DNA from: Candidatus Enterococcus ferrettii
GTDB lineage: Bacteria; Bacillota; Bacilli; Lactobacillales; Enterococcaceae
Reading direction: 5' to 3'
DNA length: 64,000 nucleotides
Assembly: GCF_017377655.1 (NCBI RefSeq)
Contig: NZ_JAFREL010000070.1
Location: forward strand, 124,001-188,000
Shown: one piece after another, positions 1-64,000 of the stretch
Numbering within the stretch: position 1 is the stretch's first letter
How the letters are laid out: each line of letters starts with the position of its first letter
Position numbers and translations under genes: made by a program
The notes under the pieces: generated by a model
Told to the model about the DNA's origin: nothing
What the model saw: only the letters and a program-made list of their open reading frames with translations
Database searches by the model: none

Positions 1-1
1 T

Positions 2-2767
2 TCGGGAGAGGCAGCAGCAATTATCGTAGAAAGCTGCTTTGTCGAGGATAAAGGCCGCGGCTTCCCCGGAGCAGTCGGCGTAGATACAGATAAAAAAATT
101 GCTGGCTTGTCTGAATTAGCTTCAGCAATTAAGGATAAAGGTTCGCAAGCAATCATGCAGATTTATCATGCAGGTCGGATGGCATGGCCTGAATTAAATG
201 GTGGCGCAGTTCCTGTTTCAGCGAGTCCAGTAGCAGCTTTGCGACCTGGAGCGCCAGTACCAAGAGAAATGACCGAAGAGCAGATCGAAGAAATGATTAC
301 ACTATTCGGAGATGCAACTCGTCGAGCGATTGAAGCTGGATTTGACGGTGTTGAAATCCATGGAGCAAACACATTCTTGCTACAACAATTCTTTTCTCCA
401 CATTCGAATCGCCGCCAGGATAAATGGGGAGGAAGCCGTGAAAAACGCGCTCTTTTCTCAATGGAGGTAATGAAGGAAGTACAACGTGTTATCAAAGAGC
501 AAGGTGCTGAAAACTTTATCGTAGGGTACCGTTTTTCTCCAGAAGAGCTTGAAGAACCTGGGATTCGTTTTGAAGATACCATGTATCTATTGAATACACT
601 AGCTACATTAAAACCTGACTATTTCCATTTTTCAATGGGTGCTTATACACGTCCATCAATTGTTGAATCAAATGATCCAGAACCATTGATTACCAAATAT
701 CTTGCGCAACGTTCACCTGAGCTGGCTGACGTTCCAATTATGGGTGTTGGTGGAATTTTGCAACGCAAAGATGCAGATGATGCATTGCAATTAGGCTATG
801 ACCTGCTAGCGGTTGGTAAAGGTTTCTTAGTAGAACCTACCTGGGTGCAAATGATTAAAGACGATCAAGCGGTGCCAGAATATGCCCATATTGCTAAACA
901 AAAAGAGCTTCTAATTCCGACACCACTTTGGGATTTCATGGATTCCATGGTAATGGTAAAAGATCCAGAAGAGGAAAAGCGCAAATACGAACGCTTGAAA
1001 GAACTGCAAAAGATGAAGCTGGAGTTCAAGCCAGGCACTTATACAGTTGCTGCAAAAGGGCACAACAGTGAGATTGAAATGAAAGTTACTTTCTCTAAGG
1101 AACGGATTGAAAGCATTGCGATTGATTCAGGTGAAGAATCAGAGGGATTGTCTGACCAAGTATTTGAGCGTTTGCCACAACAAATTATTGAAGGCCAAAC
1201 CTTGAATGTTGATGTTATCTCGGGAGCTTCAGCTTCAAGCCAAGGGGTTATCGACGGTATTGCTGAGGCAGTTGAATTGGCTGGAGCAAGCTCAGAAGTC
1301 TTAATGGCCCGACCAAAACCAACAGTACAGTGGTCGAAAGAAGTGGTTGAAGAAACAGCCGATGTAGTTATTGTAGGTTCTGGAGCAGCTGGAATATCTG
1401 CCGCACTACGGGCAGATCAATTAGGATTAAAAACAATTTTACTAGAAAAAATGAGTTTTGTCGGGGGTGCTATTTCAATTAGTGGTGGGAACCAAGTAGT
1501 GATGGGTTCTAAACTGCAGGCTGAAGCAGGTGTTACTGATGATACCGCAGAGTTAATGGTGGAAGACTTCCTAAAAAATGGTAGTGGTAAGAATGTTCCT
1601 GAGTTAGTGAATTTGTTGGCTCAAAATGTTGGACAAGCAACTGATTGGGTTCATGAATATATGGGTGTAGAATATGACATGAAGGGCGGTCTGCATGTAC
1701 TAGCTGAGTATCGTAAAAATCGTGAGCTTGCTTATGAAGATGGCGGACACGGTTTTGCAGCAAGTGCTCGTAAGGCATTAGACAGCAGCAATGTAACCAT
1801 TTATTTACAAACAAAAGCTGAAGAATTAATTGCTGATGAATCCGGCAAAATTATTGGACTTAAAGCAATTGAAGAAACTGGGAAAACTCATAACATTACT
1901 GCTGAAGCAGTCATCCTAACAACAGGCGGCTACGGAAATAATCCTAACCTGTTAAGCAAAGAGTTGAACAAAGTATTGTTCTACGGAACTAAATCATCTA
2001 CAGGTGATGGGCTGCTAATGGCGACTGCACCAGGCATCGATGCAGATACTCGTCTAATGGAATACGGCAAAATTTATCCAAATGGAGTCGAAGTATCTAA
2101 AGGATATGCTAAATCCACAATAGGCGGAAATATCGCTGTATTGAAGGAAAATGGCTTGTTAGTCAACATTGATGGTAAGCGTGTAGTCAATGAACGTGCC
2201 AGCAACAAGGAAGTATTAGAGAAATTGCTAGAGCAAAACCCTCAAATGCTTTACATTTTGTTGGATCAAGAGCATTTTGAAAAATTCAGTGATGCGGTTG
2301 CCGAGGGTGGAATTGCCCGTGAAGATCTAGAACGCTGGATTTCCAATAATGGTATGGGAAATCCGAAAGCTTTCCGAGCTGAGTCTTTAAATGAACTAGC
2401 AGCTAAAGCAGGTATGCCAGGTAACAGCTTGGCAGAGACAGTTGCTCTTTATAACGAATATGTTGCTAAAGGTGAAGATGAGGAGTTTGGTCGTCAACCT
2501 GAATTCCTGCAAAAACCTGTAGGCGATGGTCCTTACTATTTGATTGAACAAAAACCACGTTTCGCAACCACGATGGGTGGACTTGTTGCAAATGATCATC
2601 TAGAAGTAATCAATAAATCAGGAGAACCAATCCAAGGACTTTATGCTGCTGGAGAAGTAGTCGGTGGTGTAATGGGAACAGATTCACCTTCTGGAGCAAA
2701 TAATGCATGGGCATTAACTTCAGGCAAATTAGCAGCTGAAAATGCTGGTAAAAAAGTAGCTGAATAA
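2..2767 (+). CDS. Three-domain flavin reductase: OYE-like, FMN-binding and fumarate reductase-type FAD domains (5' end cut by window)
   Basis: The frame is open from base 2, so the true start lies upstream of the window and the first in-window start codon (TTG at 107) is probably not used. The order is an Old Yellow Enzyme TIM barrel (to about base 900, ending in the GVGGILQ and AVGKGFL segments), an FMN_bind domain (about 1030-1290) with an SGASAS flavinylation motif at 1220-1237, and a FAD_binding_2 domain starting at the VIVGSGAAG fold near 1360. Known relatives pass electrons from NADH through three flavins to reduce an activated C=C bond (fumarate, urocanate, cinnamate or acrylate). The FMN_bind flavin is attached covalently by ApbE. 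No export signal can be judged without the N-terminus, and the substrate is unknown. A terminator follows directly. Confidence 0.85.
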   Translation, partial: SGEAAAIIVESCFVEDKGRGFPGAVGVDTDKKIAGLSELASAIKDKGSQAIMQIYHAGRMAWPELNGGAVPVSASPVAALRPGAPVPREMTEEQIEEMITLFGDATRRAIEAGFDGVEIHGANTFLLQQFFSPHSNRRQDKWGGSREKRALFSMEVMKEVQRVIKEQGAENFIVGYRFSPEELEEPGIRFEDTMYLLNTLATLKPDYFHFSMGAYTRPSIVESNDPEPLITKYLAQRSPELADVPIMGVGGILQRKDADDALQLGYDLLAVGKGFLVEPTWVQMIKDDQAVPEYAHIAKQKELLIPTPLWDFMDSMVMVKDPEEEKRKYERLKELQKMKLEFKPGTYTVAAKGHNSEIEMKVTFSKERIESIAIDSGEESEGLSDQVFERLPQQIIEGQTLNVDVISGASASSQGVIDGIAEAVELAGASSEVLMARPKPTVQWSKEVVEETADVVIVGSGAAGISAALRADQLGLKTILLEKMSFVGGAISISGGNQVVMGSKLQAEAGVTDDTAELMVEDFLKNGSGKNVPELVNLLAQNVGQATDWVHEYMGVEYDMKGGLHVLAEYRKNRELAYEDGGHGFAASARKALDSSNVTIYLQTKAEELIADESGKIIGLKAIEETGKTHNITAEAVILTTGGYGNNPNLLSKELNKVLFYGTKSSTGDGLLMATAPGIDADTRLMEYGKIYPNGVEVSKGYAKSTIGGNIAVLKENGLLVNIDGKRVVNERASNKEVLEKLLEQNPQMLYILLDQEHFEKFSDAVAEGGIAREDLERWISNNGMGNPKAFRAESLNELAAKAGMPGNSLAETVALYNEYVAKGEDEEFGRQPEFLQKPVGDGPYYLIEQKPRFATTMGGLVANDHLEVINKSGEPIQGLYAAGEVVGGVMGTDSPSGANNAWALTSGKLAAENAGKKVAE

Positions 2768-2779
2768 ACGATCTATGAA

Positions 2780-2810
2780 GTCACAGAATTTTTTATCTGT
2801 GGCTTTTTTT
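2780..2810 (+). terminator. Rho-independent terminator after the flavin reductase
   Basis: An 8-bp stem (GTCACAGA with TCTGTGGC, one T-G pair) closes an A/T loop and is followed by seven T. It ends the flavin reductase transcript. Confidence 0.85.
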
Positions 2811-2969
2811 AATGCTTTTGTGGTTTCGCGATATAATATAGAAGAAATTTGAATAAGAATTAGAGAGATTTAGCCTTTTTTTCATGAAATTTTAGCGATT
2901 GGTCAATTCAGTGAATCAATTTATTCACATTCTTGTGATACAATAGAGTAGCAAAAAGGAGTGTGAACG

Positions 2970-3323
2970 ATGAAATTAATTGAAACCCCAATTACCAGTA
3001 ATGTAAATCTTGAAGCTATGTACCCAGAATTATCCAAGCTGACATTTGCTAAACAGCAAGCCGTTAAGCTATATAAATTGTATGCTTATGACCGTACAAA
3101 AATTATTTATTTGGACCGCTTTGATACCATCACTTTGCTGCTGTTAAATCGTCAGCGAAAAATAAAACATGACGAGGTGGATACGATCATCCACCGCATT
3201 CTGAAAGTTGATCGTAAGGATGTCACCGTCAATGTAGGTTATAAAAAACAGATCATGGAAATGGGGATTCGTCCTCGCCACAACTACAAGGATATTATTT
3301 TGATTGAACAAAACGTGAAATAG
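2970..3323 (+). CDS. Small conserved protein, probably DUF1827 family
   Basis: This 117-residue soluble protein begins MKLIETPITSN and is preceded by an AAAAGGAG ribosome site. It has no signal peptide, membrane segment or cysteine pair. From memory it matches the DUF1827 family, which is found in enterococci and lactobacilli and has no assigned function. It is a single-gene unit, with one terminator before it and one after it. The central part is rich in basic residues (NRQRKIKHDEVDT), which could suit nucleic-acid or protein binding, but that is only a guess. Confidence 0.7.
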   Translation: MKLIETPITSNVNLEAMYPELSKLTFAKQQAVKLYKLYAYDRTKIIYLDRFDTITLLLLNRQRKIKHDEVDTIIHRILKVDRKDVTVNVGYKKQIMEMGIRPRHNYKDIILIEQNVK

Positions 3324-3338
3324 AATTTGTGATAAAAG

Positions 3339-3368
3339 AGGAAAAGCCGTACGCTTTTCCTTTTTTTT
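3339..3368 (+). terminator. Rho-independent terminator
   Basis: AGGAAAAGC pairs with GCTTTTCCT around a 5-nt loop and is followed by a T run. It separates the DUF1827-like gene from pncB. A TATAAT sequence at 3371-3376, directly after it, may be the -10 box of pncB. Confidence 0.85.
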
Positions 3369-3409
3369 GATATAATAGAACCATTGAAATTACTAAAAGG
3401 AGCATGATT

Positions 3410-4897
3410 ATGAAAAAGCTATATGAGGATGACAGTTTAACGCTTCATACAGATTTGTATCAAATCAATATGATGAAAACATATTGGGAAACCGGGCGGG
3501 CAGATTTACATGCTGTCTTTGAGTGCTACTTCCGCACAATGCCCTTTGAAAACGGGTATGTCATCTTTGCGGGATTGGAACGTTTAGTAAAATACTTAGA
3601 AGAACTGACCTTTAGTGAAAGTGATCTTGCTTATTTAGCTGAAGTAGAAGAATACCCACTTGAATTTATTGATTATTTGCGCGACTTTAAATTTGCTTGT
3701 ACTGTCCGTTCAGCAGTAGAAGGTGAATTGGTCTTTAACAACGAACCAATTATTCAAGTAGAAGGACCATTGCTCCACTGCCAGTTAGTGGAAACAGCAT
3801 TATTAAACATTGTTAATTTCCAGACCTTGATTGCCACCAAAGCGGCTAGAATTAAATCAGTAATTGGTGATGATCCTTTACTAGAATTTGGTACACGGCG
3901 AGCACAAGAGATGGACGCGGCTATTTGGGGAACTCGAGCAGCTTATATTGGTGGGGCAGATGCCACCAGCAATGTTCGGGCTGGAAAAATCTTTGGTATT
4001 CCTGACAGCGGAACGCATGCCCATTCATTAGTCCAATCTTATGGAAATGACTATGAAGCATTTTTGGCTTATGCTCAAACCCATAGAGAGTGCGTTTTCT
4101 TAGTAGATACGTATGATACGCTAAACTCTGGCGTACCAAATGCGATTCGAGTTGCACGCGAAATGGGGGATAAAATCAATTTCATGGGTGTACGGATTGA
4201 CAGTGGTGACATGGCATACATTTCTAAAAGAGTTCGCCAGCAGCTGGATGAAGCGGGCTTCCCGGATGCCAAAATCTATGCTTCTAATGATTTAGACGAA
4301 AGTACGATTCAGAATTTGAAGATGCAGCATGCGAAAATTGATGTTTGGGGTGTAGGAACAAAATTAATAACGGCTTACGATCAACCTGCCTTAGGTGCAG
4401 TCTTCAAGATAGTATCAATTGAAGATGGAGAAGGCAAAATGATTGATACCATTAAGCTATCGAGTAATGCTGAGAAAGTAACAACGCCTGGGAAAAAACA
4501 AGTCTGGCGAATTACTCGTAATTCTGATGGGAAATCTGAAGGTGATTATGTTACTTTGTGGGATGAAGATCCTCGTGAAGCAGAAGAAATTTTTATGTTC
4601 CATCCAGTTTATACGTATATTAATAAGACGGTTCGCAATTTTACTGCTCGACCTATTTTAAAAGATATTTTTATAGAGGGTAAGCGGGTTTATCAGGTAC
4701 CGACAATTGAAGAAGTGAAGCAAACGGCTAAAGACAATTTGGATTCTTTATGGGAAGAGTATAAGCGTGATTTAAATCCTCAGAAGTATCCAGTTGACTT
4801 GTCTCAAGATTGCTGGGATCATAAGAACAGAATCATGGATGAAGTTCGAAAATCTATAGCAAAAATGAAGGAGCGATACAATGACACTGCAAAATGA
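3410..4897 (+). CDS. pncB: Nicotinate phosphoribosyltransferase
   Basis: This 495-residue enzyme converts nicotinate and PRPP to nicotinate mononucleotide, with ATP hydrolysis, in the Preiss-Handler NAD salvage pathway. The start [15 protein letters not shown], the EFGTRRAQ segment and the DTYDTLNSG and VRIDSGD phosphoribosyl-binding segments are typical of bacterial PncB, and the length fits. ATG 3410 is chosen because AAAGGAG (3396-3402) is 7 nt upstream; the in-frame ATG at 3404 is too close. The gene overlaps nadE by 17 nt, so the two are co-translated as a salvage operon. Confidence 0.95.
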
Positions 4898-5708
4898 GAT
4901 CATCAAGGAATTAGGTGTAAAACCAACGATTGATCCGAAAGCTGAAATTTTGCGCAGCATTGACTTTTTGAAAGAGTACTTAAAAACCTATCCCTTCTTA
5001 AAAACATTCGTTTTAGGAATTAGCGGTGGTCAAGACTCGTCATTAGCAGGCCGCCTTGCGCAATTAGCAATGGAGCAAATGCGTGAGGAAACAGGAGACG
5101 ACAGCTACCAGTTTGTCGCTGTCCGCTTACCTTATGGCGAACAGTTCGACGAAGCAGATGCACAGCGTGCTCTTGATTTTATTCAACCAGATATAAGTTT
5201 ACGAGTAAATATAAAACCTGCTGTAGATGCTCAAGTAGCAGCATTAGAAGAGGCAGGAATATCCGTTAGTGATTTTAACAAAGGAAACATTAAAGCACGG
5301 CAGCGGATGATTACTCAGTATGGAATTGCTGGTGGAAAAAGCGGTGCAGTAATTGGTACAGATCATGCGGCTGAGAATATTACCGGCTTCTTTACTAAGT
5401 TTGGTGATGGCGGTGCAGATATTTTACCGTTATTCCGCCTGAACAAGCGTCAAGGTAAAATGCTTTTGAAAGAATTAGGCGCTGACGAAGCTATTTATAT
5501 GAAGGTTCCAACAGCTGATCTGGAGGATGGCAAACCTTTAGTTGCTGACGAAGTTGCTCTAGGTGTAACTTATGATGACATTGATGACTATGTAGAGGGC
5601 AAAGAAATCAACGAAGAAGCTCGTGAAACCATTGAAAATTGGTGGAATAAAACCGAACACAAACGTCATTTACCGATCACGGTTTTTGATGATTTTTGGA
5701 AACGATAA
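4881..5708 (+). CDS. nadE: NH3-dependent NAD+ synthetase
   Basis: This 275-residue enzyme performs the last step of NAD synthesis, amidating deamido-NAD with ATP and ammonia. The ATP pyrophosphatase P-loop SGGQDS is at about residues 48-53, and the [12 protein letters not shown] segment and C-terminal KRHLP are characteristic of the short ammonia-using form, which has no glutaminase domain. It starts inside the end of pncB, with AAGGAG 7 nt upstream. It closes a two-gene operon before a terminator. Confidence 0.96.
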
Positions 5709-5715
5709 TTTGAGA

Positions 5716-5747
5716 AAACTGGAAGAACCTACTTCCAGTTTCTTTTT
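5716..5747 (+). terminator. Rho-independent terminator after nadE
   Basis: AAACTGGAAG pairs perfectly with CTTCCAGTTT across a 6-nt loop, followed by a T-rich tail. Confidence 0.88.
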
Positions 5748-5764
5748 TTAAAGGGATGAAAGAG

Positions 5765-6919
5765 ATGTATAAGATTCAATTATTGGCTGATTTTGATCAA
5801 AATCAGCTCAAACCATTGGACAAGAAGCATTTTGAGATAGCTAAGGAGGCGGCAGACGCATTAATGATCCGCAGTGGCGAGATTGAGGCCAATGCTCTAA
5901 CAAATTCATTGTTGGCTATTGCTCGAGCTGGTGTGGGAGTAAATACAATTGATGTTGAGGCGGCTACTCAAAATGGGACGATTGTCATGAACACACCCGG
6001 CCAAAATGCTAATGCGGTAAAGGAATTAGTTTTGGCTAGCTTATTTCTAACCGCTCGACCTATTTTTCAAGCTGCTGAGATGGTTGAGGGTTTAGAAAGC
6101 AACGACCTGCTAACCACAGCTGAAGAAAAACGGGCTGATTTCATTGGTCAAGAATTGCAAGGAAAAACGGTTGGACTTTTAGGGATTGGAGCAATTGGTT
6201 CTTTAGTGGCAGAAGCCTGCTATGAATTAGGAATGGATGTCTTAGGTTATGCCCGCAATGATCCTGAAAGTGAAATTATGCGTTTTGCTTCCTTAGAAAC
6301 CATTTTAGATGAAGCTGATTTTATTGTAGTATTGCTGCCATTGTCAGAGAACACTGAACATTTGCTTTCCAAGAAAGAATTTCAGCGGATGAAATCAACC
6401 GCGTATGTCTTAAATTTTGGTCGGGGAGAAATTGTTGACAGTCTGGCTGTTTTGGAGGCAATAGAAAAGGAACAGCTGGCAGGGTATATTACCGATTTTC
6501 CAGAAAATGAACTACAGGGGCAGAAAAAAATCCTGCAGCTTCCCCATATCGGCGGTACCACTGAAGAAGCGCTAAGCGATAGTGGAGCTGCTGCTGCTAA
6601 AGCACTGAAAGCTTTTTTGTTATATGGTACGGTGAAGGACTCAGTCAATTTTCCTGCAGCTAAATTGCCATTTAGAGGGGAACATCGTTTTACGTTCTTT
6701 TATGAAAATCAACCAAAAATGTGGCAAAAAATCATCGAAGCAGTATCGAACTTGCAGCTTGAAATTGTGGATATGATCAGTAACCGTAAAGGAGAGTTTA
6801 TTTACGTTATTATGGATGTGGAGGCAGCCGACAAAGAGAAGCTAACGCGAGCAGCTGAAGCGCTGCAGCAACTTGAGGCGATGAAGCGCATACGGGTACT
6901 AACTCAGCCACATCAGTAG
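5765..6919 (+). CDS. D-3-phosphoglycerate dehydrogenase-like oxidoreductase with ACT domain
   Basis: This 384-residue protein belongs to the D-isomer specific 2-hydroxyacid dehydrogenases. It has the NAD-binding fold GLLGIGAIGS, catalytic Arg and acid in the NFGRGEIVD region, catalytic His in LPHIGGTTEEA, and a C-terminal ACT-like domain (about the last 75 residues). SerA of this length oxidises 3-phosphoglycerate in the first step of serine synthesis, and the ACT domain is usually the site of serine feedback. No serB or serC is nearby, so the link to serine is by family only. ATG 5765 is preferred because AAAGGG (5750-5755) touches the upstream ATG at 5756. Confidence 0.82.
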   Translation: MYKIQLLADFDQNQLKPLDKKHFEIAKEAADALMIRSGEIEANALTNSLLAIARAGVGVNTIDVEAATQNGTIVMNTPGQNANAVKELVLASLFLTARPIFQAAEMVEGLESNDLLTTAEEKRADFIGQELQGKTVGLLGIGAIGSLVAEACYELGMDVLGYARNDPESEIMRFASLETILDEADFIVVLLPLSENTEHLLSKKEFQRMKSTAYVLNFGRGEIVDSLAVLEAIEKEQLAGYITDFPENELQGQKKILQLPHIGGTTEEALSDSGAAAAKALKAFLLYGTVKDSVNFPAAKLPFRGEHRFTFFYENQPKMWQKIIEAVSNLQLEIVDMISNRKGEFIYVIMDVEAADKEKLTRAAEALQQLEAMKRIRVLTQPHQ

Positions 6920-6978
6920 GACCATCTTTACTTTTAGTTGATTTCTCGCTAAAATAACCAATGATTGATTAGTAGGAG

Positions 6979-8811
6979 TTGACTAACATAAATAAATTAC
7001 GAGAACATAAAAAAGTATTGAAGACAGTTGCAGTAATCGCAGGTATCATTTTGCTGATTATTGGTTCTAATCTATTTTTACAATTAGCCCAAAATGGTTT
7101 TTCTTTTGATCTGGCTTTTAAATTTGCTTTTTCTTGGCATACTGAAAAATTTTTCTTAGGCTGTCTAGTATTGTTGATTTTATACATGTTTCTAACTAGT
7201 GTAATGGGATCTTTTCTATTTGGTAGTTTGTTCTATACTTTTCTGATTCTTGGAATAGGAATTGCTGATTTTCTAAAAATGAAATACCGTACAGAACCCA
7301 TCTATCCAGATGATTTAAAAATGATTAAGGAATTTGGCATGATTCGGGATATTGTCGGTTGGCCATTGTTTCTTGGGTTTATTTTATTGCTTCTATTGGG
7401 AATTGCGATTACTGGTTTTAGCATTTATAGAAGTCGAAAACTGTCAAAGAAAAAGCAGCTCATTCGGTTAGCAGCGCTAGTCATCAGCAGCTTCGGACTG
7501 ATGTATGTCAGTCATTTTAATAACCCAAATAACTTGCTTCGCAAAGCCTACAATAAGACAGCGCTGTGGATCCCTTATAGTCAAGAAATGAATTATTATA
7601 ATACCGGCTTTATGGGGGGCTTTTTGTACAATTTGCGAGTGGAGCCAATGGATGAGCCAGAAGGCTATTCCCAAGCAGCCATTAAGAAGATCACGGAAAA
7701 ATATACTTCAGAAGTACCAACAGAAGAATCTGCTGAAACACCGAATATTGTTTATATCATGAACGAAAGCTTTTCAGATCCTAGCCGTTTGAAAGGGATT
7801 CGAATTAATGGCGGAGATCCTTTGGCTGATTATCGTACAATAGCAAATAATACTTATAGTGGTCAGATGCTTTCCCAAAACTATGGTGGAGGAACAGCCA
7901 ATATTGAATTTGAAGCTCTTACCAGTTTTTCGATGGAACTGTTTAATCCGCAAATGACAACGCCGTATACGATGCTAGTGCCTAAAATGGATCAATTGCC
8001 TTCTTTGGTTTCGCTGTTAAAAGAACGCAATTATGAAACAACAGCGATTCATCCCTACAATACTTCAATGTATAAGCGAAAAGATGTCTATGAAGTTATG
8101 GGCTTTGATCAGTTTTTAGATGAAGACACCATGAAGCATACAGAAACGCAGGAAAACAATCCATATATTTCTGACGCGTCAGCCTATGAAGAAATCTGGG
8201 ATCTGTTGGCTAAAGGCGATCCGCAGTTCATCCATTTAGTAACCATGCAGACTCATTTGCCTTACAATGGAAAATACAGTAAAACTGATTTTCAGGCCTA
8301 TGGCAATAATACATCGTCTGTTAACAATTATTTGCAAGATATTTATTATGCCAGTAAATCCTTACGGAACTTTCTGGAAAAACTAGATAGTTTAGATCAA
8401 CGGACACTGGTAGTATTCTGGGGAGACCATCTACCTGGAATTTACAGTGATGAAATCCAACAAGCAAACGCTGGACATGCTTTGCATGAAACGGAGTTTT
8501 TCCTGTATGACAATCACCATCAATTGAAAAACCAAGATCAAAAGAATGTTATTACCAGTCCCTTTTACTTTACGCCAGATTTGCTTCGTCAAGCAGGTGT
8601 TCAGACAACTGGATTTCACCAATTGCTGCTAGCTTTACAGAAGGAAATTCCAGCTTTTGAGAAAGGCATGTATTATCAAAATGGCCAATGGGGAGAAAGC
8701 GTTCGGTTAAATAAAAAACAGGAAACTATCTATCAGGATTATCAAATGATCCAATACGATATTACGACCGGCAAACAGTATAGTCTGCAGGAAAATTTTT
8801 TTGAGGAGTAA
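6979..8811 (+). CDS. LtaS-like membrane phosphoglycerol/phosphoethanolamine transferase (sulfatase fold)
   Basis: About 610 residues. Four or five N-terminal membrane segments (to about residue 190) are followed by an extracellular alkaline-phosphatase/sulfatase domain. Metal and catalytic landmarks are MNESFSDP, GGGTANIEFE (likely nucleophile Thr), HLVTMQTHLPY and VVFWGDHLPG. Relatives transfer phosphoglycerol or similar head groups to teichoic acids, glycolipids or other surface polymers. This protein lies outside the classical LtaS sequence group, so its substrate is open. The start is uncertain: AGGAG (6974-6978) abuts TTG 6979, no in-frame ATG, GTG or TTG has good spacing, and an ATA at 6988 does. 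ttcA follows 2 nt downstream. Confidence 0.85.
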   Translation: MTNINKLREHKKVLKTVAVIAGIILLIIGSNLFLQLAQNGFSFDLAFKFAFSWHTEKFFLGCLVLLILYMFLTSVMGSFLFGSLFYTFLILGIGIADFLKMKYRTEPIYPDDLKMIKEFGMIRDIVGWPLFLGFILLLLLGIAITGFSIYRSRKLSKKKQLIRLAALVISSFGLMYVSHFNNPNNLLRKAYNKTALWIPYSQEMNYYNTGFMGGFLYNLRVEPMDEPEGYSQAAIKKITEKYTSEVPTEESAETPNIVYIMNESFSDPSRLKGIRINGGDPLADYRTIANNTYSGQMLSQNYGGGTANIEFEALTSFSMELFNPQMTTPYTMLVPKMDQLPSLVSLLKERNYETTAIHPYNTSMYKRKDVYEVMGFDQFLDEDTMKHTETQENNPYISDASAYEEIWDLLAKGDPQFIHLVTMQTHLPYNGKYSKTDFQAYGNNTSSVNNYLQDIYYASKSLRNFLEKLDSLDQRTLVVFWGDHLPGIYSDEIQQANAGHALHETEFFLYDNHHQLKNQDQKNVITSPFYFTPDLLRQAGVQTTGFHQLLLALQKEIPAFEKGMYYQNGQWGESVRLNKKQETIYQDYQMIQYDITTGKQYSLQENFFEE

Positions 8812-8813
8812 AT

Positions 8814-9578
8814 ATGAGTTTTAAGAAAAAAGATAATCAACATTACTATAATCCAATGCGTCGGGCGATCCTGAATCATCAAATGATTGAGGCTGGTGAC
8901 AAGGTAGCTGTCGGTATGAGCGGCGGCAAGGATAGTACCTCTTTGTTTTATTTATTGGATCAAATTCGTCGTCAAGGTCGTCTGGGCTTTGACTTCGAAT
9001 TGGTTCCAATTTGTTTGGATATGGGATTTGAGGGGTGCGACATTTCTCCTTTAAAAGAATTTGTAGAAAAATTGGGCTATCAGTTAGAGATTGTTCCCAC
9101 CAATATTGCTAAGGTAGTTTTCGATATCAGGCAAGAACGCTCGCCATGTTCTTTGTGTGCCAAATTACGTCGAGGTATTCTTTATAATCGTGCCAAGGAG
9201 CTAGGTTGCCAAAAAGTAGCTTTAGGTCACCATTTGGACGATGCCATTGAAACGTATTTCATGAATTTTCTTTTTCATGGTCGGTTGAACAGCTTTGAGC
9301 CAAAAAGCTATTTAACTAAAACGGGTGTGACTCTAATTCGTCCGTTGATTTATATTGAAGAAAAACAGATTATACGTTTTGTTACGCGGGAAGAATTACC
9401 AGTTGTGTTCAATCCTTGTCCAGTAGATAAACAAACGAAACGGGAAGAAATGAAACACTTAGTCACAACACTTTCTCAAGACTATCGTGACATCCGTGAA
9501 AAGTTTATTATGGGAATGGAACAGGGAACGGAACAAGATTTTTGGACAAAAAGTTTGGATGAAAGCCTTTTATCTTAA
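8814..9578 (+). CDS. ttcA: TtcA-like tRNA 2-thiocytidine biosynthesis protein
   Basis: This 254-residue PP-loop ATPase has the SGGKDST nucleotide motif at about residue 36, a CSLCAKLRRG pair of cysteines that ligate an Fe-S cluster in TtcA, and GHHLDDAIETYFMN. TtcA inserts sulfur at cytidine 32 of certain tRNAs. Paralogous enzymes modify other tRNA positions, so the target base is inferred from family. It is translationally linked to the preceding transferase gene (2-nt gap, GAGGAG at the junction), although no functional link is evident. Confidence 0.85.
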   Translation: MSFKKKDNQHYYNPMRRAILNHQMIEAGDKVAVGMSGGKDSTSLFYLLDQIRRQGRLGFDFELVPICLDMGFEGCDISPLKEFVEKLGYQLEIVPTNIAKVVFDIRQERSPCSLCAKLRRGILYNRAKELGCQKVALGHHLDDAIETYFMNFLFHGRLNSFEPKSYLTKTGVTLIRPLIYIEEKQIIRFVTREELPVVFNPCPVDKQTKREEMKHLVTTLSQDYRDIREKFIMGMEQGTEQDFWTKSLDESLLS

Positions 9579-9597
9579 AAGAATCCTTTGCGACCGA

Positions 9598-9627
9598 TTG
9601 AATTCTAGTATTTCCTCATGGTATAAT
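9598..9627 (+). promoter_or_regulatory. Promoter of the riboswitch-ATPase unit
   Basis: TTGAAT (9598-9603) and TATAAT (9622-9627) are separated by 18 nt, about 16 nt upstream of the start of the riboswitch aptamer. Confidence 0.65.
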
Positions 9628-9642
9628 TCTTCTTGTATTATT

Positions 9643-9730
9643 CATGAGGGAGTAACTAGCAGCTGAAGCTGTGGCAACGCCACCAGCAAGAAAGAAATTT
9701 CTGGTGTTGTCTTAAATAGTGAGACTTATG
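9643..9730 (+). promoter_or_regulatory. yybP-ykoY manganese riboswitch
   Basis: The paired base helix is CATGAG (9643-9648) with CTTATG (9725-9730), directly followed and preceded by the family signatures GGGAGTA and GTGAGAC. Between them lies the two-arm element GTGGCAACGCCACCAGC. Members of this class bind Mn2+. In Lactococcus lactis and Streptococcus pneumoniae they sit before P-type ATPases like the one here. The 3' strand of the base helix is also part of the downstream terminator stem, so Mn2+ binding should expose the gene (ON switch). Confidence 0.88.
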
Positions 9731-9766
9731 TATGTTCTTTAAGCATACACAAGTCTATTTTTTTTC
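9722..9766 (+). terminator. Riboswitch expression platform terminator
   Basis: AGACTTATGTATG pairs with CATACACAAGTCT with a single A-C mismatch, followed by a run of T. It shares the CTTATG strand (9725-9730) with the aptamer base helix, so the two structures exclude each other. Confidence 0.85.
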
Positions 9767-9823
9767 CTTTTTCTTAGGAAGTAGAGTAGACTTGGTGGTG
9801 CAGAATAACAAAGGAGGAAGAAC

Positions 9824-12496
9824 ATGTCAGAGGAGAAAAAGCAACAATTATCGCATCCTTTTTATGCTGAAGAAACTGAAACAGTTTTAGAAAAGATGCA
9901 GTCAACACAGGAAGGTCTGTCTTCAAGTGAGGCGCAAAAAAGAATCAATGAATTTGGCCCAAATGAACTAGATGAAGGTGAAAAAAAGAGCATGATTGCT
10001 CGCTTCTTCGAGCAGTTTAAAGACATGATGATTATTGTGTTGATATTCGCGGCGATTATTTCAGCCGTGGTTTCCCATGAAGTCGTGGATTCAATCATTA
10101 TTTTAGCAGTTGTCATTATTAATGCGGTTATGGGTGTGCTGCAAGAATCTAAGGCTGAACAAGCGATTGAAGCATTGCGGGAAATGTCTACGCCTAATGC
10201 CAATGTGTTGCGAGATAATCATGTAAAATCAATTAAATCAACAGAATTAGTACCTGGCGACATCGTAATGCTGGAAGCTGGTGATGTAGTTCCTGCTGAT
10301 TTGCGTTTATTAGAAGCTGCTTCATTAAAGATTGAGGAAGCAGCGTTAACTGGGGAATCTGTTCCAGTGGAAAAAGAAATGGTTGTCATTGATGAGCAGG
10401 ATGTAGGTATTGGTGACCGAGTAAACATGGCTTTTTCGAATAGTAATGTTACTTATGGACGTGGTCGGGGCGTTGTCGTTAGCACCGGTATGAGTACTGA
10501 GGTTGGTAAGATTGCTGGGATGCTTGCTCAAGCAGATGAAACTGAAACACCATTGAAAAATAATCTGAATCAGCTGGGTAAATTCTTGACGATTGCAATT
10601 ATTGTAATTGCTGCAATTATGTTTGTAGTTGGTATTGCAATTAACGGAACTTCTTGGGATGAAATGTTCTTAACATCAATTTCTCTGGCTGTAGCGGCTA
10701 TTCCAGAAGGCTTGCCAGCGATTGTAACAATTATTCTGGCTTTAGGTACTCAAGTTATGGCGAAGCGTAATTCTGTCATCCGTAAATTGCCAGCAGTTGA
10801 AACACTGGGTTCTACGGATATCATTGCTTCAGATAAAACGGGAACCCTGACATTAAACCAAATGACGGTTGAAAAGCTTTACGTGAACAATCAGCAAATT
10901 GGTGCCAAAGAAGAGATACCAAATGATTTAATGGCAGTAAAAGTCATGAACTTTGCCAATGATACAAAATTCAGTCAAGAAGGCGGCTTGATTGGTGATC
11001 CAACAGAAACGGCTTTAGTACAATTTGGACTTGATAAAGGCTTTGATGTACGTCAGGAAGTACAAAAAGAGACCCGGGTGGCTGAACTGCCTTTTGATTC
11101 AGATCGCAAGCTTATGAGTACTATCCATGAACAAGCTGACGGTAAATACTTGGTGGCAGTTAAGGGTGCACCAGATGTTTTATTGAACCGTACAAATAAA
11201 GTTTTATTAGATGACACTGTTGTTCCGATGACTGACAAAGAAAAAAGTGATATTTTAGCTAATAATACCGATATGGCACAACAAGCTCTACGTGTTTTAG
11301 GAATGGCATATAAATTAGTAGATGCGATTCCAGCAGAAATGGAATCAGAAATTGTTGAGAATGATCTGATTTTTGCCGGACTTGTGGGAATGATTGATCC
11401 TGAACGGGCAGAAGCAGCTGAAGCAGTACGTGTAGCCAAAGAAGCGGGCGTTCGTCCAATTATGATTACTGGAGATCATAAAGACACGGCAGAAGCAATT
11501 GCGGTTCGTTTAGGTATTGTTGATAAAGGAGACGATGATGCAGTATTAACCGGCGCTCAGCTTAACGAGATGAGTGACGAGGAATTTGCTCAAAAAGTTT
11601 CTGAGTACTCTGTATACGCTCGTGTTTCTCCTGAACACAAAGTACGTATTGTAAAGGCTTGGCAAAAAGAAGGTAAAGTCGTTGCCATGACAGGTGACGG
11701 AGTAAATGATGCTCCTGCTTTGAAGCAAGCAGATATTGGTATTGGAATGGGTATCACAGGTACTGAAGTATCTAAGGGTGCTTCTGATATGGTATTAGCT
11801 GATGACAACTTTGCGACAATTGTTGTTGCTGTTGAAGAAGGTCGTAAGGTCTTTTCTAATATCCAAAAATCAGTTCAATATCTATTAGCTGCTAACTTAG
11901 GTGAAGTGCTGACACTATTCTTAGCTACATTATTTGGCTGGGATACTTTATTGCCAATTCACCTACTATGGATCAACTTAGTAACAGATACTTTCCCAGC
12001 GATTGCTCTAGGCATGGAGCCTGCTGAGAAAGATTTAATGTCCCATAAACCGCGTGGTCGAAACTCTAATCTTTTCTCAGGCGGTGTATTATCTAGTATT
12101 ATCTACCAAGGTATTCTAGAAGGTGCTACAGTGTTGTTTGTTTATTGGTCAGCCATTCAATGGCCTGTTCATAGCACGTACGATGCGATTCATTCAGATG
12201 CCTTAACGATGGCTTTTGCTACTTTAGGTTTAATGCAGTTGTTCCATGCTTTTAACGTAAAATCAGTTCATCAATCGATTTTCAAGGTGGGACCGTTCCG
12301 CAATCGTACGTTCAACTGGGCGATCTTGCTGTCCTTTGCTTTAATGATGGTAATCATTATTGTTCCTGGATTAAATGATGTATTCCGGGTAGCCCATCTT
12401 GATTTATATCAATGGGGAATTGTTTTAGGCGCATCCTTTGCGATTATTCCAATTGTAGAAATTGTGAAGTTCTTTCAACGCAAAGCGATGAATTAA
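9824..12496 (+). CDS. Calcium/manganese-transporting P-type ATPase (P2A type)
   Basis: This 890-residue P-type ATPase has ten predicted membrane segments. It shows LTGES (actuator), DKTGTLT (phosphorylated Asp), [12 protein letters not shown] (hinge) and an N-terminal cation ATPase domain. Metal-site residues in the membrane match the SERCA pattern: IPEGLP in M4, NLGEV in M5 and NLVTD in M6. Sequence alone suggests Ca2+. The Mn2+ riboswitch in front argues that it also, or mainly, exports manganese, as reported for lactococcal YoaB and pneumococcal MgtA. GGAGG lies 8 nt before the ATG, and a terminator follows. Confidence 0.92.
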
Positions 12497-12513
12497 GGTA
12501 TAATAGTTAATAG

Positions 12514-12542
12514 AAAGCTGTCGCTTCTGCGGCAGCTTTTTC
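12514..12542 (+). terminator. Rho-independent terminator after the P-type ATPase
   Basis: AAGCTGTCGC pairs with GCGGCAGCTT (one wobble) around a 4-nt loop, followed by T. A TATAAT at 12499-12504 lies just before it, so the hairpin might also sit in the leader of the next gene. Confidence 0.75.
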
Positions 12543-12572
12543 AAAGAATTCATTTGTAAGAGGAGAGATAGT

Positions 12573-12992
12573 ATGCGTCCGAACGTAGGATTTTATGCAC
12601 GTGAAATCAACGAAATCATAAAAAATACTGAAGAGATGGGTGAAAAGCTTCATCCAAACTATGAAAAAATTCGTAAGGCAATTGATCAGAAAAAAGAACT
12701 TGATCCTAAGAAAGTTTCTGAAATTCATGAACTATTTTTGGAAGGAACTGAATTTTATCAATTGAACCTTAAAAAAATTCAATTGTTGAAGCCACCTGCA
12801 AAAGTAATGGGAAATCACAAAAGTTTTGAAAAAGCCTATGTAGATTATGTAGCAGGCTGTAAAGAAATGACAGATAGTTTAGTGCCTGAAATCAACGTTA
12901 AGGCCTTTAATGCTGCCGAGCAGAAGCAGGATTTTGCGACAGATACGATCTATAAAACGATCCAAAAAATTACGAACCTTTTACTAAAATAA
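12573..12992 (+). CDS. Conserved-looking helical protein of unknown function
   Basis: This 139-residue protein has an AGAGGAGAG ribosome site. I do not recognise the family. It appears almost wholly alpha-helical, charged and soluble, with no signal peptide or membrane span. It contains an ELDPKKVSEIHELFLEGTEF stretch and one cysteine (VAGCKEM). It stands alone between the ATPase terminator and a convergent terminator. The distribution of hydrophobic residues would fit a helical bundle; no function is inferred. Confidence 0.7.
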   Translation: MRPNVGFYAREINEIIKNTEEMGEKLHPNYEKIRKAIDQKKELDPKKVSEIHELFLEGTEFYQLNLKKIQLLKPPAKVMGNHKSFEKAYVDYVAGCKEMTDSLVPEINVKAFNAAEQKQDFATDTIYKTIQKITNLLLK

Positions 12993-13055
12993 GAAAAATG
13001 GGTAATAAAACGAGTGTTTTCTAATTTTAATATAACTACATTTTAAATACAGAAG

Positions 13056-13101
13056 AGGCTGTTTAGGTTATATTATATTCATAACCTAAACAACCTTTTC
13101 T
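13056..13101 (+). terminator. Long hairpin terminator
   Basis: AGGCTGTTTAGGTTAT pairs with ATAACCTAAACAACCT (one mismatch) around a 9-nt loop, with a T-rich tail. It probably ends the 12573 gene. Confidence 0.75.
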
Positions 13102-13145
13102 TTTCATTACGTAAGTATTTTCTCCTTAAAATATTTACTCCTTTT

Positions 13146-13173
13146 CCACCGATCCCCAGTCGGTGGTTTTTTT
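13146..13173 (+). terminator. Second terminator in tandem
   Basis: CCACCGA and TCGGTGG form a perfect 7-bp stem with a 7-nt loop, followed by seven T on the plus strand. No gene lies between it and the preceding hairpin. Confidence 0.75.
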
Positions 13174-13180
13174 GTATTTG

Positions 13181-13225
13181 AAAAAAAGCCATGGAAACTG
13201 ATCAATCAATTTTCCACGGCTTTTT
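13181..13225 (-). terminator. Terminator of the small minus-strand gene (bidirectional)
   Basis: AAAAAGCCATGGAAA is complementary to TTTTCCACGGCTTTTT with one A-C mismatch. A/T runs on both sides make it usable in both directions. It is 3 nt beyond the stop of the 54-residue minus-strand gene. Confidence 0.75.
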
Positions 13226-13227
13226 CA

Positions 13228-13392
13228 TTAGTTTTCTATATTGCGTACGTAGTTTTCAAAGTAATCATTTAAATCGTTTTTTAGCTTTTGGTAATCTTCT
13301 TCGGAATATTCTTTGTCTTCGACTTTTCCAGTGAATCGTGGGATCTTCAAGTCTTTACTAAGACGTTCCAAAACTTCTTCTTTAGTCATCAT
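13228..13392 (-). CDS. Small acidic protein of unknown function (54 residues)
   Basis: The open frame runs from ATG at 13392 (or the adjacent ATG at 13389) to TAA at 13228-13230. GGAG lies 5-8 nt before the two starts. The product begins MMTKEEVLERLSKD and ends FENYVRNIEN; it is charged and helical. It lies directly downstream of the lactonase gene on the same strand, 12 nt after that gene's stop, and is followed by a terminator, so it is probably the second gene of that operon. I do not recognise its family. Confidence 0.7.
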   Translation of the reverse strand: MMTKEEVLERLSKDLKIPRFTGKVEDKEYSEEDYQKLKNDLNDYFENYVRNIEN

Positions 13393-13404
13393 TTAAACTC
13401 CATT

Positions 13405-14424
13405 CTAGTCAAAGTAGACACAAACACATTCGGGAGCATAGATATCCTTTTGCAGCAATTCTAAAAGTCCTGTTTCTGGATCACGGCGATATAGAGTCAG
13501 ATTGTCAGTATTTTGATTACCACAGACAAGATATTGATTTTCTTGATCTAAATTGAAATCACGAGGTCCGTCACCTTCAGTAGAAATGAATTGAATAGCT
13601 TCCAGTGTTTGACCATCTTCAGAGATACTGTAAACCGCAATAGAATTATGCCCTCGATTTGAAGCGTACAAGAACTTTCCGTCGTTTGAAATGCGAATAG
13701 CTGCACCAGCACTTTCGCCATCAAAGCCTTCAGGCAAGGTAGAAAGTGTTTGAAGAGCCTTAAAACTGCCGTCTTCACGATTATAAGCTAGAACAGTAAC
13801 CGTATTATCCAATTCACCAAAAAGATAAGCTAAATCCTTCTTAGGATGAAAAACAATGTGGCGCGGGCCGCTGCCAGTTTGGCTAATATAAGTAGATAGT
13901 TCAGTTAATTGACCTTCTTGATCAACATCATAGGTATAAACGCGATCAGTACCCAGATCACATACTACTAAACGTTTATCTGGTGTTAAATCAGTATAAT
14001 GAACATGAGCTGTATTTTGGTTTTTATGAGGACCGGTTTCTTCATCGTGGAAGACAGAAGCAGCTGCAGTCAGTGAACCATCTTTTTCAATACGATAAAC
14101 GTTAACCTCACCTTTATGATAATTGGCTCCGTAAAGTAATTGACGATCTTCGTCTACCCCGACATAACATAACGGTGCACCGTCTTCAGTTACAGCATTT
14201 AGGAAGTTAATTTGCTTGTCATAGCTGGAGGCCCCACCCTTTTCGTCTCTGGTCGTTACGGAATAGAGATTACCTGCTTGACTCTTTGTTAGATAAGTAG
14301 GACTGACTTCTTCGGTTACGAGTTTTAAATTATCTAGCGTTTCCTTTTGCGTATCCAGCTGAATTTGATAAATGCCTTTGCTTTTATTTCGAGTATAAGT
14401 TCCTAAAAGAATTGTTTTAATCAT
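13405..14424 (-). CDS. pgl: Lactonase family protein (YkgB/Pgl type, seven-bladed propeller)
   Basis: This 339-residue protein belongs to the 6-phosphogluconolactonase family of beta-propellers (PF10282). It shows repeated blade segments and the family landmarks GTYTRNKSKGIY at the N-terminus, HVHYTDLTPDKR, GPRHIVFHPKK, YASNRGHNSIAVY and GDGPRDFNLD. Characterised members hydrolyse 6-phosphogluconolactone in the oxidative pentose phosphate pathway, but several homologues act on other lactones. GGAGG is 6 nt upstream of the ATG. It is followed by the 54-residue gene. Confidence 0.85.
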   Translation of the reverse strand: MIKTILLGTYTRNKSKGIYQIQLDTQKETLDNLKLVTEEVSPTYLTKSQAGNLYSVTTRDEKGGASSYDKQINFLNAVTEDGAPLCYVGVDEDRQLLYGANYHKGEVNVYRIEKDGSLTAAASVFHDEETGPHKNQNTAHVHYTDLTPDKRLVVCDLGTDRVYTYDVDQEGQLTELSTYISQTGSGPRHIVFHPKKDLAYLFGELDNTVTVLAYNREDGSFKALQTLSTLPEGFDGESAGAAIRISNDGKFLYASNRGHNSIAVYSISEDGQTLEAIQFISTEGDGPRDFNLDQENQYLVCGNQNTDNLTLYRRDPETGLLELLQKDIYAPECVCVYFD

Positions 14425-14472
14425 AGTGTCCTCCTTTATTTGATGTCTATATTTTACCAGTATGTAAGGGAC

Positions 14473-14500
14473 TTGGATAGCTACAAGTTTATGATATAAT
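14473..14500 (+). promoter_or_regulatory. Promoter of the sorbitol-type EIIA gene
   Basis: TTGGAT (14473-14478) and TATAAT (14495-14500) have 16-nt spacing, 28 nt before the start codon, in the divergent gap with the lactonase gene. Confidence 0.55.
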
Positions 14501-14527
14501 TAAAAAAGAAACTAGAAAAGAGCGTGA

Positions 14528-14875
14528 ATGATGACAAAAACAGAGATTATTCAAATTGGAGAACAAGCAATCAATGAAGAACCCCTTCTGATTCTTTTTG
14601 GGGAATCCGTCACACCTGAACTGGCGATCCATTCGATCGTTCAGCGTAAGGAAGAAGGCCAATCCATTGATTTAAACGTTGGCAGTGAAATTCGCTTTGG
14701 GGATCAAGTATACCATGTAACAGCACTTGGACATTTAGCCAATCAAAACTTAAACGAAATTGGTCATGCGACTTTATTCTTTAAGAAAAGTGAGAACGAA
14801 AGCGCGAATGGTATATATTTGGAACCAGAAGTTTTACCAAATATTGAAGCAGGAATGGAAATTAGCTTCTTGTAG
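14528..14875 (+). CDS. PTS glucitol/sorbitol-type EIIA protein, orphan
   Basis: This 115-residue protein has the layout of EIIA-Gut (PF03829): an N-terminal ILFGESVTPELA strand region and LGHLANQNLNEIGHATLFF, which holds candidate phosphoryl histidines. In a complete system it passes phosphate from HPr to EIIB-Gut. No EIIB, EIIC, sorbitol dehydrogenase or regulator is adjacent; the next gene, 11 nt away, is an AI-2E family permease. It may therefore act in trans with a distant transporter or have a regulatory role. Either of two consecutive ATG codons (14528 or 14531) could be used. Confidence 0.8.
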   Translation: MMTKTEIIQIGEQAINEEPLLILFGESVTPELAIHSIVQRKEEGQSIDLNVGSEIRFGDQVYHVTALGHLANQNLNEIGHATLFFKKSENESANGIYLEPEVLPNIEAGMEISFL

Positions 14876-14886
14876 GAGTGAATAGT

Positions 14887-16056
14887 TTGGATAAAAAGAA
14901 ATTTTCAGAAAAAACTTCTTGGTTTTGGAAGTGGTTTTTAAATAATCAAGTAGTAGTCGGCTTGGTTGTTGTCTTGCTCTTACTTTTGATTTTGCTGGTA
15001 TTTACCAAAGTTTCCTATTTATTTGAACCCGTCGGACAGTTTTTTGCTATTGTAGGATTGCCGATGGTGTTAGCGGGGATTCTTTTTTATTTGATGAATC
15101 CAGTTGTGAACTATTTAGAAAAAAAGGGTATAAAAAGACAATACGGTATTATCCTGCTGTTCATTTTTGTTCTACTCTTGTTGATCTGGGGAATTGTGGT
15201 AATTGTGCCTGAGATTAGAGAGCAGATCCAATCTCTGGTTAAAAGTTTCCCTGGCTACATTAATACAATTGGTGAAAAGGCGGATCAGCTTTTCAAAGAT
15301 CCTTCTTTCCGCTCAGTTCAGGATTATATTGAGAATAGTGCACAAAAGATATTAGAGTCAATTACTGACTTGACTCAAAACCTTTCCCGGGTTACTTTGC
15401 AGGGATTAGGCAGCGTAGTATCTATAGTAACTAACATCGTAATTGCTTTGTTTACAGCACCGATCATTTTGTTCTTTTTATTAAAAGACGGCAAGCGTTT
15501 GGGACCTTATTTGGTTTCCTTTCTGCCTAACAGAATGCGCCGTCCGACGTATCATGTACTGAGCGAAATGAATCAACAGCTGGCTTCTTATATTCGTGGA
15601 CAGCTGACAGTTGCTTTTGCAGTAGCAGTAATGTTTATGATCGGGTTTTCTATCGTTGGATTGAATTATGGCATTCTATTAGGGGTGTTAGCAGGTTTTC
15701 TAAATCTGATTCCTTATTTAGGATCGTTCTTGGCTATGGTTCCTGTTATATTCATTGCCATTGTTACCGGACCAGTTATGCTGGTAAAAGTAATTATTGT
15801 ATTTGCGATTGAACAGACAATTGAAGGTAGAATCGTTTCGCCTTTAGTTTTGGGGAGTCAGTTGGAAATTCATCCGGTAACGATTATGTTTGTCTTGCTA
15901 ACAGCTGGGAAGATTTTTGGATTGGCAGGGATTATTTTAGGGATTCCGTTTTATGCAGTAGCTAAAGTTATTGCGACACATGTTTTTGAATGGTATAAGA
16001 GTGTTTCAACGCTATACAAAGATGAAGAAGCGGTAGAAGAACCCGCTGATTCTTAA
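14887..16056 (+). CDS. AI-2E family transporter (PF01594 permease)
   Basis: About 389 residues with seven to eight hydrophobic segments. The family pattern includes FYLMNPVVNYLEKKGI near the N-terminus, LFTAPIILFFLLKDGKR in the middle and GFLNLIPYLGSFLAMVP. Members have been linked to autoinducer-2 export, to Na+/H+ exchange and to other efflux, so the substrate cannot be called. TTG 14887 is preferred because AGGAG (14873-14877) is 9 nt upstream and abuts the alternative GTG 14878. It is in an operon with the EIIA-Gut gene. Confidence 0.82.
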   Translation: MDKKKFSEKTSWFWKWFLNNQVVVGLVVVLLLLLILLVFTKVSYLFEPVGQFFAIVGLPMVLAGILFYLMNPVVNYLEKKGIKRQYGIILLFIFVLLLLIWGIVVIVPEIREQIQSLVKSFPGYINTIGEKADQLFKDPSFRSVQDYIENSAQKILESITDLTQNLSRVTLQGLGSVVSIVTNIVIALFTAPIILFFLLKDGKRLGPYLVSFLPNRMRRPTYHVLSEMNQQLASYIRGQLTVAFAVAVMFMIGFSIVGLNYGILLGVLAGFLNLIPYLGSFLAMVPVIFIAIVTGPVMLVKVIIVFAIEQTIEGRIVSPLVLGSQLEIHPVTIMFVLLTAGKIFGLAGIILGIPFYAVAKVIATHVFEWYKSVSTLYKDEEAVEEPADS

Positions 16057-16057
16057 G

Positions 16058-16108
16058 AAAAAAGGTCACTAGAGCCACTCCTAAGAGTTGGTTCTAATGA
16101 CCTTTTTT
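16058..16108 (+). terminator. Bidirectional terminator between converging genes
   Basis: AAAAAGGTCA-TAGA-CCA and TGG-TCTA-TGACCTTTTTT form an interrupted long stem with A and T flanks. It lies between the AI-2E family gene and the minus-strand azoreductase. Confidence 0.8.
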
Positions 16109-16136
16109 ATTTCAATCAGCCTTCAGCTGAGAATTA

Positions 16137-16757
16137 TTAAAAGTTTTTAGCAATTTCAACGGCTTTTTCTTTTGCTGCATCAACTATAGCAGTCCGTTGA
16201 TTAGGATCATAATCTGCTCCTTCGATATAAACAGATGAGAAATCAGTAATTCCAACAAATTTCAGCATTTCTCTTACATACATTGCTGAAAAATCTTTCC
16301 CATCATAAACACCGCCACTTGATTGGATATGCATTGCCTTTTTACCTTCTGTTAATCCAACAGGGCCTTCAACTGTATATTTAAAGGTTTTGCCTGCTAC
16401 ATTGACAGTATCAAACCATGCTTTTAAACGAGTTGGAATATTCAAGTTCCATAATGCGTTAGCAATAACAATTTTGTCGCTAGCTAGAAATTGTTCAGTA
16501 AAATCATTGAATAAACGAACCTTTTCTTGTTGATCAGAACTTAAATCAGTGAATTCCTTGCCTTGACTCAATTCCTTCCAGGCTATTAATAAATCTTGAT
16601 CGATTTCTGGTAAATTTACTTGGAATAAATCAACAATCTCAACAACGTCCTCCGGATGTTTTGATTGATAAGTTGAAATAAATGCATCTAACACAGTAAG
16701 TGTTTGTGAATCATCGTTTGTGAGCGGGTGCGCTTTCACAACTAATACTTTTGCCAT
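16137..16757 (-). CDS. azoR: FMN-dependent NADH-azoreductase
   Basis: This 206-residue flavodoxin-fold protein strongly resembles Enterococcus faecalis AzoA as I recall it. It has the VVKAHPLTNDDSQT FMN phosphate loop, the NALWNLNIPTRLKAWFDT segment and IQSSGGVYDG. The family reduces azo bonds and quinones with NADH by a two-electron ping-pong mechanism, and acts in the cytoplasm as a homodimer. AAGGGAG stands 8 nt before the ATG. Monocistronic between terminators. Confidence 0.92.
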   Translation of the reverse strand: MAKVLVVKAHPLTNDDSQTLTVLDAFISTYQSKHPEDVVEIVDLFQVNLPEIDQDLLIAWKELSQGKEFTDLSSDQQEKVRLFNDFTEQFLASDKIVIANALWNLNIPTRLKAWFDTVNVAGKTFKYTVEGPVGLTEGKKAMHIQSSGGVYDGKDFSAMYVREMLKFVGITDFSSVYIEGADYDPNQRTAIVDAAKEKAVEIAKNF

Positions 16758-16850
16758 TAATATACTCCCTTTCTTTCAGTGTATCTTAATACTATCGGAA
16801 AACTTCAAAATTCTCAATTTATTTGCTTACAAAAAGTACTAATAAAATGT

Positions 16851-16903
16851 AATACACCTGAAATATCTTATAGAACAGATATTTCAGGTGTATTAGTGTT
16901 TTT
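16851..16903 (-). terminator. Bidirectional terminator
   Basis: AATACACCTGAAATATC and GATATTTCAGGTGTATT form a perfect 17-bp stem with a 10-nt loop. The stem abuts the stop codon of the rhodanese-like gene (TAA at 16904-16906), whose transcript it ends. Confidence 0.8.
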
Positions 16904-17212
16904 TTAACTTGCTAGATAGTGACAAAAAGCAGTTGCTCCACCAATAACATTGACCACATGATAGCCTCTTTTTTCCAAGAAGCTGGTCATAGTATCTGAA
17001 TCATCACCAAATTGGCTGAACAGATAATAAGTTTTTGCTTTATCCAATTCAGTAAATTGATTTACTAATTGTGTTAAAGGAATCCTTTCAACCCGAGTAA
17101 AACTTGTTAAATCCGTTGTATCATAAATAGCTGGATCTCTGAGATCAAGGATATGGACGTTCTGCTTATTTGCGAGTGCTAAAAATTCTTGGATCGTAAT
17201 TGAGTGATTCAT
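16904..17212 (-). CDS. Rhodanese-like domain protein lacking the catalytic cysteine
   Basis: 102 residues forming a single rhodanese domain: HILDLRDPAIYD is the usual substrate-side loop, followed by RIPLTQL and a C-terminal VIGGATAF. The active-site loop, normally Y-x-x-C-x-x-G-x-R-S, reads YYLFSQFGDDSD here, so the sulfur-carrying Cys is replaced by Ser. The protein is therefore unlikely to be a sulfurtransferase and may bind a ligand or a partner. GAGGTG is 6 nt before the ATG. It stands alone. Confidence 0.82.
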   Translation of the reverse strand: MNHSITIQEFLALANKQNVHILDLRDPAIYDTTDLTSFTRVERIPLTQLVNQFTELDKAKTYYLFSQFGDDSDTMTSFLEKRGYHVVNVIGGATAFCHYLAS

Positions 17213-17366
17213 ATTAACACCTCTACTTTATTTAATATAATTTCCGATAGTAATATAGATATCATGTGAAAACAAGTACTATTAGAAACTTCTTTAAATA
17301 GAATAAGCATCTTTAAATAAAGATTCACAATTTCGACAAATATGACAGTTAAAACGAAAAAATGAT

Positions 17367-17397
17367 ACAAAAAAAGAACCAGAAAGACTCTGGTTCT
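17367..17397 (-). terminator. Terminator of the DUF805 gene
   Basis: AGAACCAGA and TCTGGTTCT form a perfect 9-bp stem with a 5-nt loop; on the minus strand it is followed by seven T. Confidence 0.85.
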
Positions 17398-17403
17398 AAA
17401 TAC

Positions 17404-17793
17404 TCATGACAGTTCTGATTGGTTAATCGTCCAACGAGAGAAAGGTGTACCTGGCAAAATCAGCAAAACAAACATGATAATTGGTCCCAAAATAGGAATG
17501 ATATAAAGCAAAATCCACCAGTTGCTTTTGTTAGTGTCATGCAACCTTCTTGCACGGACAGTAAAGTTTGCTAACCAAATTAGAAACGAAAGAACTAAAA
17601 AGATCAATACACGGATATTTAATTCTTTGACTGATTCGGTTGTAAAATCATAATATCTTGTCAGGTTGGTTAACCAGCTATACAAGAATAAAACTAAATA
17701 GTTGGCTAGTTGTGGCCACCAGTATTGGCTTCGTGTAGCACGGGCGTTCATAACAGTAATGTTTTTCCAATATTCTTTGTAGGCTTGAATCAT
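17404..17793 (-). CDS. DUF805 inner membrane protein
   Basis: About 129 residues with four hydrophobic segments. It has the DUF805 landmarks NARATRSQYWWPQL at the N-terminus and VRARRLHDTNKSNWWILL before the last helices. The family is widespread and has no firm function. ATG 17793 is preferred over GTG 17802 because GAGGAG is 8 nt upstream of it. The gene has its own terminator and faces away from the VOC gene. Confidence 0.82.
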   Translation of the reverse strand: MIQAYKEYWKNITVMNARATRSQYWWPQLANYLVLFLYSWLTNLTRYYDFTTESVKELNIRVLIFLVLSFLIWLANFTVRARRLHDTNKSNWWILLYIIPILGPIIMFVLLILPGTPFSRWTINQSELS

Positions 17794-18134
17794 CGTTCTC
17801 ACTCCTCATCATTAGTCTCTCTTTAAACAAAAAATTAGTCAAATGATTGGCTTATAATACGGAAATCTGGAAATGACTCTAATATTTAGATACAAACGTT
17901 AAATGGTTTTTATTCATCTAATGTGCTTTATGACTTTTTCAATGATTTTGTTCAAGAGCCAATGAGTAAAAAGGTTTTGCGCGAATCAGTAAGATAGTCA
18001 TTTTTTTAAGGGCACGACTTGATTGATCATAGAAGGGGAGCAACTTTTGAGTAATCCTCCTTTTTGAGAGGCTATCACTTGCGGTATTTACGTGCTATAG
18101 GTAAAATTAATATGAATATGGAGGGATTAATAAA
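17794..18134. other. Divergent intergenic region (341 bp)
   Basis: This A/T-rich stretch between the DUF805 gene and the VOC gene holds a plausible plus-strand promoter (18079-18107). I see no open frame with a ribosome site, no clear riboswitch and no tRNA. A segment at about 18035-18070 (GGGGAGCAAC to CCTCC) could fold weakly, but I cannot assign it. Confidence 0.5.
18079..18107 (+). promoter_or_regulatory. Promoter of the VOC gene
   Basis: TTGCGG (18079-18084) and TAAAAT (18102-18107) are 17 nt apart, 28 nt before the start codon. Confidence 0.5.
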
Positions 18135-18956
18135 ATGGGGAAATTCAATTTGGGTGATCTGGCACTTAAAACCATTGCGGTTAGAGTGAAAGATCGTGAT
18201 TTGATGATTCATTTTTACCGGGATATTATAGGATTTCATTTATTGCGGGAAGAAAATGAATTAGCAATTTTAGGCTATAAGGAGCCAATGACAGAATTAC
18301 TTTGGTTAGAAGAAAGTCCACGAGCAAATGATCATAAAGGTGAAATAAAAAAAATGCAGCGCTTTTCATTGGCAGTGCCCAATGAAGAAGAGTTGGCCAA
18401 TGTGGTGTATCGTGCAAGAAAAAATGATTACCTGATTAATGACGCTTTAAAGACAGAAAAAGAAAAAGGTATTCTATTAACAGATCCAGAAGGAAATGAG
18501 ATCGAAGTTTTTTATGCGCCAGATGAAAAAAGCTCAACTGAGCAAGCAAATAGTTTCAATTTGGACGCATTAGCAGCAAAATCGACAGAAAAAGAAAAGA
18601 TTCATCAATCTTATTTTGGTCGTGTCCATTTAAACGTAAGCGATTTAGGAAAAGAAGAAGCTTTTTTATCTGACATTTTAGGGTTAAAGGTTCAGGAAGA
18701 AGCTGGGCATTTAAGAGTATTAGATCGTGGAGATTTTCATGTTGGCTTAACGCAAGCCAGTGGTGGGACGATTGATGAACCTACAGACAAAGTCTTGGGC
18801 TTAGATTTCTTGCAATTTATCATTACGGAAGATGATCTGCTAGCGCTTGTAGAACATTTAAATGAAAATGACAAAGAATTCTTTGTGGACCAGAAACAAT
18901 CATTGATTACCATTTACGACTCAGTTGGCATCGAATGGTGGTTCGTTTTAAAATAG
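18135..18956 (+). CDS. VOC family protein, CatE-like (two glyoxalase/dioxygenase folds)
   Basis: 273 residues with two vicinal-oxygen-chelate modules (about 10-135 and 155-270). The first starts KTIAVRVKDRDLMIHFYRDI and ends DPEGNEIEVFYAPD. The second begins GRVHLNVSDLGKEEAFLSDI and ends DSVGIEWWFVLK. It resembles Bacillus CatE-type catechol 2,3-dioxygenase/glyoxalase proteins. Metal ligand positions are plausible, but the substrate cannot be read from sequence. GGAGGG lies upstream, and a terminator separates it from the next gene. Confidence 0.8.
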   Translation: MGKFNLGDLALKTIAVRVKDRDLMIHFYRDIIGFHLLREENELAILGYKEPMTELLWLEESPRANDHKGEIKKMQRFSLAVPNEEELANVVYRARKNDYLINDALKTEKEKGILLTDPEGNEIEVFYAPDEKSSTEQANSFNLDALAAKSTEKEKIHQSYFGRVHLNVSDLGKEEAFLSDILGLKVQEEAGHLRVLDRGDFHVGLTQASGGTIDEPTDKVLGLDFLQFIITEDDLLALVEHLNENDKEFFVDQKQSLITIYDSVGIEWWFVLK

Positions 18957-18964
18957 TAAGTTTG

Positions 18965-18987
18965 CCGCGTGGAAACGCGGTTTTTTT
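18965..18987 (+). terminator. Rho-independent terminator after the VOC gene
   Basis: CCGCGT and ACGCGG form a 6-bp GC-rich stem with a GGAA loop and seven T. Confidence 0.85.
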
Positions 18988-19001
18988 GATAGGAGAAAGC
19001 A

Positions 19002-20033
19002 ATGTATCCTGAGACAACCAAAAAAATTAAAGAAAAAATGAAGTTAAAAGCATTCCCCGGGGCCGTTTATTCCTTTATTGAGGGGGAAGAGAGCAGCACC
19101 TCGACAATCGGATTGGCTCAAATTGAGCCTGTTTGTCGGCCGATGAAAGAAAATGCGGTGTTTGATGTAGCCTCATTAACCAAGGTTATCTGTACAACGA
19201 CTATGATGTTAAAGTTATGGGAGCAAGGGGAATTTGAATGGGATCAAACACTGCAGTCTTTACTACCGTCTTTTCAAGATCCGCACATTACATTGAGACA
19301 TTTGTTAACCCATACCTCAGACATTCAAACGTATATTCCCAACCGTGATCAATTGAATGCTCAAGAATTACGGGTTTCTTACCTGACTTTACGATCTGGA
19401 GAAAACCTTGGGAAGCAAGTAAAATATACGGATGCTGGGACAATTCTTTTAGGATTTCTCTTGGAGCACTTGTATCAAGAAAATGTAGTGGACATTTTTC
19501 AAAAAGAAATATTGAAACCACTGGCTATGGAGAACAGCTATTTCTTACCTGAAGTCATCGATGATCGATTTGTACCCACTGAAAAAATTGCTGCCGATAA
19601 AATACTTCAAGGTGTAACCCACGATCCTAAGGCTAGGGTTTTGGCAGAGCATGCTGGAAATGCGGGTTTGTTCACTAATATGGAAGATTTGAAGAAATTT
19701 ACCCAAATGTATTTGAATTTTGGCAGTGTTAACGGTAAGATTTACTTGCACGAAAGTACCATCACTTTTTTATTGTCTGACCGAACTCCATCAGGTAAAA
19801 AAGAGCGAAGTATTGGTTGGGATTTAAAAGCTAGTCCTTTGGATCAGCAGCCGCTACTTTTTCATACAGGCTATACGGGGACATTTATGTTGATTGATTC
19901 GTTGAAGCAATCTGCTTTTCTCTTTTTATCTAATCGGGTACATCCGCAAGACTATCGAAGTGAATACTTACGTCATCGAGATGATATATTAGCAACTTAT
20001 TTAGCAGAACGTGCAGGACTATACCAAAAATAG
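19002..20033 (+). CDS. Serine hydrolase of the beta-lactamase/penicillin-binding (class C) fold
   Basis: 343 residues. Active-site motifs are SLTK (S-x-x-K, in DVASLTKVICTT), YTD in place of the class C Y-x-N, and HTG (H/K-T-G, in LLFHTGYTG). No signal peptide is visible, so it is probably cytoplasmic. Relatives include esterases and D-amino peptidases, and resistance to beta-lactams should not be assumed. It overlaps the ribosome site of manA and is probably co-transcribed with it. Confidence 0.83.
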   Translation: MYPETTKKIKEKMKLKAFPGAVYSFIEGEESSTSTIGLAQIEPVCRPMKENAVFDVASLTKVICTTTMMLKLWEQGEFEWDQTLQSLLPSFQDPHITLRHLLTHTSDIQTYIPNRDQLNAQELRVSYLTLRSGENLGKQVKYTDAGTILLGFLLEHLYQENVVDIFQKEILKPLAMENSYFLPEVIDDRFVPTEKIAADKILQGVTHDPKARVLAEHAGNAGLFTNMEDLKKFTQMYLNFGSVNGKIYLHESTITFLLSDRTPSGKKERSIGWDLKASPLDQQPLLFHTGYTGTFMLIDSLKQSAFLFLSNRVHPQDYRSEYLRHRDDILATYLAERAGLYQK

Positions 20034-20046
20034 AGGAGTAATTGAT

Positions 20047-20994
20047 GTGGAACCATTATTTTTAAAACCTGTGTTTCAAGAAAAAATTTGGGGAGGCAAT
20101 CAGCTTCATACGGTTTTCGGTTTTGATTTACCGAACAACAGTATTGGTGAGGATTGGGCAATTAGTGGCCATCCCCATGGAGTAAGTGTTGTAGAAAACG
20201 GCCCGTATGAAGGTTGGAAATTAGATAAACTGTGGGCAGAACACCGTGAGTTGTTCGGGAATTCTTCGGGAGAGGTATTTCCTTTGTTGACTAAAATTTT
20301 GGATGCTGAAGATGATTTGTCTGTACAGGTTCATCCTGATGATGCTTATGGATTAAAGCATGAGGGTGAATTAGGGAAAACTGAATGTTGGTACATTATT
20401 GATGCTAAACCAGGTGCTGAAATTGTGTATGGTCATAATGCTAAAACCCGTCAAGAATTAGCTGAATGGATCAAAGAAGGTCAATTTGAACGTTTATTAC
20501 GTCGGGTACCAGTGAAAAAAGGAGACTTTTTCTACGTGCCTAGTGGAACGATTCATGCGATTGGTCGCGGGATTATGATTCTGGAAACACAACAAAGCTC
20601 CGATACTACTTATCGTGTTTATGACTATGATCGAAAGGATGACCATGGTAAAAAGCGTGAATTGCACATTCAACAATCAATTGATGTCACTACAGTTCCC
20701 GCAATTAGCCCTGAACTACAAGTTAAAGAGGATAAGCACGGCAATTCTTCGATCATCAATTATTTGGAGACAGAATTCTTCAATGTGTATGAATGGGATG
20801 TTGCAGGCCACCTTTCAGTAGCTAAGAAAGGTTTATATACTTTAATGACAGTGGTAGAGGGATATGGCAATTTAATCATTGATGAACAAAGCTATGAGTT
20901 ACAGCCAGGAACTAGTTGTATCCTTCCATCAGCCATTCAAAAGTGGGCGTTAGAAGGCGAGTTAAAAGTTATCGCTTCTACACCTGGTAAATAG
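20047..20994 (+). CDS. manA: Mannose-6-phosphate isomerase, class I
   Basis: 315 residues that interconvert mannose-6-phosphate and fructose-6-phosphate. Zn ligands are in VQVHPDD, in the E-C-W region (KTECWYII) and in SGTIHAIGRG; the N-terminus has the PVFQEKIWGG signature of the family. GTG 20047 is chosen because GAGGAG (20033-20038) is 8 nt upstream; the longer frame from GTG 20011 would lie within the end of the hydrolase gene. A terminator shared with gatD follows. Confidence 0.93.
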   Translation: MEPLFLKPVFQEKIWGGNQLHTVFGFDLPNNSIGEDWAISGHPHGVSVVENGPYEGWKLDKLWAEHRELFGNSSGEVFPLLTKILDAEDDLSVQVHPDDAYGLKHEGELGKTECWYIIDAKPGAEIVYGHNAKTRQELAEWIKEGQFERLLRRVPVKKGDFFYVPSGTIHAIGRGIMILETQQSSDTTYRVYDYDRKDDHGKKRELHIQQSIDVTTVPAISPELQVKEDKHGNSSIINYLETEFFNVYEWDVAGHLSVAKKGLYTLMTVVEGYGNLIIDEQSYELQPGTSCILPSAIQKWALEGELKVIASTPGK

Positions 20995-21036
20995 AAAAAC
21001 AGCTTGATCCGTGAGATTGTGGATCAAGCTGTTTTT
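20995..21036 (+). terminator. Bidirectional terminator between manA and gatD
   Basis: A perfect 16-bp inverted repeat (AAAAACAGCTTGATCC and its complement) with a 10-nt loop. It serves manA on the plus strand and gatD on the minus strand. Confidence 0.9.
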
Positions 21037-21728
21037 TATTCTGAAGGAAGCTCAGGAAGAACTACCGTTTCGCCGTACTTATTTTTTAAAGCAGTATGTA
21101 AAAGTCTTACTGCTAAAGCTTTATTACGAGAAAGAATCGGTCCGTGGAAGTAAGTACCATAAACATTTTTGTAAATGACTCCTTCACCTTCATCTTCACC
21201 GTTATTCCCTTGACCCTGCACAACTTTGCCTAAAGGGCGTTCACCTTCACCTAAGAACGTTCGGCCATTATGGTTTTCAAAGCCATAGTAGGTTTCATCG
21301 AATTCTTCATTATGAATAATAATGTCCCCGATAAAACGATTATTATCCTGACTTAATGTATAATGATCCAATGCACCTATTCCGTCAATTTTTTCACCAT
21401 TAGCACCGATATAATAATGGCCGAGTAATTGATATCCTCCACAAACAGCCAAAATAACTCCATCGTTTTCAATATATTCAGTTAGTGCTGCTTTCTTTTC
21501 TTGAATGTCTTTAGAGACAATCACTTGTTCATAGTCTTGACCACCACCGATAAAGACTAAATCATATTTTTGAAAGTCAAAGCTTTGATGGATGCTGACA
21601 ATTTCTGTGGTTAATTCAATACCCATTTGTTTAGCATAATACTGAAGCATCAATAAATTACCATTATCACCATAAGTGTTCAAAAGATTTCCGTATAAAT
21701 GTGCCATTGTTAATTGATAATTAGCCAC
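21036..21728 (-). CDS. gatD: Lipid II isoglutaminyl synthase, glutamine amidotransferase subunit
   Basis: About 230 residues. GatD supplies ammonia from glutamine to MurT, which amidates the D-Glu of lipid II, a step needed for normal peptidoglycan cross-linking in Gram-positives. The nucleophile is the Cys in [11 protein letters not shown] and the His is in [14 protein letters not shown] 21728 is chosen because GGAGG is 8 nt upstream; it overlaps the murT stop by 8 nt, as expected for a translationally coupled pair. Confidence 0.92.
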
Positions 21729-23073
21729 GATCCATTCCTCCATCGATATAGCCTTTTTGCGCTAGTTCCTTACGCAATTGTAATACAGCAGTATAAGTAG
21801 CTAAGATGTAAACATGTTCTGTTGGAACGGTTTTAATTGCTTCAATTACATCAGAAAGATTATCCTTTTCTGATAAGCGTTCTGGCGGAATACCTGCAAC
21901 CTTTAACCGAAGTGCCATATCTTTGTGACGATCGCCACCAGCAATTACTGCGGGAATATTCATATCTGCGAAAGCTTCGTGATTACCATCCCAAATCCAG
22001 CTGACGTCAATGCCATCAGCATAGTTAGCGTTTAGTAGAGAAACTAATGAGAACGGATAAGGGGCTAAGCCTATCATATCAATTACCTGATTTAAACCAA
22101 CCGGATTTTTGACTAAAACTAGCGTGCATTTTTTGCCGTTAATTGAAAATTCTTCTTGGCGACCAAAGACTTTTTCATCATAGCCCAATCCTTGTCTAAT
22201 CTTTTCGGGAGCAATACTGAAATGCTCTGCTACAGCGGTTGCGGCTAGAGCATTGTAAACATTGTACATTCCGCCAACTTCAATCTTGTATTCCTGATCA
22301 TCAATGACAAAGCTTGAAGAAGTATTGTCCATATCTAACATCTTAGTTAGTTTGTAGTCTAGCTCGGGACGATGGAAACCGCAGTTAGGACAGAAATATT
22401 TACCTAGATTTGCGTAGGTAATCATTTGATAGCGTAAGATATGTTGGCATCTGGGGCACAATAGTCCATCTGTATTATAATGCGCTTCTTGTTCCTCATC
22501 AGGTAAATGATCAAACCCATAATACTTTCTTGGATTTACAGTATCCAGTGAATTAAATATAGGCGAATCACCGTTACAAATAATTGGTGCATTCGGAGAT
22601 TTTGCGGCTCCTTCAACAATCATTTTGTAGGTAGTATAAATTTCCCCATAACGGTCCATTTGATCACGGAAAATATTTGTGAACAAGAACAATTCCGGTT
22701 TAATATATTCGGTTACTTTACTTAAGCTGGCTTCATCAATTTCAAGGACCGCAAATTTCTTAGACCCTTTTTTTCCTTTGGCTTGAAGGAAAGTAGAGAC
22801 AATTCCTTGAGCCATGTTTGCGCCAGTAGGATTAGTCAATACCTGATCAAATTCTTGTTTTAAAATATTAACTGTCAATGCCGTTGTTAAGGTTTTTCCA
22901 TTGGTACCAGTCACTACGACAACGCTGTAGTCTTTTGCTAATGTATCTAAAATATGTGGATCCAACTTTAAGGCCAATTGACCTGGATAACTTGAACCGC
23001 CTTTAAAAAAAGTTTTTAATACCCACTGGGAGGTCTTGCCGGCCGCAATTGCCAGATGACTTCGTAACCCCAT
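21721..23073 (-). CDS. murT: Lipid II isoglutaminyl synthase, Mur ligase subunit
   Basis: 450 residues. It has a Mur-ligase ATP site [11 protein letters not shown] (about residues 52-62), a four-cysteine zinc ribbon (CPRC and CPNC, about 205-230) inserted in the central domain, and the C-terminal DUF1727 domain that contacts GatD. It activates the lipid II D-Glu carboxylate with ATP for amidation. GGAGG is 7 nt upstream of the ATG. The murT-gatD order is standard in Firmicutes. Confidence 0.95.
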
Positions 23074-23164
23074 TGTACATCCTCCATGTCTTTGAACAAA
23101 TTTAGTTTATCTTATCATACTTGAAAAAAAAGTTTAAATAGCTTTTCTTATTCTTAACTTTTCT

Positions 23165-23192
23165 ACAAAAAAGGCAGGAGCAAGCTCCTACC
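23165..23192 (-). terminator. Terminator of the potassium channel gene
   Basis: On the minus strand GGTAGGAGC, TT, GCTCCTGCC and then six T. It overlaps the last codons of the gene. Confidence 0.75.
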
Positions 23193-24585
23193 CAATAATA
23201 ATCTTTTCTTCTGGATATTCATACCCTAAGTCACGAGTTTCTTTTGGAACAAATAACAATAAAGTGTACAGCATACCGATCCGTCCAATGAACATCAAGA
23301 TAGCAATCATAATCTTTCCGGTTGCCGATAAATCATCAGTGATGCCTAAGGAAAGACCTGTCGTTCCAAATGCCGAAGTTACCTCTACAATAATGGAAAT
23401 TAAGGAGTGTTCTTCTGTGGCTGTCAGAAACAAAATACTGAAAAAGCACATTCCCATGGAAAGCATGAAGACCACCACCGATTTCCGAACATCATTTTGA
23501 GGAATTCGTCGATTGAAAATATTGATATCTTCTTCATTTTTCAAGAATGAGTATAGATACAATCCAATAATAGCAATCGTTGTGGTTCGAATTCCGCCGC
23601 CGACTGAGCTGGGAGAAGCACCAATAAACATCAACATAGAGAAAATGATTAGGGTAGTGTTCTGAAACTGATTCAAATCGTGAATCTGTAAACCCGCATT
23701 TCGGGTAGTCATGGAATAGAAGGCAGAGTTCAACCACTGATCGCCAAAAGAGAGCTGACCAAAGCTGTGATTTTTTTCCAGCAGCCAAATAATGATTGTT
23801 CCACCAACAAACAAAATGATAAATGCCAAAAGTGCAATTTTGGAAAACAAACTAAATCGGAAAGGAATCTTTGAACTTGAACGACGGTGATTAATCCAGC
23901 CATGAAAGTCCATCAATACTGGAAAACCAATTCCGCCAATAAAAATAAGGAACATAATGACAATTAAGAATAAATGGTCATTTGCTAACGGGATAATTGA
24001 GTATCCTGTAACATCAAATCCAGAATTAGTTACGGCAGAGATGGATTGATAAAATCCATAAAAGATCGCTTCACTAATTTTCGTATAATAGCCCATCATA
24101 TAAAAATAGACAGAAAAAAGGGTTCCAAAAATCAATTCTGTACATAAAATCATGGTCAAGGTAATTTTGATTAACAAAACTACTCCGCTTAAGCGCGGCT
24201 GATTCATGTCAGTCATAATCAATTGCCGCTGTTTCAGAGAGATTCTCCGTTTGGAGACAATAAAAAAGAAGGTACTAATCATCATAATACCCAATCCACC
24301 TACGTGGAATAAGACCTCCAGCATGACCACGCCAGCTTCATTAAACACAGAATTAATATCGAAAGTAGTCAGGCCGGTGACTGAGACAGTCGAAATAGCC
24401 ATAAATACCATATCCAAAAATGGAACATGGGCATCTGGCAACCGAAAAACGGGTAAATAGAAAAGAAGTAAAGACAACAGGGTCATGATCAAATAGTAGA
24501 AAACAATAATTTGAATCGATGAGAACCGATTGTCCAATTTGCGTAAACTTCGTTTTAAAAAGTTTAGTCGACGTGAAAAATTCAT
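23188..24585 (-). CDS. ktrB: KtrB/TrkH-type potassium uptake channel subunit
   Basis: 465 residues with four M1-pore-M2 repeats. The selectivity-filter loops are VTGLTTFD, AVTNSGFDVTG, TTRNAGLQ and FGTTGLSLG, each with the conserved Gly. It forms a K+ (or Na+-coupled K+) channel gated by a cytoplasmic KtrA/TrkA ring. No ktrA gene lies in the window, so the regulatory partner must be elsewhere. The gene is monocistronic on the minus strand. Confidence 0.9.
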   Translation of the reverse strand: MNFSRRLNFLKRSLRKLDNRFSSIQIIVFYYLIMTLLSLLLFYLPVFRLPDAHVPFLDMVFMAISTVSVTGLTTFDINSVFNEAGVVMLEVLFHVGGLGIMMISTFFFIVSKRRISLKQRQLIMTDMNQPRLSGVVLLIKITLTMILCTELIFGTLFSVYFYMMGYYTKISEAIFYGFYQSISAVTNSGFDVTGYSIIPLANDHLFLIVIMFLIFIGGIGFPVLMDFHGWINHRRSSSKIPFRFSLFSKIALLAFIILFVGGTIIIWLLEKNHSFGQLSFGDQWLNSAFYSMTTRNAGLQIHDLNQFQNTTLIIFSMLMFIGASPSSVGGGIRTTTIAIIGLYLYSFLKNEEDINIFNRRIPQNDVRKSVVVFMLSMGMCFFSILFLTATEEHSLISIIVEVTSAFGTTGLSLGITDDLSATGKIMIAILMFIGRIGMLYTLLLFVPKETRDLGYEYPEEKIIIG

Positions 24586-24819
24586 GGGGACAATTGACTC
24601 CTTCTATCAATAATTATCACTAGTATATCATGCTTGCAAATAGAAGAAAGAAGAATTCCTCAGTTCTTAGATGAAGGATCAATATCTTTACTAAAATGCC
24701 AAAAATCACGAAAAATTTCTTCTTCTTTTAGAGAATAAGGAGAGAATAGAAAATATGACTGTAAAAAATACTGCTTTTCAGCTATAATACGATAGGAATG
24801 AAGTGAAAGGTGACAAGAG

Positions 24820-25401
24820 ATGGCACAGCTTTTTTTTAAATACGGCGCAATGAACAGTGGGAAGACCATAGAAATTTTAAAGGTTGCTCACAATTATGAA
24901 GAACAAAATAAACCGGTTGTATTGATGACCAGTGGATTGGATACACGGGACGGTGTCGGCATGATTGCTAGCCGAATTGGCCTAAAGCGTCCAGCAACTC
25001 CGATTTTTACTGAAACCAATGTTTATCAATACATTAAGGAATTGGACTATAAACCTTACTGTATTTTAGTTGATGAATCACAGTTTTTGCAAAAGCACCA
25101 TGTATTGGAATTTGCTCAAGTTGTTGATGAATTGGGAATACCGGTAATGGCTTTTGGGCTAAAAAATGATTTTCGAAATGAATTGTTCGAAGGTTCGAAG
25201 TATTTATTATTGTATGCAGATAAATTAGAAGAATTAAAAACGATTTGCTGGTTTTGTCACAAAAAAGCCACAATGAATTTGCATTTTATTGATGGCAAAC
25301 CAGTTTATGAAGGTGATCAAGTGCAGATTGGCGGCAATGAGGCTTATTATCCAGTTTGCCGCAATCACTACCTGCACCCGGAAATTAAGGAGGAAGAATA
25401 G
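24820..25401 (+). CDS. tdk: Thymidine kinase
   Basis: 193 residues. P-loop GAMNSGKT, the Walker B region CILVDESQF, and a zinc-binding lasso domain (CWFCHKK and a later C-x-x-H near CRNHY) are those of type II thymidine kinase, which phosphorylates thymidine to dTMP. It starts a tight operon: the stop is followed at once by the prfA ATG. AAAGGTGA is the ribosome site. Confidence 0.96.
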
Positions 25402-26475
25402 ATGTACGATCAGTTACAGAGCATGGAAGATCGTTATGAGGAGCTTGGGGAATTATTAAGTGATCCTGAGGTTGTTACAGATACCCAACGTTTTATGAAG
25501 CTTTCTAAAGAGGAAGCGAGTATTCGTGAAACAGTTGAAACTTACCGTCGCTACAAAAAAGTAATCGAGGGAATCAGCGAAGCAGAAGAACTACTGGGCG
25601 AAAACTTAGAAGCCGATATGGCTGAGATGGCAAAAGAAGAACTGTCTGAGCTAAAGAAAGAAAAAGAAGTTTTAGAAGAAGATATTAAAATTTTACTGCT
25701 GCCTAAGGATCCAAATGATGACAAAAATATCATCATGGAAATTCGTGGAGCAGCTGGTGGCGATGAAGCAGCCCTTTTCGCTGGTGATTTGTTCAATATG
25801 TACCAGCGCTATGCAGAAGCACAAGGCTGGAAAACTGAAGTAATGGATGCCAATGTTACTGGTATCGGTGGTTACAAAGAAGTAATTATGATGATTACCG
25901 GGGACAATGTCTTCTCTAAATTGAAATATGAAAGTGGCGCTCACCGTGTACAACGGGTACCTTCAACTGAATCACAAGGACGGATTCATACATCTACAGC
26001 GACCGTTGTTGTTATGCCAGAAGCAGAAGAAGTTGAAATTGACATTGCTGAAAAAGACATTCGCACAGATATTTACCACGCTTCTGGTGCCGGTGGACAG
26101 CACGTCAATAAGACAGCTTCAGCTGTACGTCTAACCCATATTCCAACAGGCGTAGTTGTAGCAATGCAAGACGAACGCTCACAGCTGAAAAACCGTGAAA
26201 AGGCGATGAAAGTCTTGCGTGCGCGGGTATACGATAAAATTTCACAGGAAGCACAATCTGAATATGATGCAAGTCGTAAATCAGCAGTGGGTACTGGAGA
26301 TCGTTCTGAACGTATCCGGACCTATAATTTTCCACAGAACCGGGTAACGGATCACCGGATTGGCTTGACTATTCAAAAGTTAGACCAAATCTTAACCGGA
26401 AAGCTTGATGAAATCATTGATGCATTGATCCTATATGATCAAACGAAGAAACTGGAAGAGATGCAAAATGGTTAA
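25402..26475 (+). CDS. prfA: Peptide chain release factor 1
   Basis: 357 residues. GGQ motif in [10 protein letters not shown] (PrmC methylates this Gln), and the PxT-type stop-codon recognition region is inside [18 protein letters not shown]1 terminates translation at UAA and UAG. It starts immediately after tdk (AAGGAGG within the tdk end) and overlaps prmC by 8 nt. Confidence 0.97.
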
Positions 26476-27301
26476 AACCTACGTAGAAGTCCTATCAAGG
26501 GCTTCTTCTTTTTTAGAAGAGTCCGGCTTAGAAGGTTATGCTATCGAATATCTTTTCTTGGAGCGTAAAGGCTGGAGCAAAACGCAGTGGCTTTTGCATA
26601 TGCGAGAAGCAATCTCTGCTGAAGAAGAGATGCTTATTCAGGCGGATACTCGGTTGCTGCGTGACCATGTTCCTGCTCAATATATCTTAGGTTACAGTGA
26701 TTTTTTAGGCCATCGATTCAAAGTGACCAAGAATACCTTGATTCCCCGACCGGAAACCGAAGAGCTAGTCATGCTATGTCTAGAACGAAATCGGCAGCGA
26801 GACAATTTGAAAATAGTAGATATTGGTACTGGAACTGGGGCTATTGCAATTAGTTTGAAGCTGGCAAGACCAGATTGGCAGGTTCGAGCTGTTGATATAT
26901 CTGAAGAAGCATTAAATACGGCTAAAGAAAATGCGGATCATCTAGGAGCGAATATCGTATATGAGAGAAGTGATGTTCTATCGGCGATAGATGAACCTCA
27001 AGACATAATAATCAGTAACCCACCCTATATTGGTCAGTCTGAATGGTCATTGATGGATGAAAGTGTTCGAACCTACGAGCCTAAAAAAGCATTATTTGCT
27101 GAGAATGATGGTCTGGCTATCTATCAAAAAATTGCTGAAGAAGCTCCGATAGTTTTAAAACCGGAGGGAATGCTGTTAATGGAAATTGGATTTAAACAAG
27201 GACCGGTGGTAAAAGAAATGATGCAAAAGGCTTTTCCAAGTAAGCTGGTTGAGGTAAAAAAAGATTTAGCAAGGAATGATCGGATAGTCGTTGTTTCCTA
27301 A
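26468..27301 (+). CDS. prmC: Release factor glutamine methyltransferase
   Basis: 277 residues. The SAM-binding fold [14 protein letters not shown], the NPPY catalytic motif ([13 protein letters not shown]) and the N-terminal helical domain are those of PrmC, which methylates Gln of the GGQ loop of RF1 and RF2. ATG 26468 is used; frames starting earlier lie within prfA. The prfA-prmC overlap puts the enzyme next to its substrate. Confidence 0.96.
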
Positions 27302-27386
27302 AGGAGGATCATGTGGAAAAAAAATTTTTTAAAAGGATAATTCATAAAAAAACACTGATTTACCAAGTAATCGAGCAGCCGAAAAG

Positions 27387-27506
27387 TTATCAACAGAGTT
27401 ATACACACTTGACAAAACTCATTTCCACAGTTCGTGGATAGTCATAATAGAACGCTTGATAGAGTAGGAAAAAAGAAAAAGGGAGCTGTGGATAAACTGT
27501 GGAAAC
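27387..27506. promoter_or_regulatory. Cluster of DnaA-box-like 9-mers
   Basis: Within the prmC-sua5 gap lie TTATCAACA (27387-27395, one mismatch to TTATNCACA), TTATACACA (27399-27407, exact) and TTTCCACA (27422-27429, part of a one-mismatch box). An exact box in reverse, TGTGGATAA (27487-27495), and a partial TGTGGA (27498-27503) follow. A further TTATCCACA lies at about 27830 inside sua5. The density is far above the neighbourhood, but no oriC genes are here. Confidence 0.45.
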
Positions 27507-28512
27507 AAAAATATTTCAATCAGAAGAATTGGACTATGCAGCAAAACTGTTGAAGAACGGGGAATTAGTAGCTTTTCCAACAGAAACGGTCTATGGATTG
27601 GGAGCTGATGCGCTTTTGCCGGAATCTGTCAAGCAGGTATTTCAGGTCAAGGGACGTCCCAGTGATAATCCTTTGATTGTTCATGTTGCTGATTTTGAGA
27701 TGACAAAACCATTTGTGGAAAAGTATCATCCTCTGACCGAAAAAATTGTACAGTATTTTTGGCCAGGTCCATTAACTTTAATTTTTCCAATTAAAAAAAA
27801 CAGTCTGAGTCCTATAGTAACTGGCGGTTTATCCACAGCTGCCTTTCGGATGCCCGACAATAAAAAAACACTCGAATTGATCCAAAAGACTGAAGCACCA
27901 CTGGTGGGGCCTAGTGCAAATACCTCTGGTAAACCTAGTCCTACAACTGCAGAGCATGTTTTTCATGACCTAAAAGGGAAAATAGCTGGGATTTTAGATG
28001 ACGGTGCAACACAAATTGGTGTGGAATCCACCGTACTGGACTTAAGTGGAGAAACCCCAGTCATTTTACGTCCAGGAGCTGTTACCAAGGAAAAATTGGA
28101 GAAAGTGCTCCAAACAAAAATATTCCTAGATAAACATCTAGTCAAGGAAAGCGAGACGCCTAAAGCACCGGGCATGAAGTATAAACACTATGCGCCAGAT
28201 ACTCCAGTCTTAATGGTTGGAGACGAAGATTGGGACCAAGCAATTAAATGGGGACAAAAAAATCGAAAAAGAATGGCATTACTGGCAGGACCCTCAATTG
28301 CAGCTAAATATCAGGTTGCTGACCGTTATGTATTTATGGATGATACTGTTGAAGCAGCAACTCACGGGTTATATAGTGGGTTGCGGGCGCTAGATGAAGC
28401 TGATGGCAGTGATGTGATTTTGGCTCAGGTTTTTACGGAAAACGAATTAGGTGCAGCATACATGAATCGGCTGAAAAAAGCCGCTGCTCAAAATTATTTT
28501 GACAAAAATTAG
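27499..28512 (+). CDS. sua5: Threonylcarbamoyl-AMP synthase (Sua5/YwlC)
   Basis: 337 residues: an N-terminal YrdC domain (about 1-200, with FPTETVYGLGADAL, KGRPSDNPLI and GPSANTSGKPSPT) plus the C-terminal Sua5 domain joined by a linker containing APGMKYKHYAPDTP. It makes threonylcarbamoyl-adenylate for the t6A37 modification of ANN-decoding tRNAs. GTG 27499 is the first in-frame start after a TAA at 27493; the AGGGAG site is 13 nt away, a little far. Confidence 0.93.
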   Translation: METKIFQSEELDYAAKLLKNGELVAFPTETVYGLGADALLPESVKQVFQVKGRPSDNPLIVHVADFEMTKPFVEKYHPLTEKIVQYFWPGPLTLIFPIKKNSLSPIVTGGLSTAAFRMPDNKKTLELIQKTEAPLVGPSANTSGKPSPTTAEHVFHDLKGKIAGILDDGATQIGVESTVLDLSGETPVILRPGAVTKEKLEKVLQTKIFLDKHLVKESETPKAPGMKYKHYAPDTPVLMVGDEDWDQAIKWGQKNRKRMALLAGPSIAAKYQVADRYVFMDDTVEAATHGLYSGLRALDEADGSDVILAQVFTENELGAAYMNRLKKAAAQNYFDKN

Positions 28513-28576
28513 CCAAAACATTCGATTATGTAGTAATCTTTTCGTATACTAGATACAACAATCAGGAAAGGTGAGG

Positions 28577-29821
28577 ATGGATTTGAATTATCAAGCATTA
28601 GATCCCGATTTATGGGAAGCCATAGAGAAAGAAACGCAAAGGCAGCAAAACAATTTGGAGCTGATTGCTTCTGAGAACATTGTTTCTGGAGCGGTTCGTG
28701 CAGCACAAGGCAGTATTTTAACGAATAAGTATGCAGAAGGTTATCCTGGACGTCGATATTACGGAGGCTGCGAATTTGTTGATATCGTGGAAAATCTAGC
28801 GATTGATCGGGCTAAAGAGTTATTTGGAGCAAAATTTGCTAATGTTCAACCACATTCTGGTTCACAGGCGAATCAAGCTGCTTACCTTTCGTTGATCGAA
28901 GCTGGTGATACTGTTTTGGGAATGGATTTGGCAGCTGGCGGACACTTAACACATGGCTCTCCTGTAAACTTTAGCGGGAAAACTTATCATTTTGTTGCTT
29001 ATGGTGTCGATCCATCAACTGAAGTTATTGATTATGAAGTTGTGCGTATTTTAGCGCGTAAACATCAGCCTAAACTGATTATTGCAGGTGCAAGTGCTTA
29101 TAGCCGGACGATTGATTTTGCTCGTTTTCGTGAAATTGCCGACGAGGTAGGAGCAAAATTAATGGTTGATATGGCGCATATTGCTGGTCTAGTAGCTGCT
29201 GGATTGCATCCAAGTCCTGTTCCTTATGCTGACGTGGTAACGACGACGACACACAAAACTTTGCGCGGTCCAAGAGGCGGATTGATTTTGACCAATGATG
29301 AAGATTTGGCTAAAAAAATCAATAGTGCAGTCTTCCCTGGTATTCAAGGTGGACCATTAGAACACGTAATAGCTGCTAAAGCGATTGCTTTGAAAGAAGC
29401 TATGTCAGATGATTTCAAAGACTATTCAAAACAAGTTTTGGAAAATATTCAAGCGATGGTGAAGGTCTTTAACCAGGCACCAGAAAGTCGTGTAATTTCT
29501 GGTGGCAGTGATAACCATCTAATTTTAGTAGATGTTACTGAGTTTGAAATGACTGGTAAAGAGGCAGAACACTTGCTGGATTCGGTTCATATTACTGTTA
29601 ATAAAAACTCGATTCCATTCGAAACGAAGAGTCCTTTCCAAACAAGTGGTATTCGTATCGGCACACCAGCCATTACCAGCCGTGGATTCAAAGAAGAAGA
29701 CGTAAAGAAAATTGCTGAGCTCATTGTTGAAACCTTGCGTTCAAAAGGTGACGAAAGCCGTTTGGATGCAGTAAAAGCAACTGTTTTGGAGTTAACTGAT
29801 AAACATCCAATTATTGACTAG
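28577..29821 (+). CDS. glyA: Serine hydroxymethyltransferase
   Basis: 414 residues. PLP-dependent enzyme that converts serine and tetrahydrofolate to glycine and methylene-THF. The PLP lysine is in [16 protein letters not shown], and the N-terminal ELIASEN and the [14 protein letters not shown] segments are diagnostic. ATG 28577 (AAAGG 5 nt upstream) is preferred to GTG 28571; a TTG at 28583 is also possible. Plus-strand neighbours sua5 and upp may be separate units. Confidence 0.96.
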
Positions 29822-29891
29822 CATTATGACTAGTTTTTAAGCAAAGATTACCTTATAATAAGAGTAAATTATAGATGAGGAGCTATTCATT

Positions 29892-30521
29892 ATGGGAAAG
29901 TTTCAAGTAATTGATCATCCATTAATTCAACACAAATTAACTATTATCCGGGACAAGGAATGTGGAACAAAGGTATTTCGTGAGGTAGTTGGTGAAATTG
30001 CCAATTTAATGGCTTATGAAGTATCACGCGATATGCCTTTAGAGGATATTGAAATTGAAACACCAATTGAAAAATCAGTTCAAAAAACATTGTCAGGTAA
30101 AAAAGTAGCCATTGTTCCGATTCTGCGTGCTGGAATTGGGATGGTTGATGGAATTCTAGAATTGATTCCTGCTGCTAAAGTTGGCCATATCGGTATGTTT
30201 CGTGATGAAGAAACATTGGAGCCTCATGAATATTTCTTCAAAATGCCTGATGATATTGACAGTCGTCAATTATTCATTGTTGACCCAATGCTGGCAACTG
30301 GCGGGTCAGCCATCATGGCGATTGATTCTTTGAAAAAACGTGGAGCTTCAAATATGAAGTTTGTTTGTTTAGTAGCAGCTCCAGAAGGTGTGAAAGCATT
30401 GCAAGAAGCGCATCCTGATGTGGATATTTATACTGCTTCCTTAGACGATCATTTAAACGAACACGGCTATATCGTTCCTGGTTTGGGCGATGCGGGTGAC
30501 AGGTTATTTGGCACTAAATAA
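29892..30521 (+). CDS. upp: Uracil phosphoribosyltransferase
   Basis: 209 residues. The PRPP-binding motif is in [13 protein letters not shown], and the [18 protein letters not shown]-terminus is typical of Upp. It makes UMP from uracil and PRPP. GAGGAG is 8-9 nt before the ATG. A bidirectional terminator follows directly. Confidence 0.97.
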
Positions 30522-30524
30522 AAA

Positions 30525-30560
30525 AATTCAGTGATCCTTAAAGGATCACTGAATTTTTTT
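30525..30560 (+). terminator. Bidirectional terminator after upp
   Basis: A 12-13 bp perfect inverted repeat (ATTCAGTGATCC with its complement) with a short TTAA-type loop and flanking A and T runs. It also ends the minus-strand DUF2187-like gene, whose stop lies inside it. Confidence 0.9.
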
Positions 30561-30785
30561 CATTTGTTTATAGTTAATTACTACAACCCCATTGGAGTGA
30601 TTGATTAATTCACCATTTTTGGCATTTTCATCTAACTCCACTACAGCAGCGTTTTTTAGCTGCTTTGTAATAACACCCGTTTGAGGTTGATTGCGAATAG
30701 TGAACATTACGTGTGTCTCAACAGGAAAATCTTTTCCTGCTTCTGAAGGGTCAATCTGCGTTATCATTTTACCAAATGTTGCCAT
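30546..30785 (-). CDS. Small beta-rich protein, possibly DUF2187-like
   Basis: 79 residues. The middle part (VMFTIRNQPQTGVITKQLKN) and the C-terminal VVINYKQMKKI look like the short SH3-type DUF2187 proteins of Firmicutes, whose function is not established. There is no signal peptide or membrane segment. GGGGGAA is about 10 nt before the ATG. The family call is from memory and tentative. Confidence 0.6.
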   Translation of the reverse strand: MATFGKMITQIDPSEAGKDFPVETHVMFTIRNQPQTGVITKQLKNAAVVELDENAKNGELINHSNGVVVINYKQMKKIQ

Positions 30786-30873
30786 GTAAAAAATTCCCCC
30801 TTTTCTTGTACCCCTTAATTATACCACTTTTTTTAGAAATTTTCATGTAACCGCTTTTCGAAGAAGTTTGGGC

Positions 30874-30902
30874 TTTACATTTTGTTAAAAGTTTTCTATA
30901 AT
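30874..30902 (+). promoter_or_regulatory. Promoter of tRNA-Thr
   Basis: TTTACA (30874-30879) and TATAAT (30897-30902) are 17 nt apart, 18 nt before the tRNA. Confidence 0.75.
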
Positions 30903-30920
30903 TTCAGTTGTATTCATTGA

Positions 30921-30993
30921 GCCAGCTTAGCTCAGTTGGTAGAGCAGCGCACTCGTAACGCGCAGGTCACAGGTTCGATCCCTGCAGCTGGCA
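30921..30993 (+). tRNA. tRNA-Thr, anticodon CGU (reads ACG)
   Basis: 73 nt cloverleaf: acceptor GCCAGCT pairs with AGCTGGC, D arm GCTC/GAGC, anticodon loop CTCGTAA, T loop TTCGATC. The 3' CCA is not encoded (the gene ends GCA, then TAT). A single-gene transcription unit with its own promoter. A-C mismatches at the inner end of the anticodon stem (31-39) and the outer end of the T stem (49-65) are visible. Confidence 0.93.
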
Positions 30994-30998
30994 TATGC

Positions 30999-31060
30999 GG
31001 AAAACGCCGTCATATTAGTCTTTTCGCTTGAATAATGACGACGGTTTTCTATGGTTTTTC
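30999..31060 (+). terminator. Probable tRNA terminator hairpin
   Basis: GAAAACGCCGTCAT pairs with ATGACGACGGTTTTC apart from a small internal loop, followed by a T-rich stretch. Confidence 0.55.
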
Positions 31061-31104
31061 ACAAAAGAATAAATAGTTGTTGCGTAGTTGCTTCAATCAA
31101 AATT

Positions 31105-31143
31105 AGTCGATAATCCTTTTTACGGGGTTATCGACTTTGTTTA
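31105..31143 (+). terminator. Hairpin upstream of the DUF1361 gene
   Basis: AGTCGATAATCC and GGGTTATCGACT form a 12-bp stem (one wobble) with an 8-nt loop, followed by TTTGTTT. It is either a second terminator of the tRNA unit or a leader attenuator of the next gene. Confidence 0.6.
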
Positions 31144-31178
31144 CGCCATTGTTTAACTAATTAGAGAGGACTTTACTA

Positions 31179-31811
31179 ATGAAAGTGATGCTAAGTAAAC
31201 CGGCTATTTATCGATTAGTTATTTTGGCCTATATGATTGCTATGACCGTTTTTGCTAATCCATTTTCATTTATGTCTTTAAATATTTTTTTAGCATGGCT
31301 GCCAATTGAATTTGGCAATTTAGTAATACGTATGCATACAAAATGGAAATATTTTTTGGGAGGCTTTTGGCTCCTATTTTTTCCCAATATCCCTTATTTA
31401 TTGACTGATTTGCTGCACTTAGAAGTATTAAATATCTATCAAAGTGGAGGCTTATTTCAAAATATTCCTAAGGATTGGCTGCTGTTTCTTTTGCTAGTTT
31501 TGCCGATCTTAATTATGGTCACTGTGGGTACGAGTCAGGCTATGCAGGTGATAAACCAATTATCAAACGGTAAAAAATATTTTTGGTTTTATCTGACTAT
31601 TTTAGCAGCCTTGACGGCAATTGCTATTTACATCGGACGATTTGACCGTATCCATTCTGTAGATTTAATCATCCATCCCTTGTCGACATTGAATTTATTG
31701 TTAGGGAACTGGGGAACAGGAAAGCTGCAATTTGTTCTTGTATTTATGATAATCCAGCTGGTGATTTGGCTATTACTGAAGGAAGTTATACAAAGCAAAA
31801 AAGAAGACTAA
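31179..31811 (+). CDS. DUF1361 membrane protein
   Basis: 210 residues with about six hydrophobic segments. It has the DUF1361 pattern: AWLPIEFGNL after the first helices, FFPNIPYLLTDLLHL, and GRFDRIHSVDLIIHP near the C-terminus. The family is of unknown function and is common in lactic acid bacteria and Bacillus. AGAGAGGA is 7 nt before the ATG. It stands between two hairpins, so it is probably monocistronic. Confidence 0.82.
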   Translation: MKVMLSKPAIYRLVILAYMIAMTVFANPFSFMSLNIFLAWLPIEFGNLVIRMHTKWKYFLGGFWLLFFPNIPYLLTDLLHLEVLNIYQSGGLFQNIPKDWLLFLLLVLPILIMVTVGTSQAMQVINQLSNGKKYFWFYLTILAALTAIAIYIGRFDRIHSVDLIIHPLSTLNLLLGNWGTGKLQFVLVFMIIQLVIWLLLKEVIQSKKED

Positions 31812-31819
31812 ATTTTTTA

Positions 31820-31846
31820 CAAAGTCAGCTGAGCTGACTTTTATTT
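31820..31846 (+). terminator. Terminator after the DUF1361 gene
   Basis: AAAGTCAGC and GCTGACTTT flank a 3-nt loop, followed by a T-rich tail. Confidence 0.7.
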
Positions 31847-31899
31847 ATGACAAGAAGCGTCTATAATAAGCAAGTATATTGTTGGAAAAGGGATGAGAT

Positions 31900-33093
31900 A
31901 TGGATACGCTAAAAAGAAATAAAGACAATCGTATTGATTACGGAGTTATCTTACCGGTTTTCCTACTTTGTCTAGTTGGTTTACTTTCCCTCTATGTGGC
32001 GTTGACACACGACCCGAGAGATCCAAATATTTTTCGCGGCATCGCTATGCAAGGTTTATGGTATGCATTGGGTGCTTTAGTAGTAGTAATTATTATGCAT
32101 TTGGATGCAAAGTGGTTATGGCGGATAACGCCGTTCTTGTATGTTATTGGTTTAGCAGTAATGTTGGCATTGCTGCGATATTATGATCCAGAGTTGGCAA
32201 ACTCAACTGGCTCAAAAAACTGGTTTAGAGTTGGTACAATGACCTTCCAGCCTTCTGAATTGATGAAGGTTGCCTATATTTTAATGATGGCACTGATTAT
32301 TACTCAACACAATTTGAAAAACCACCTTCGTACATTGAAGACTGATCTTTTTTTAATCGGTAAGCTGTTCTTAGTCACCATTCCTGTACTAGTGCTAGTA
32401 ATGATGCAAAAAGACTTCGGGACGATGCTGGTTTTCTTAGCGATTTTTGCAGGAATGTTTTTAATGTCCGGCATTTCTTGGTTGATTGTGGTTCCAAGTA
32501 TTTTAATCGTAGCTGTCTTAGGAACGTCCATCATTTTATTAGTAACAACGGATTTTGGTCGAGAATTGTTGACGCATGTTGGATTCAAAAGCTATCAATT
32601 TGCCCGGATTGATTCCTGGTTGGATCCGTTTCATGATCCGCAGGGGCAAAGTTTTCAATTGGCTCATGCTCTGATGGCCATTGGCTCCGGTGGAATGTTT
32701 GGAACAGGCTACAATGTGAGCAACGTTTATGTGCCAGTTCGTGAATCGGATATGATTTTTAGTGTCATTGGCGAGAACTTTGGTTTTATTGGTGGAGCAT
32801 TTGTGATTCTATTGTATTTCATATTGATTTATCGCATGATTCGTGTATGCTTTGATATGAATAATGAATTCTACGCTTATATCGCAACAGGTATTATTAT
32901 GATGATTCTGTTCCACGTATTTGAAAATATTGGTGCGAATATAGGATTGCTGCCTTTAACAGGTATCCCGTTGCCGTTTATCAGCCAAGGAGGCTCATCT
33001 ATTTTAGGTAATATGATGGGAATTGGTCTGATTTTGTCAATGCGCTATCAAACTGCGAAGAAGCTGGAAAATAGGAGGACTCGTCGTGTATAA
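31900..33093 (+). CDS. rodA: Rod-shape/elongation peptidoglycan polymerase RodA (SEDS family)
   Basis: 397 residues with ten hydrophobic segments. SEDS landmarks are WFRVGTMTFQPSELMKVAY, MMQKDFGTMLVF, RESDMIFSVIGENFGFIG and the C-terminal PLTGIPLPFISQGGSS. RodA is a glycosyltransferase that polymerises lipid II in peripheral wall synthesis with a class B PBP; its RodA rather than FtsW identity is inferred from overall similarity. Its stop overlaps the next gene by 8 nt. Confidence 0.9.
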   Translation: MDTLKRNKDNRIDYGVILPVFLLCLVGLLSLYVALTHDPRDPNIFRGIAMQGLWYALGALVVVIIMHLDAKWLWRITPFLYVIGLAVMLALLRYYDPELANSTGSKNWFRVGTMTFQPSELMKVAYILMMALIITQHNLKNHLRTLKTDLFLIGKLFLVTIPVLVLVMMQKDFGTMLVFLAIFAGMFLMSGISWLIVVPSILIVAVLGTSIILLVTTDFGRELLTHVGFKSYQFARIDSWLDPFHDPQGQSFQLAHALMAIGSGGMFGTGYNVSNVYVPVRESDMIFSVIGENFGFIGGAFVILLYFILIYRMIRVCFDMNNEFYAYIATGIIMMILFHVFENIGANIGLLPLTGIPLPFISQGGSSILGNMMGIGLILSMRYQTAKKLENRRTRRV

Positions 33094-33442
33094 GTTTTAT
33101 GAATATGCTAAATGTTCAACTTGTAAGAAGGCCAAAGCATGGTTGACTCAGCAAGATGTTGATTTTGAAGTAATTGATTTGATTACGCAGACTCCTTCAG
33201 CGGAAGAACTTGAAGTTTTGATTGAAGCATCAGATCTGCCTTTACGTCGCTTTTTTAATACAAGTGGTATGAAATATCGTGAACTAAATCTTAAGGATCA
33301 AATAAATGACTTGACGATTCAAGAAGCAAGTCGTATATTGTCTAGCGACGGCATGTTGATCAAACGGCCGATGATTGTCAAAGACGGAAAGTTTTTGATT
33401 AATGGTTTCAATGAAGACGTATATGAAGGAGTATTTAAATAA
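33086..33442 (+). CDS. Spx/ArsC-fold protein (ArsC family reductase-like)
   Basis: 118 residues, thioredoxin fold of the Spx/MgsR/YffB group. CSTCKKAKAWL carries the redox-active C-x-x-C, and RRFFNTSG and the C-terminal RPMIVKDGKFLINGF are family segments. Spx-type members bind RNA polymerase alpha, others are reductases; the chromosomal context (rodA, gcvH) does not decide. It is not part of the arsenic module downstream. GTG start with AGGAGG 8 nt upstream. Confidence 0.82.
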   Translation: MYKFYEYAKCSTCKKAKAWLTQQDVDFEVIDLITQTPSAEELEVLIEASDLPLRRFFNTSGMKYRELNLKDQINDLTIQEASRILSSDGMLIKRPMIVKDGKFLINGFNEDVYEGVFK

Positions 33443-33443
33443 A

Positions 33444-33776
33444 ATGACACATTTAAAGAAAAAAGATGGATTATGGGTTTTGCACAATGATAAGGATTTT
33501 TGTATGGGATTAACAAAAGAAGTGCAAGATGAATTAGGCGAAGTTTCATTTGTCTCTTTTCCAAAAATTGGTCAAACGGTAAAAGCTGGCGAACCATTTT
33601 TAGAAGTTGAAGCTGAAAAAGCAGTAAGTGAATTCAAAAGTCCGGTAACAGGTGTAGTTTCTTCGATCAATGAAAGGGCTGAAAAGGATCCCGCTGCATT
33701 GAGTACAGAAGATGAATTGGATGCTTGGGTACTATCTTTCAGACAAGTAGATATTGAAGAATTCGAAACACTTTAA
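33444..33776 (+). CDS. gcvH: Glycine cleavage H-like lipoyl carrier protein, orphan
   Basis: 110 residues. The lipoyl domain has the attachment lysine in EVEAEKAVSEFKSPVTG and the family start KKKDGLWVLHNDK. H protein normally shuttles the aminomethyl group between P, T and L proteins. None of these genes is nearby and many Lactobacillales lack them, so a role as lipoyl relay is possible. ATG 33444 is used; AAGGAG is 12 nt upstream, and an ATG at 33423 would be an alternative. Downstream of rodA and the Spx-like gene in the same unit. Confidence 0.82.
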   Translation: MTHLKKKDGLWVLHNDKDFCMGLTKEVQDELGEVSFVSFPKIGQTVKAGEPFLEVEAEKAVSEFKSPVTGVVSSINERAEKDPAALSTEDELDAWVLSFRQVDIEEFETL

Positions 33777-33794
33777 GAAAAACAGCAAAATGAA

Positions 33795-33824
33795 TTGACA
33801 GACAAATTTCAAATTTGTTATAAT
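33795..33824 (+). promoter_or_regulatory. Promoter of the metNIQ operon
   Basis: Consensus TTGACA (33795-33800) and TATAAT (33819-33824), spacing 18 nt, directly before the T-box leader. Confidence 0.85.
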
Positions 33825-33829
33825 CCTCT

Positions 33830-34133
33830 CATATCATATGAGAAAGCAATGAAAAGAAGAGTACATCTGATAAGCGTTTTAAGAGAGTCCCACCAAGCTG
33901 AGAAGGGATAACGAGAATGAGATGGAAGATGGTCTTTGAGCAGAATTGACGAGCAGCAGTGAGTCAGTTACGGGAGTGCCCGTTATAGCACCACAGTATG
34001 CGGATGAGCACATTCAAGTACTGGATGAGGTAATTGTCGTGAGGCTATTACAAACATAGGTGGTAACACGAAAGTTGAGCTTTCGTCCTAAGTGTACACA
34101 GGTACATTTAAGACGGAAGCTTTTTTATTTTTT
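33830..34133 (+). promoter_or_regulatory. T-box leader (probably methionine tRNA-sensing)
   Basis: The conserved T-box AGGTGGTAACACG lies at about 34058-34070, downstream of a long Stem I region with the AAGAGAGT and AGAAGGG segments. AUG triplets at 33917, 33922 and 33929 lie in the expected specifier stretch, and the controlled genes (metNIQ) point to methionine. Uncharged tRNA should stabilise the antiterminator and allow transport genes to be expressed. Which AUG is the specifier is not resolved. Confidence 0.85.
34078..34130 (+). terminator. T-box terminator
   Basis: GAGCTTTCGTCC-AAGTGTAC pairs with GTAC-TTTAAGACGGAAGCTT across an ACAG loop, then a T run. Its 5' arm overlaps the segment that pairs with the T-box in the antiterminator. 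Confidence 0.8.
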
Positions 34134-34150
34134 CAAAGGGGGAAGAAACG

Positions 34151-35185
34151 ATGGCATTAATCGAATTACGCCAGGTTAAAAAAACCTTTTCTGGCAAGGC
34201 GGGAGAAATATACGCTGTAAATGGTGTTGATCTAACAGTGGAACCACGAGACGTTTATGGCATTGTTGGTTATTCAGGTGCTGGCAAGAGTACTTTGGTA
34301 CGATTATTAAATGGGTTAGAAAACGCAACAAAAGGTGAAGTGACGATCAAGGGCGAAGATGTAGCGAAGCTGCAGGGAGCAGATTTGCGTAATTTCCGTA
34401 AGAAGGTTGGGATGATTTTTCAACATTTTAATTTGTTGTGGTCTCGAACTGTAAGAGAAAATATCCAATTGCCCTTAGAATTAGCTGGTGTAGCGAAAGA
34501 ACAAAGAAAACAAAAATCTGAAGAGTTGTTGAAGCTGGTGGGACTTGAAGGTCGAGGAGATGCTTATCCTGCTCAGTTATCTGGGGGGCAAAAACAGCGT
34601 GTAGGGATAGCTCGAGCTTTAGCTAATGATCCCGACATCTTACTTTGTGATGAAGCAACCAGTGCGTTAGATCCGCAAACAACAGAAGAAGTTTTAGATT
34701 TACTAGCAGATATCAATGAAAAATTAGGGTTAACAATTGTGCTGATTACGCATGAAATGAATGTTATTCGAAAGATTTGTAATAAAGTTGCTGTAATGGA
34801 ACAAGGAAAAATTGTTGAAGAAGGTTTGGTTAAGGATGTCTTCCGGCATCCGCAACAGGAAGTAACCAAACTGTTTGTTCAACAAGAGCTAGAACCAAAG
34901 GCTGATTCTACAGAGTTAGTTAAAGAATTTCTCAAAGAAAATCCCCAAGGTACTTTAGTTACTTTACACTTTGTGGAAAATAATGCTGGAGAACCAGTGG
35001 TTTCTCAAGCTATTCGAAAATTTCAAGTGGATATAAGTATTGTTTATGGGAATATTGAACGCGCTGATGGTAATTCGTTTGGTACATTAACTGTTCAAGT
35101 GACAGGTGACGAAAAAGAAGTTGACCAAGCGCTAGCATTTATTCGCAGCCAACAGGTAGATGTGGAGGTGATTCATCGTGGATAA
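34151..35185 (+). CDS. metN: Methionine ABC transporter, ATP-binding protein
   Basis: 344 residues. Walker A GYSGAGKST, signature LSGGQKQRVGIARAL, Walker B ILLCDEATSALD, plus the C-terminal NIL/ACT-like domain (about 265-344) that binds methionine and inhibits the transporter. It energises uptake of D- and L-methionine with MetI and MetQ. Overlaps metI by 8 nt. Confidence 0.96.
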   Translation: MALIELRQVKKTFSGKAGEIYAVNGVDLTVEPRDVYGIVGYSGAGKSTLVRLLNGLENATKGEVTIKGEDVAKLQGADLRNFRKKVGMIFQHFNLLWSRTVRENIQLPLELAGVAKEQRKQKSEELLKLVGLEGRGDAYPAQLSGGQKQRVGIARALANDPDILLCDEATSALDPQTTEEVLDLLADINEKLGLTIVLITHEMNVIRKICNKVAVMEQGKIVEEGLVKDVFRHPQQEVTKLFVQQELEPKADSTELVKEFLKENPQGTLVTLHFVENNAGEPVVSQAIRKFQVDISIVYGNIERADGNSFGTLTVQVTGDEKEVDQALAFIRSQQVDVEVIHRG

Positions 35186-35864
35186 AAGTTTTAGTGAAAC
35201 TTATTTGAATTTTGATCAGCTTGATCCAGAAACATTCCGTCAAGCCATTATCGATACATTGTTTATGACAATCACTTCTATGATATTAGTATTCATTATT
35301 GGTTTGCTCTTAGGATTAGCTCTCTATACACTGGGCAGAAATAAAACGAACGGGAAAAGTTTGTTATACGGGATTGTTTCTATTATCGGTAATATTTTTC
35401 GATCCACACCATTTATGATCTTAATGGTACTGATTATTCCATTTACCAAATTGTTAGTCGGGACAATGCTAGGTGCCAAGGCAGCAATTCCAGCGCTAGT
35501 TCTTTCAGCAGCACCGTTTTATGCTCGCTTAGTAGAAATTGCTTTTCGTGAAGTGGATAGTGGTGTGCTGGAAGCTGCAGACTCAATGGGAGCTAGCTAC
35601 TTGGAAATTATTTATAAAGTGCTTATTCCAGAAAGCTTGCCTGCCTTGATTTCAGGGATCACAGTTACAACCATTACCATGATCGGTTTCACTGCTATGG
35701 CCGGTGCGATTGGTGCAGGTGGGTTAGGTGCGTTAGCGTGGCAAGAAGGGTATCAACGAGGCAACTATACCGTAACTCTTTTAGCGACAGTTATCATATT
35801 AATTATTGTGTTTATCGTTCAAGGAGTTGGCGACTTCTTAGCGAAGAAAACGGATAAACGATAA
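35178..35864 (+). CDS. metI: Methionine ABC transporter, permease
   Basis: 228 residues with about five membrane segments and the EAA loop (EAADSMGASYLEIIYKVLIP). It forms the membrane channel with MetN. GTG start within the metN end, with GGAGG 8-9 nt before it; metQ follows after 20 nt. Confidence 0.95.
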   Translation: MDKSFSETYLNFDQLDPETFRQAIIDTLFMTITSMILVFIIGLLLGLALYTLGRNKTNGKSLLYGIVSIIGNIFRSTPFMILMVLIIPFTKLLVGTMLGAKAAIPALVLSAAPFYARLVEIAFREVDSGVLEAADSMGASYLEIIYKVLIPESLPALISGITVTTITMIGFTAMAGAIGAGGLGALAWQEGYQRGNYTVTLLATVIILIIVFIVQGVGDFLAKKTDKR

Positions 35865-35884
35865 AAATATTGGAGGAAAATGAA

Positions 35885-36733
35885 ATGAAAAAGAAATTAT
35901 TAGGTTTAGCAGCAATTGCGTTAGTGACAGTTGGTTTAGCAGCTTGTGGTGGTGGAAGCAATAATACAACGGATGGCAGTAACGGAAGCGATAAGAGCAA
36001 CAAAACATTAGTTGTAGGAGCATCACCGACTCCTCATGCAGAAATTTTAGAACATGTTAAGCCGCTATTGGAAAAAGAAGGAATTGATTTGGAAATAAAG
36101 AAATTCGATGACTATATTTTACCTAACAAGTCATTAGCTGAAGGTGAATTAGACGCCAACTACTTCCAGCACAGGCCTTTCTATGAAAAAGCAGTAGCAG
36201 AAAATGATTATGATTTTGCCGATGTAGGAGCGATTCATATTGAACCAATGGGCTTGTACTCTAAAAAAATTACTGACATCAAAGATTTGAAAGATGGATC
36301 GACAGTTATTTGTTCAAATTCTGAATCTGATTGGGGCCGTGTTATTTCTATTTTGGAAGCAGCTGATTTAGTTACAGTGAAGGATGGAGTAGACATCGAG
36401 ACCGCAACTTTTGATGATATTAAGGATAATCCTAAAAATCTAAAATTTAATCATGAAGTAAACCCAGAATTATTAGCCTCTACCTACAACAATGACGAAG
36501 GGGATTTAGTTGCAATCAATGCCAACTTTGCATATGGTGCGGGTCTAAATCCAATTAAGGATTCTGTTTTATTGGAAAGTGACAATTCACCATATGTAAA
36601 CATTATTGCTACTCGTTCAGAAGATAAAGATGACGAACGTATCCAAAAATTATTGGAAGTTCTGCATAGTAAAGATGTACAGGATTGGATTCTTGAAAAA
36701 TGGGATGGTTCCGTAAAACCAGTAAATAATTAA
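35885..36733 (+). CDS. metQ: Methionine-binding lipoprotein
   Basis: 282 residues. Lipoprotein signal peptide with lipobox LAAC at about residues 18-21; the mature part is a MetQ/NlpA-type periplasmic-binding fold (GASPTPHAEIL, FDDYILPNKSLAEGELDANYFQHRPF). It captures methionine outside the membrane and delivers it to MetNI. ATG 35885 is used, with GGAGG 9 nt upstream; the TTG at 35870 lacks a ribosome site. Confidence 0.95.
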   Translation: MKKKLLGLAAIALVTVGLAACGGGSNNTTDGSNGSDKSNKTLVVGASPTPHAEILEHVKPLLEKEGIDLEIKKFDDYILPNKSLAEGELDANYFQHRPFYEKAVAENDYDFADVGAIHIEPMGLYSKKITDIKDLKDGSTVICSNSESDWGRVISILEAADLVTVKDGVDIETATFDDIKDNPKNLKFNHEVNPELLASTYNNDEGDLVAINANFAYGAGLNPIKDSVLLESDNSPYVNIIATRSEDKDDERIQKLLEVLHSKDVQDWILEKWDGSVKPVNN

Positions 36734-36749
36734 GAGACAAAGTGATTAA

Positions 36750-36797
36750 GCACCCTTGGCAAGTTAGAGTGATCTAACAGTCAAGGGTGTTTTTTTA
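36750..36797 (+). terminator. Terminator of the met operon
   Basis: CACCCTTG and CAAGGGTG form the outer stem, with AGTTAGA and TCTAACA as an inner stem, then eight T. Confidence 0.85.
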
Positions 36798-36851
36798 TTT
36801 GGCCTGTAAAAATCATTTCATCTTTTTATTTGTTTAAAAAAACAAAACATA

Positions 36852-36871
36852 AATGAATGATATCGTTCATT
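36852..36871. promoter_or_regulatory. Near-perfect palindrome upstream of the PTS gene, possible operator
   Basis: AATGAATGATATCGTTCATT is a 20-bp palindrome with one mismatched pair, about 135 bp before the PTS IIA start. A related TTGAACGAT occurs at about 36927-36935. It could be an operator for the DeoR-family regulator encoded downstream. Confidence 0.4.
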
Positions 36872-37005
36872 GGATTTGAGCTAAAAGAGCTGTAAAAGAC
36901 TTGTTTACCTAAAAACAGTCAAAGCATTGAACGATTTAAATAGCGATGCTATAGTAATCACAGATAAAAGAAACCGTTAACATAACTAGTGGGGAGGTAG
37001 TTTTA

Positions 37006-37470
37006 ATGGATCTATCTAGCATGATGATGAATGATTTAGTTATTTTTGATGAGTCAATTCGTTCAAAGGAAGACTTGTTTGAGCGAATTGGACAAGTGTT
37101 AGAAAAGAATGGTCGGGCCACTAAGGCTAAAAAGATTGTAAAGGATTTATACAACCGAGAGGCTGAAATGTCAACTGGAATCGAGGATGGGTTTGGAATT
37201 CCGCATGCCAAAAGCAAGCATGTTTTAAAACCGACTGTGTGTTTCATTCACGGGGGTAGCATGACAGATTACCGTGGGCTTGATGATCAGCCCATTGAAT
37301 GTGTATTTGCTATTTTGGTTCCTAAAAAGGATTCTACCATGCATTTAGATATTTTGAGTAATTTGTCACGAAAACTGATGAATAAGGAGTTTAGAAACCG
37401 ATTGAAGGCTGCTGCTGACTCAAAAGAAATTGTGAGCATCATCGAGAACAAAGCTAAAACTGCTTATTAA
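37006..37470 (+). CDS. PTS fructose-type EIIA protein
   Basis: 154 residues of the mannitol/fructose EIIA family. The phosphorylated His lies in EDGFGIPHAKS (about residue 68). It accepts phosphate from HPr and gives it to the EIIB domain of the downstream permease. GGGGAGG is about 10 nt upstream. The EIIBC gene begins after an unusually long 276-bp gap. Confidence 0.88.
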   Translation: MDLSSMMMNDLVIFDESIRSKEDLFERIGQVLEKNGRATKAKKIVKDLYNREAEMSTGIEDGFGIPHAKSKHVLKPTVCFIHGGSMTDYRGLDDQPIECVFAILVPKKDSTMHLDILSNLSRKLMNKEFRNRLKAAADSKEIVSIIENKAKTAY

Positions 37471-37746
37471 ATTAGTCAAGAAAAACAATTTAAATAATTC
37501 TATGGGAAATTCTAACTAAAAAGTTTACGCACTTGAAAATACACATTGTTTAGAAAGAAAAGCTTAGCAAAGAAGCACGATAGAATAGCTACTACAGTTC
37601 AATAGTGCTTGGTGTAAGGGACTTAATCACTATCTTGTTGCTATTTAGCTATAGGGGAAGCTCAAAAGGGATTTGTCATTATCGAATTTTAAAGGGATTC
37701 TATTAGATTGATTCTGCATTACCATAAGAAAATGGGAGGAATTATT
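37471..37746. other. Long gap between PTS EIIA and EIIBC (276 bp)
   Basis: A/T-rich, with no convincing frame or terminator. AAGCAC (37572-37577) and GTGCTT (37605-37610) form a weak widely spaced inverted repeat. It may hold a separate promoter for the EIIBC-aldolase pair. Confidence 0.35.
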
Positions 37747-39150
37747 ATGAAAATCGTAGGAATTACCGCTTGTCCCACAGGAATCGCCCATACGTATATG
37801 TCAGCGGAAAAGTTAGAATTAACCGCTGTTAGTTTGGGGCATCGGGCGAAGTTTGAAACTCAAGGAGCCAAAGTTGAGAATGAATTGACAAAAGCGGAAA
37901 TTGAAGACGCAGATGCCATTATTGTTGCTGTTGATAAGAATATTGATATGTCTAGATTTGTTGGTAGAGAGGTCAAACGAGTTTCAACTGGCAGAGCCAT
38001 CAAAGAGCCGGAGATAGTTATCGAAGAAGCGTTAAGCAATCAAGGAACCATACGGATCTCTTCAACGGAAAAAGTCGAAGCCAACCAACAAAAAGCCGGA
38101 ATTTATAATCACTTTATGAATGGTGTCAATTATATGCTGCCATTTGTCATTGCAGGCGGAATTATTATTGCTCTAAGTTTTGCATTTGGCATTACTGCTT
38201 CAGATCCTAAGTCAGCTGATTATAATGTGCTGGCAGGTGCGCTTTCAACTATCGGTGGAGGCGCAGCATTTGCCATGATGGTACCTGCATTAGGAGCCGG
38301 AATTGCAAGCTCGATAGCTGGAAAGCCGGGGTTTGCTCCAGGGATTGTCGCTGGTTTACTTGCAGCAAACGGTGGTTCGGGCTTTTTAGGTGGGATGATT
38401 GGTGGACTATTAGCTGGTTATGTAACTAACCTTATAGCTAACAAGGTTTCCGTTAAAAAACAGTTTGCAGCTATCTATCAACTAATTGTTGTTCCATTAG
38501 TTTCTATCCTAGTAATCGGATTAGCAATGGTATTTCTAATTGATCAGCCTATTGCTTGGGTTTTGAATGGATTGACTGCTTGGTTAAATGGACTTGGTAA
38601 TACTTCTGGACTACTGTTTGGTCTGTTAATTGGTGTTATGATGGCCGCAGACATGGGAGGTCCGATTAACAAGTCTATCTCAACCTTTTCAATTGGCCTA
38701 ATGTCGGCGGGGGTTAATGCACCGATCGCTGCTTGTATGGCAGCAGGAATGACACCACCTTTAGGATTGGCCTTAGCGACGATTATATTCAAGGACAAAT
38801 TTACTAAAGAAGAACGGACCTCTGGACAATCATGCTGGATATTGGGTGCTTCTTATATTACCGAAGGAGCAATTCCCTTTGCAGTAGCCGACCCTTTTCG
38901 TGTCATTCCAAGTCTTATGCTAGGCTCAGCTACGGCTGCGGGTATTTCCATGTCTGCTGGTGTAACTTCAATGGCTCCTCATGGCGGTATTTGGGTAATG
39001 CTGATTCCTAATGTAATGAATAATCTGCCGATGTACTTTTTGGCTTTGGTGGCAGGAACAGTCGTAACTGCTTTATCAATCGGATTGTTAAAGAAAACTG
39101 TACCAATGGAAGAACCAGAAGAAAAATTAACTAACGAGGTGGAAGTGTAA
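37747..39150 (+). CDS. PTS fructose-type EIIBC permease
   Basis: 467 residues. An N-terminal EIIB-Fru domain (about 1-100) with the phosphocysteine in ITACPTGIAHTYM, then an EIIC-Fru membrane domain with eight or more hydrophobic segments, including FMNGVNYMLPFVIAGG and FAPGIVAGLLAANGG. It transports and phosphorylates a ketohexose-like sugar. ATG 37747 is used, with GGGAGG 7-8 nt upstream; the longer frame from 37708 lacks a site. It overlaps the aldolase gene by 1 nt. Confidence 0.9.
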   Translation: MKIVGITACPTGIAHTYMSAEKLELTAVSLGHRAKFETQGAKVENELTKAEIEDADAIIVAVDKNIDMSRFVGREVKRVSTGRAIKEPEIVIEEALSNQGTIRISSTEKVEANQQKAGIYNHFMNGVNYMLPFVIAGGIIIALSFAFGITASDPKSADYNVLAGALSTIGGGAAFAMMVPALGAGIASSIAGKPGFAPGIVAGLLAANGGSGFLGGMIGGLLAGYVTNLIANKVSVKKQFAAIYQLIVVPLVSILVIGLAMVFLIDQPIAWVLNGLTAWLNGLGNTSGLLFGLLIGVMMAADMGGPINKSISTFSIGLMSAGVNAPIAACMAAGMTPPLGLALATIIFKDKFTKEERTSGQSCWILGASYITEGAIPFAVADPFRVIPSLMLGSATAAGISMSAGVTSMAPHGGIWVMLIPNVMNNLPMYFLALVAGTVVTALSIGLLKKTVPMEEPEEKLTNEVEV

Positions 39151-40010
39151 TGTTGTATACAATGAAGGATTTACTAGCTGTTGCCCTAGAAAATAAGTTT
39201 GCAGTACCTGCATTTAACATTTGTAGTTACGATATGATGAAGGCGATTATGGAAGAAGCTGAGGTTCAAAATGCGCCAGTTATCTTAGAAATTCATCCTG
39301 ACGAAATCGCTTATTTAAATAATGAATTCGTAGCCGCAGTTCGAGAGTATGCACACAACAGCAGTGTTCCTGTAGTAATTCATATGGACCATGGCGGTAC
39401 TATCAAGGATGTTATGCGAGCGATCCGTAATGGATACACCTCAGTGATGATTGATGCTTCAGCTCAATCATATGAGGACAACTCAGCTATAACTAAACAA
39501 GTCGTCGATTTGGCGCATAGTGTAAACGTCTCGGTAGAAGCGGAGCTTGGAACAATTGGTAACAATGGTTCAGCGGAAGGTGGTTCAGCCAATATTATTT
39601 ACACTGATCCGGATCAGGCGGAGACCTTTGTAAGAGAAACAGGAATTGACACATTGGCTGTTGCAATTGGGACGGCTCACGGACTTTACCCCAAAAATAT
39701 GACACCTAAGCTGAATATTGAATTGCTTAAAGAGTTAAACAAACGAATTGAGATTCCTTTTGTTCTTCATGGTGGTTCAGGAAATCCAGATTCGGAAGTA
39801 AGTGAAGCTGTAAAATATGGAGTAGCTAAAGTAAATTTAAGTTCGGATTTAAAAAGTGTTTTCTTTGACGCTTTGCGAGAAATTCTAACAGAGAATCCTT
39901 ATATGCTGGAACCAGGAGATGTTTTCCCAGAAGCAAATGAAAAAGTAAAAGCTGTTGTACGCCATAAAATGGCCGTGCTTCAAACCATTGGCAAAGCTGA
40001 TTTGTATTAA
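39150..40010 (+). CDS. Class II ketose-bisphosphate aldolase (fructose- or tagatose-bisphosphate)
   Basis: 286 residues. Zn ligands and substrate residues lie in VIHMDHGGTIKDV, VEAELGTIGNNG, GTAHGLYP and VLHGGSGNP. Members cleave fructose-1,6- or tagatose-1,6-bisphosphate to triose phosphates. The link with a fructose-like PTS suggests it processes the phosphorylated sugar after a further kinase step, but no 1-phosphofructokinase is present here. Start codon overlaps the EIIBC stop. Confidence 0.88.
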   Translation: MLYTMKDLLAVALENKFAVPAFNICSYDMMKAIMEEAEVQNAPVILEIHPDEIAYLNNEFVAAVREYAHNSSVPVVIHMDHGGTIKDVMRAIRNGYTSVMIDASAQSYEDNSAITKQVVDLAHSVNVSVEAELGTIGNNGSAEGGSANIIYTDPDQAETFVRETGIDTLAVAIGTAHGLYPKNMTPKLNIELLKELNKRIEIPFVLHGGSGNPDSEVSEAVKYGVAKVNLSSDLKSVFFDALREILTENPYMLEPGDVFPEANEKVKAVVRHKMAVLQTIGKADLY

Positions 40011-40024
40011 CGAATCTTTCTATC

Positions 40025-40066
40025 GACAACCCTTTATTTAAAATAAAAAGGGTTGTCTTTTTTTTT
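40025..40066 (+). terminator. Terminator after the aldolase gene
   Basis: GACAACCCTTT and AAAGGGTTGTC form a perfect 11-bp stem with nine following T. Confidence 0.92.
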
Positions 40067-40116
40067 CACTTAACGCTAAAATTGAAATAACCACTATGAT
40101 GAAGGAGAAATATTCT

Positions 40117-40887
40117 ATGCTAAGTGTTATTGAAGATCGGCAGCAGCAGATTGTCAATTACTTAAAGGTGAATCAATTTGCTCGTGTGGCTGATTTGATT
40201 GAACTAGTTAATTACAGCGAGGCTACCGTTAAGAGAGATTTGATTATGCTGGAAAAGACTGGTTTAATCCGCCGCACTCGTGGCGGAGCTATGCTCGTGG
40301 ATAATAAAAAAATTGATGTGCCATACTTGATGAAAGTGACACATCTTGATGAGGAGAATAATAAGCAGTACATTGCAAACGTTGCGGAAACATTAATCAA
40401 GGATGATATGGTTATCTTTTTAGATTCTAGCACCACATGCCTGCATCTAATTAAAAATTTAAGCAAATTTGATGGGTTACAAATTATTACTAATGGCGTA
40501 CTTACTGCGGTCATGTTAAGCGAGTTTACTTCAGCTCATGTTTCTATATTAGGCGGATCAATTGTACCTAAACGAGCAACAATCAATGGATCAAAGGCTT
40601 ATAATGATAGCCTAACTTATAATGCTGATCTGGCCTTTATTGGCTGTCGCGGCTTGGATTTTGAACATGGAGTTACGGAAACGCATGAAGGTGAGGCGCA
40701 AATGAAGAAAGCCTTCCGCCGACAAGCAAATCAGTTAATAGTATTAGCAACTTCTGATAAGTTAGATCACAAATACATGTATCAGGGAATTGCTTGTCAT
40801 GAGATTGATTATCTGATTACAGATCAGCCAATAACAGGGGAAAAAATAGAGAAACTGGCTAATCATCATATAAAGTGTTTGTATTGA
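40117..40887 (+). CDS. DeoR-family transcriptional regulator
   Basis: 256 residues. N-terminal winged helix (RQQQIVNYLKVNQFARVADL) with the DeoR recognition helix YSEATVKRDLIMLEK, then RRTRGGAML, and a C-terminal sugar-phosphate sensor domain (IFLDSSTTCLHL, ITNGV). It probably controls the upstream PTS-aldolase genes in response to a phosphorylated sugar. ATG 40117 is preferred because AAGGAG lies 9 nt upstream. Confidence 0.88.
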   Translation: MLSVIEDRQQQIVNYLKVNQFARVADLIELVNYSEATVKRDLIMLEKTGLIRRTRGGAMLVDNKKIDVPYLMKVTHLDEENNKQYIANVAETLIKDDMVIFLDSSTTCLHLIKNLSKFDGLQIITNGVLTAVMLSEFTSAHVSILGGSIVPKRATINGSKAYNDSLTYNADLAFIGCRGLDFEHGVTETHEGEAQMKKAFRRQANQLIVLATSDKLDHKYMYQGIACHEIDYLITDQPITGEKIEKLANHHIKCLY

Positions 40888-40986
40888 GTAATTTACTGAA
40901 TAAATTAGGCGAGATCTGATTTTTTGACTAAACCAAGAATAATTCTAAATAAACAGTAGTTTTCTTTAGAAAAGTGCTGAATTCAT

Positions 40987-41015
40987 TTGAATTACATTCT
41001 CAATTAGTCTAAAAT
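40987..41015 (+). promoter_or_regulatory. Promoter of the suf operon
   Basis: TTGAAT (40987-40992) and TAAAAT (41010-41015), spacing 17 nt, 35 nt before the sufC start. Confidence 0.65.
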
Positions 41016-41050
41016 ATGTGAGAACGAAAAAATATTTTGGAGGGAAATTC

Positions 41051-41821
41051 ATGTCTGTTTTAGAGATTAAAGATTTGCATGTATCCATTGAAGATAAAGA
41101 GATTTTAAAAGGCGTAAACTTAACTATGAAAACGGGAGAAATCCATGCGATTATGGGACCAAATGGAACGGGAAAATCAACCCTTTCTGCGGCGATCATG
41201 GGAAATCCCAATTATGAAGTTACTCAAGGAGAAATCTTATTTGATGGAACCAACGTATTAGATTTAGAAGTTGATGAGCGTGCTCGATTAGGCCTGTTTT
41301 TGGCAATGCAATACCCAAGTGAGATTCCTGGTATTAGTAACGCAGAATTTATGCGAGCAGCTATGAACGCAGGTCGCAAAGAGGAAGACAAGATTTCAGT
41401 AATGAATTTCTTAAAAAAATTAGACGAGAAAATGGCCTTATTGAATATGCCGGAAGAAATGGCGGAGCGTTACTTGAATGAAGGATTTTCTGGTGGAGAA
41501 AAGAAACGGAATGAAATTCTTCAATTATTGATGATTGAACCAACCTTTGCTATTTTAGATGAAATTGATTCGGGATTAGATATTGATGCCTTGAAAGTTG
41601 TCTCAAAAGGAATTAATGCTATGCGTGGAGATAATTTCGGAGCGTTAATCATCACTCACTATCAACGTTTGTTAAATTATATTGTGCCTGATGTGGTTCA
41701 TATCATGATGGATGGACGGGTAGTCTTAACTGGTAACTCGGAATTGGCTAAACGTTTAGAATCTGAGGGTTATGCTGGTATCTCAGCTGAATTAGGTATT
41801 GATTACAAAGAAGAAGTGTAG
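41051..41821 (+). CDS. sufC: Fe-S cluster assembly ATPase SufC
   Basis: 256 residues. ABC-type ATPase with Walker A GPNGTGKST, signature FSGGEKKR and Walker B FAILDEIDSGLD. SufC works with SufB and SufD in the SufBCD scaffold that builds Fe-S clusters in the cytoplasm. ATG 41051 has GGAGGG 6-7 nt upstream. First gene of the CDSUB operon. Confidence 0.96.
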   Translation: MSVLEIKDLHVSIEDKEILKGVNLTMKTGEIHAIMGPNGTGKSTLSAAIMGNPNYEVTQGEILFDGTNVLDLEVDERARLGLFLAMQYPSEIPGISNAEFMRAAMNAGRKEEDKISVMNFLKKLDEKMALLNMPEEMAERYLNEGFSGGEKKRNEILQLLMIEPTFAILDEIDSGLDIDALKVVSKGINAMRGDNFGALIITHYQRLLNYIVPDVVHIMMDGRVVLTGNSELAKRLESEGYAGISAELGIDYKEEV

Positions 41822-41833
41822 GAGGCAAGATAA

Positions 41834-44806
<2,973 letters not shown>

Positions 44807-44817
44807 GAGCGGGAACT

Positions 44818-46212
44818 ATGACTGTACCTGAACTGCAAGATGAGTATCAATTTGGCTTCCACGATGATGTAAAACCTGTCTTTACGACTGGGGAAGGCTT
44901 GTCTGAAGAAGTTATTCGCGAAATCTCCCGCGTTAAAGGGGAACCAGAATGGATGTTGGAGTTTCGTTTGAAATCTCTTGAAACATTCTATAAATTAAAT
45001 ATGCCTGATTATGGTCCGGATTTAACTGATTTGGACTTTAACAAGATTAATTATTATATTAAATCCAGTAATAAACCGGCTCGTGACTGGGAGGATGTTC
45101 CTGAAGAGATTAAAACAACCTTTGAGCGTTTAGGTATTCCTGAAGCAGAACGTGCATATTTAGCGGGAGCTTCTGCTCAATATGAGTCAGAAGTTGTCTA
45201 TCATAATATGAAGGATGAGTTTGAAAAATTAGGAATCGTTTTTACGGATACTGATTCTGCCTTGAAGGAGTATCCAGAACTATTTAAGGAATACTTTGGA
45301 ACCTTAGTGCCGCCATCTGATAATAAGTTGGCAGCTCTAAACTCTGCGGCTTGGTCAGGTGGAACCTTTATCTATGTACCAAAAGGTGTTCAAACGGATA
45401 TTCCAATTCAATCATACTTCCGGATTAATGCTGCTAACACCGGGCAATTTGAGCGTACGCTGATTATTGTCGATGAAGGTGCCAGTATTAACTACGTAGA
45501 GGGCTGTACGGCCCCTACCTACTCATCAGACAGCTTGCATGCTGCTGTAGTAGAAGTGTTTGTAAAAAAGGATGGTTATTGCCGCTATACAACAATTCAA
45601 AACTGGTCTAACAATGTTTATAGTTTGGAAACTAAACGAGGCCAAGCTCAAGAAAATGCTACAATGGAGTGGGTAGATGGTAATTTAGGTTCTAAGGTTA
45701 CAATGAAGTACCCAAGTGTCTATATGAATGGTAGAGGTGCTCGTGGTACAATGCTGTCGATCGCTGTGGCTGGTAAAAACATTGTTTTGGATAATGGCGC
45801 TCGCATGATTCATAATGCGCCAAACACGTCGAGTACAATTGTTTCTAAATCAATCGCTAAGGACGGTGGGGCAGTAGACTATCGCGGAACTGTTCGTTTT
45901 ACTCGTGATAGCGAAGGGTCATTCAGCCATATTGAGTGTGATACGATTATTATGGATGATATTTCTCGTTCAGATACGATACCTTATAACGAAATTATGA
46001 ATGGTAATGTTTCTCTTGAACACGAAGCAAAGGTTTCGAAGATTTCAGAAGAACAATTATATTATTTAATGAGTCGTGGTATTTCAGAGCAAGAAGCAAC
46101 AGAAATGATCGTTATGGGATTTGTTGAGCCCTTTACTAAAGAGTTACCGATGGAATATGCAGTAGAATTAAACCGGTTGATCCAATTTGAAATGGAAGGC
46201 AGTGTTGGCTAA
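44818..46212 (+). CDS. sufB: Fe-S cluster assembly protein SufB
   Basis: 464 residues. The beta-helix core includes the GCTAP segment ([19 protein letters not shown]), the region of the sulfur-accepting and cluster-binding residues. It is the main scaffold subunit of SufBC2D. Last gene of the operon, followed by a strong terminator. The mobile element begins within 100 bp after the stop. Confidence 0.96.
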
Positions 46213-46222
46213 AGCCTTTTTT

Positions 46223-46269
46223 AGCACTAGAAACGTTGATTTATCAATGTTTCTAGTGCTTCTTTTTTT
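46223..46269 (+). terminator. Terminator of the suf operon
   Basis: An 18-bp stem (AGCACTAGAAACGTTGAT with ATCAATGTTTCTAGTGCT, perfect) with a 2-nt loop between the two arms (functionally larger once the loop opens), followed by T. Confidence 0.92.
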
Positions 46270-46278
46270 CGTAAAAGC

Positions 46279-46302
46279 AAACTAACTACAAAACTAACTA
46301 CA
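46279..46302. repeat. Tandem 12-bp direct repeat at the element end
   Basis: AAACTAACTACA occurs twice without spacer (46279-46290 and 46291-46302), just beyond the int stop. Tn916 Int binds short direct repeats (DR-2 type) near each end, so these may be arm-type Int sites or part of the att region. Confidence 0.55.
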
Positions 46303-46309
46303 ACAGCGA

Positions 46310-47500
46310 TTAAAATAAATATTTCTCTTTTTCAATGAATTGTGCGAATTGATCTGCACTGCGTTCTTCACGTTCAGGATAGAAGTAGTTATAGACCTGA
46401 CGAGTCATTTTAGAATCTTTATGACCAACTCGGTACATAATATCCTCTAAGTTCATATCAGCCATTGCGCAAAGAGAGACATGTGTTTTTCTAAATTCAT
46501 GAAGTGTAATTCGTTTTAAGTTGTACTTAGTCGCTATGACATCATACCAGTCATTTGGCTGACCGGGGCGACAAAAAAGATTATCTTTATTAGGGAAGAC
46601 TAGCTGATGCTTATTCGTTGCTCTAATTCCCAAAACCTTAAACTCAAACTGCTGTCTAGTTCGCCATTCCTGTAACATAGCCATCGTTTCTAAATCAATT
46701 GAAATAGTCCTTTTACCGGCATTTGTTTTGGCGCTTTGACTGGCTACTTTAGTTTTTTTAGATTTTGGATCGTACTCAACTTCTGCCAATGTTTTACTGA
46801 TTGTTAATTTGTTGTTATCAAAATTAATATCGTTCCATTCTAAGGCAAGTATTTCAGATTTTCTTGCACCAGTGTAGGCTAAAATACGAAAATAGGTTTC
46901 GATTTTCATATTGCCATGTTTTTTACAAGACTCCAAGAAAATAGCTAATTCTTTTGGTGTATAAACAGTCATTGTTTCTGTAGCGACTAAATGTTCATCA
47001 ATTTCTTGACGTTTGATTGGTTCAGTTTTACGCATGGGATTTTCAAGAATCAATTCCTGTTGAACACCATATTGTAAAATTTGAGCAACAGCCCTGCGGA
47101 AATAATAAGCTTGCTTATAACCATCTCTTATCCAGCGACGATTGACTTGAGTACAAAATCGGACTGAAATGTCTTTAAGCATTTTATTTCCGAAGTATTC
47201 AAGTGCATGATCTTCAATCGCTCTTCTTGTTATCATGATAGTAGATGGTTTTACTTTTAAACGATATTGTTCAATAAATTCTTCATAAAGCTCTTTAAAC
47301 GTAATATTACCATTCATCTTTAACTTATTTTTATCAAAATCAAGTTGTAACTGTCGATAAGTTTGCTGGGCTTCTTTTTTTGTTTGGAAACCACTTCTAG
47401 TAGTGCGTACTTCTTCACCAAATTCCGTTTTTCCAAGGTAACATTGGAATTTCCAAAGCTTTTGATTATACTTAGTGTATTGTTTAAAAGATACTGACAT
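46310..47500 (-). CDS. int: Tn916-family tyrosine recombinase (integrase)
   Basis: 396 residues, close to the length of Tn916 Int (405). Layout: N-terminal arm-binding domain (about 1-70), SAM-like core-binding domain, and catalytic domain (about 195-396) with Arg in AYTGARKSEILAL, HEFRKTHVS, then VGHKDSKM with a Tyr nucleophile in QVYNYFYPE. It inserts and excises the element. GAAGGAAG is about 8 nt upstream of the ATG. Confidence 0.95.
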   Translation of the reverse strand: MSVSFKQYTKYNQKLWKFQCYLGKTEFGEEVRTTRSGFQTKKEAQQTYRQLQLDFDKNKLKMNGNITFKELYEEFIEQYRLKVKPSTIMITRRAIEDHALEYFGNKMLKDISVRFCTQVNRRWIRDGYKQAYYFRRAVAQILQYGVQQELILENPMRKTEPIKRQEIDEHLVATETMTVYTPKELAIFLESCKKHGNMKIETYFRILAYTGARKSEILALEWNDINFDNNKLTISKTLAEVEYDPKSKKTKVASQSAKTNAGKRTISIDLETMAMLQEWRTRQQFEFKVLGIRATNKHQLVFPNKDNLFCRPGQPNDWYDVIATKYNLKRITLHEFRKTHVSLCAMADMNLEDIMYRVGHKDSKMTRQVYNYFYPEREERSADQFAQFIEKEKYLF

Positions 47501-47579
47501 ATAAAATCTTCCTTCCTAATTCATTATTTGGATTAGGATATTTTGTTGTTTGTAAGATTTTAATATTCGTTTTTATTCC

Positions 47580-47786
47580 CTATTTATGTTCAGCGCTTTT
47601 TAATTGATTTAAAACGTTCTTTAAGTCTTCTAGGTCATATAAATGTTGTCTCCCGATAATAACCGCTTCTAAACCGTTTAGATGAAGCATTTTTAACGTG
47701 TCGAAACCAATATGCAGCTCTTTCATTAAGGTTTGTTGGTTCACATATCTACCAAGAATCAAAGGTACTTTATCAGGAGTATTCAT
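47580..47786 (-). CDS. xis: Excisionase (Xis), Tn916 type
   Basis: About 68 residues, like the 67-residue Tn916 Xis. It begins MNTPDKVPLILGRYV and has a winged-helix recognition part (NQQTLMKELHIGFDTLKMLH) and a C-terminal ALEAVIIGRQHLYDLED-like wing. It bends DNA at the element ends to favour excision. ATG 47786 is chosen because AAAGGA is 7 nt upstream; the longer frame from TTG 47822 has no site. Directly precedes int on the same strand. Confidence 0.88.
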   Translation of the reverse strand: MNTPDKVPLILGRYVNQQTLMKELHIGFDTLKMLHLNGLEAVIIGRQHLYDLEDLKNVLNQLKSAEHK

Positions 47787-48407
47787 AGGCAATTTCCTTT
47801 CTGAGACTAATAGAATATTCAAAATTAATCAATAAAATTTTATTCAACCTTTCTTTCAGATATAGTATATGTTTCAAGGGATGCGAGCTAGAAGCAAATA
47901 CTGTATATTGATTATAAGACTTCCAGCTCCCATTTCCTAGAAAAATATTGATGAGTTAAAATCTTACTTCTTACAAATATCGTTTTGATTTTATAAATTG
48001 GATAAATAGAAATATGTGTTTAAGCTTCAATATCTTAAATAGTTATCTGTAAATTTGTCTCTTTTCTTCTATCAAATTATCTTTTGTCAAAAGATATCAT
48101 AGGAGTTTCACCTCTCCCCAGTTTATGGCGAGCTTTACAGAAGTATCATTATATTCTTTGCATGTCGTGGCAGTAGGTGACAAGTCTACTTTGCTTGAAA
48201 AAAATCGCTCGCAATAAAATACACGGTCATGGCGCTTTTCAAGCGTTGCTCAATACAAAGAAAACGTATTTGATAGAAGATTATTCAATTATCAAAGAAC
48301 AATGTTTCTATAAGTAAATTGGAAAAAGAAGAAATAAAAGCAACATAATTCTGATTTTTTTCAAAAAAGATAGAAAAGAGACAGGCAAAGTAGCCTGTCT
48401 CTCTAAT
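47787..48407. other. Long noncoding stretch between xis and the Orf8-like gene
   Basis: About 620 bp, A/T-rich. I see no frame with a good ribosome site. It contains the inverted repeat GCTTGAAAA (48193-48201) / TTTTCAAGC (48236-48244), inside which is a GCGC-rich pocket unlike its surroundings. A second interrupted repeat, GAGCTAGAAG near 47888 and CTTCCAGCTC near 47927, lies closer to xis. Tn916 has orf10 and a regulatory leader around here; neither frame is visible. Confidence 0.4.
48193..48244. repeat. Inverted repeat inside the noncoding stretch
   Basis: GCTTGAAAA and TTTTCAAGC are perfect 9-bp arms 34 nt apart. It could be a hairpin in the leader of xis-int or a protein-binding site. 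Confidence 0.45.
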
Positions 48408-48608
48408 TTAACCAAGGTATTTTTCTGGATCAAAATTGCGGACTATTTTTATAAAAGTTTCAGTTAAGTTTTGAAAGCAATCTTCATCCAAATAGCCTTG
48501 TCTGGATGCTTCTTTAATTAGCAAGGGCTTGAAATCTTTAAGTAACAATTCCATAGCTTGTTCATCCCCTTTTTTGGCTTGTTCAATTAGTGGTAAGAAA
48601 TTTTTCAT
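48408..48608 (-). CDS. Tn916 Orf8-like helix-turn-helix protein
   Basis: 66 residues, HTH_16 type. The sequence EQAKKGDEQAMELLLKDFKPLL resembles the start of sigma-70-like proteins and the Orf8 protein of Tn916, a transfer and excision control protein. AAGGGGGG is 6-7 nt upstream of the ATG. It lies between the sigma-like gene and the noncoding stretch, as in Tn916. Confidence 0.78.
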   Translation of the reverse strand: MKNFLPLIEQAKKGDEQAMELLLKDFKPLLIKEASRQGYLDEDCFQNLTETFIKIVRNFDPEKYLG

Positions 48609-48673
48609 TATATCCCCCCTTCCTTAATGTTAGGTGAAAGAAGGAAGGGGGAGCACGATTGTTACACCATTGA

Positions 48674-49078
48674 TTATCTTTTTAAAAATACCTCAAGTTT
48701 TTTTAATAATCTTTTTCTGAATATAGAGACTCCTTGACGGCTGATATCAAAAATTCGGGCAATTTCACTATCTGTTTTACATTGAATATATTTTTCATAA
48801 AGTAGTTTTTTTTCTTTGAAGTTTAGTTGTTCAATAGCCCTAGATAGCGCTTCGTTCTCAGCGAAACTTTCTAGATTCATAATTTCAGATTCTGAGATAA
48901 AATCAAGAGATAAATAAGATTCGGATATACTGCTTCTCATAATATCTTCTAATGAATCAGTTGGAAAGTAGGTATGAGAATATTTTTGTTTCTTTTTTAG
49001 GCAAGCACTGGCAGAATTTTTAATAGATTGCTGTACATAACTAACAAATAAATAGTTAACTTCAACTTCTGATTTCAT
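48674..49078 (-). CDS. Sigma-70-like protein of the Tn916 Orf7 type
   Basis: 134 residues. The C-terminal part (KEKKLLYEKYIQCKTDSEIA, then IFDISRQGVSIFRKRLLKKL) is a sigma region 4-type helix-turn-helix that recognises -35 DNA. In Tn916 the orf7-orf8 products activate excision and transfer. It lies in the same order and strand here. AAGGATGATTCAATC precedes the ATG. Confidence 0.82.
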   Translation of the reverse strand: MKSEVEVNYLFVSYVQQSIKNSASACLKKKQKYSHTYFPTDSLEDIMRSSISESYLSLDFISESEIMNLESFAENEALSRAIEQLNFKEKKLLYEKYIQCKTDSEIARIFDISRQGVSIFRKRLLKKLEVFLKR

Positions 49079-49095
49079 GATTGAATCATCCTTTA

Positions 49096-49554
49096 CTAAT
49101 TATTTAATTTATACTGCCAGTAACCTCGAGTCACTTTCTCGACGTTTATAGAAGAATCTGAATTCATTCTTGGTAAAATATTGTTCGTCAAATTTGAGTA
49201 GTTGATAGATAGTTGAAAATCATTAATCAATTTTTCATATATTTGTTTATTACTTAGTGGCACACCATGACTTTTAAGAAGATGAGAAATTTGTAATGCT
49301 ATTTTTGAGTAAGGAAGGTAGGATTTTCCTTCTTTTTTTGCTAATAAGTACTTAGCGTTCTCAATATCTTCTTTTTTAATATGATTTTGTCTCATTGTCG
49401 AATATTCATTATTTTCGTGAACATTCGTGTTAGTTTGACTAAGCTCATTTAATCGCTCTTTTAAGTCAAAATATTGTTCAGTTAGTTGTCGTCTTTCAGT
49501 CATAATTGCTTGCATAAGATGGTAAATGACTTTTTTTTCTTCTGAAATATTCAT
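49096..49554 (-). CDS. Unknown protein with N-terminal coiled coil and probable winged-helix C-terminus
   Basis: 152 residues. I do not recognise the family. Residues about 5-45 (IYHLMQAIMTERRQLTEQYF, then DLKERLNELS) are likely coiled coil. The C-terminal 85 residues end with NLTNNILPRMNSDSSINVEK and TRGYWQYKLNN, a pattern like HARE/winged-helix DNA-binding domains. ATG 49554 has AAAGGAG 5-6 nt upstream. First gene of the minus-strand regulatory block, divergent to the ars promoter. Confidence 0.7.
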   Translation of the reverse strand: MNISEEKKVIYHLMQAIMTERRQLTEQYFDLKERLNELSQTNTNVHENNEYSTMRQNHIKKEDIENAKYLLAKKEGKSYLPYSKIALQISHLLKSHGVPLSNKQIYEKLINDFQLSINYSNLTNNILPRMNSDSSINVEKVTRGYWQYKLNN

Positions 49555-49627
49555 GTTTTCTCCTTTCAAATTAGGTATTCAACAATAAATTGAAATACCT
49601 AATGGAAAAAGCAACAAATATTATATA

Positions 49628-49656
49628 TTGACAACACATAGATTCTCATCTATATT
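49628..49656 (+). promoter_or_regulatory. First ars promoter
   Basis: TTGACA (49628-49633) and TATATT (49651-49656), spacing 17 nt, the same structure as the two other ars promoters. An ATAGAT...ATCTAT repeat at 49638-49653 lies in the spacer and -10. Confidence 0.8.
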
Positions 49657-49676
49657 ATACATAGATGTCCGTCTAT
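49638..49676. promoter_or_regulatory. Double ArsR operator at the first ars promoter
   Basis: ATAGAT-4 nt-ATCTAT (49638-49653) and ATAGA-6 nt-TCTAT (49661-49676) are inverted repeats resembling the operators at 51951 and 52726. ArsR would block the promoter until arsenite is bound. Confidence 0.7.
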
Positions 49677-49749
49677 ATGAAAGGGTGAGGCGTATTGAAA
49701 TGAAAAGACTTAGTTGATATCAAAAAAGTATAAAAATAAACAGTAGTCT

Positions 49750-49776
49750 TAAGGGAGACAATCTCCTTATTTTTTT
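49750..49776 (+). terminator. Hairpin with T run in the arsD1 leader
   Basis: AAGGGAGA and TCTCCTT pair with one bulge around CAA, followed by a T run. It lies 46 bp before the arsD1 start and could be an attenuator, since no gene lies between it and the promoter. Confidence 0.6.
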
Positions 49777-49782
49777 GAGCAT

Positions 49783-49804
49783 CACATAGATGTGCATCTA
49801 TGTG
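49783..49804. promoter_or_regulatory. Third ArsR-type operator, directly before arsD1
   Basis: CACATAGATG-TG-CATCTATGTG is a perfect 10-bp inverted repeat with a 2-nt spacer. It is the best inverted repeat of the set but lies about 130 bp downstream of the first promoter. Confidence 0.65.
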
Positions 49805-49821
49805 GTTGAGGAAGGGATAAA

Positions 49822-50133
49822 ATGAAATCATTAGTTTTATTTGAGTCAGAGATGTGTTGTGGTATCAAGATGACAGGAGCAGAAGTAAATAAAAATCTAT
49901 TATATTTGAGCCCAACATTACAGAAAATTCAACGAGAAACAAATTACGAAGTGGAGCGTCATAGCTTAACAATTGAACCAAATGTATTTTTGGAAAATGA
50001 GGAAGTCAAATCATTAATAGATAAAAATGGCATTAGTGTCTTACCGATAACCATTGTGGATGGAGAGGTAAAAAAGTTTGGTGCCTATCCCTCATTAAAA
50101 GAATTTGAAAATTTTACAGGTGTAAATGAATAA
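49822..50133 (+). CDS. arsD: ArsD-like arsenic metallochaperone, third cysteine missing
   Basis: 103 residues. ArsD carries As(III) or Sb(III) to the ArsA ATPase and is also a weak repressor of the operon. The vicinal cysteines are kept (ESEMCCGI, residues 12-13 of the family), but where ArsD2 has VCGPG (Cys18) this copy has KMTGA, so the usual three-Cys site is incomplete. GAGGAAGGG is 6-7 nt before the ATG. It overlaps the open frame that leads into arsA1. Confidence 0.85.
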   Translation: MKSLVLFESEMCCGIKMTGAEVNKNLLYLSPTLQKIQRETNYEVERHSLTIEPNVFLENEEVKSLIDKNGISVLPITIVDGEVKKFGAYPSLKEFENFTGVNE

Positions 50134-50152
50134 AAATTTAGGAGGAAATATC

Positions 50153-51892
50153 ATGGAAATGTATCAACCAGAGGCAATTCATTTAACGAAATATCTATTT
50201 TTCACAGGTAAAGGAGGCGTTGGGAAAACTTCTACAGCTAGTGCTACAGCAACTTATCTAGCTGACAAAGGGAAACAAGTCATGTTGGTTAGTACCGACC
50301 CAGCAAGCAATTTGCAGGATGTCTTTGAATTAGAACTCTCAAATAAAGGGACTAAAATTCCTAATGTAGAAGGTTTAGTTGTCGCCAACTTTGACCCTGT
50401 GGAGGCGGCTAATGACTATAAAGAAAGTATTGTAGGACCTTATCGTGGTAAATTGCCAGATTCAGTTTTGGAAAATATGGAAGAACAATTGTCAGGCTCT
50501 TGTACTGTAGAGATAGCCTCATTTAATGAATTTGCCAATTTTTTAACGGATAAAGAAGCCTCTACAAAATTTGATCATATTATTTTTGATACTGCCCCAA
50601 CAGGTCATACTCTGAGAATGCTTCAATTACCTTCTGCTTGGAATAATTATTTAGATGAGAATGAGACCGCAACTGCTCCTTTAGGACAATTATCAGGTGC
50701 TGTAGACAAAAAAGAAATGTATGATCTAGCTGTTAAAACCTTAATTGACGGTCAGAAAACGACGTTGATGTTGGTAACGAGACCGCAAAAAACGTCTTTA
50801 TTAGAAGCAGATAGAGCGTCAAAAGAATTGGAAGAAATGGGGATTAAAAATCAAGCATTAATTATTAATGGGGTACTGGAAGAAGCAACAGATAAAGTCT
50901 CTGAGGAATTTTATGCTATTCAACAGGAAGCATTAAAACAGATGCCAGCAAGTTTAGCTAAGTATCCAGAATATTTTGTACCATTACGTCCATATAATTT
51001 AACTGGAATTGAAAATATTAGAAAATTATTGAATGAACATCAAGAAGAACTATTGACGGGATCAATTAAACCAAAAGAATTTCCCCACTTACAAGCCATT
51101 GTGGATAATTTATATAAAACGGATAAAAAAGTTATTTTTACAATGGGTAAAGGTGGCGTAGGGAAGACGACGATAGCCGCAGCAATTGCAATGGCATTAG
51201 CGGATAAAGGGAAAAAAGTTCATTTAGCAACGACTGATCCAGCAGCACATCTTCAATTTGTTATTTCAGAAACTGACAAAATTAGCGTGAGTCATATTGA
51301 TGAAGAAAAAGAACTAGCAGATTATCAGTCTGAGATATTAACAAAAGCTCGTGAAACAATGTCAGAAGAAGATGTGGCATATGTTGAAGAAGACTTACGT
51401 TCCCCTTGCACACAAGAGATTGCTGTTTTTAGAAAGTTTGCGGAAATAGTTGAAGGAGCAGATAGTGATGTTGTTGTGATTGATACCGCACCAACAGGTC
51501 ATACACTATTGCTATTAGATTCAACACAAAGCTACCACAAAGAGATTGAACGTTCTTCTGGAGATATACCCGAGTCTGTTCAAAAGCTACTGCCTAAGTT
51601 ACAAAATGGGGATGAAACAGAAGTAGTAATGGTCACATTACCCGAAGCAACACCTGTTTATGAATCAATTCGATTAAAAGATGACTTGGAGAGAGCGGGA
51701 ATCGCTCGTACTTGGTGGGTAGTGAACAATAGCATGCTTTCTAGCGGAACAACGAACCCAATGCTTTTAGCAAGAGCACAAAATGAAGAAGTTTGGATTG
51801 ATAAGGTAGCAGAGCTGTCTAACAATCATTACGCAGTGATTGAATGGAAAGCTGAGGATATTTCAGGAGATGCTTTAAGAGATATTTTATAA
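50153..51892 (+). CDS. arsA: Arsenite-transporting ATPase ArsA, copy 1
   Basis: 579 residues, two ATPase halves joined by a linker. Walker A GKGGVGKTS near residue 20 and GKGGVGKTT in the second half (about 330); DTAPTGHT in both. As(III) ligands of E. coli ArsA: Cys113 is in SGSCTVEIA and Cys422 in SPCTQEIA, but Cys172 is lost (TAPLGQL instead of ASCLGQL in copy 2). It would energise the ACR3 pump. ATG 50153 with TAGGAGG 7 nt upstream. Confidence 0.9.
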   Translation: MEMYQPEAIHLTKYLFFTGKGGVGKTSTASATATYLADKGKQVMLVSTDPASNLQDVFELELSNKGTKIPNVEGLVVANFDPVEAANDYKESIVGPYRGKLPDSVLENMEEQLSGSCTVEIASFNEFANFLTDKEASTKFDHIIFDTAPTGHTLRMLQLPSAWNNYLDENETATAPLGQLSGAVDKKEMYDLAVKTLIDGQKTTLMLVTRPQKTSLLEADRASKELEEMGIKNQALIINGVLEEATDKVSEEFYAIQQEALKQMPASLAKYPEYFVPLRPYNLTGIENIRKLLNEHQEELLTGSIKPKEFPHLQAIVDNLYKTDKKVIFTMGKGGVGKTTIAAAIAMALADKGKKVHLATTDPAAHLQFVISETDKISVSHIDEEKELADYQSEILTKARETMSEEDVAYVEEDLRSPCTQEIAVFRKFAEIVEGADSDVVVIDTAPTGHTLLLLDSTQSYHKEIERSSGDIPESVQKLLPKLQNGDETEVVMVTLPEATPVYESIRLKDDLERAGIARTWWVVNNSMLSSGTTNPMLLARAQNEEVWIDKVAELSNNHYAVIEWKAEDISGDALRDIL

Positions 51893-51919
51893 TTTACGAG
51901 ATAACTCATATTTTACTCA

Positions 51920-51948
51920 TTGACAAAACATAGATAAAGTTCTATATT
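51920..51948 (+). promoter_or_regulatory. Second ars promoter
   Basis: TTGACA (51920-51925) and TATATT (51943-51948), spacing 17 nt, 35 nt before the arsR1 start codon. Confidence 0.85.
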
Positions 51949-51950
51949 AA

Positions 51951-51970
51951 ATATAGATGAACATCTATAT
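51951..51970. promoter_or_regulatory. ArsR operator at the arsR1 promoter
   Basis: ATATAGATG-AA-CATCTATAT is a perfect 9-bp inverted repeat with 2-nt spacer, directly downstream of the -10. Confidence 0.8.
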
Positions 51971-51982
51971 GGAGGTGAGAAT

Positions 51983-52276
51983 ATGGATTATTTAGGATTA
52001 TCAAAAATTATGAAGGCAATTGCAGAGCCTAATAGACTTCAAATATTAGATATGATTTCAACTGGTGAAAAGTGTGCATGTGATATTTTGGATAATTTTG
52101 ATTTTACTCAGCCGACACTATCACATCATATGAAGGTTTTAATTGAGGCGGGAGTAGTAACCGCACGTAAGGAAGGCAAATGGCAATATTATTCTCTGGT
52201 AACAGAGAACATTGAAGAATTTCAAGAATTAATACATCAGATATTGAATATAAAACAAAAAGAAGGAGTTATGTAA
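51983..52276 (+). CDS. arsR: ArsR-family arsenic-responsive repressor, copy 1
   Basis: 97 residues, winged helix. The metal site GEKCACDIL (Cys-x-Cys, the position of the arsenite-binding cysteines in ArsR) lies at about residues 31-35, and the recognition helix is TQPTLSHHMKVL. It would repress the ars promoters and leave DNA on binding As(III) or Sb(III). It starts 10 nt after GGAGGTG and precedes arsD2 by 1 nt. Confidence 0.93.
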   Translation: MDYLGLSKIMKAIAEPNRLQILDMISTGEKCACDILDNFDFTQPTLSHHMKVLIEAGVVTARKEGKWQYYSLVTENIEEFQELIHQILNIKQKEGVM

Positions 52277-52277
52277 A

Positions 52278-52649
52278 ATGAGTAAAGTATCGTTGTATGA
52301 ACCAGCAATGTGTTGTGACACAGGAGTTTGTGGTCCCGGAGTAGATACAGAATTGCTTCGAGTTTCCTCTATTATTCAAACATTGGAAAAAGCCGATGGT
52401 GTAGAAGTAGAGCGTTTTAATTTAACAGGTAATCCTGCGGCATTCATAGAAAATGAAAAAATTGGGGAGTTGTTACAGTCTAAAGGAGCCGACATACTAC
52501 CAGTTGTTTTATTAGATGGTGAAATTGTGAAAATGGCTGGTTATCCGTCAAATGAGGAGTTTAGTGTCTATACTGGTGTTAATTTCTCAGAGGATAAGAA
52601 AGAAGAACAATCAAATAGTTGCTGCTCTCCATCATCTGGATGTTGCTAA
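52278..52649 (+). CDS. arsD: ArsD arsenic metallochaperone, copy 2
   Basis: 123 residues. The full three-Cys site is present: AMCCDTGVCGPG (Cys12, Cys13, Cys18). The C-terminus ends NSCCSPSSGCC, two more cysteine pairs, typical of ArsD. It is expected to load As(III) on an ArsA copy. It follows arsR1 directly and ends at a terminator, before the next promoter. Confidence 0.93.
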   Translation: MSKVSLYEPAMCCDTGVCGPGVDTELLRVSSIIQTLEKADGVEVERFNLTGNPAAFIENEKIGELLQSKGADILPVVLLDGEIVKMAGYPSNEEFSVYTGVNFSEDKKEEQSNSCCSPSSGCC

Positions 52650-52660
52650 ACGAAGAAACT

Positions 52661-52695
52661 AAAGCTTATGAGAAGAAATTCTCATAGGCTTTTTT
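52661..52695 (+). terminator. Terminator after arsD2
   Basis: AAGC-TTATGAGAA and TTCTCATA-GGCTT form a stem of about 13 bp around a GAAA loop, followed by six T. Confidence 0.8.
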
Positions 52696-52715
52696 ATTAA
52701 GTGAGACAGAATCTA

Positions 52716-52744
52716 TTGACAATAGATAGATGAACATCTATATT
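52716..52744 (+). promoter_or_regulatory. Third ars promoter
   Basis: TTGACA (52716-52721) and TATATT (52739-52744), spacing 17 nt, 38 nt before arsR2. Confidence 0.85.
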
Positions 52745-52764
52745 ATATATAGAAGAACTTCTAT
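52726..52764. promoter_or_regulatory. Double ArsR operator at the arsR2 promoter
   Basis: ATAGATG-AA-CATCTAT (52726-52741, within the spacer and -10) and ATAGAAG-AA-CTTCTAT (52749-52764). Confidence 0.8.
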
Positions 52765-52781
52765 GTATGGAGGGATGAAAG

Positions 52782-53147
52782 ATGGATTATGAATTAACAG
52801 CAAAAGTTTTTAAAGCATTAGGAGACCCAAAAAGAGTTCAAATTGTGGATATGCTCTCTTGTGGTGAGCGTTGTGCATGTGATTTATTAGAGCATTTTGA
52901 ATTTACGCAACCAACGCTTTCCCATCACATGAAAGTGTTAATGAATGCAGGGATTGTTCAAGCCAGAAAATCAGGGACATGGCACAACTATTCATTGAAT
53001 GCGGAGAATATGAAAGTATTATCTGGTGTTATTCAAACAATAATTCAAAACACAGATGACTGTATTTGTCATACGATTGATAATGCTGCATGTTCTTGTG
53101 AGGGTAAAGGGAGAGTAACAGCTACAAAGAAAGTAACAACTGCTTAG
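52782..53147 (+). CDS. arsR: ArsR-family repressor, copy 2, with cysteine-rich tail
   Basis: 121 residues. Winged helix with GERCACDLL metal site and the same TQPTLSHHMKVL recognition helix as copy 1. After residue 85 a tail adds DDCICHTIDNAACSCEGKG, five cysteines not found in copy 1. The tail may be a second metal site or a trap for arsenite. It heads arsR2-arsA2. Confidence 0.92.
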   Translation: MDYELTAKVFKALGDPKRVQIVDMLSCGERCACDLLEHFEFTQPTLSHHMKVLMNAGIVQARKSGTWHNYSLNAENMKVLSGVIQTIIQNTDDCICHTIDNAACSCEGKGRVTATKKVTTA

Positions 53148-53182
53148 AATGATGATGTTAAATTTAAAGGAGGAAACCAAAC

Positions 53183-54925
53183 ATGAAATTGTACCAACCA
53201 GATCAGCTACCATTAACAAAGTATCTATTTTTTACAGGAAAGGGAGGTGTTGGTAAAACAACGACTGCTTGTGGCACTGCTACTTATTTAGCAGATAGTG
53301 GGAAAAAAGTTATGTTAGTCAGTACCGATCCAGCAAGTAATTTACAAGATGTTTTTCAAACAGAATTAACAAATAAAGGGAAAGAAATTCCAGAAGTTCC
53401 GGGATTAACTGTAGCAAATTTTGATCCAGTAACAGCAGCTGATGACTATAAAGAAAGTGTTGTAGGACCATTTAGAGGGAAACTACCTGATTCTGCTTTA
53501 GCGAATATGGAGGAACAATTATCTGGTTCTTGTACAGTAGAGATTGCTGCCTTCAATGAATTTTCTGGTTTTTTAACTGATCCAGAAGCAGAGAAAAAGT
53601 ATGACTATATTATTTTTGATACCGCACCAACAGGTCACACGTTAAGGATGTTACAGTTACCGTCTGCATGGAGTAATTTTATGGATGAAAATACAACAGG
53701 AGCTTCATGCTTAGGTCAATTATCTGGTTTAGGTGATAAAAAGGAAATTTATGAGCATGCTGTAGCCACATTAGCTGATGGAGCAAAAACAACTTTAATG
53801 CTTGTAACTAGACCACAAAAGGCACCACTTTTAGAAGCAGATCGAGCTTCTAAAGAATTACAAGAGATAGGCATTGAAAATCAAGTTTTATTAGTGAATG
53901 GCGTCTTAGAGGAAGCAACAGATAAAGTATCTCAATTGATTTATGATGGACAACAAGAAGCGTTGGCACAAATGCCAGATAGTTTGAAAGCTTTTCCTGA
54001 GTACAGTATTCCTTTACGTTCTTACAATGTGACTGGTGTTGAAAATCTACGCCAATTGTTGAAATCCAATCAAGGTGAATTTTTAACTGAAATAGTCACA
54101 CCAAGAGCATTTCCTAGATTGAAAGACATCGTGAATGAGTTGCATCAATCTGGTAAAAAAGTGATTTTTACAATGGGTAAAGGTGGCGTTGGGAAAACGA
54201 CTATTGCTGCGGCAATTGCCACTGGTTTAGCAGATAAAGGCAAGAAAGTTCATTTGGCTACAACCGATCCAGCTGCTCATTTACAATTTGTGATTTCTGA
54301 ATCCGATCAAATCAAGGTGAGTCATATCGATGAGGACAAGGAATTAGCAGATTATACAGAAGAAGTATTAAGCAAGGCTCGTGAAACGATGTCACCAGAT
54401 GATGTTGCTTATGTAGAAGAAGATTTACGTTCGCCTTGTACACAAGAAATCGCTGTATTCAGAGCTTTTGCAGAGATTGTGGATGATGCCGATTGTGATG
54501 TGGTAGTTATTGATACCGCACCAACAGGACATACATTACTATTACTTGATTCTACCCAAAGCTACCATAAAGAAGTAGAGCGGACATCTGGTGAAGTACC
54601 AGAATCAGTGAAACGTCTCTTACCTCGTTTGCAAGATGGAAAAGAAACCGAAGTGGTCATGGTCACTTTACCTGAAACAACACCTGTTTATGAATCTATG
54701 CGACTACAGGAAGACTTGGATCGAGCAGGCATTGCTCATACATGGTGGGTCGTGAATAACAGTATGTTAACAAGTGGTACAACAAATCCAATGTTATTAG
54801 CCCGAGCACAAAATGAAAATACATGGATTGATAAAGTAGCAGAATTATCTAATAATCATTATGGGGTTGTAGAATGGCATGCAGAAGAAATCTCTGGAGA
54901 AGCACTACACAATATATTGAATTAG
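53183..54925 (+). CDS. arsA: Arsenite-transporting ATPase ArsA, copy 2
   Basis: 580 residues, aligned end to end with copy 1. Two Walker A sites (GKGGVGKTT), DTAPTGHT in both halves, and all three metalloid cysteines: SGSCTVEIA (Cys113), GASCLGQL (Cys172) and SPCTQEIA (Cys422). It should be a normal ArsA. GGAGGAAAC is upstream. A perfect inverted repeat follows before the pump genes. Confidence 0.93.
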   Translation: MKLYQPDQLPLTKYLFFTGKGGVGKTTTACGTATYLADSGKKVMLVSTDPASNLQDVFQTELTNKGKEIPEVPGLTVANFDPVTAADDYKESVVGPFRGKLPDSALANMEEQLSGSCTVEIAAFNEFSGFLTDPEAEKKYDYIIFDTAPTGHTLRMLQLPSAWSNFMDENTTGASCLGQLSGLGDKKEIYEHAVATLADGAKTTLMLVTRPQKAPLLEADRASKELQEIGIENQVLLVNGVLEEATDKVSQLIYDGQQEALAQMPDSLKAFPEYSIPLRSYNVTGVENLRQLLKSNQGEFLTEIVTPRAFPRLKDIVNELHQSGKKVIFTMGKGGVGKTTIAAAIATGLADKGKKVHLATTDPAAHLQFVISESDQIKVSHIDEDKELADYTEEVLSKARETMSPDDVAYVEEDLRSPCTQEIAVFRAFAEIVDDADCDVVVIDTAPTGHTLLLLDSTQSYHKEVERTSGEVPESVKRLLPRLQDGKETEVVMVTLPETTPVYESMRLQEDLDRAGIAHTWWVVNNSMLTSGTTNPMLLARAQNENTWIDKVAELSNNHYGVVEWHAEEISGEALHNILN

Positions 54926-54945
54926 AAGCATTTTATTTTTTTTAT

Positions 54946-54973
54946 TGATAGATAGAAATTTTTCTATCTATCA
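54946..54973. repeat. Perfect 13-bp inverted repeat between arsA2 and the first ACR3 gene
   Basis: TGATAGATAGAAA, TT, TTTCTATCTATCA. On neither strand is it followed by a T run, so it is not a plain terminator. It contains ATAGAT-like half sites, so it may bind ArsR, or act as an mRNA hairpin. Confidence 0.6.
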
Positions 54974-55004
54974 TGCACTTATTTGAATTTTATGATGGAG
55001 GAAG

Positions 55005-56084
55005 ATGATGATGGAAAAAGAAGAACAAAAAGGATTGGGAATATTTGAAAAATATTTAACGCTTTGGGTGGCTTTGTGTATGGTTACGGGTGTTTTAATT
55101 GGGAAATATTTGCCAGCTGTTCCAGCAACTTTAGGGAAATTCGAGTATTATCAAGTATCTATTCCAACAGCAATCTTAATTTGGTTGATGATCTATCCGA
55201 TGATGTTGAAAATAGATTTTACTAGTATTGTCAATGCAGCTAAAAAACCTAAAGGTCTGATTGTAACCTGTACAGTGAATTGGTTAATTAAGCCATTTAC
55301 GATGTATGCCATTTCAGCATTTTTCTTTTTCGTTGTATTTAAAGGGATTATCCCAAATGATTTAGCCAAAGAATATGTTGCAGGAGCAGTATTGTTAGGT
55401 GCGGCACCCTGTACTGCAATGGTCTTTGTTTGGAGTTACTTAACCAAAGGAGATCCAGCTTATACATTAGTTCAAGTTGCGATTAATGATTTAATTATTT
55501 TAGTGTTGTATGCGCCAATCGTTGCTATTTTATTAGGTGTTGGAAATGTAGCTGTTCCAATTAATACATTGATTTTGTCGACTGTTTTATTCGTAGTGAT
55601 TCCACTTCTTTTAGGTGTTGTCACTCGAACATTCATCATAAAAAATAAAGGACTTCATTATTTTGAAACAGTATTTCTAAAAAAATTTGATAAGGTTACG
55701 ATTATTGGGCTTCTCTTAACGCTAGTGATTATTTTTTCTTTTCAAGGTGAAAGAATCTTGAATAATCCACTGCACATTCTTTTGATTGCAATTCCGCTAA
55801 CCATTCAAACACTATTTATTTTTGCTATTGCGTATACATGGGCTCGCTTTTGGAAGTTGCCTCATTCGATTGCTGCTCCGGCAGGCATGGTTGGAGCTAG
55901 TAATTTCTTTGAATTATCTGTAGCAGTAGCCATCTCACTATTTGGTTTACAGTCAGGGGCAACATTAGCAACAGTAGTGGGCGTATTGGTTGAAGTACCA
56001 GTCATGTTGCTATTAGTTAAAGTTGCGAATAGTACAGTTGGATGGTTTCAAAAAAATGAGTTACCTCAATCGTTAAGAAGCTAG
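55005..56084 (+). CDS. arsB: ACR3-family arsenite efflux pump, type 1 of two
   Basis: 359 residues, ten membrane segments. The conserved Cys of ACR3 pumps is in LGAAPCTAMVFVWS, and IYPMMLKIDF and APAGMVGASNFFEL are family segments. It resembles Bacillus YqcL-type ArsB/Acr3. It moves As(III) out, alone or with ArsA. Several ATG codons in a row (55005, 55008, 55011) are possible starts after GGAGGAAG. Confidence 0.92.
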   Translation: MMMEKEEQKGLGIFEKYLTLWVALCMVTGVLIGKYLPAVPATLGKFEYYQVSIPTAILIWLMIYPMMLKIDFTSIVNAAKKPKGLIVTCTVNWLIKPFTMYAISAFFFFVVFKGIIPNDLAKEYVAGAVLLGAAPCTAMVFVWSYLTKGDPAYTLVQVAINDLIILVLYAPIVAILLGVGNVAVPINTLILSTVLFVVIPLLLGVVTRTFIIKNKGLHYFETVFLKKFDKVTIIGLLLTLVIIFSFQGERILNNPLHILLIAIPLTIQTLFIFAIAYTWARFWKLPHSIAAPAGMVGASNFFELSVAVAISLFGLQSGATLATVVGVLVEVPVMLLLVKVANSTVGWFQKNELPQSLRS

Positions 56085-56122
56085 TTTAAGAAGACTAAAT
56101 TTATTACTTGGAGATGTTGATT

Positions 56123-57169
56123 GTGGCAGGTGTAACAAAAAAATTATCATTATTGGATCGTTATTTAACCCTCTGGATTTTTCTTGCAATGGGCTTTGGT
56201 ATTGGATTAGGTTATTTTGTACCAGAGGTTGTGACAGGAATAAATAAACTGGAAGTTGGAACAACTTCTATACCTATTGCGATAGGCTTGATATTAATGA
56301 TGTATCCACCGTTAGCTAAGGTGAAATATGAAGAGATGTGGCGTGTCTTTAAAGATTGGAAGGTTTTATTATTATCACTTTTCCAAAACTGGATTGTCGG
56401 TCCCATTTTAATGTTTATTTTAGCTGTTGTCTTTTTACATGATTATCCTGAATATATGGTGGGGTTAATTATGATTGGTCTGGCTCGTTGTATTGCAATG
56501 GTAATTGTGTGGAGTAACTTAGCTCAAGCGGACAATGAGTATACGGCAGGATTAGTGGCGTTCAATTCCATTTTTCAAATTATCTTTTATTCAGTGTTTG
56601 CCTATATTTTTGTGACAGTTATTCCGGGATGGTTAGGCTTAGAAACGCATGATGTTTCAATTGGAATGGGTGAGATTGCAACAAGTGTTTTCATTTATTT
56701 AGGTATTCCTTTCATTGCAGGCTTTTTATCTCGTTGGATTCTAATAAAGAAAAAAGGAAAGAAATGGTATGAAGAAAAATTCATTCCTAAAATTAGTCCA
56801 ATTACATTGGTTGCCTTATTATTTACAATTGTTGTGATGTTCTCCGTTAAAGGAGAAAAAGTCATTGAACTTCCAATGGATGTAGTAAGGATTGCCATTC
56901 CATTACTCATTTATTTTGTCCTTATGTTCTTTGTTTCATTCTTTATTTCTAAACGTATGGGAACCAGTTATCCAATTGCAGCTTCATTATCGTTTACCGC
57001 AGCGAGCAATAATTTTGAATTAGCAATTGCGGTAGCAGTTGGCGTATTTGGTATTAATTCAGGGGAAGCCTTTGCAGCAGTAATTGGTCCACTAGTGGAA
57101 GTTCCGGTTTTGATTGGTTTAGTAAATGTAGCATTGAAATTTAAGCAAAAATATTTTAAGCAAACTTAA
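56123..57169 (+). CDS. arsB: ACR3-family arsenite efflux pump, type 2
   Basis: 348 residues with ten membrane segments. The pump cysteine is in [14 protein letters not shown], the form seen in the other ACR3 branch, and [15 protein letters not shown] replaces the copy 1 segment. The two pumps are clearly different in sequence, so they are not a recent duplication. GTG 56123 is preferred, 9 nt after GGAG (56110-56113); TTG 56108 and ATG 56114 are alternatives. Confidence 0.9.
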
Positions 57170-57189
57170 AAAAGGAATGAGGCATCTTT

Positions 57190-58863
57190 ATGAAAATTGT
57201 GATTATTGGTTCAGTAGCAGCTGGGACAAGTGTGGCTGCAAAGGCTAGACGAAATACAGAGGAAGCAGAGATTGTTGTCTACGACCAAGACAAGGATATT
57301 TCCTATTCAATTTGCGGGATTCCTTATTATATAGGAGATGAAGTTGAAGAGTTAGATAAGTTGACCCCTAGAAATGCTGCATGGTTTAAAAAGCGTTATA
57401 ATGTAGATATTTTTACAGAGCATCGAGTGACAGCTATTCATCCTGAAACTCAAACGCTTGAGGTTGAGAATCTTCAAACAAAGGAGAAGAAAACCGAATC
57501 CTATGATGAATTGGTTTTAGCAACAGGATCCAAACCGATTGTGCCAGAGATTTTTAAAGCACAGCAAGCTAATAGAAATCTTTTTCATGTTCGTACTATT
57601 CAAGATGCTGCTGCCATTCACTCATTTATTGAAAAAGAAAAGCCACAACAAGCTACTATTATTGGTGCAGGCTTTATTGGATTAGAAATGGCAGAGCAAT
57701 TGGTTCATAAAGGAATAGAGGTAACTATTATTCAACGTGGCAATCAAGTCATGAAACAAATGGATGCTGATATGGCTTATCGTGTCCAAAAGGAGCTTGA
57801 AAAGAATCATGTTAAGCTCCAACTGAATACAACAATCACAAAAGTAATAGAGAAGGATGGCTATATTACTGAATTAGCAACCAATCAAGAGCAAACAATC
57901 AAATCGGATTTAGTCATTCTTGCAGCTGGTGTTACTCCGAATACTTCACTTATTCAATCGACAACTATTCAATTGGGAAAATCTGGTGCGATTAAAGTGA
58001 ATAAGAAAATGCAGACAACGGTACCACATATTTATGCGGTAGGAGATGTTGCTGAGAGCTATTCTGTCATTACAGATAAACCAATATATCGTCCACTTGG
58101 ATCAACTGCTAATAAGATGGGTAGAATTGCTGGTGATATCATCACAGGAGGAACACTGGAACATCGTGGTATTTTAGGAACTGGTATTGTTCGAGTTTTT
58201 GATTTAGCGGTTGCATATACTGGTTTAACAGAAAAAGAAGCTAAATTAGAAGGATTAGAGACAGCTATTCTTTATAATATTAAGCCAGATCATGCGGACT
58301 ACTTAGGTGGAAAAGAGCTGACAATCAAAGCTTTAGCAGATAAAAGTAGCGGGAGAATTCTTGGAGCTCAGATTATTGGAGAGCAAGGTGTAGATAAACG
58401 AATTGACGTAATTGCCACTGCAATTTCATTTGGTGCAGTAGCAGAAGATTTGTTCCATTTAGACCTTGCTTATGCACCACCATTTGCGACAACGAAAGAC
58501 CCCGTTCTTTATACTGGAATGGCGTTAGATAATGCAATAAGCAATGGAACACCTTTAATGACCCCAACTGAATTGATTGAGCGACAAGCAAGTGGAGAAC
58601 AACTGCAAATTATTGATACTCGTTCCAAAAAACAATATGAAATTTCTTGTGTTAAAGGGGCTATCCATATTCCATTAGCAGAAATACGTGATAGAGTGGC
58701 GGAGCTAGATAAAAATGTAACAACAATCACGTATTGTAATAAGGGCGTAACTGGAAATGCTGCTCAAAATATCCTGTTAAACGAAGGATTTAAAGAAGTC
58801 TATAATTTATCTGGAGGAAATAAAAATTACCAGATAATTGCCCAAATGCTCGCCTCTAACTGA
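57190..58863 (+). CDS. CoA-disulfide reductase/rhodanese fusion flavoprotein
   Basis: 557 residues. An FAD/NAD(P)H pyridine nucleotide-disulfide oxidoreductase with active Cys in YSICGIPYY (about residue 43), a second nucleotide fold IIGAGFIGLEMAEQL, and a C-terminal rhodanese domain (about 465-557) with catalytic Cys in ITYCNKGVTGN. It resembles CoADR-RHD enzymes that reduce CoA disulfide, persulfide or polysulfide. In an arsenic operon it may keep thiols reduced or make sulfur species that react with arsenic; this is inference. Confidence 0.88.
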   Translation: MKIVIIGSVAAGTSVAAKARRNTEEAEIVVYDQDKDISYSICGIPYYIGDEVEELDKLTPRNAAWFKKRYNVDIFTEHRVTAIHPETQTLEVENLQTKEKKTESYDELVLATGSKPIVPEIFKAQQANRNLFHVRTIQDAAAIHSFIEKEKPQQATIIGAGFIGLEMAEQLVHKGIEVTIIQRGNQVMKQMDADMAYRVQKELEKNHVKLQLNTTITKVIEKDGYITELATNQEQTIKSDLVILAAGVTPNTSLIQSTTIQLGKSGAIKVNKKMQTTVPHIYAVGDVAESYSVITDKPIYRPLGSTANKMGRIAGDIITGGTLEHRGILGTGIVRVFDLAVAYTGLTEKEAKLEGLETAILYNIKPDHADYLGGKELTIKALADKSSGRILGAQIIGEQGVDKRIDVIATAISFGAVAEDLFHLDLAYAPPFATTKDPVLYTGMALDNAISNGTPLMTPTELIERQASGEQLQIIDTRSKKQYEISCVKGAIHIPLAEIRDRVAELDKNVTTITYCNKGVTGNAAQNILLNEGFKEVYNLSGGNKNYQIIAQMLASN

Positions 58864-58887
58864 TTTAATGATGAAGGGATTAAATAG

Positions 58888-59067
58888 ATGACAGAAGAAA
58901 AAAGAGCGCTGGCAAGACTTGCTGGTATCTTGGGAGCTTTCCTCGCTGCCAAACTATTAAACTATCAAATAAATGTTAGTATATTTGTAAATTTTGTTAT
59001 AATTGTTGTGGTTCTATATGTTTTAGCTAAAAAAAGAGAATCTAAAGCTAAAGAAGACAGAAAATAG
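58888..59067 (+). CDS. Small membrane protein (59 residues)
   Basis: Open frame from ATG 58888 to TAG 59065-59067 with AGGGAT upstream. The product has two hydrophobic segments: LARLAGILGAFLAAKLL and VSIFVNFVIIVVVLYVLA, followed by a basic tail. I do not recognise it. It lies 24 nt after the CoADR fusion gene and is followed by a terminator, so it is the last gene of the arsR2-arsA2 unit. Confidence 0.65.
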   Translation: MTEEKRALARLAGILGAFLAAKLLNYQINVSIFVNFVIIVVVLYVLAKKRESKAKEDRK

Positions 59068-59073
59068 TTTGTC

Positions 59074-59108
59074 GCAAATGCAGTTGCACCTTGACTGCAT
59101 TTGTTTTT
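59074..59108 (+). terminator. Terminator closing the ars unit
   Basis: CAAATGCAG and CTGCATTTG form a perfect 9-bp stem with an 11-nt loop and six T. Confidence 0.85.
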
Positions 59109-59144
59109 TGACAAAAGAAATATGAGTAAGGAGGTAATGAGTAA

Positions 59145-60080
59145 ATGAGCTATGCACTAGATTTAAAAGGCTTAAAAAAAGTATATGCGACCGGTGTTGA
59201 GGCGCTGCGTGGTATTGATTTAACTGTAGAAGAAGGAGATTTTTATGCACTGCTAGGTCCAAACGGTGCTGGAAAATCAACAACAATTGGAATTATTACC
59301 TCACTTGTTAATAAGACTGCTGGTCAAGTAAAGGTTTTTGATTATGATATTGATAATGATTTAGAGCGAGCAAAGCAACAGATTGGTCTTGTGCCGCAGG
59401 AATTTAATTTTAATCCGTTTGAAACGGTTCAACAAATTGTAGTAAATCAAGCAGGATATTATGGTGTCTCAAGAAAAGAGGCACTGAAACGTAGTGAAAA
59501 GTATTTGAAGCAGTCCAATTTATGGGAGAAAAGAAACGTTCGTGCCCGTATGTTATCTGGAGGGATGAAACGAAGACTTATGATAGCTCGAGCATTAATG
59601 CACGAGCCACGTCTGCTAATTCTTGATGAACCAACTGCTGGAGTGGACATTGAGCTTAGAAGAGAAATGTGGGCATTTTTAAAAGAGTTAAATGAAAGTG
59701 GCACAACAATCATTCTTACAACTCATTATTTAGAAGAAGCAGAGATGCTTTGTCGTAACATTGGAATTATTCAATCAGGTGAGCTAATTGAGAATACAAG
59801 TATGAAAGCACTTCTATCAAAACTACAATATGAGACTTTCATTTTTGATTTAGATAGCTACGACAAAAAGCCTGTGATAAAAGGTTATAAGCACTTTTTT
59901 GAAGATGATCTAACACTTGCTATAGAAGTTGAACGAAATCAGGGAGTTAATAATATTTTTGAGCAGCTCAATCAGCAAAATATCAAGGTTCTTTCTATGC
60001 GCAATAAATCAAATAGATTGGAAGAGTTGTTCTTAAAAATTACCGAAGACAAACATCAAAAGGAGGAGAAAAATGTTTAG
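59145..60080 (+). CDS. ABC-2 type exporter, ATP-binding subunit
   Basis: 311 residues. Walker A GPNGAGKST, Q loop, signature LSGGMKRR, Walker B LILDEPTAGVD. It is in the DrrA/YadG group that exports drugs, lipids or polysaccharides. Ribosome site AAGGAGG is about 14 nt upstream. Overlaps the permease by 8 nt. Its position between ars and cad genes suggests cargo, though a metal link is not seen in sequence. Confidence 0.88.
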   Translation: MSYALDLKGLKKVYATGVEALRGIDLTVEEGDFYALLGPNGAGKSTTIGIITSLVNKTAGQVKVFDYDIDNDLERAKQQIGLVPQEFNFNPFETVQQIVVNQAGYYGVSRKEALKRSEKYLKQSNLWEKRNVRARMLSGGMKRRLMIARALMHEPRLLILDEPTAGVDIELRREMWAFLKELNESGTTIILTTHYLEEAEMLCRNIGIIQSGELIENTSMKALLSKLQYETFIFDLDSYDKKPVIKGYKHFFEDDLTLAIEVERNQGVNNIFEQLNQQNIKVLSMRNKSNRLEELFLKITEDKHQKEEKNV

Positions 60081-60843
60081 TATCTACTTTACAGCACTTA
60101 AAAGCTTAGCAGTTAAGGAAACCAACCGTTACCTACGGATATGGGTACAAACTTTAGTGCCTCCTGTTATTACGACCTCATTATATTTTGTTATTTTTGG
60201 AAAAATGATTGGTGGTCGTATTGGTGATATGGGCGGCTTCTCCTATATGGAATTTATTGTACCAGGTTTAATTATGATGTCTGCAATCACAAGTTCTTAC
60301 GCAAATGTTTCTTCATCTTTCTTTTCTCAAAAATTCCAAAAGAATATTGAAGAGCTATTAGTTGCACCTGTACCCACACATGTTATTATTTGGGGATTTG
60401 TTATTGGTGGACTGGGTAGGAGTATCTTAGTTGGGACATTGGTTACAGTCATTTCTCTATTTTTTGTTCCACTTCATGTTTATTCATGGTTTATTGTGGT
60501 GATTACATTATTGATGACTGCAATTTTATTTTCATTAGCAGGCTTAATTAATGGTGTTTTTGCACAATCTTATGATGATGTTTCAATTGTACCAACATTT
60601 GTTTTACAGCCATTAACTTATTTAGGTGGTGTATTTTACGCCATTTCAATGCTACCACCTTTTTGGCAAGGAGTTTCAAAAGTCAATCCTATCGTTTATA
60701 TGATTTCTGGGTTCAGATACGGTTTTCTTGGGACAACTGATGTGCCACTCGTCATTTCTATAACGATTCTAATTCTTTTTATTATCATCCTTTATTCTGT
60801 TTGTTGGTATCTTGTTGATAAAGGGAAAGGGCTGAGAAGCTAG
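60073..60843 (+). CDS. ABC-2 type exporter, permease subunit
   Basis: 256 residues with six hydrophobic segments. The C-terminal part has YLGGVFYAISMLPPFWQ and NPIVYMISGFRYGFLG, which are typical of YadH/DrrB permeases. It forms a two-gene transporter with the preceding ATPase. A terminator follows. Confidence 0.88.
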   Translation: MFSIYFTALKSLAVKETNRYLRIWVQTLVPPVITTSLYFVIFGKMIGGRIGDMGGFSYMEFIVPGLIMMSAITSSYANVSSSFFSQKFQKNIEELLVAPVPTHVIIWGFVIGGLGRSILVGTLVTVISLFFVPLHVYSWFIVVITLLMTAILFSLAGLINGVFAQSYDDVSIVPTFVLQPLTYLGGVFYAISMLPPFWQGVSKVNPIVYMISGFRYGFLGTTDVPLVISITILILFIIILYSVCWYLVDKGKGLRS

Positions 60844-60895
60844 TAAAGAAGGAATATCAAAGGTTGAGAGAGTAAAAATTAGATTATTAAACAGT

Positions 60896-60945
60896 AAAAA
60901 GATAGAAACTTATTTGTATTTCAATAATAAGCTTCTATCTTTTTT
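60896..60945 (+). terminator. Terminator after the ABC genes
   Basis: AAAAGATAGAA-CTTATT and AATAAG-TTCTATCTTTTTT form a long stem with one mismatch and T run. Confidence 0.8.
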
Positions 60946-61115
60946 AATTTTAATGTCATCAAACGAATTAATTGAACAACAAATGATTGGAACAGGATTC
61001 AAATATTGAAACTTTTTCTAAGAAATTGCATATAGCGAAAATGACAAAGCTTGCTGTCTGTATAAGTTAGTATCGGAACAAGGGAGCGTTCATAGACAAT
61101 TGTATGGAATCAACA
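60946..61115. other. Gap before the cad promoter
   Basis: About 170 bp, A/T-rich. No frame with a ribosome site or strong structure seen. Confidence 0.4.
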
Positions 61116-61144
61116 TTGACATAATAAATTTGAAAGGCTACAAT
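61116..61144 (+). promoter_or_regulatory. cad promoter
   Basis: TTGACA (61116-61121) and TACAAT (61139-61144), spacing 17 nt. Confidence 0.85.
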
Positions 61145-61148
61145 ACAG

Positions 61149-61164
61149 TTGAGTGATTGCTCAA
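61149..61164. promoter_or_regulatory. Probable CadC operator
   Basis: TTGAG-TGATTG-CTCAA is an inverted repeat 5 nt after the -10 and 18 nt before the cadC start, as expected for CadC binding. Confidence 0.75.
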
Positions 61165-61181
61165 TTGAAAGGGTGAGAAAT

Positions 61182-61538
61182 ATGAATAAACAAGAATTGA
61201 TCTGTGATTGCGATGTTATACATAAAGAAGTTGTAGAGAAAGTGAAAGAAGTGATGCCTGAAAAACAAGCAATAACTAATTTAACTAGTTTATATAAGGC
61301 ATTTGCAGATAAAACTAGATTGGAAATACTGTATGCATTACACGAGAGTGAAATGTGTGTTTGTGATTTGGCTGTGTTGCTGAATATGACGAAATCGGCA
61401 ATTTCTCATCAATTAAAAACTTTAAGGCTCGCTAATCTGGTAAAAAACAGACGTGAGGGTAAGATTGTGTATTATTCACTTACTGACAAACATGTGTATG
61501 AAATTTTCGAACAAAGTTTCAAGCATGTAGCAGAATGA
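61182..61538 (+). CDS. cadC: CadC cadmium/zinc/lead-responsive repressor
   Basis: 118 residues, ArsR/SmtB family. Metal-sensing cysteines are in ELICDCDV (about residues 7-10) and SEMCVCDLA (about 58-60), the alpha3N arrangement of CadC. The recognition helix is TKSAISHQLKTL. It represses cadC-cadA until Cd, Pb or Bi binds. ATG 61182 after GGGTGAG is used; an upstream GTG lies in the operator. cadA starts 16 nt later. Confidence 0.93.
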   Translation: MNKQELICDCDVIHKEVVEKVKEVMPEKQAITNLTSLYKAFADKTRLEILYALHESEMCVCDLAVLLNMTKSAISHQLKTLRLANLVKNRREGKIVYYSLTDKHVYEIFEQSFKHVAE

Positions 61539-61554
61539 ATCTGGAGGTCCCGAT

Positions 61555-63657
61555 ATGAAGAAAGAGTATATTTTAGAGGGGTTAACTTGTGCAAACTGCG
61601 CAGGGAAAATTGAGAATGACGTTAAGAAAATAAGCGGTATAGAAAATGTGACACTTAACTTAATGAATACGACGTTAGCATTTGATAAGAAAGATGACAA
61701 CGGTCTTGATGAAGAAATCGAAAAAATCGTGCATACGTACGAACCAGAAGTTGGTGTTTTTCCTAAACAGGAATATAAAAAAGAACCAACAAAAAATTTG
61801 AGTCTTAAAGATAATAAGATTTTTCTTCGACTAGTAGTTGGTGCAATTATACTTATATTTGCAGTTATAGCCAACATGCAAGACGGTATAAATGATTGGT
61901 TGAAGTTAGCGTTATTCTTAATCAGTTATGCAATTCTTGGTGGAGATGTATTGTTAAAAGCAATTCGTAATATTTTTAAGGGCCAAGTATTTGATGAAAA
62001 CTTCTTAATGAGTATTGCAACGATTGGAGCCTTTATCATTGGAGAAACCGCAGAAGCAGTTGCTGTTATGCTTTTTTATCAAATTGGTGAATTGTTTCAA
62101 GATATTGCCGTTAAGCGTTCTAAAAAATCAATTACAGATTTAATGGATATTCGACCAGATTATGCTAACTTGAAAGTTGGAAACGACATCAAGAAAGTAA
62201 AACCTGAAACAATAAAGATTGGTGATATCATTATTGTTAAGGCTGGCGAAAAAGTATCTCTTGATGGAATTGTCGTTGCTGGCGAATCCCTGTTAGATAC
62301 AAAAGCATTAACAGGTGAATCGGTCCCACGAAAAACAAAAACTGGAGATAACGTATTGTCTGGTTGTATCAATCAGAGTGGTGTCTTAACGATTGAAGTT
62401 ACAAAAACATTTGGTGAATCAACGGTGGCAAAGATTATTGATCTTGTTGAAAATGCTAGTAGTAAAAAAGCCCCCACTGAAAACTTTATCACAAAATTTT
62501 CAAGATACTATACTCCAGTAGTGGTAATTGTTGCAACCCTATTAGCAGTCATTCCTCCCCTATTCTTTGGTGGTGAGTGGTCTGATTGGGTAAATAGAGG
62601 GCTAATCTTTCTTGTAATCTCTTGTCCATGTGCATTGGTTGTTTCAATCCCGCTAGGTTTCTTTGGTGGAATTGGTGGTGCTTCTAAACATGGTATTCTA
62701 GTAAAAGGCAGTAATTTTCTTGAAGCCTTAAACAATGTTGATACAATTGTATTTGATAAAACAGGAACACTAACAGAGGGAGTATTTGAAGTCACTTCTA
62801 TTAATACAAGCAATGGTTTTACAGAAGAGCAATTAATAGAGTATGGAGCAAAAGCAGAAACACTGTCTAATCACCCAATTGCTATGTCAATTAAGAAAGC
62901 TTATGGTAAAGAGATTGAACACAGTGAACTTGATTCTTATCAAGAAATTGCAGGACATGGAATTAGTGTATTGATTAAAGAAAAACCTGTTCTTGCAGGA
63001 AATGAAAAATTAATGAAACAGCATAATATTGAGTATATGTCGAACAGCGAAACAGGAACGGTTGTTTATATTGCTATTGATAATGTATTTGCTGGTTCAA
63101 TTGTGATTTCAGATAAAATTAAAAAGGATAGTTTTGAAGCCATTCAATCACTTAAGAGTAAAGGTGTTCAAAAGACAGTCATGCTAACAGGTGATAATAA
63201 AGTGATTGCTCAAAATATTGCTAAAGAATTGTCATTAGATGAAGTTTATTCAGAATTACTTCCAACAGACAAAGTGGATATTTTAGAAAGACTTGAAAAT
63301 GAGGAAGTTGACAAAGGAAAACTAGCCTTTGTCGGTGATGGAATCAATGATGCTCCCGTATTAGCAAGAGCAGATATCGGAATTGCTATGGGCGGTTTAG
63401 GGTCAGATGCTGCTATTGAGGCAGCAGATATTGTCTTAATGACCGATGAACCTTCTAAAATAGCAAAAGCCATTGATATTTCAAGTTTTACAAAGAAAAT
63501 AGTATGGCAAAATATTATTTTTGCATTAGGTGTTAAAGCCATCTTTTTAACTCTTGGTGCATTCGGAATTGCAACAATGTGGGAAGCTGTATTTGCTGAT
63601 GTTGGTGTATCTGTATTGGCGATTTTAAATGCTACACGTGTCATAAGATATAAATAA
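61555..63657 (+). CDS. cadA: Cadmium/zinc-exporting P1B-type ATPase CadA
   Basis: 700 residues. N-terminal metal domain with GLTCANCAGKIE, the CPC motif (SCPCALVVSIP) in the membrane, [11 protein letters not shown] and GDGINDAPVLARAD. It exports Cd2+, Zn2+ and Pb2+. GGAGG stands 8 nt before the ATG. A terminator follows. Confidence 0.95.
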   Translation: MKKEYILEGLTCANCAGKIENDVKKISGIENVTLNLMNTTLAFDKKDDNGLDEEIEKIVHTYEPEVGVFPKQEYKKEPTKNLSLKDNKIFLRLVVGAIILIFAVIANMQDGINDWLKLALFLISYAILGGDVLLKAIRNIFKGQVFDENFLMSIATIGAFIIGETAEAVAVMLFYQIGELFQDIAVKRSKKSITDLMDIRPDYANLKVGNDIKKVKPETIKIGDIIIVKAGEKVSLDGIVVAGESLLDTKALTGESVPRKTKTGDNVLSGCINQSGVLTIEVTKTFGESTVAKIIDLVENASSKKAPTENFITKFSRYYTPVVVIVATLLAVIPPLFFGGEWSDWVNRGLIFLVISCPCALVVSIPLGFFGGIGGASKHGILVKGSNFLEALNNVDTIVFDKTGTLTEGVFEVTSINTSNGFTEEQLIEYGAKAETLSNHPIAMSIKKAYGKEIEHSELDSYQEIAGHGISVLIKEKPVLAGNEKLMKQHNIEYMSNSETGTVVYIAIDNVFAGSIVISDKIKKDSFEAIQSLKSKGVQKTVMLTGDNKVIAQNIAKELSLDEVYSELLPTDKVDILERLENEEVDKGKLAFVGDGINDAPVLARADIGIAMGGLGSDAAIEAADIVLMTDEPSKIAKAIDISSFTKKIVWQNIIFALGVKAIFLTLGAFGIATMWEAVFADVGVSVLAILNATRVIRYK

Positions 63658-63659
63658 TC

Positions 63660-63700
63660 AGAAGCAGATATTGTAAAAAGTACAATACCTGCTTCTTTAT
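63660..63700 (+). terminator. Terminator after cadA
   Basis: GAAGCAGATATTGTA and TACAATACCTGCTTC pair with one mismatch around a 5-nt loop, followed by TTT. Confidence 0.75.
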
Positions 63701-63808
63701 CTGAATAGTGTAAAGAATAATTTTTTAGTTGATTTTACAAAATTAAGCTGCGACAAATATAGTTGTGCGAACTAAAAACTCTTTCTCAAGTATTTTTAGT
63801 TTTAAAAT

Positions 63809-64000
63809 TTATGGTGTTCCATACCCTATAATATAAGGGCTATTTTTTTCATAACTTAGTTTAGCAATCTTGTCTCCTGAATTACCTTCAATTGTATAAA
63901 CAACTTCATTTTCTACTTTCTCCACGATTCCTACATGGTCGCTGACAGAATCACCATCCCAATCAAAAAAAATGATATTGCCACTTTTAGGCAAATTACC
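63809..64000 (-). CDS. CHAP-domain cell wall hydrolase, C-terminal end (continues past window)
   Basis: The last 60-odd residues of a frame that is still open at the window edge. It contains SGNIIFFDWDGD, HVGIVEKVEN and IEGNSGD, i.e. the His and the polar residues of a CHAP/NlpC-P60 peptidase. The catalytic Cys would lie beyond the window. In Tn916-like elements a wall hydrolase (Orf14) belongs to the conjugation machinery and is encoded on the same strand as int, as here. Confidence 0.75.
   Translation of the reverse strand, partial: GNLPKSGNIIFFDWDGDSVSDHVGIVEKVENEVVYTIEGNSGDKIAKLSYEKNSPYIIGYGTP

What the first reader, a model, noticed from the sequence alone, without database searches (positions are those of the whole stretch)
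49822..54925. Two ArsD-ArsA pairs that differ in metal-binding residues
Both ArsD and ArsA occur twice. In the second pair all known As(III) cysteines are present. In the first pair ArsD lacks the third Cys (KMTGA at the VCGPG position) and ArsA lacks Cys172 (TAPLGQL instead of ASCLGQL). The losses affect both partners of the same pair, so pair 1 may be an altered chaperone-pump couple: a different metalloid, regulation only, or a dying copy.
Basis: partly seen in the sequence, partly recalled or inferred. Interest (0 to 1): 0.75.

Follow-up and report, generated by a model that had tools for sequence, protein, structure and literature searches.

The report
Arsenic chaperone-ATPase pair lacking matched cysteines
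This mobile arsenic-resistance cassette carries two chaperone-ATPase pairs, and one pair has lost one arsenic-binding cysteine in each partner; a second, distant bacterial lineage shows the same paired loss, so the change looks kept rather than decayed, though its chemical purpose is untested.

Summary
ArsD1 (49822-50133) keeps Cys12-Cys13 but has Thr at 18. ArsA1 (50153-51892) keeps the Cys113 and Cys422 equivalents but has Pro at 172. ArsD2 and ArsA2 keep all three. The cassette is the known arsD1A1R1D2R2A2B1B2 set of Listeria genomic island LGI2: published arsA1 and cadA4 primers match exactly and give the published spans. The gene order is not new.

The residue pattern is the interesting part. 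Among 121 adjacent ArsD-ArsA pairs examined, 114 keep both residues, 7 lack both and none is mixed; an eighth both-lost pair was found later. Four of the seven are copies of this one element; the rest are a Paenibacillus-type lineage. For ArsA a single origin of the loss is rejected (AU p 6e-45); for ArsD it is not (p 0.22). ArsA1 dN/dS is 0.04-0.07, like ArsA2, so it is not dying. Tetragenococcus-type loci keep ArsA1 without ArsD1.

Best reading: a maintained two-thiol subtype of the ArsD-to-ArsA relay. A shift to two-coordinate organoarsenicals is chemically plausible, but gene co-occurrence does not support it. New variant of a known kind.

The parts
49628..49676 (+). promoter-like TTGACA-17-TATATT with two tandem ATAGA-N6-TCTAT operator-like sites (49638-49653, 49661-49676), upstream of arsD1
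   Evidence: 8 exact matches of the palindrome in the window, all in the cassette, 0.06 expected. The promoter scan as a whole is at chance (21 found, 19.9 expected), but its three best hits (11 of 12) are the ones over these operators. ArsR binding is inferred
49752..49768 (+). terminator-like hairpin in the arsD1 leader
   Evidence: consensus scan only (5 found in the region, mean 2.8, sd 1.5 in shuffles)
49786..49801 (+). third operator-like copy just upstream of arsD1
49822..50133 (+). ArsD1: C12 and C13 kept, C18 replaced by Thr (49873-49875), no C-terminal Cys
   Evidence: PF06953 87.3 bits (cut-off 27), NF033727 96.4 (90)
50153..51892 (+). ArsA1: C113 and C422 equivalents kept (50501-50503, 51407-51409), C172 replaced by Pro (50678-50680)
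   Evidence: TIGR04291 836 bits (cut-off 650)
51920..51968 (+). promoter-like site with tandem operator-like copies (51930-51945, 51953-51968) upstream of arsR1
51983..52276 (+). ArsR1 (97 aa, KCACD motif)
52278..52649 (+). ArsD2, canonical (C12, C13, C18 plus four C-terminal Cys)
52716..52764 (+). promoter-like site with tandem operator-like copies (52726-52741, 52749-52764) upstream of arsR2
52782..53147 (+). ArsR2 (121 aa, Cys-bearing C-terminal extension)
53183..54925 (+). ArsA2, canonical (C113, C172, C422 equivalents)
   Evidence: TIGR04291 857.4 bits
54952..54967 (+). eighth operator-like copy, between arsA2 and the first acr3 gene
55005..56084 (+). ACR3 arsenite permease (first)
   Evidence: TIGR00832 383 bits (cut-off 282.8)
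56108..57169 (+). ACR3 arsenite permease (second)
   Evidence: TIGR00832 464.1 bits
57190..58863 (+). CoA-disulfide-reductase-like flavoprotein with rhodanese domain
   Evidence: below the NCBIfam cut-offs
61555..63657 (+). P-type metal ATPase (named by reading the ORF) that holds the published LGI2 cadA4 primer sites; ArsR/CadC-like regulator at 61149-61538
46310..47500 (-). tyrosine-recombinase-like integrase of the carrying element, next to the sufB 3' end (sufB named by reading)
   Evidence: NCBIfam match below cut-off (41.2 of 220 bits)

Best explanation
ArsD1-ArsA1 is a maintained, derived subtype of the ArsD-ArsA metallochaperone-ATPase couple in which both metalloid sites were reduced from three thiols to two. 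SHOWN: both residues are absent throughout the relatives seen; the loss is paired in every adjacent pair examined; ArsA lost C172 at least twice; ArsA1 is under purifying selection; ArsD C12-C13 and ArsA C113-C422, and the H148, S420 and H453 equivalents, are kept in the variants read from loci. INFERRED: ArsD1 binds a trivalent arsenical on the vicinal C12/C13 pair and passes it to the C113/C422 pair of ArsA1; ATP-dependent ArsA1 then feeds one of the two ACR3 permeases, or another pump, alongside the canonical ArsD2-ArsA2 couple. A two-thiol relay should bind As(OH)3 more weakly and exchange faster, and should still hold species with only two free coordination sites. Whether selection acts on low-affinity As(III)/Sb(III) export at high dose or on two-coordinate organoarsenicals is open; I put these at about 45% and 22%, the rest being another ligand or none.
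For: Pair table: 114 CCC/CCC, 7 both lost, 0 mixed among 121 adjacent pairs; an eighth pair in G1290 holds that genome's only ArsA over the family cut-off. C172 loss needs two changes on the ArsA tree and one clade is rejected (79 rows, quick tree, trait columns left out: delta lnL 153.7, p 6.4e-45). The same two residues are lost in both lineages while the other four Cys stay (11 of 11 C172-less ArsA from loci; ArsD CC kept in all C18-less ArsD from loci). dN/dS: ArsA1 0.039, 0.052, 0.068 against ArsA2 0.058, 0.059, 0.076; between the two G950 copies variant ArsD 0.103 and variant ArsA 0.097 against canonical ArsA 0.131. The window's ArsD1 and six full-length relatives (64-97% identical) keep C12-C13. 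The pair has its own promoter-like site and three operator-like copies.
Against: Few events: two origins for ArsA, possibly one for ArsD (AU p 0.219; with the motif columns kept a one-clade tree fitted better than the free one, p 0.978). The window-type copies are one mobile element (98.7-99.97% identical) and count once; two of the three other pairs are in one genome. ArsD1 looks partly dispensable: absent beside ArsA1 in two Tetragenococcus-type loci, short clusters P0005 and P0008 without CC, faster divergence than its partner (64% against 92% identity). One database ArsA1 cluster, P0020, has Tyr at 422. In the plasmid collection ArsD1 is in 1 record while 8 Enterococcus and Listeria records carry the ArsD2-type cassette at about 40% identity to ArsD1; pLI100 lacks D1A1. 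Organoarsenical partner genes are not enriched. No test of C18-less ArsD or C172-less ArsA was found in the searches made. That C113/C422 is the core ArsA site and C172 the lesser ligand is recalled, not read here.
Confidence: 0.55

Rival explanations
1. ArsA1 alone is what selection keeps. It is a second ATPase served by ArsD2, and ArsD1 is a relaxed passenger; the joint loss reflects an ArsD that stopped mattering beside a duplicated ArsA.
For: Loci L038 and L042 carry ArsA1 (PP at the site) with ArsR1-ArsD2 and no ArsD1 or detectable remnant. ArsD1 diverges far faster than ArsA1. CC-less short ArsD1 clusters exist.
Against: The six full-length ArsD1 relatives all keep C12-C13. The Paenibacillus-type variant ArsD is itself constrained (dN/dS 0.103) and adjacent to its ArsA in all four loci seen.
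Confidence: 0.2
2. Ordinary divergence without new function: duplicate pairs tolerate loss of one ligand in each partner and still move inorganic As(III)/Sb(III) much as before.
For: C113 and C422 are kept in 11 of 11 C172-less ArsA from loci, with one exception in the database (P0020). Variant pairs sit beside a canonical pair in LGI2 and in G950 and G959. For the sensor ArsR, two Cys are said to suffice for arsenite (PMC2440759 passage), though three make the strongest site (PMC4287715 passage).
Against: C18 and C172 are kept in 114 of 114 other adjacent pairs. In G1290 the variant pair is not a duplicate: it has the genome's only ArsA over the cut-off.
Confidence: 0.15
3. Pair 1 is a dying copy.
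For: ArsA1 is broken or missing in some relatives of the cassette (L037 fragments; plasmid matches that start inside its 3' end; pLI100). ArsD1 has CC-less short clusters.
Against: ArsA1 dN/dS 0.04-0.07 with synonymous divergence near saturation in the wider comparisons; full-length ORFs named Listeria, Enterococcus and Tetragenococcus.
Confidence: 0.05
4. Regulation or decoy only: ArsD1 acts as the weak repressor once ascribed to ArsD, and ArsA1 is a scaffold.
For: ArsD was first described as a regulator (PMC12607644 passages; PMC6356457 section). Two ArsD-like proteins without the Cys triad stand without any ArsA hit in their loci (L090, L159), so ArsD-like proteins can be kept for other reasons.
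Against: ArsA1 keeps both GKGGVGKT P-loops and both DTAPTGH motifs, and is strongly constrained.
Confidence: 0.05

Closest known systems
Listeria genomic island 2 (LGI2) arsenic cassette arsD1A1R1D2R2A2B1B2 with cadA4
   Same: Same gene order; published arsA1 and cadA4 primers match with 0 mismatches and give the published 1466 and 1135 bp spans; the ArsA1 cluster named Listeria monocytogenes (P0027) is 92.9% identical and has TAPLGQL.
   Different: The review section read says LGI2 inserts in at least eight places, mostly within reading frames, and that its donors are unidentified. I saw no remark on the missing cysteines.
Solved ArsD and ArsA (3ktb, 3mwh; 1f48), recalled as Bacteroides ArsD and E. 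coli R773 ArsD and ArsA
   Same: Same families by sequence; C12-C13 and C113-C422 kept.
   Different: The aligned 3ktb and 3mwh sequences have C18 and 1f48 has C172; pair 1 has Thr and Pro.
Engineered AfArsR C102S (organoarsenical-selective sensor)
   Same: A vicinal Cys pair plus a third Cys (C95, C96, C102), resembling ArsD C12, C13, C18; [quoted passage not shown]
   Different: Another family, engineered, a sensor; spacing differs by one residue. An analogy only.
Paenibacillus-type ArsD-ArsA variant pairs (L229, L230, L231, L269)
   Same: Same paired loss: ArsD C18 to Thr; ArsA C172 to Ser (L229, L230, L269) or Gln (L231).
   Different: Separate ArsA clade. Neighbours differ by locus: MarR-like regulators with CC motifs and an ArsO-like flavoprotein (L229-L231), an ArsR-like regulator (L269), a HesB-like protein (L229, L230, L269); I saw no permease in the immediate group.

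Membership tests
ArsD family | profile match over curated cut-off | tested here: met
   PF06953 87.3 bits (27), NF033727 96.4 bits (90):
ArsD family | vicinal Cys12-Cys13 | tested here: met
ArsD as a three-thiol As(III) metallochaperone | third ligand Cys18 | tested here: not met
   Thr18; otherwise Cys in 177 of 189 ArsD ORFs. Role of C12, C13 and C18 in transfer: PMC12607644 passages
ArsD as a three-thiol As(III) metallochaperone | As(III) binding and ArsA activation | not testable with these tools
   needs protein
ArsA arsenite-translocating ATPase | profile match, two P-loops, DTAPTGH motifs | tested here: met
   TIGR04291 836 bits (650)
ArsA arsenite-translocating ATPase | Cys113 and Cys422 | tested here: met
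ArsA arsenite-translocating ATPase | Cys172 | tested here: not met
   Pro; Cys in 125 of 136 full-length ArsA
LGI2 arsenic-cadmium island | arsD1A1R1D2R2A2B1B2 order with cadA4 downstream | tested here: met
   definition in PMC6356457 section 5
LGI2 arsenic-cadmium island | whole 35-kb island | not tested
   the window ends inside the element; Listeria LGI2 DNA was not in the collections searched
Organoarsenical-handling system | co-occurrence with ArsP, ArsM or ArsO above that of comparison genomes | tested here: not met
   ArsP over cut-off in 5 of 9 genomes with C172-less ArsA and 23 of 50 comparison genomes; ArsM 1 of 9 and 3 of 50; ArsO 0 of 59. Weak test: genome-wide, small sample

The most novel reading that the evidence does not exclude
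The three-thiol As(III) relay was turned into a two-thiol relay by losing the matching ligand in chaperone and ATPase, at least twice on the ATPase side, making an ATP-driven chaperone route for trivalent organoarsenicals (methylarsenite, phenyl or roxarsone-type As(III)), which offer only two coordination sites; the mobile LGI2 cassette would then cover both inorganic and organic arsenic.
Probability: 0.22. Interest if true: 0.78.

Novelty: new variant of a known kind. Interest (0 to 1): 0.58.

Why it matters
C18 of ArsD and C172 of ArsA are kept in nearly every pair examined here, yet a mobile cassette seen in Listeria, Enterococcus, Vagococcus and Atopostipes carries a conserved pair without either. 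Two natural pairs in one cassette give a clean comparison of what the third thiol does in metalloid hand-over. Resistance-gene prediction labels both pairs as arsenite functions, although one may differ. If the ligand differs, predictions of arsenic resistance from gene presence would need changing.

Tried and rejected
ArsD1 structure prediction gave pLDDT 48.8 (7 sequences) and was not used. Viral contig scans with both ArsD variant alignments found no relatives. Genome contigs gave two ArsD1 loci, Atopostipes suicloacalis and Vagococcus salmoninarum, copies of the same element. Pairing each ArsA with its own ACR3 was rejected: within the fetched stretches L038 and L042 have two ArsA and one ACR3, while L067, L069 and L071 have one ArsA and two ACR3. 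Organoarsenical gene context was tested and not supported; the ArsO-like flavoprotein scores as high in comparison genomes G967 and G949.

Two ArsD tree runs carried labelling errors of mine, one wrong row each (L138, AU p 0.003; L048, AU p 0.037), and are discarded although they favoured two origins. Searches (p 0.978; p 0.219, motif columns out) replace them. The ArsA AU test did not finish and was completed.

Rows dropped. 47 ArsA hits of 500 aa or less (half-size or broken) were left out of the C172 counts; 7 show the motif, all with Cys, 40 do not show it. L160 and L161 were left out of the pair count as duplicates. From, nine of the ten places at 65-69 bits and the weaker ones were not fetched, 7 of 48 places (all 46 bits or less) were not fetched, 8 of 75 were not fetched (G936, G845, G987, G1003, G951, one of G1039, two of G811). 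The three searches drew 395, 398 and 398 genomes and overlap. Outside these only solved structures and plasmid hits were looked at, and the cysteines of the plasmid ArsD were not scored.

Names. R773 residue numbers are recalled and placed by the alignment.

Print. Search listings 8, 24, 29, 45, 70 and 96 showed no title or abstract on C18-less ArsD with C172-less ArsA. Passages or a section were read in nine papers, none whole. Four key papers sought by id were not held, so earlier notice in unread papers is possible.
Full report
OBSERVATION. The window carries, on the + strand, arsD1 (49822-50133), arsA1 (50153-51892), arsR1, arsD2, arsR2, arsA2, two acr3 genes and a CoA-disulfide-reductase-like gene. 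ArsD1 reads MCCGIKMTGAE where ArsD2 reads MCCDTGVCGPG; ArsA1 reads TAPLGQL where ArsA2 reads ASCLGQL; the C113 and C422 equivalents are kept in both.

WHAT THE CASSETTE IS. The order matches the arsenic set of Listeria genomic island LGI2, described as arsR1D2R2A2B1B2 with arsD1 and arsA1 upstream and cadA4 downstream (PMC6356457, section 5 read). Published LGI2 primers (PMC7698968, passages) match exactly at 50386-50404 and 51832-51851 (1466 bp, as published) for arsA1 and at 61731-61750 and 62845-62865 (1135 bp, as published) for cadA4. DNA identity with G124 and with Vagococcus salmoninarum (L036, L161) starts at base 46192, in the last 21 bases of sufB, and is 99.96-99.97% over the 12.9-13.9 kb held; the Atopostipes suicloacalis copy (L160) is 98.6-98.7% identical with an internal deletion. 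So one integrase-bearing element has moved between genera, and these copies count once as evidence.

IS THE LOSS UNUSUAL? I collected 162 loci (the window, 60 from the order search, 39 from the phylum search, 60 from the class search, 2 named contigs) from searches over 395, 398 and 398 genomes. They hold 189 ArsD ORFs: 177 CCC, 9 CCT, and 3 without the motif (L159 with no Cys at all, L090 with a Cys- and His-rich tail only, and a 54-aa fragment in L088). They hold 136 ArsA ORFs over 500 aa: 125 CCC, 8 CPC, 2 CSC, 1 CQC. Among 121 cases with such an ArsA just downstream of ArsD, 114 are CCC/CCC, 7 lack both C18 and C172, and none is mixed (duplicates L160 and L161 left out). Of the 7, four are copies of the window's element and three are Paenibacillus-type. 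An eighth pair came from a search of 197 genomes of that family: G1290, ArsD CCSAGVT with ArsA TTSGG. Among the best 120 of 7996 ArsA hits, 31 (P0012-P0041 and P0044) have Pro at the site and the other 89 have Cys; one of the 31, P0020, also lacks C422. Of 11 ArsD1 hits the 6 full-length ones have CC and no C18; the 5 shorter ones lack the CC region.

SECOND LINEAGE. The non-LGI2 losses are in two loci of G950 (L229, L230), in G959 (L231) and in G1290 (L269). In G950 and G959 a canonical pair lies nearby; in G1290 the variant ArsA is the only one over the family cut-off. Neighbours include MarR-like regulators with CC motifs, an ArsO-like flavoprotein (282-285 bits, cut-off 425), HesB-like proteins and, in G950, a methyltransferase that resembles but does not reach the ArsM cut-off (93.5 of 263 bits).

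INDEPENDENCE. On a 79-row ArsA tree (thinned from 135, quick method, trait columns removed) the loss needs two changes, and the best tree holding all C172-less ArsA together is worse by 153.7 log units (AU p 6.4e-45). ArsA1 groups with ArsA2 of its own cassette type, so it probably arose by duplication in this lineage. For ArsD, 102 usable columns, the best careful tree keeps two groups but one clade is not rejected (p 0.219); with motif columns kept, a one-clade tree fits better. So C172 was lost twice; C18 may have been lost twice, or once in an old C18-less ArsD beside which ArsA later lost C172 twice. Both readings favour coupling, but on few events.

SELECTION. Pairwise Nei-Gojobori dN/dS for ArsA1 is 0.039 and 0.052 (window against L042 and L038) and 0.068 (between those two); for ArsA2 0.058, 0.059 and 0.076. 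Synonymous divergence is near saturation in the wider comparisons. Between the two G950 copies the variant ArsD is 0.103 and variant ArsA 0.097, against 0.131 for canonical ArsA; canonical ArsD gives 0.61 but on almost no differences (pS 0.012). A dying ArsA1 is very unlikely. ArsD1 is less secure: 64% identical to P0007 while ArsA1 is 92% identical to P0037, a hit with the same longest-contig length; short clusters lack CC; L038 and L042 have ArsA1 with no ArsD1 or remnant. No divergent ArsD1 DNA was at hand, so ArsD1 dN/dS within its clade was not measured.

REGULATION. The palindrome ATAGA-N6-TCTAT occurs 8 times in 64 kb, all in this cassette, against 0.06 expected. Tandem copies overlap TTGACA-17-TATATT before arsD1, arsR1 and arsR2 (the promoter scan as a whole finds no more than shuffles do, 21 against 19.9). 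Pair 1 thus looks like its own arsenic-induced unit; it also has a terminator-like hairpin in its leader followed by a third operator-like copy. That ArsR binds these is inferred.

MECHANISM. ArsD C12, C13 and C18 act in transfer to ArsA (PMC12607644 passages). A vicinal pair with a third Cys is also the AfArsR site; [quoted passage not shown] E. coli ArsR C37S likewise responds more weakly to As(III) while keeping its response to phenylarsine oxide, though those authors warn that ligand number alone does not explain selectivity (PMC7309064 passages). By analogy the matched loss in ArsD and ArsA makes a two-thiol relay: weaker for As(OH)3 and suited to two-coordinate species. The genomic test of the organoarsenical version failed: ArsP over cut-off in 5 of 9 genomes with C172-less ArsA and 23 of 50 comparison genomes (one of the five, G950, has it in two pieces), ArsM in 1 of 9 and 3 of 50, ArsO in 0 of 59. 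I therefore hold the two-thiol subtype as likely and its substrate as open.

PUBLIC NAMES. The resistance-gene prediction distributed with PLSDB (AMRFinderPlus) calls ArsD1 'arsD2: ArsD-related protein' on E. faecalis plasmid NZ_MH830363, so curators already set it apart from ArsD, even if I saw no mention of the residues. The numbering is crossed with respect to Listeria usage.

VERDICT. Observation confirmed; operon known; residue pattern real, fixed in its clade, recurrent on the ATPase side, and under constraint there; function untested.

Noticed in passing
window 46192-46212 and 46310-47500: Identity with the Vagococcus and G124 copies starts in the last 21 bases of sufB, next to the integrase, pointing to a sufB 3'-end attachment site for an LGI2-like element; the review section read says LGI2 donors are unidentified.
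   Followed up: partly
window 49752-49801: Terminator-like hairpin and a third operator-like copy lie between the arsD1 promoter-like site and the gene, a possible attenuator.
   Followed up: no
L160 and L286 (NZ_MH830363): Internal deletions (window 52672|57034 and 52278|57814) remove arsR2, arsA2 and acr3 genes, in L286 also arsD2, but keep arsD1A1R1.
   Followed up: partly
L090 4695-5315; nine similar unfetched places: ArsD-like proteins in 164-207 aa open frames, 65-69 bits, all in genus g37; the one fetched lacks the Cys triad, ends in a Cys- and His-rich tail, and has no ArsA hit in its locus.
   Followed up: partly
L159 3466-3798: An ArsD-like protein of 110 aa without any Cys and with no ArsA hit in its locus.
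   Followed up: no
L042 3820-5076: A transposase-like ORF (named by reading) lies between arsA1 and arsR1 in this Tetragenococcus-type locus.
   Followed up: no
L229 10800-11234 and 15288-15728; L231 13596-14060: MarR-like regulators with paired cysteines lie beside the variant ArsD-ArsA pair; possibly arsenic sensors.
   Followed up: no
P0005, P0008: Short ArsD1 clusters (92 and 80 aa) whose N-terminus lacks the CC motif, so ArsD1 is truncated in some strains.
   Followed up: partly
G000 assembly: 5.4 Mb and 4.7% contamination, while six sampled genus mates are 2.5-3.7 Mb; the assembly may be mixed.
   Followed up: no
window 59145-60843: ABC transporter pair between the ars and cad genes, also on E. 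faecalis plasmid NZ_MH830363.
   Followed up: no
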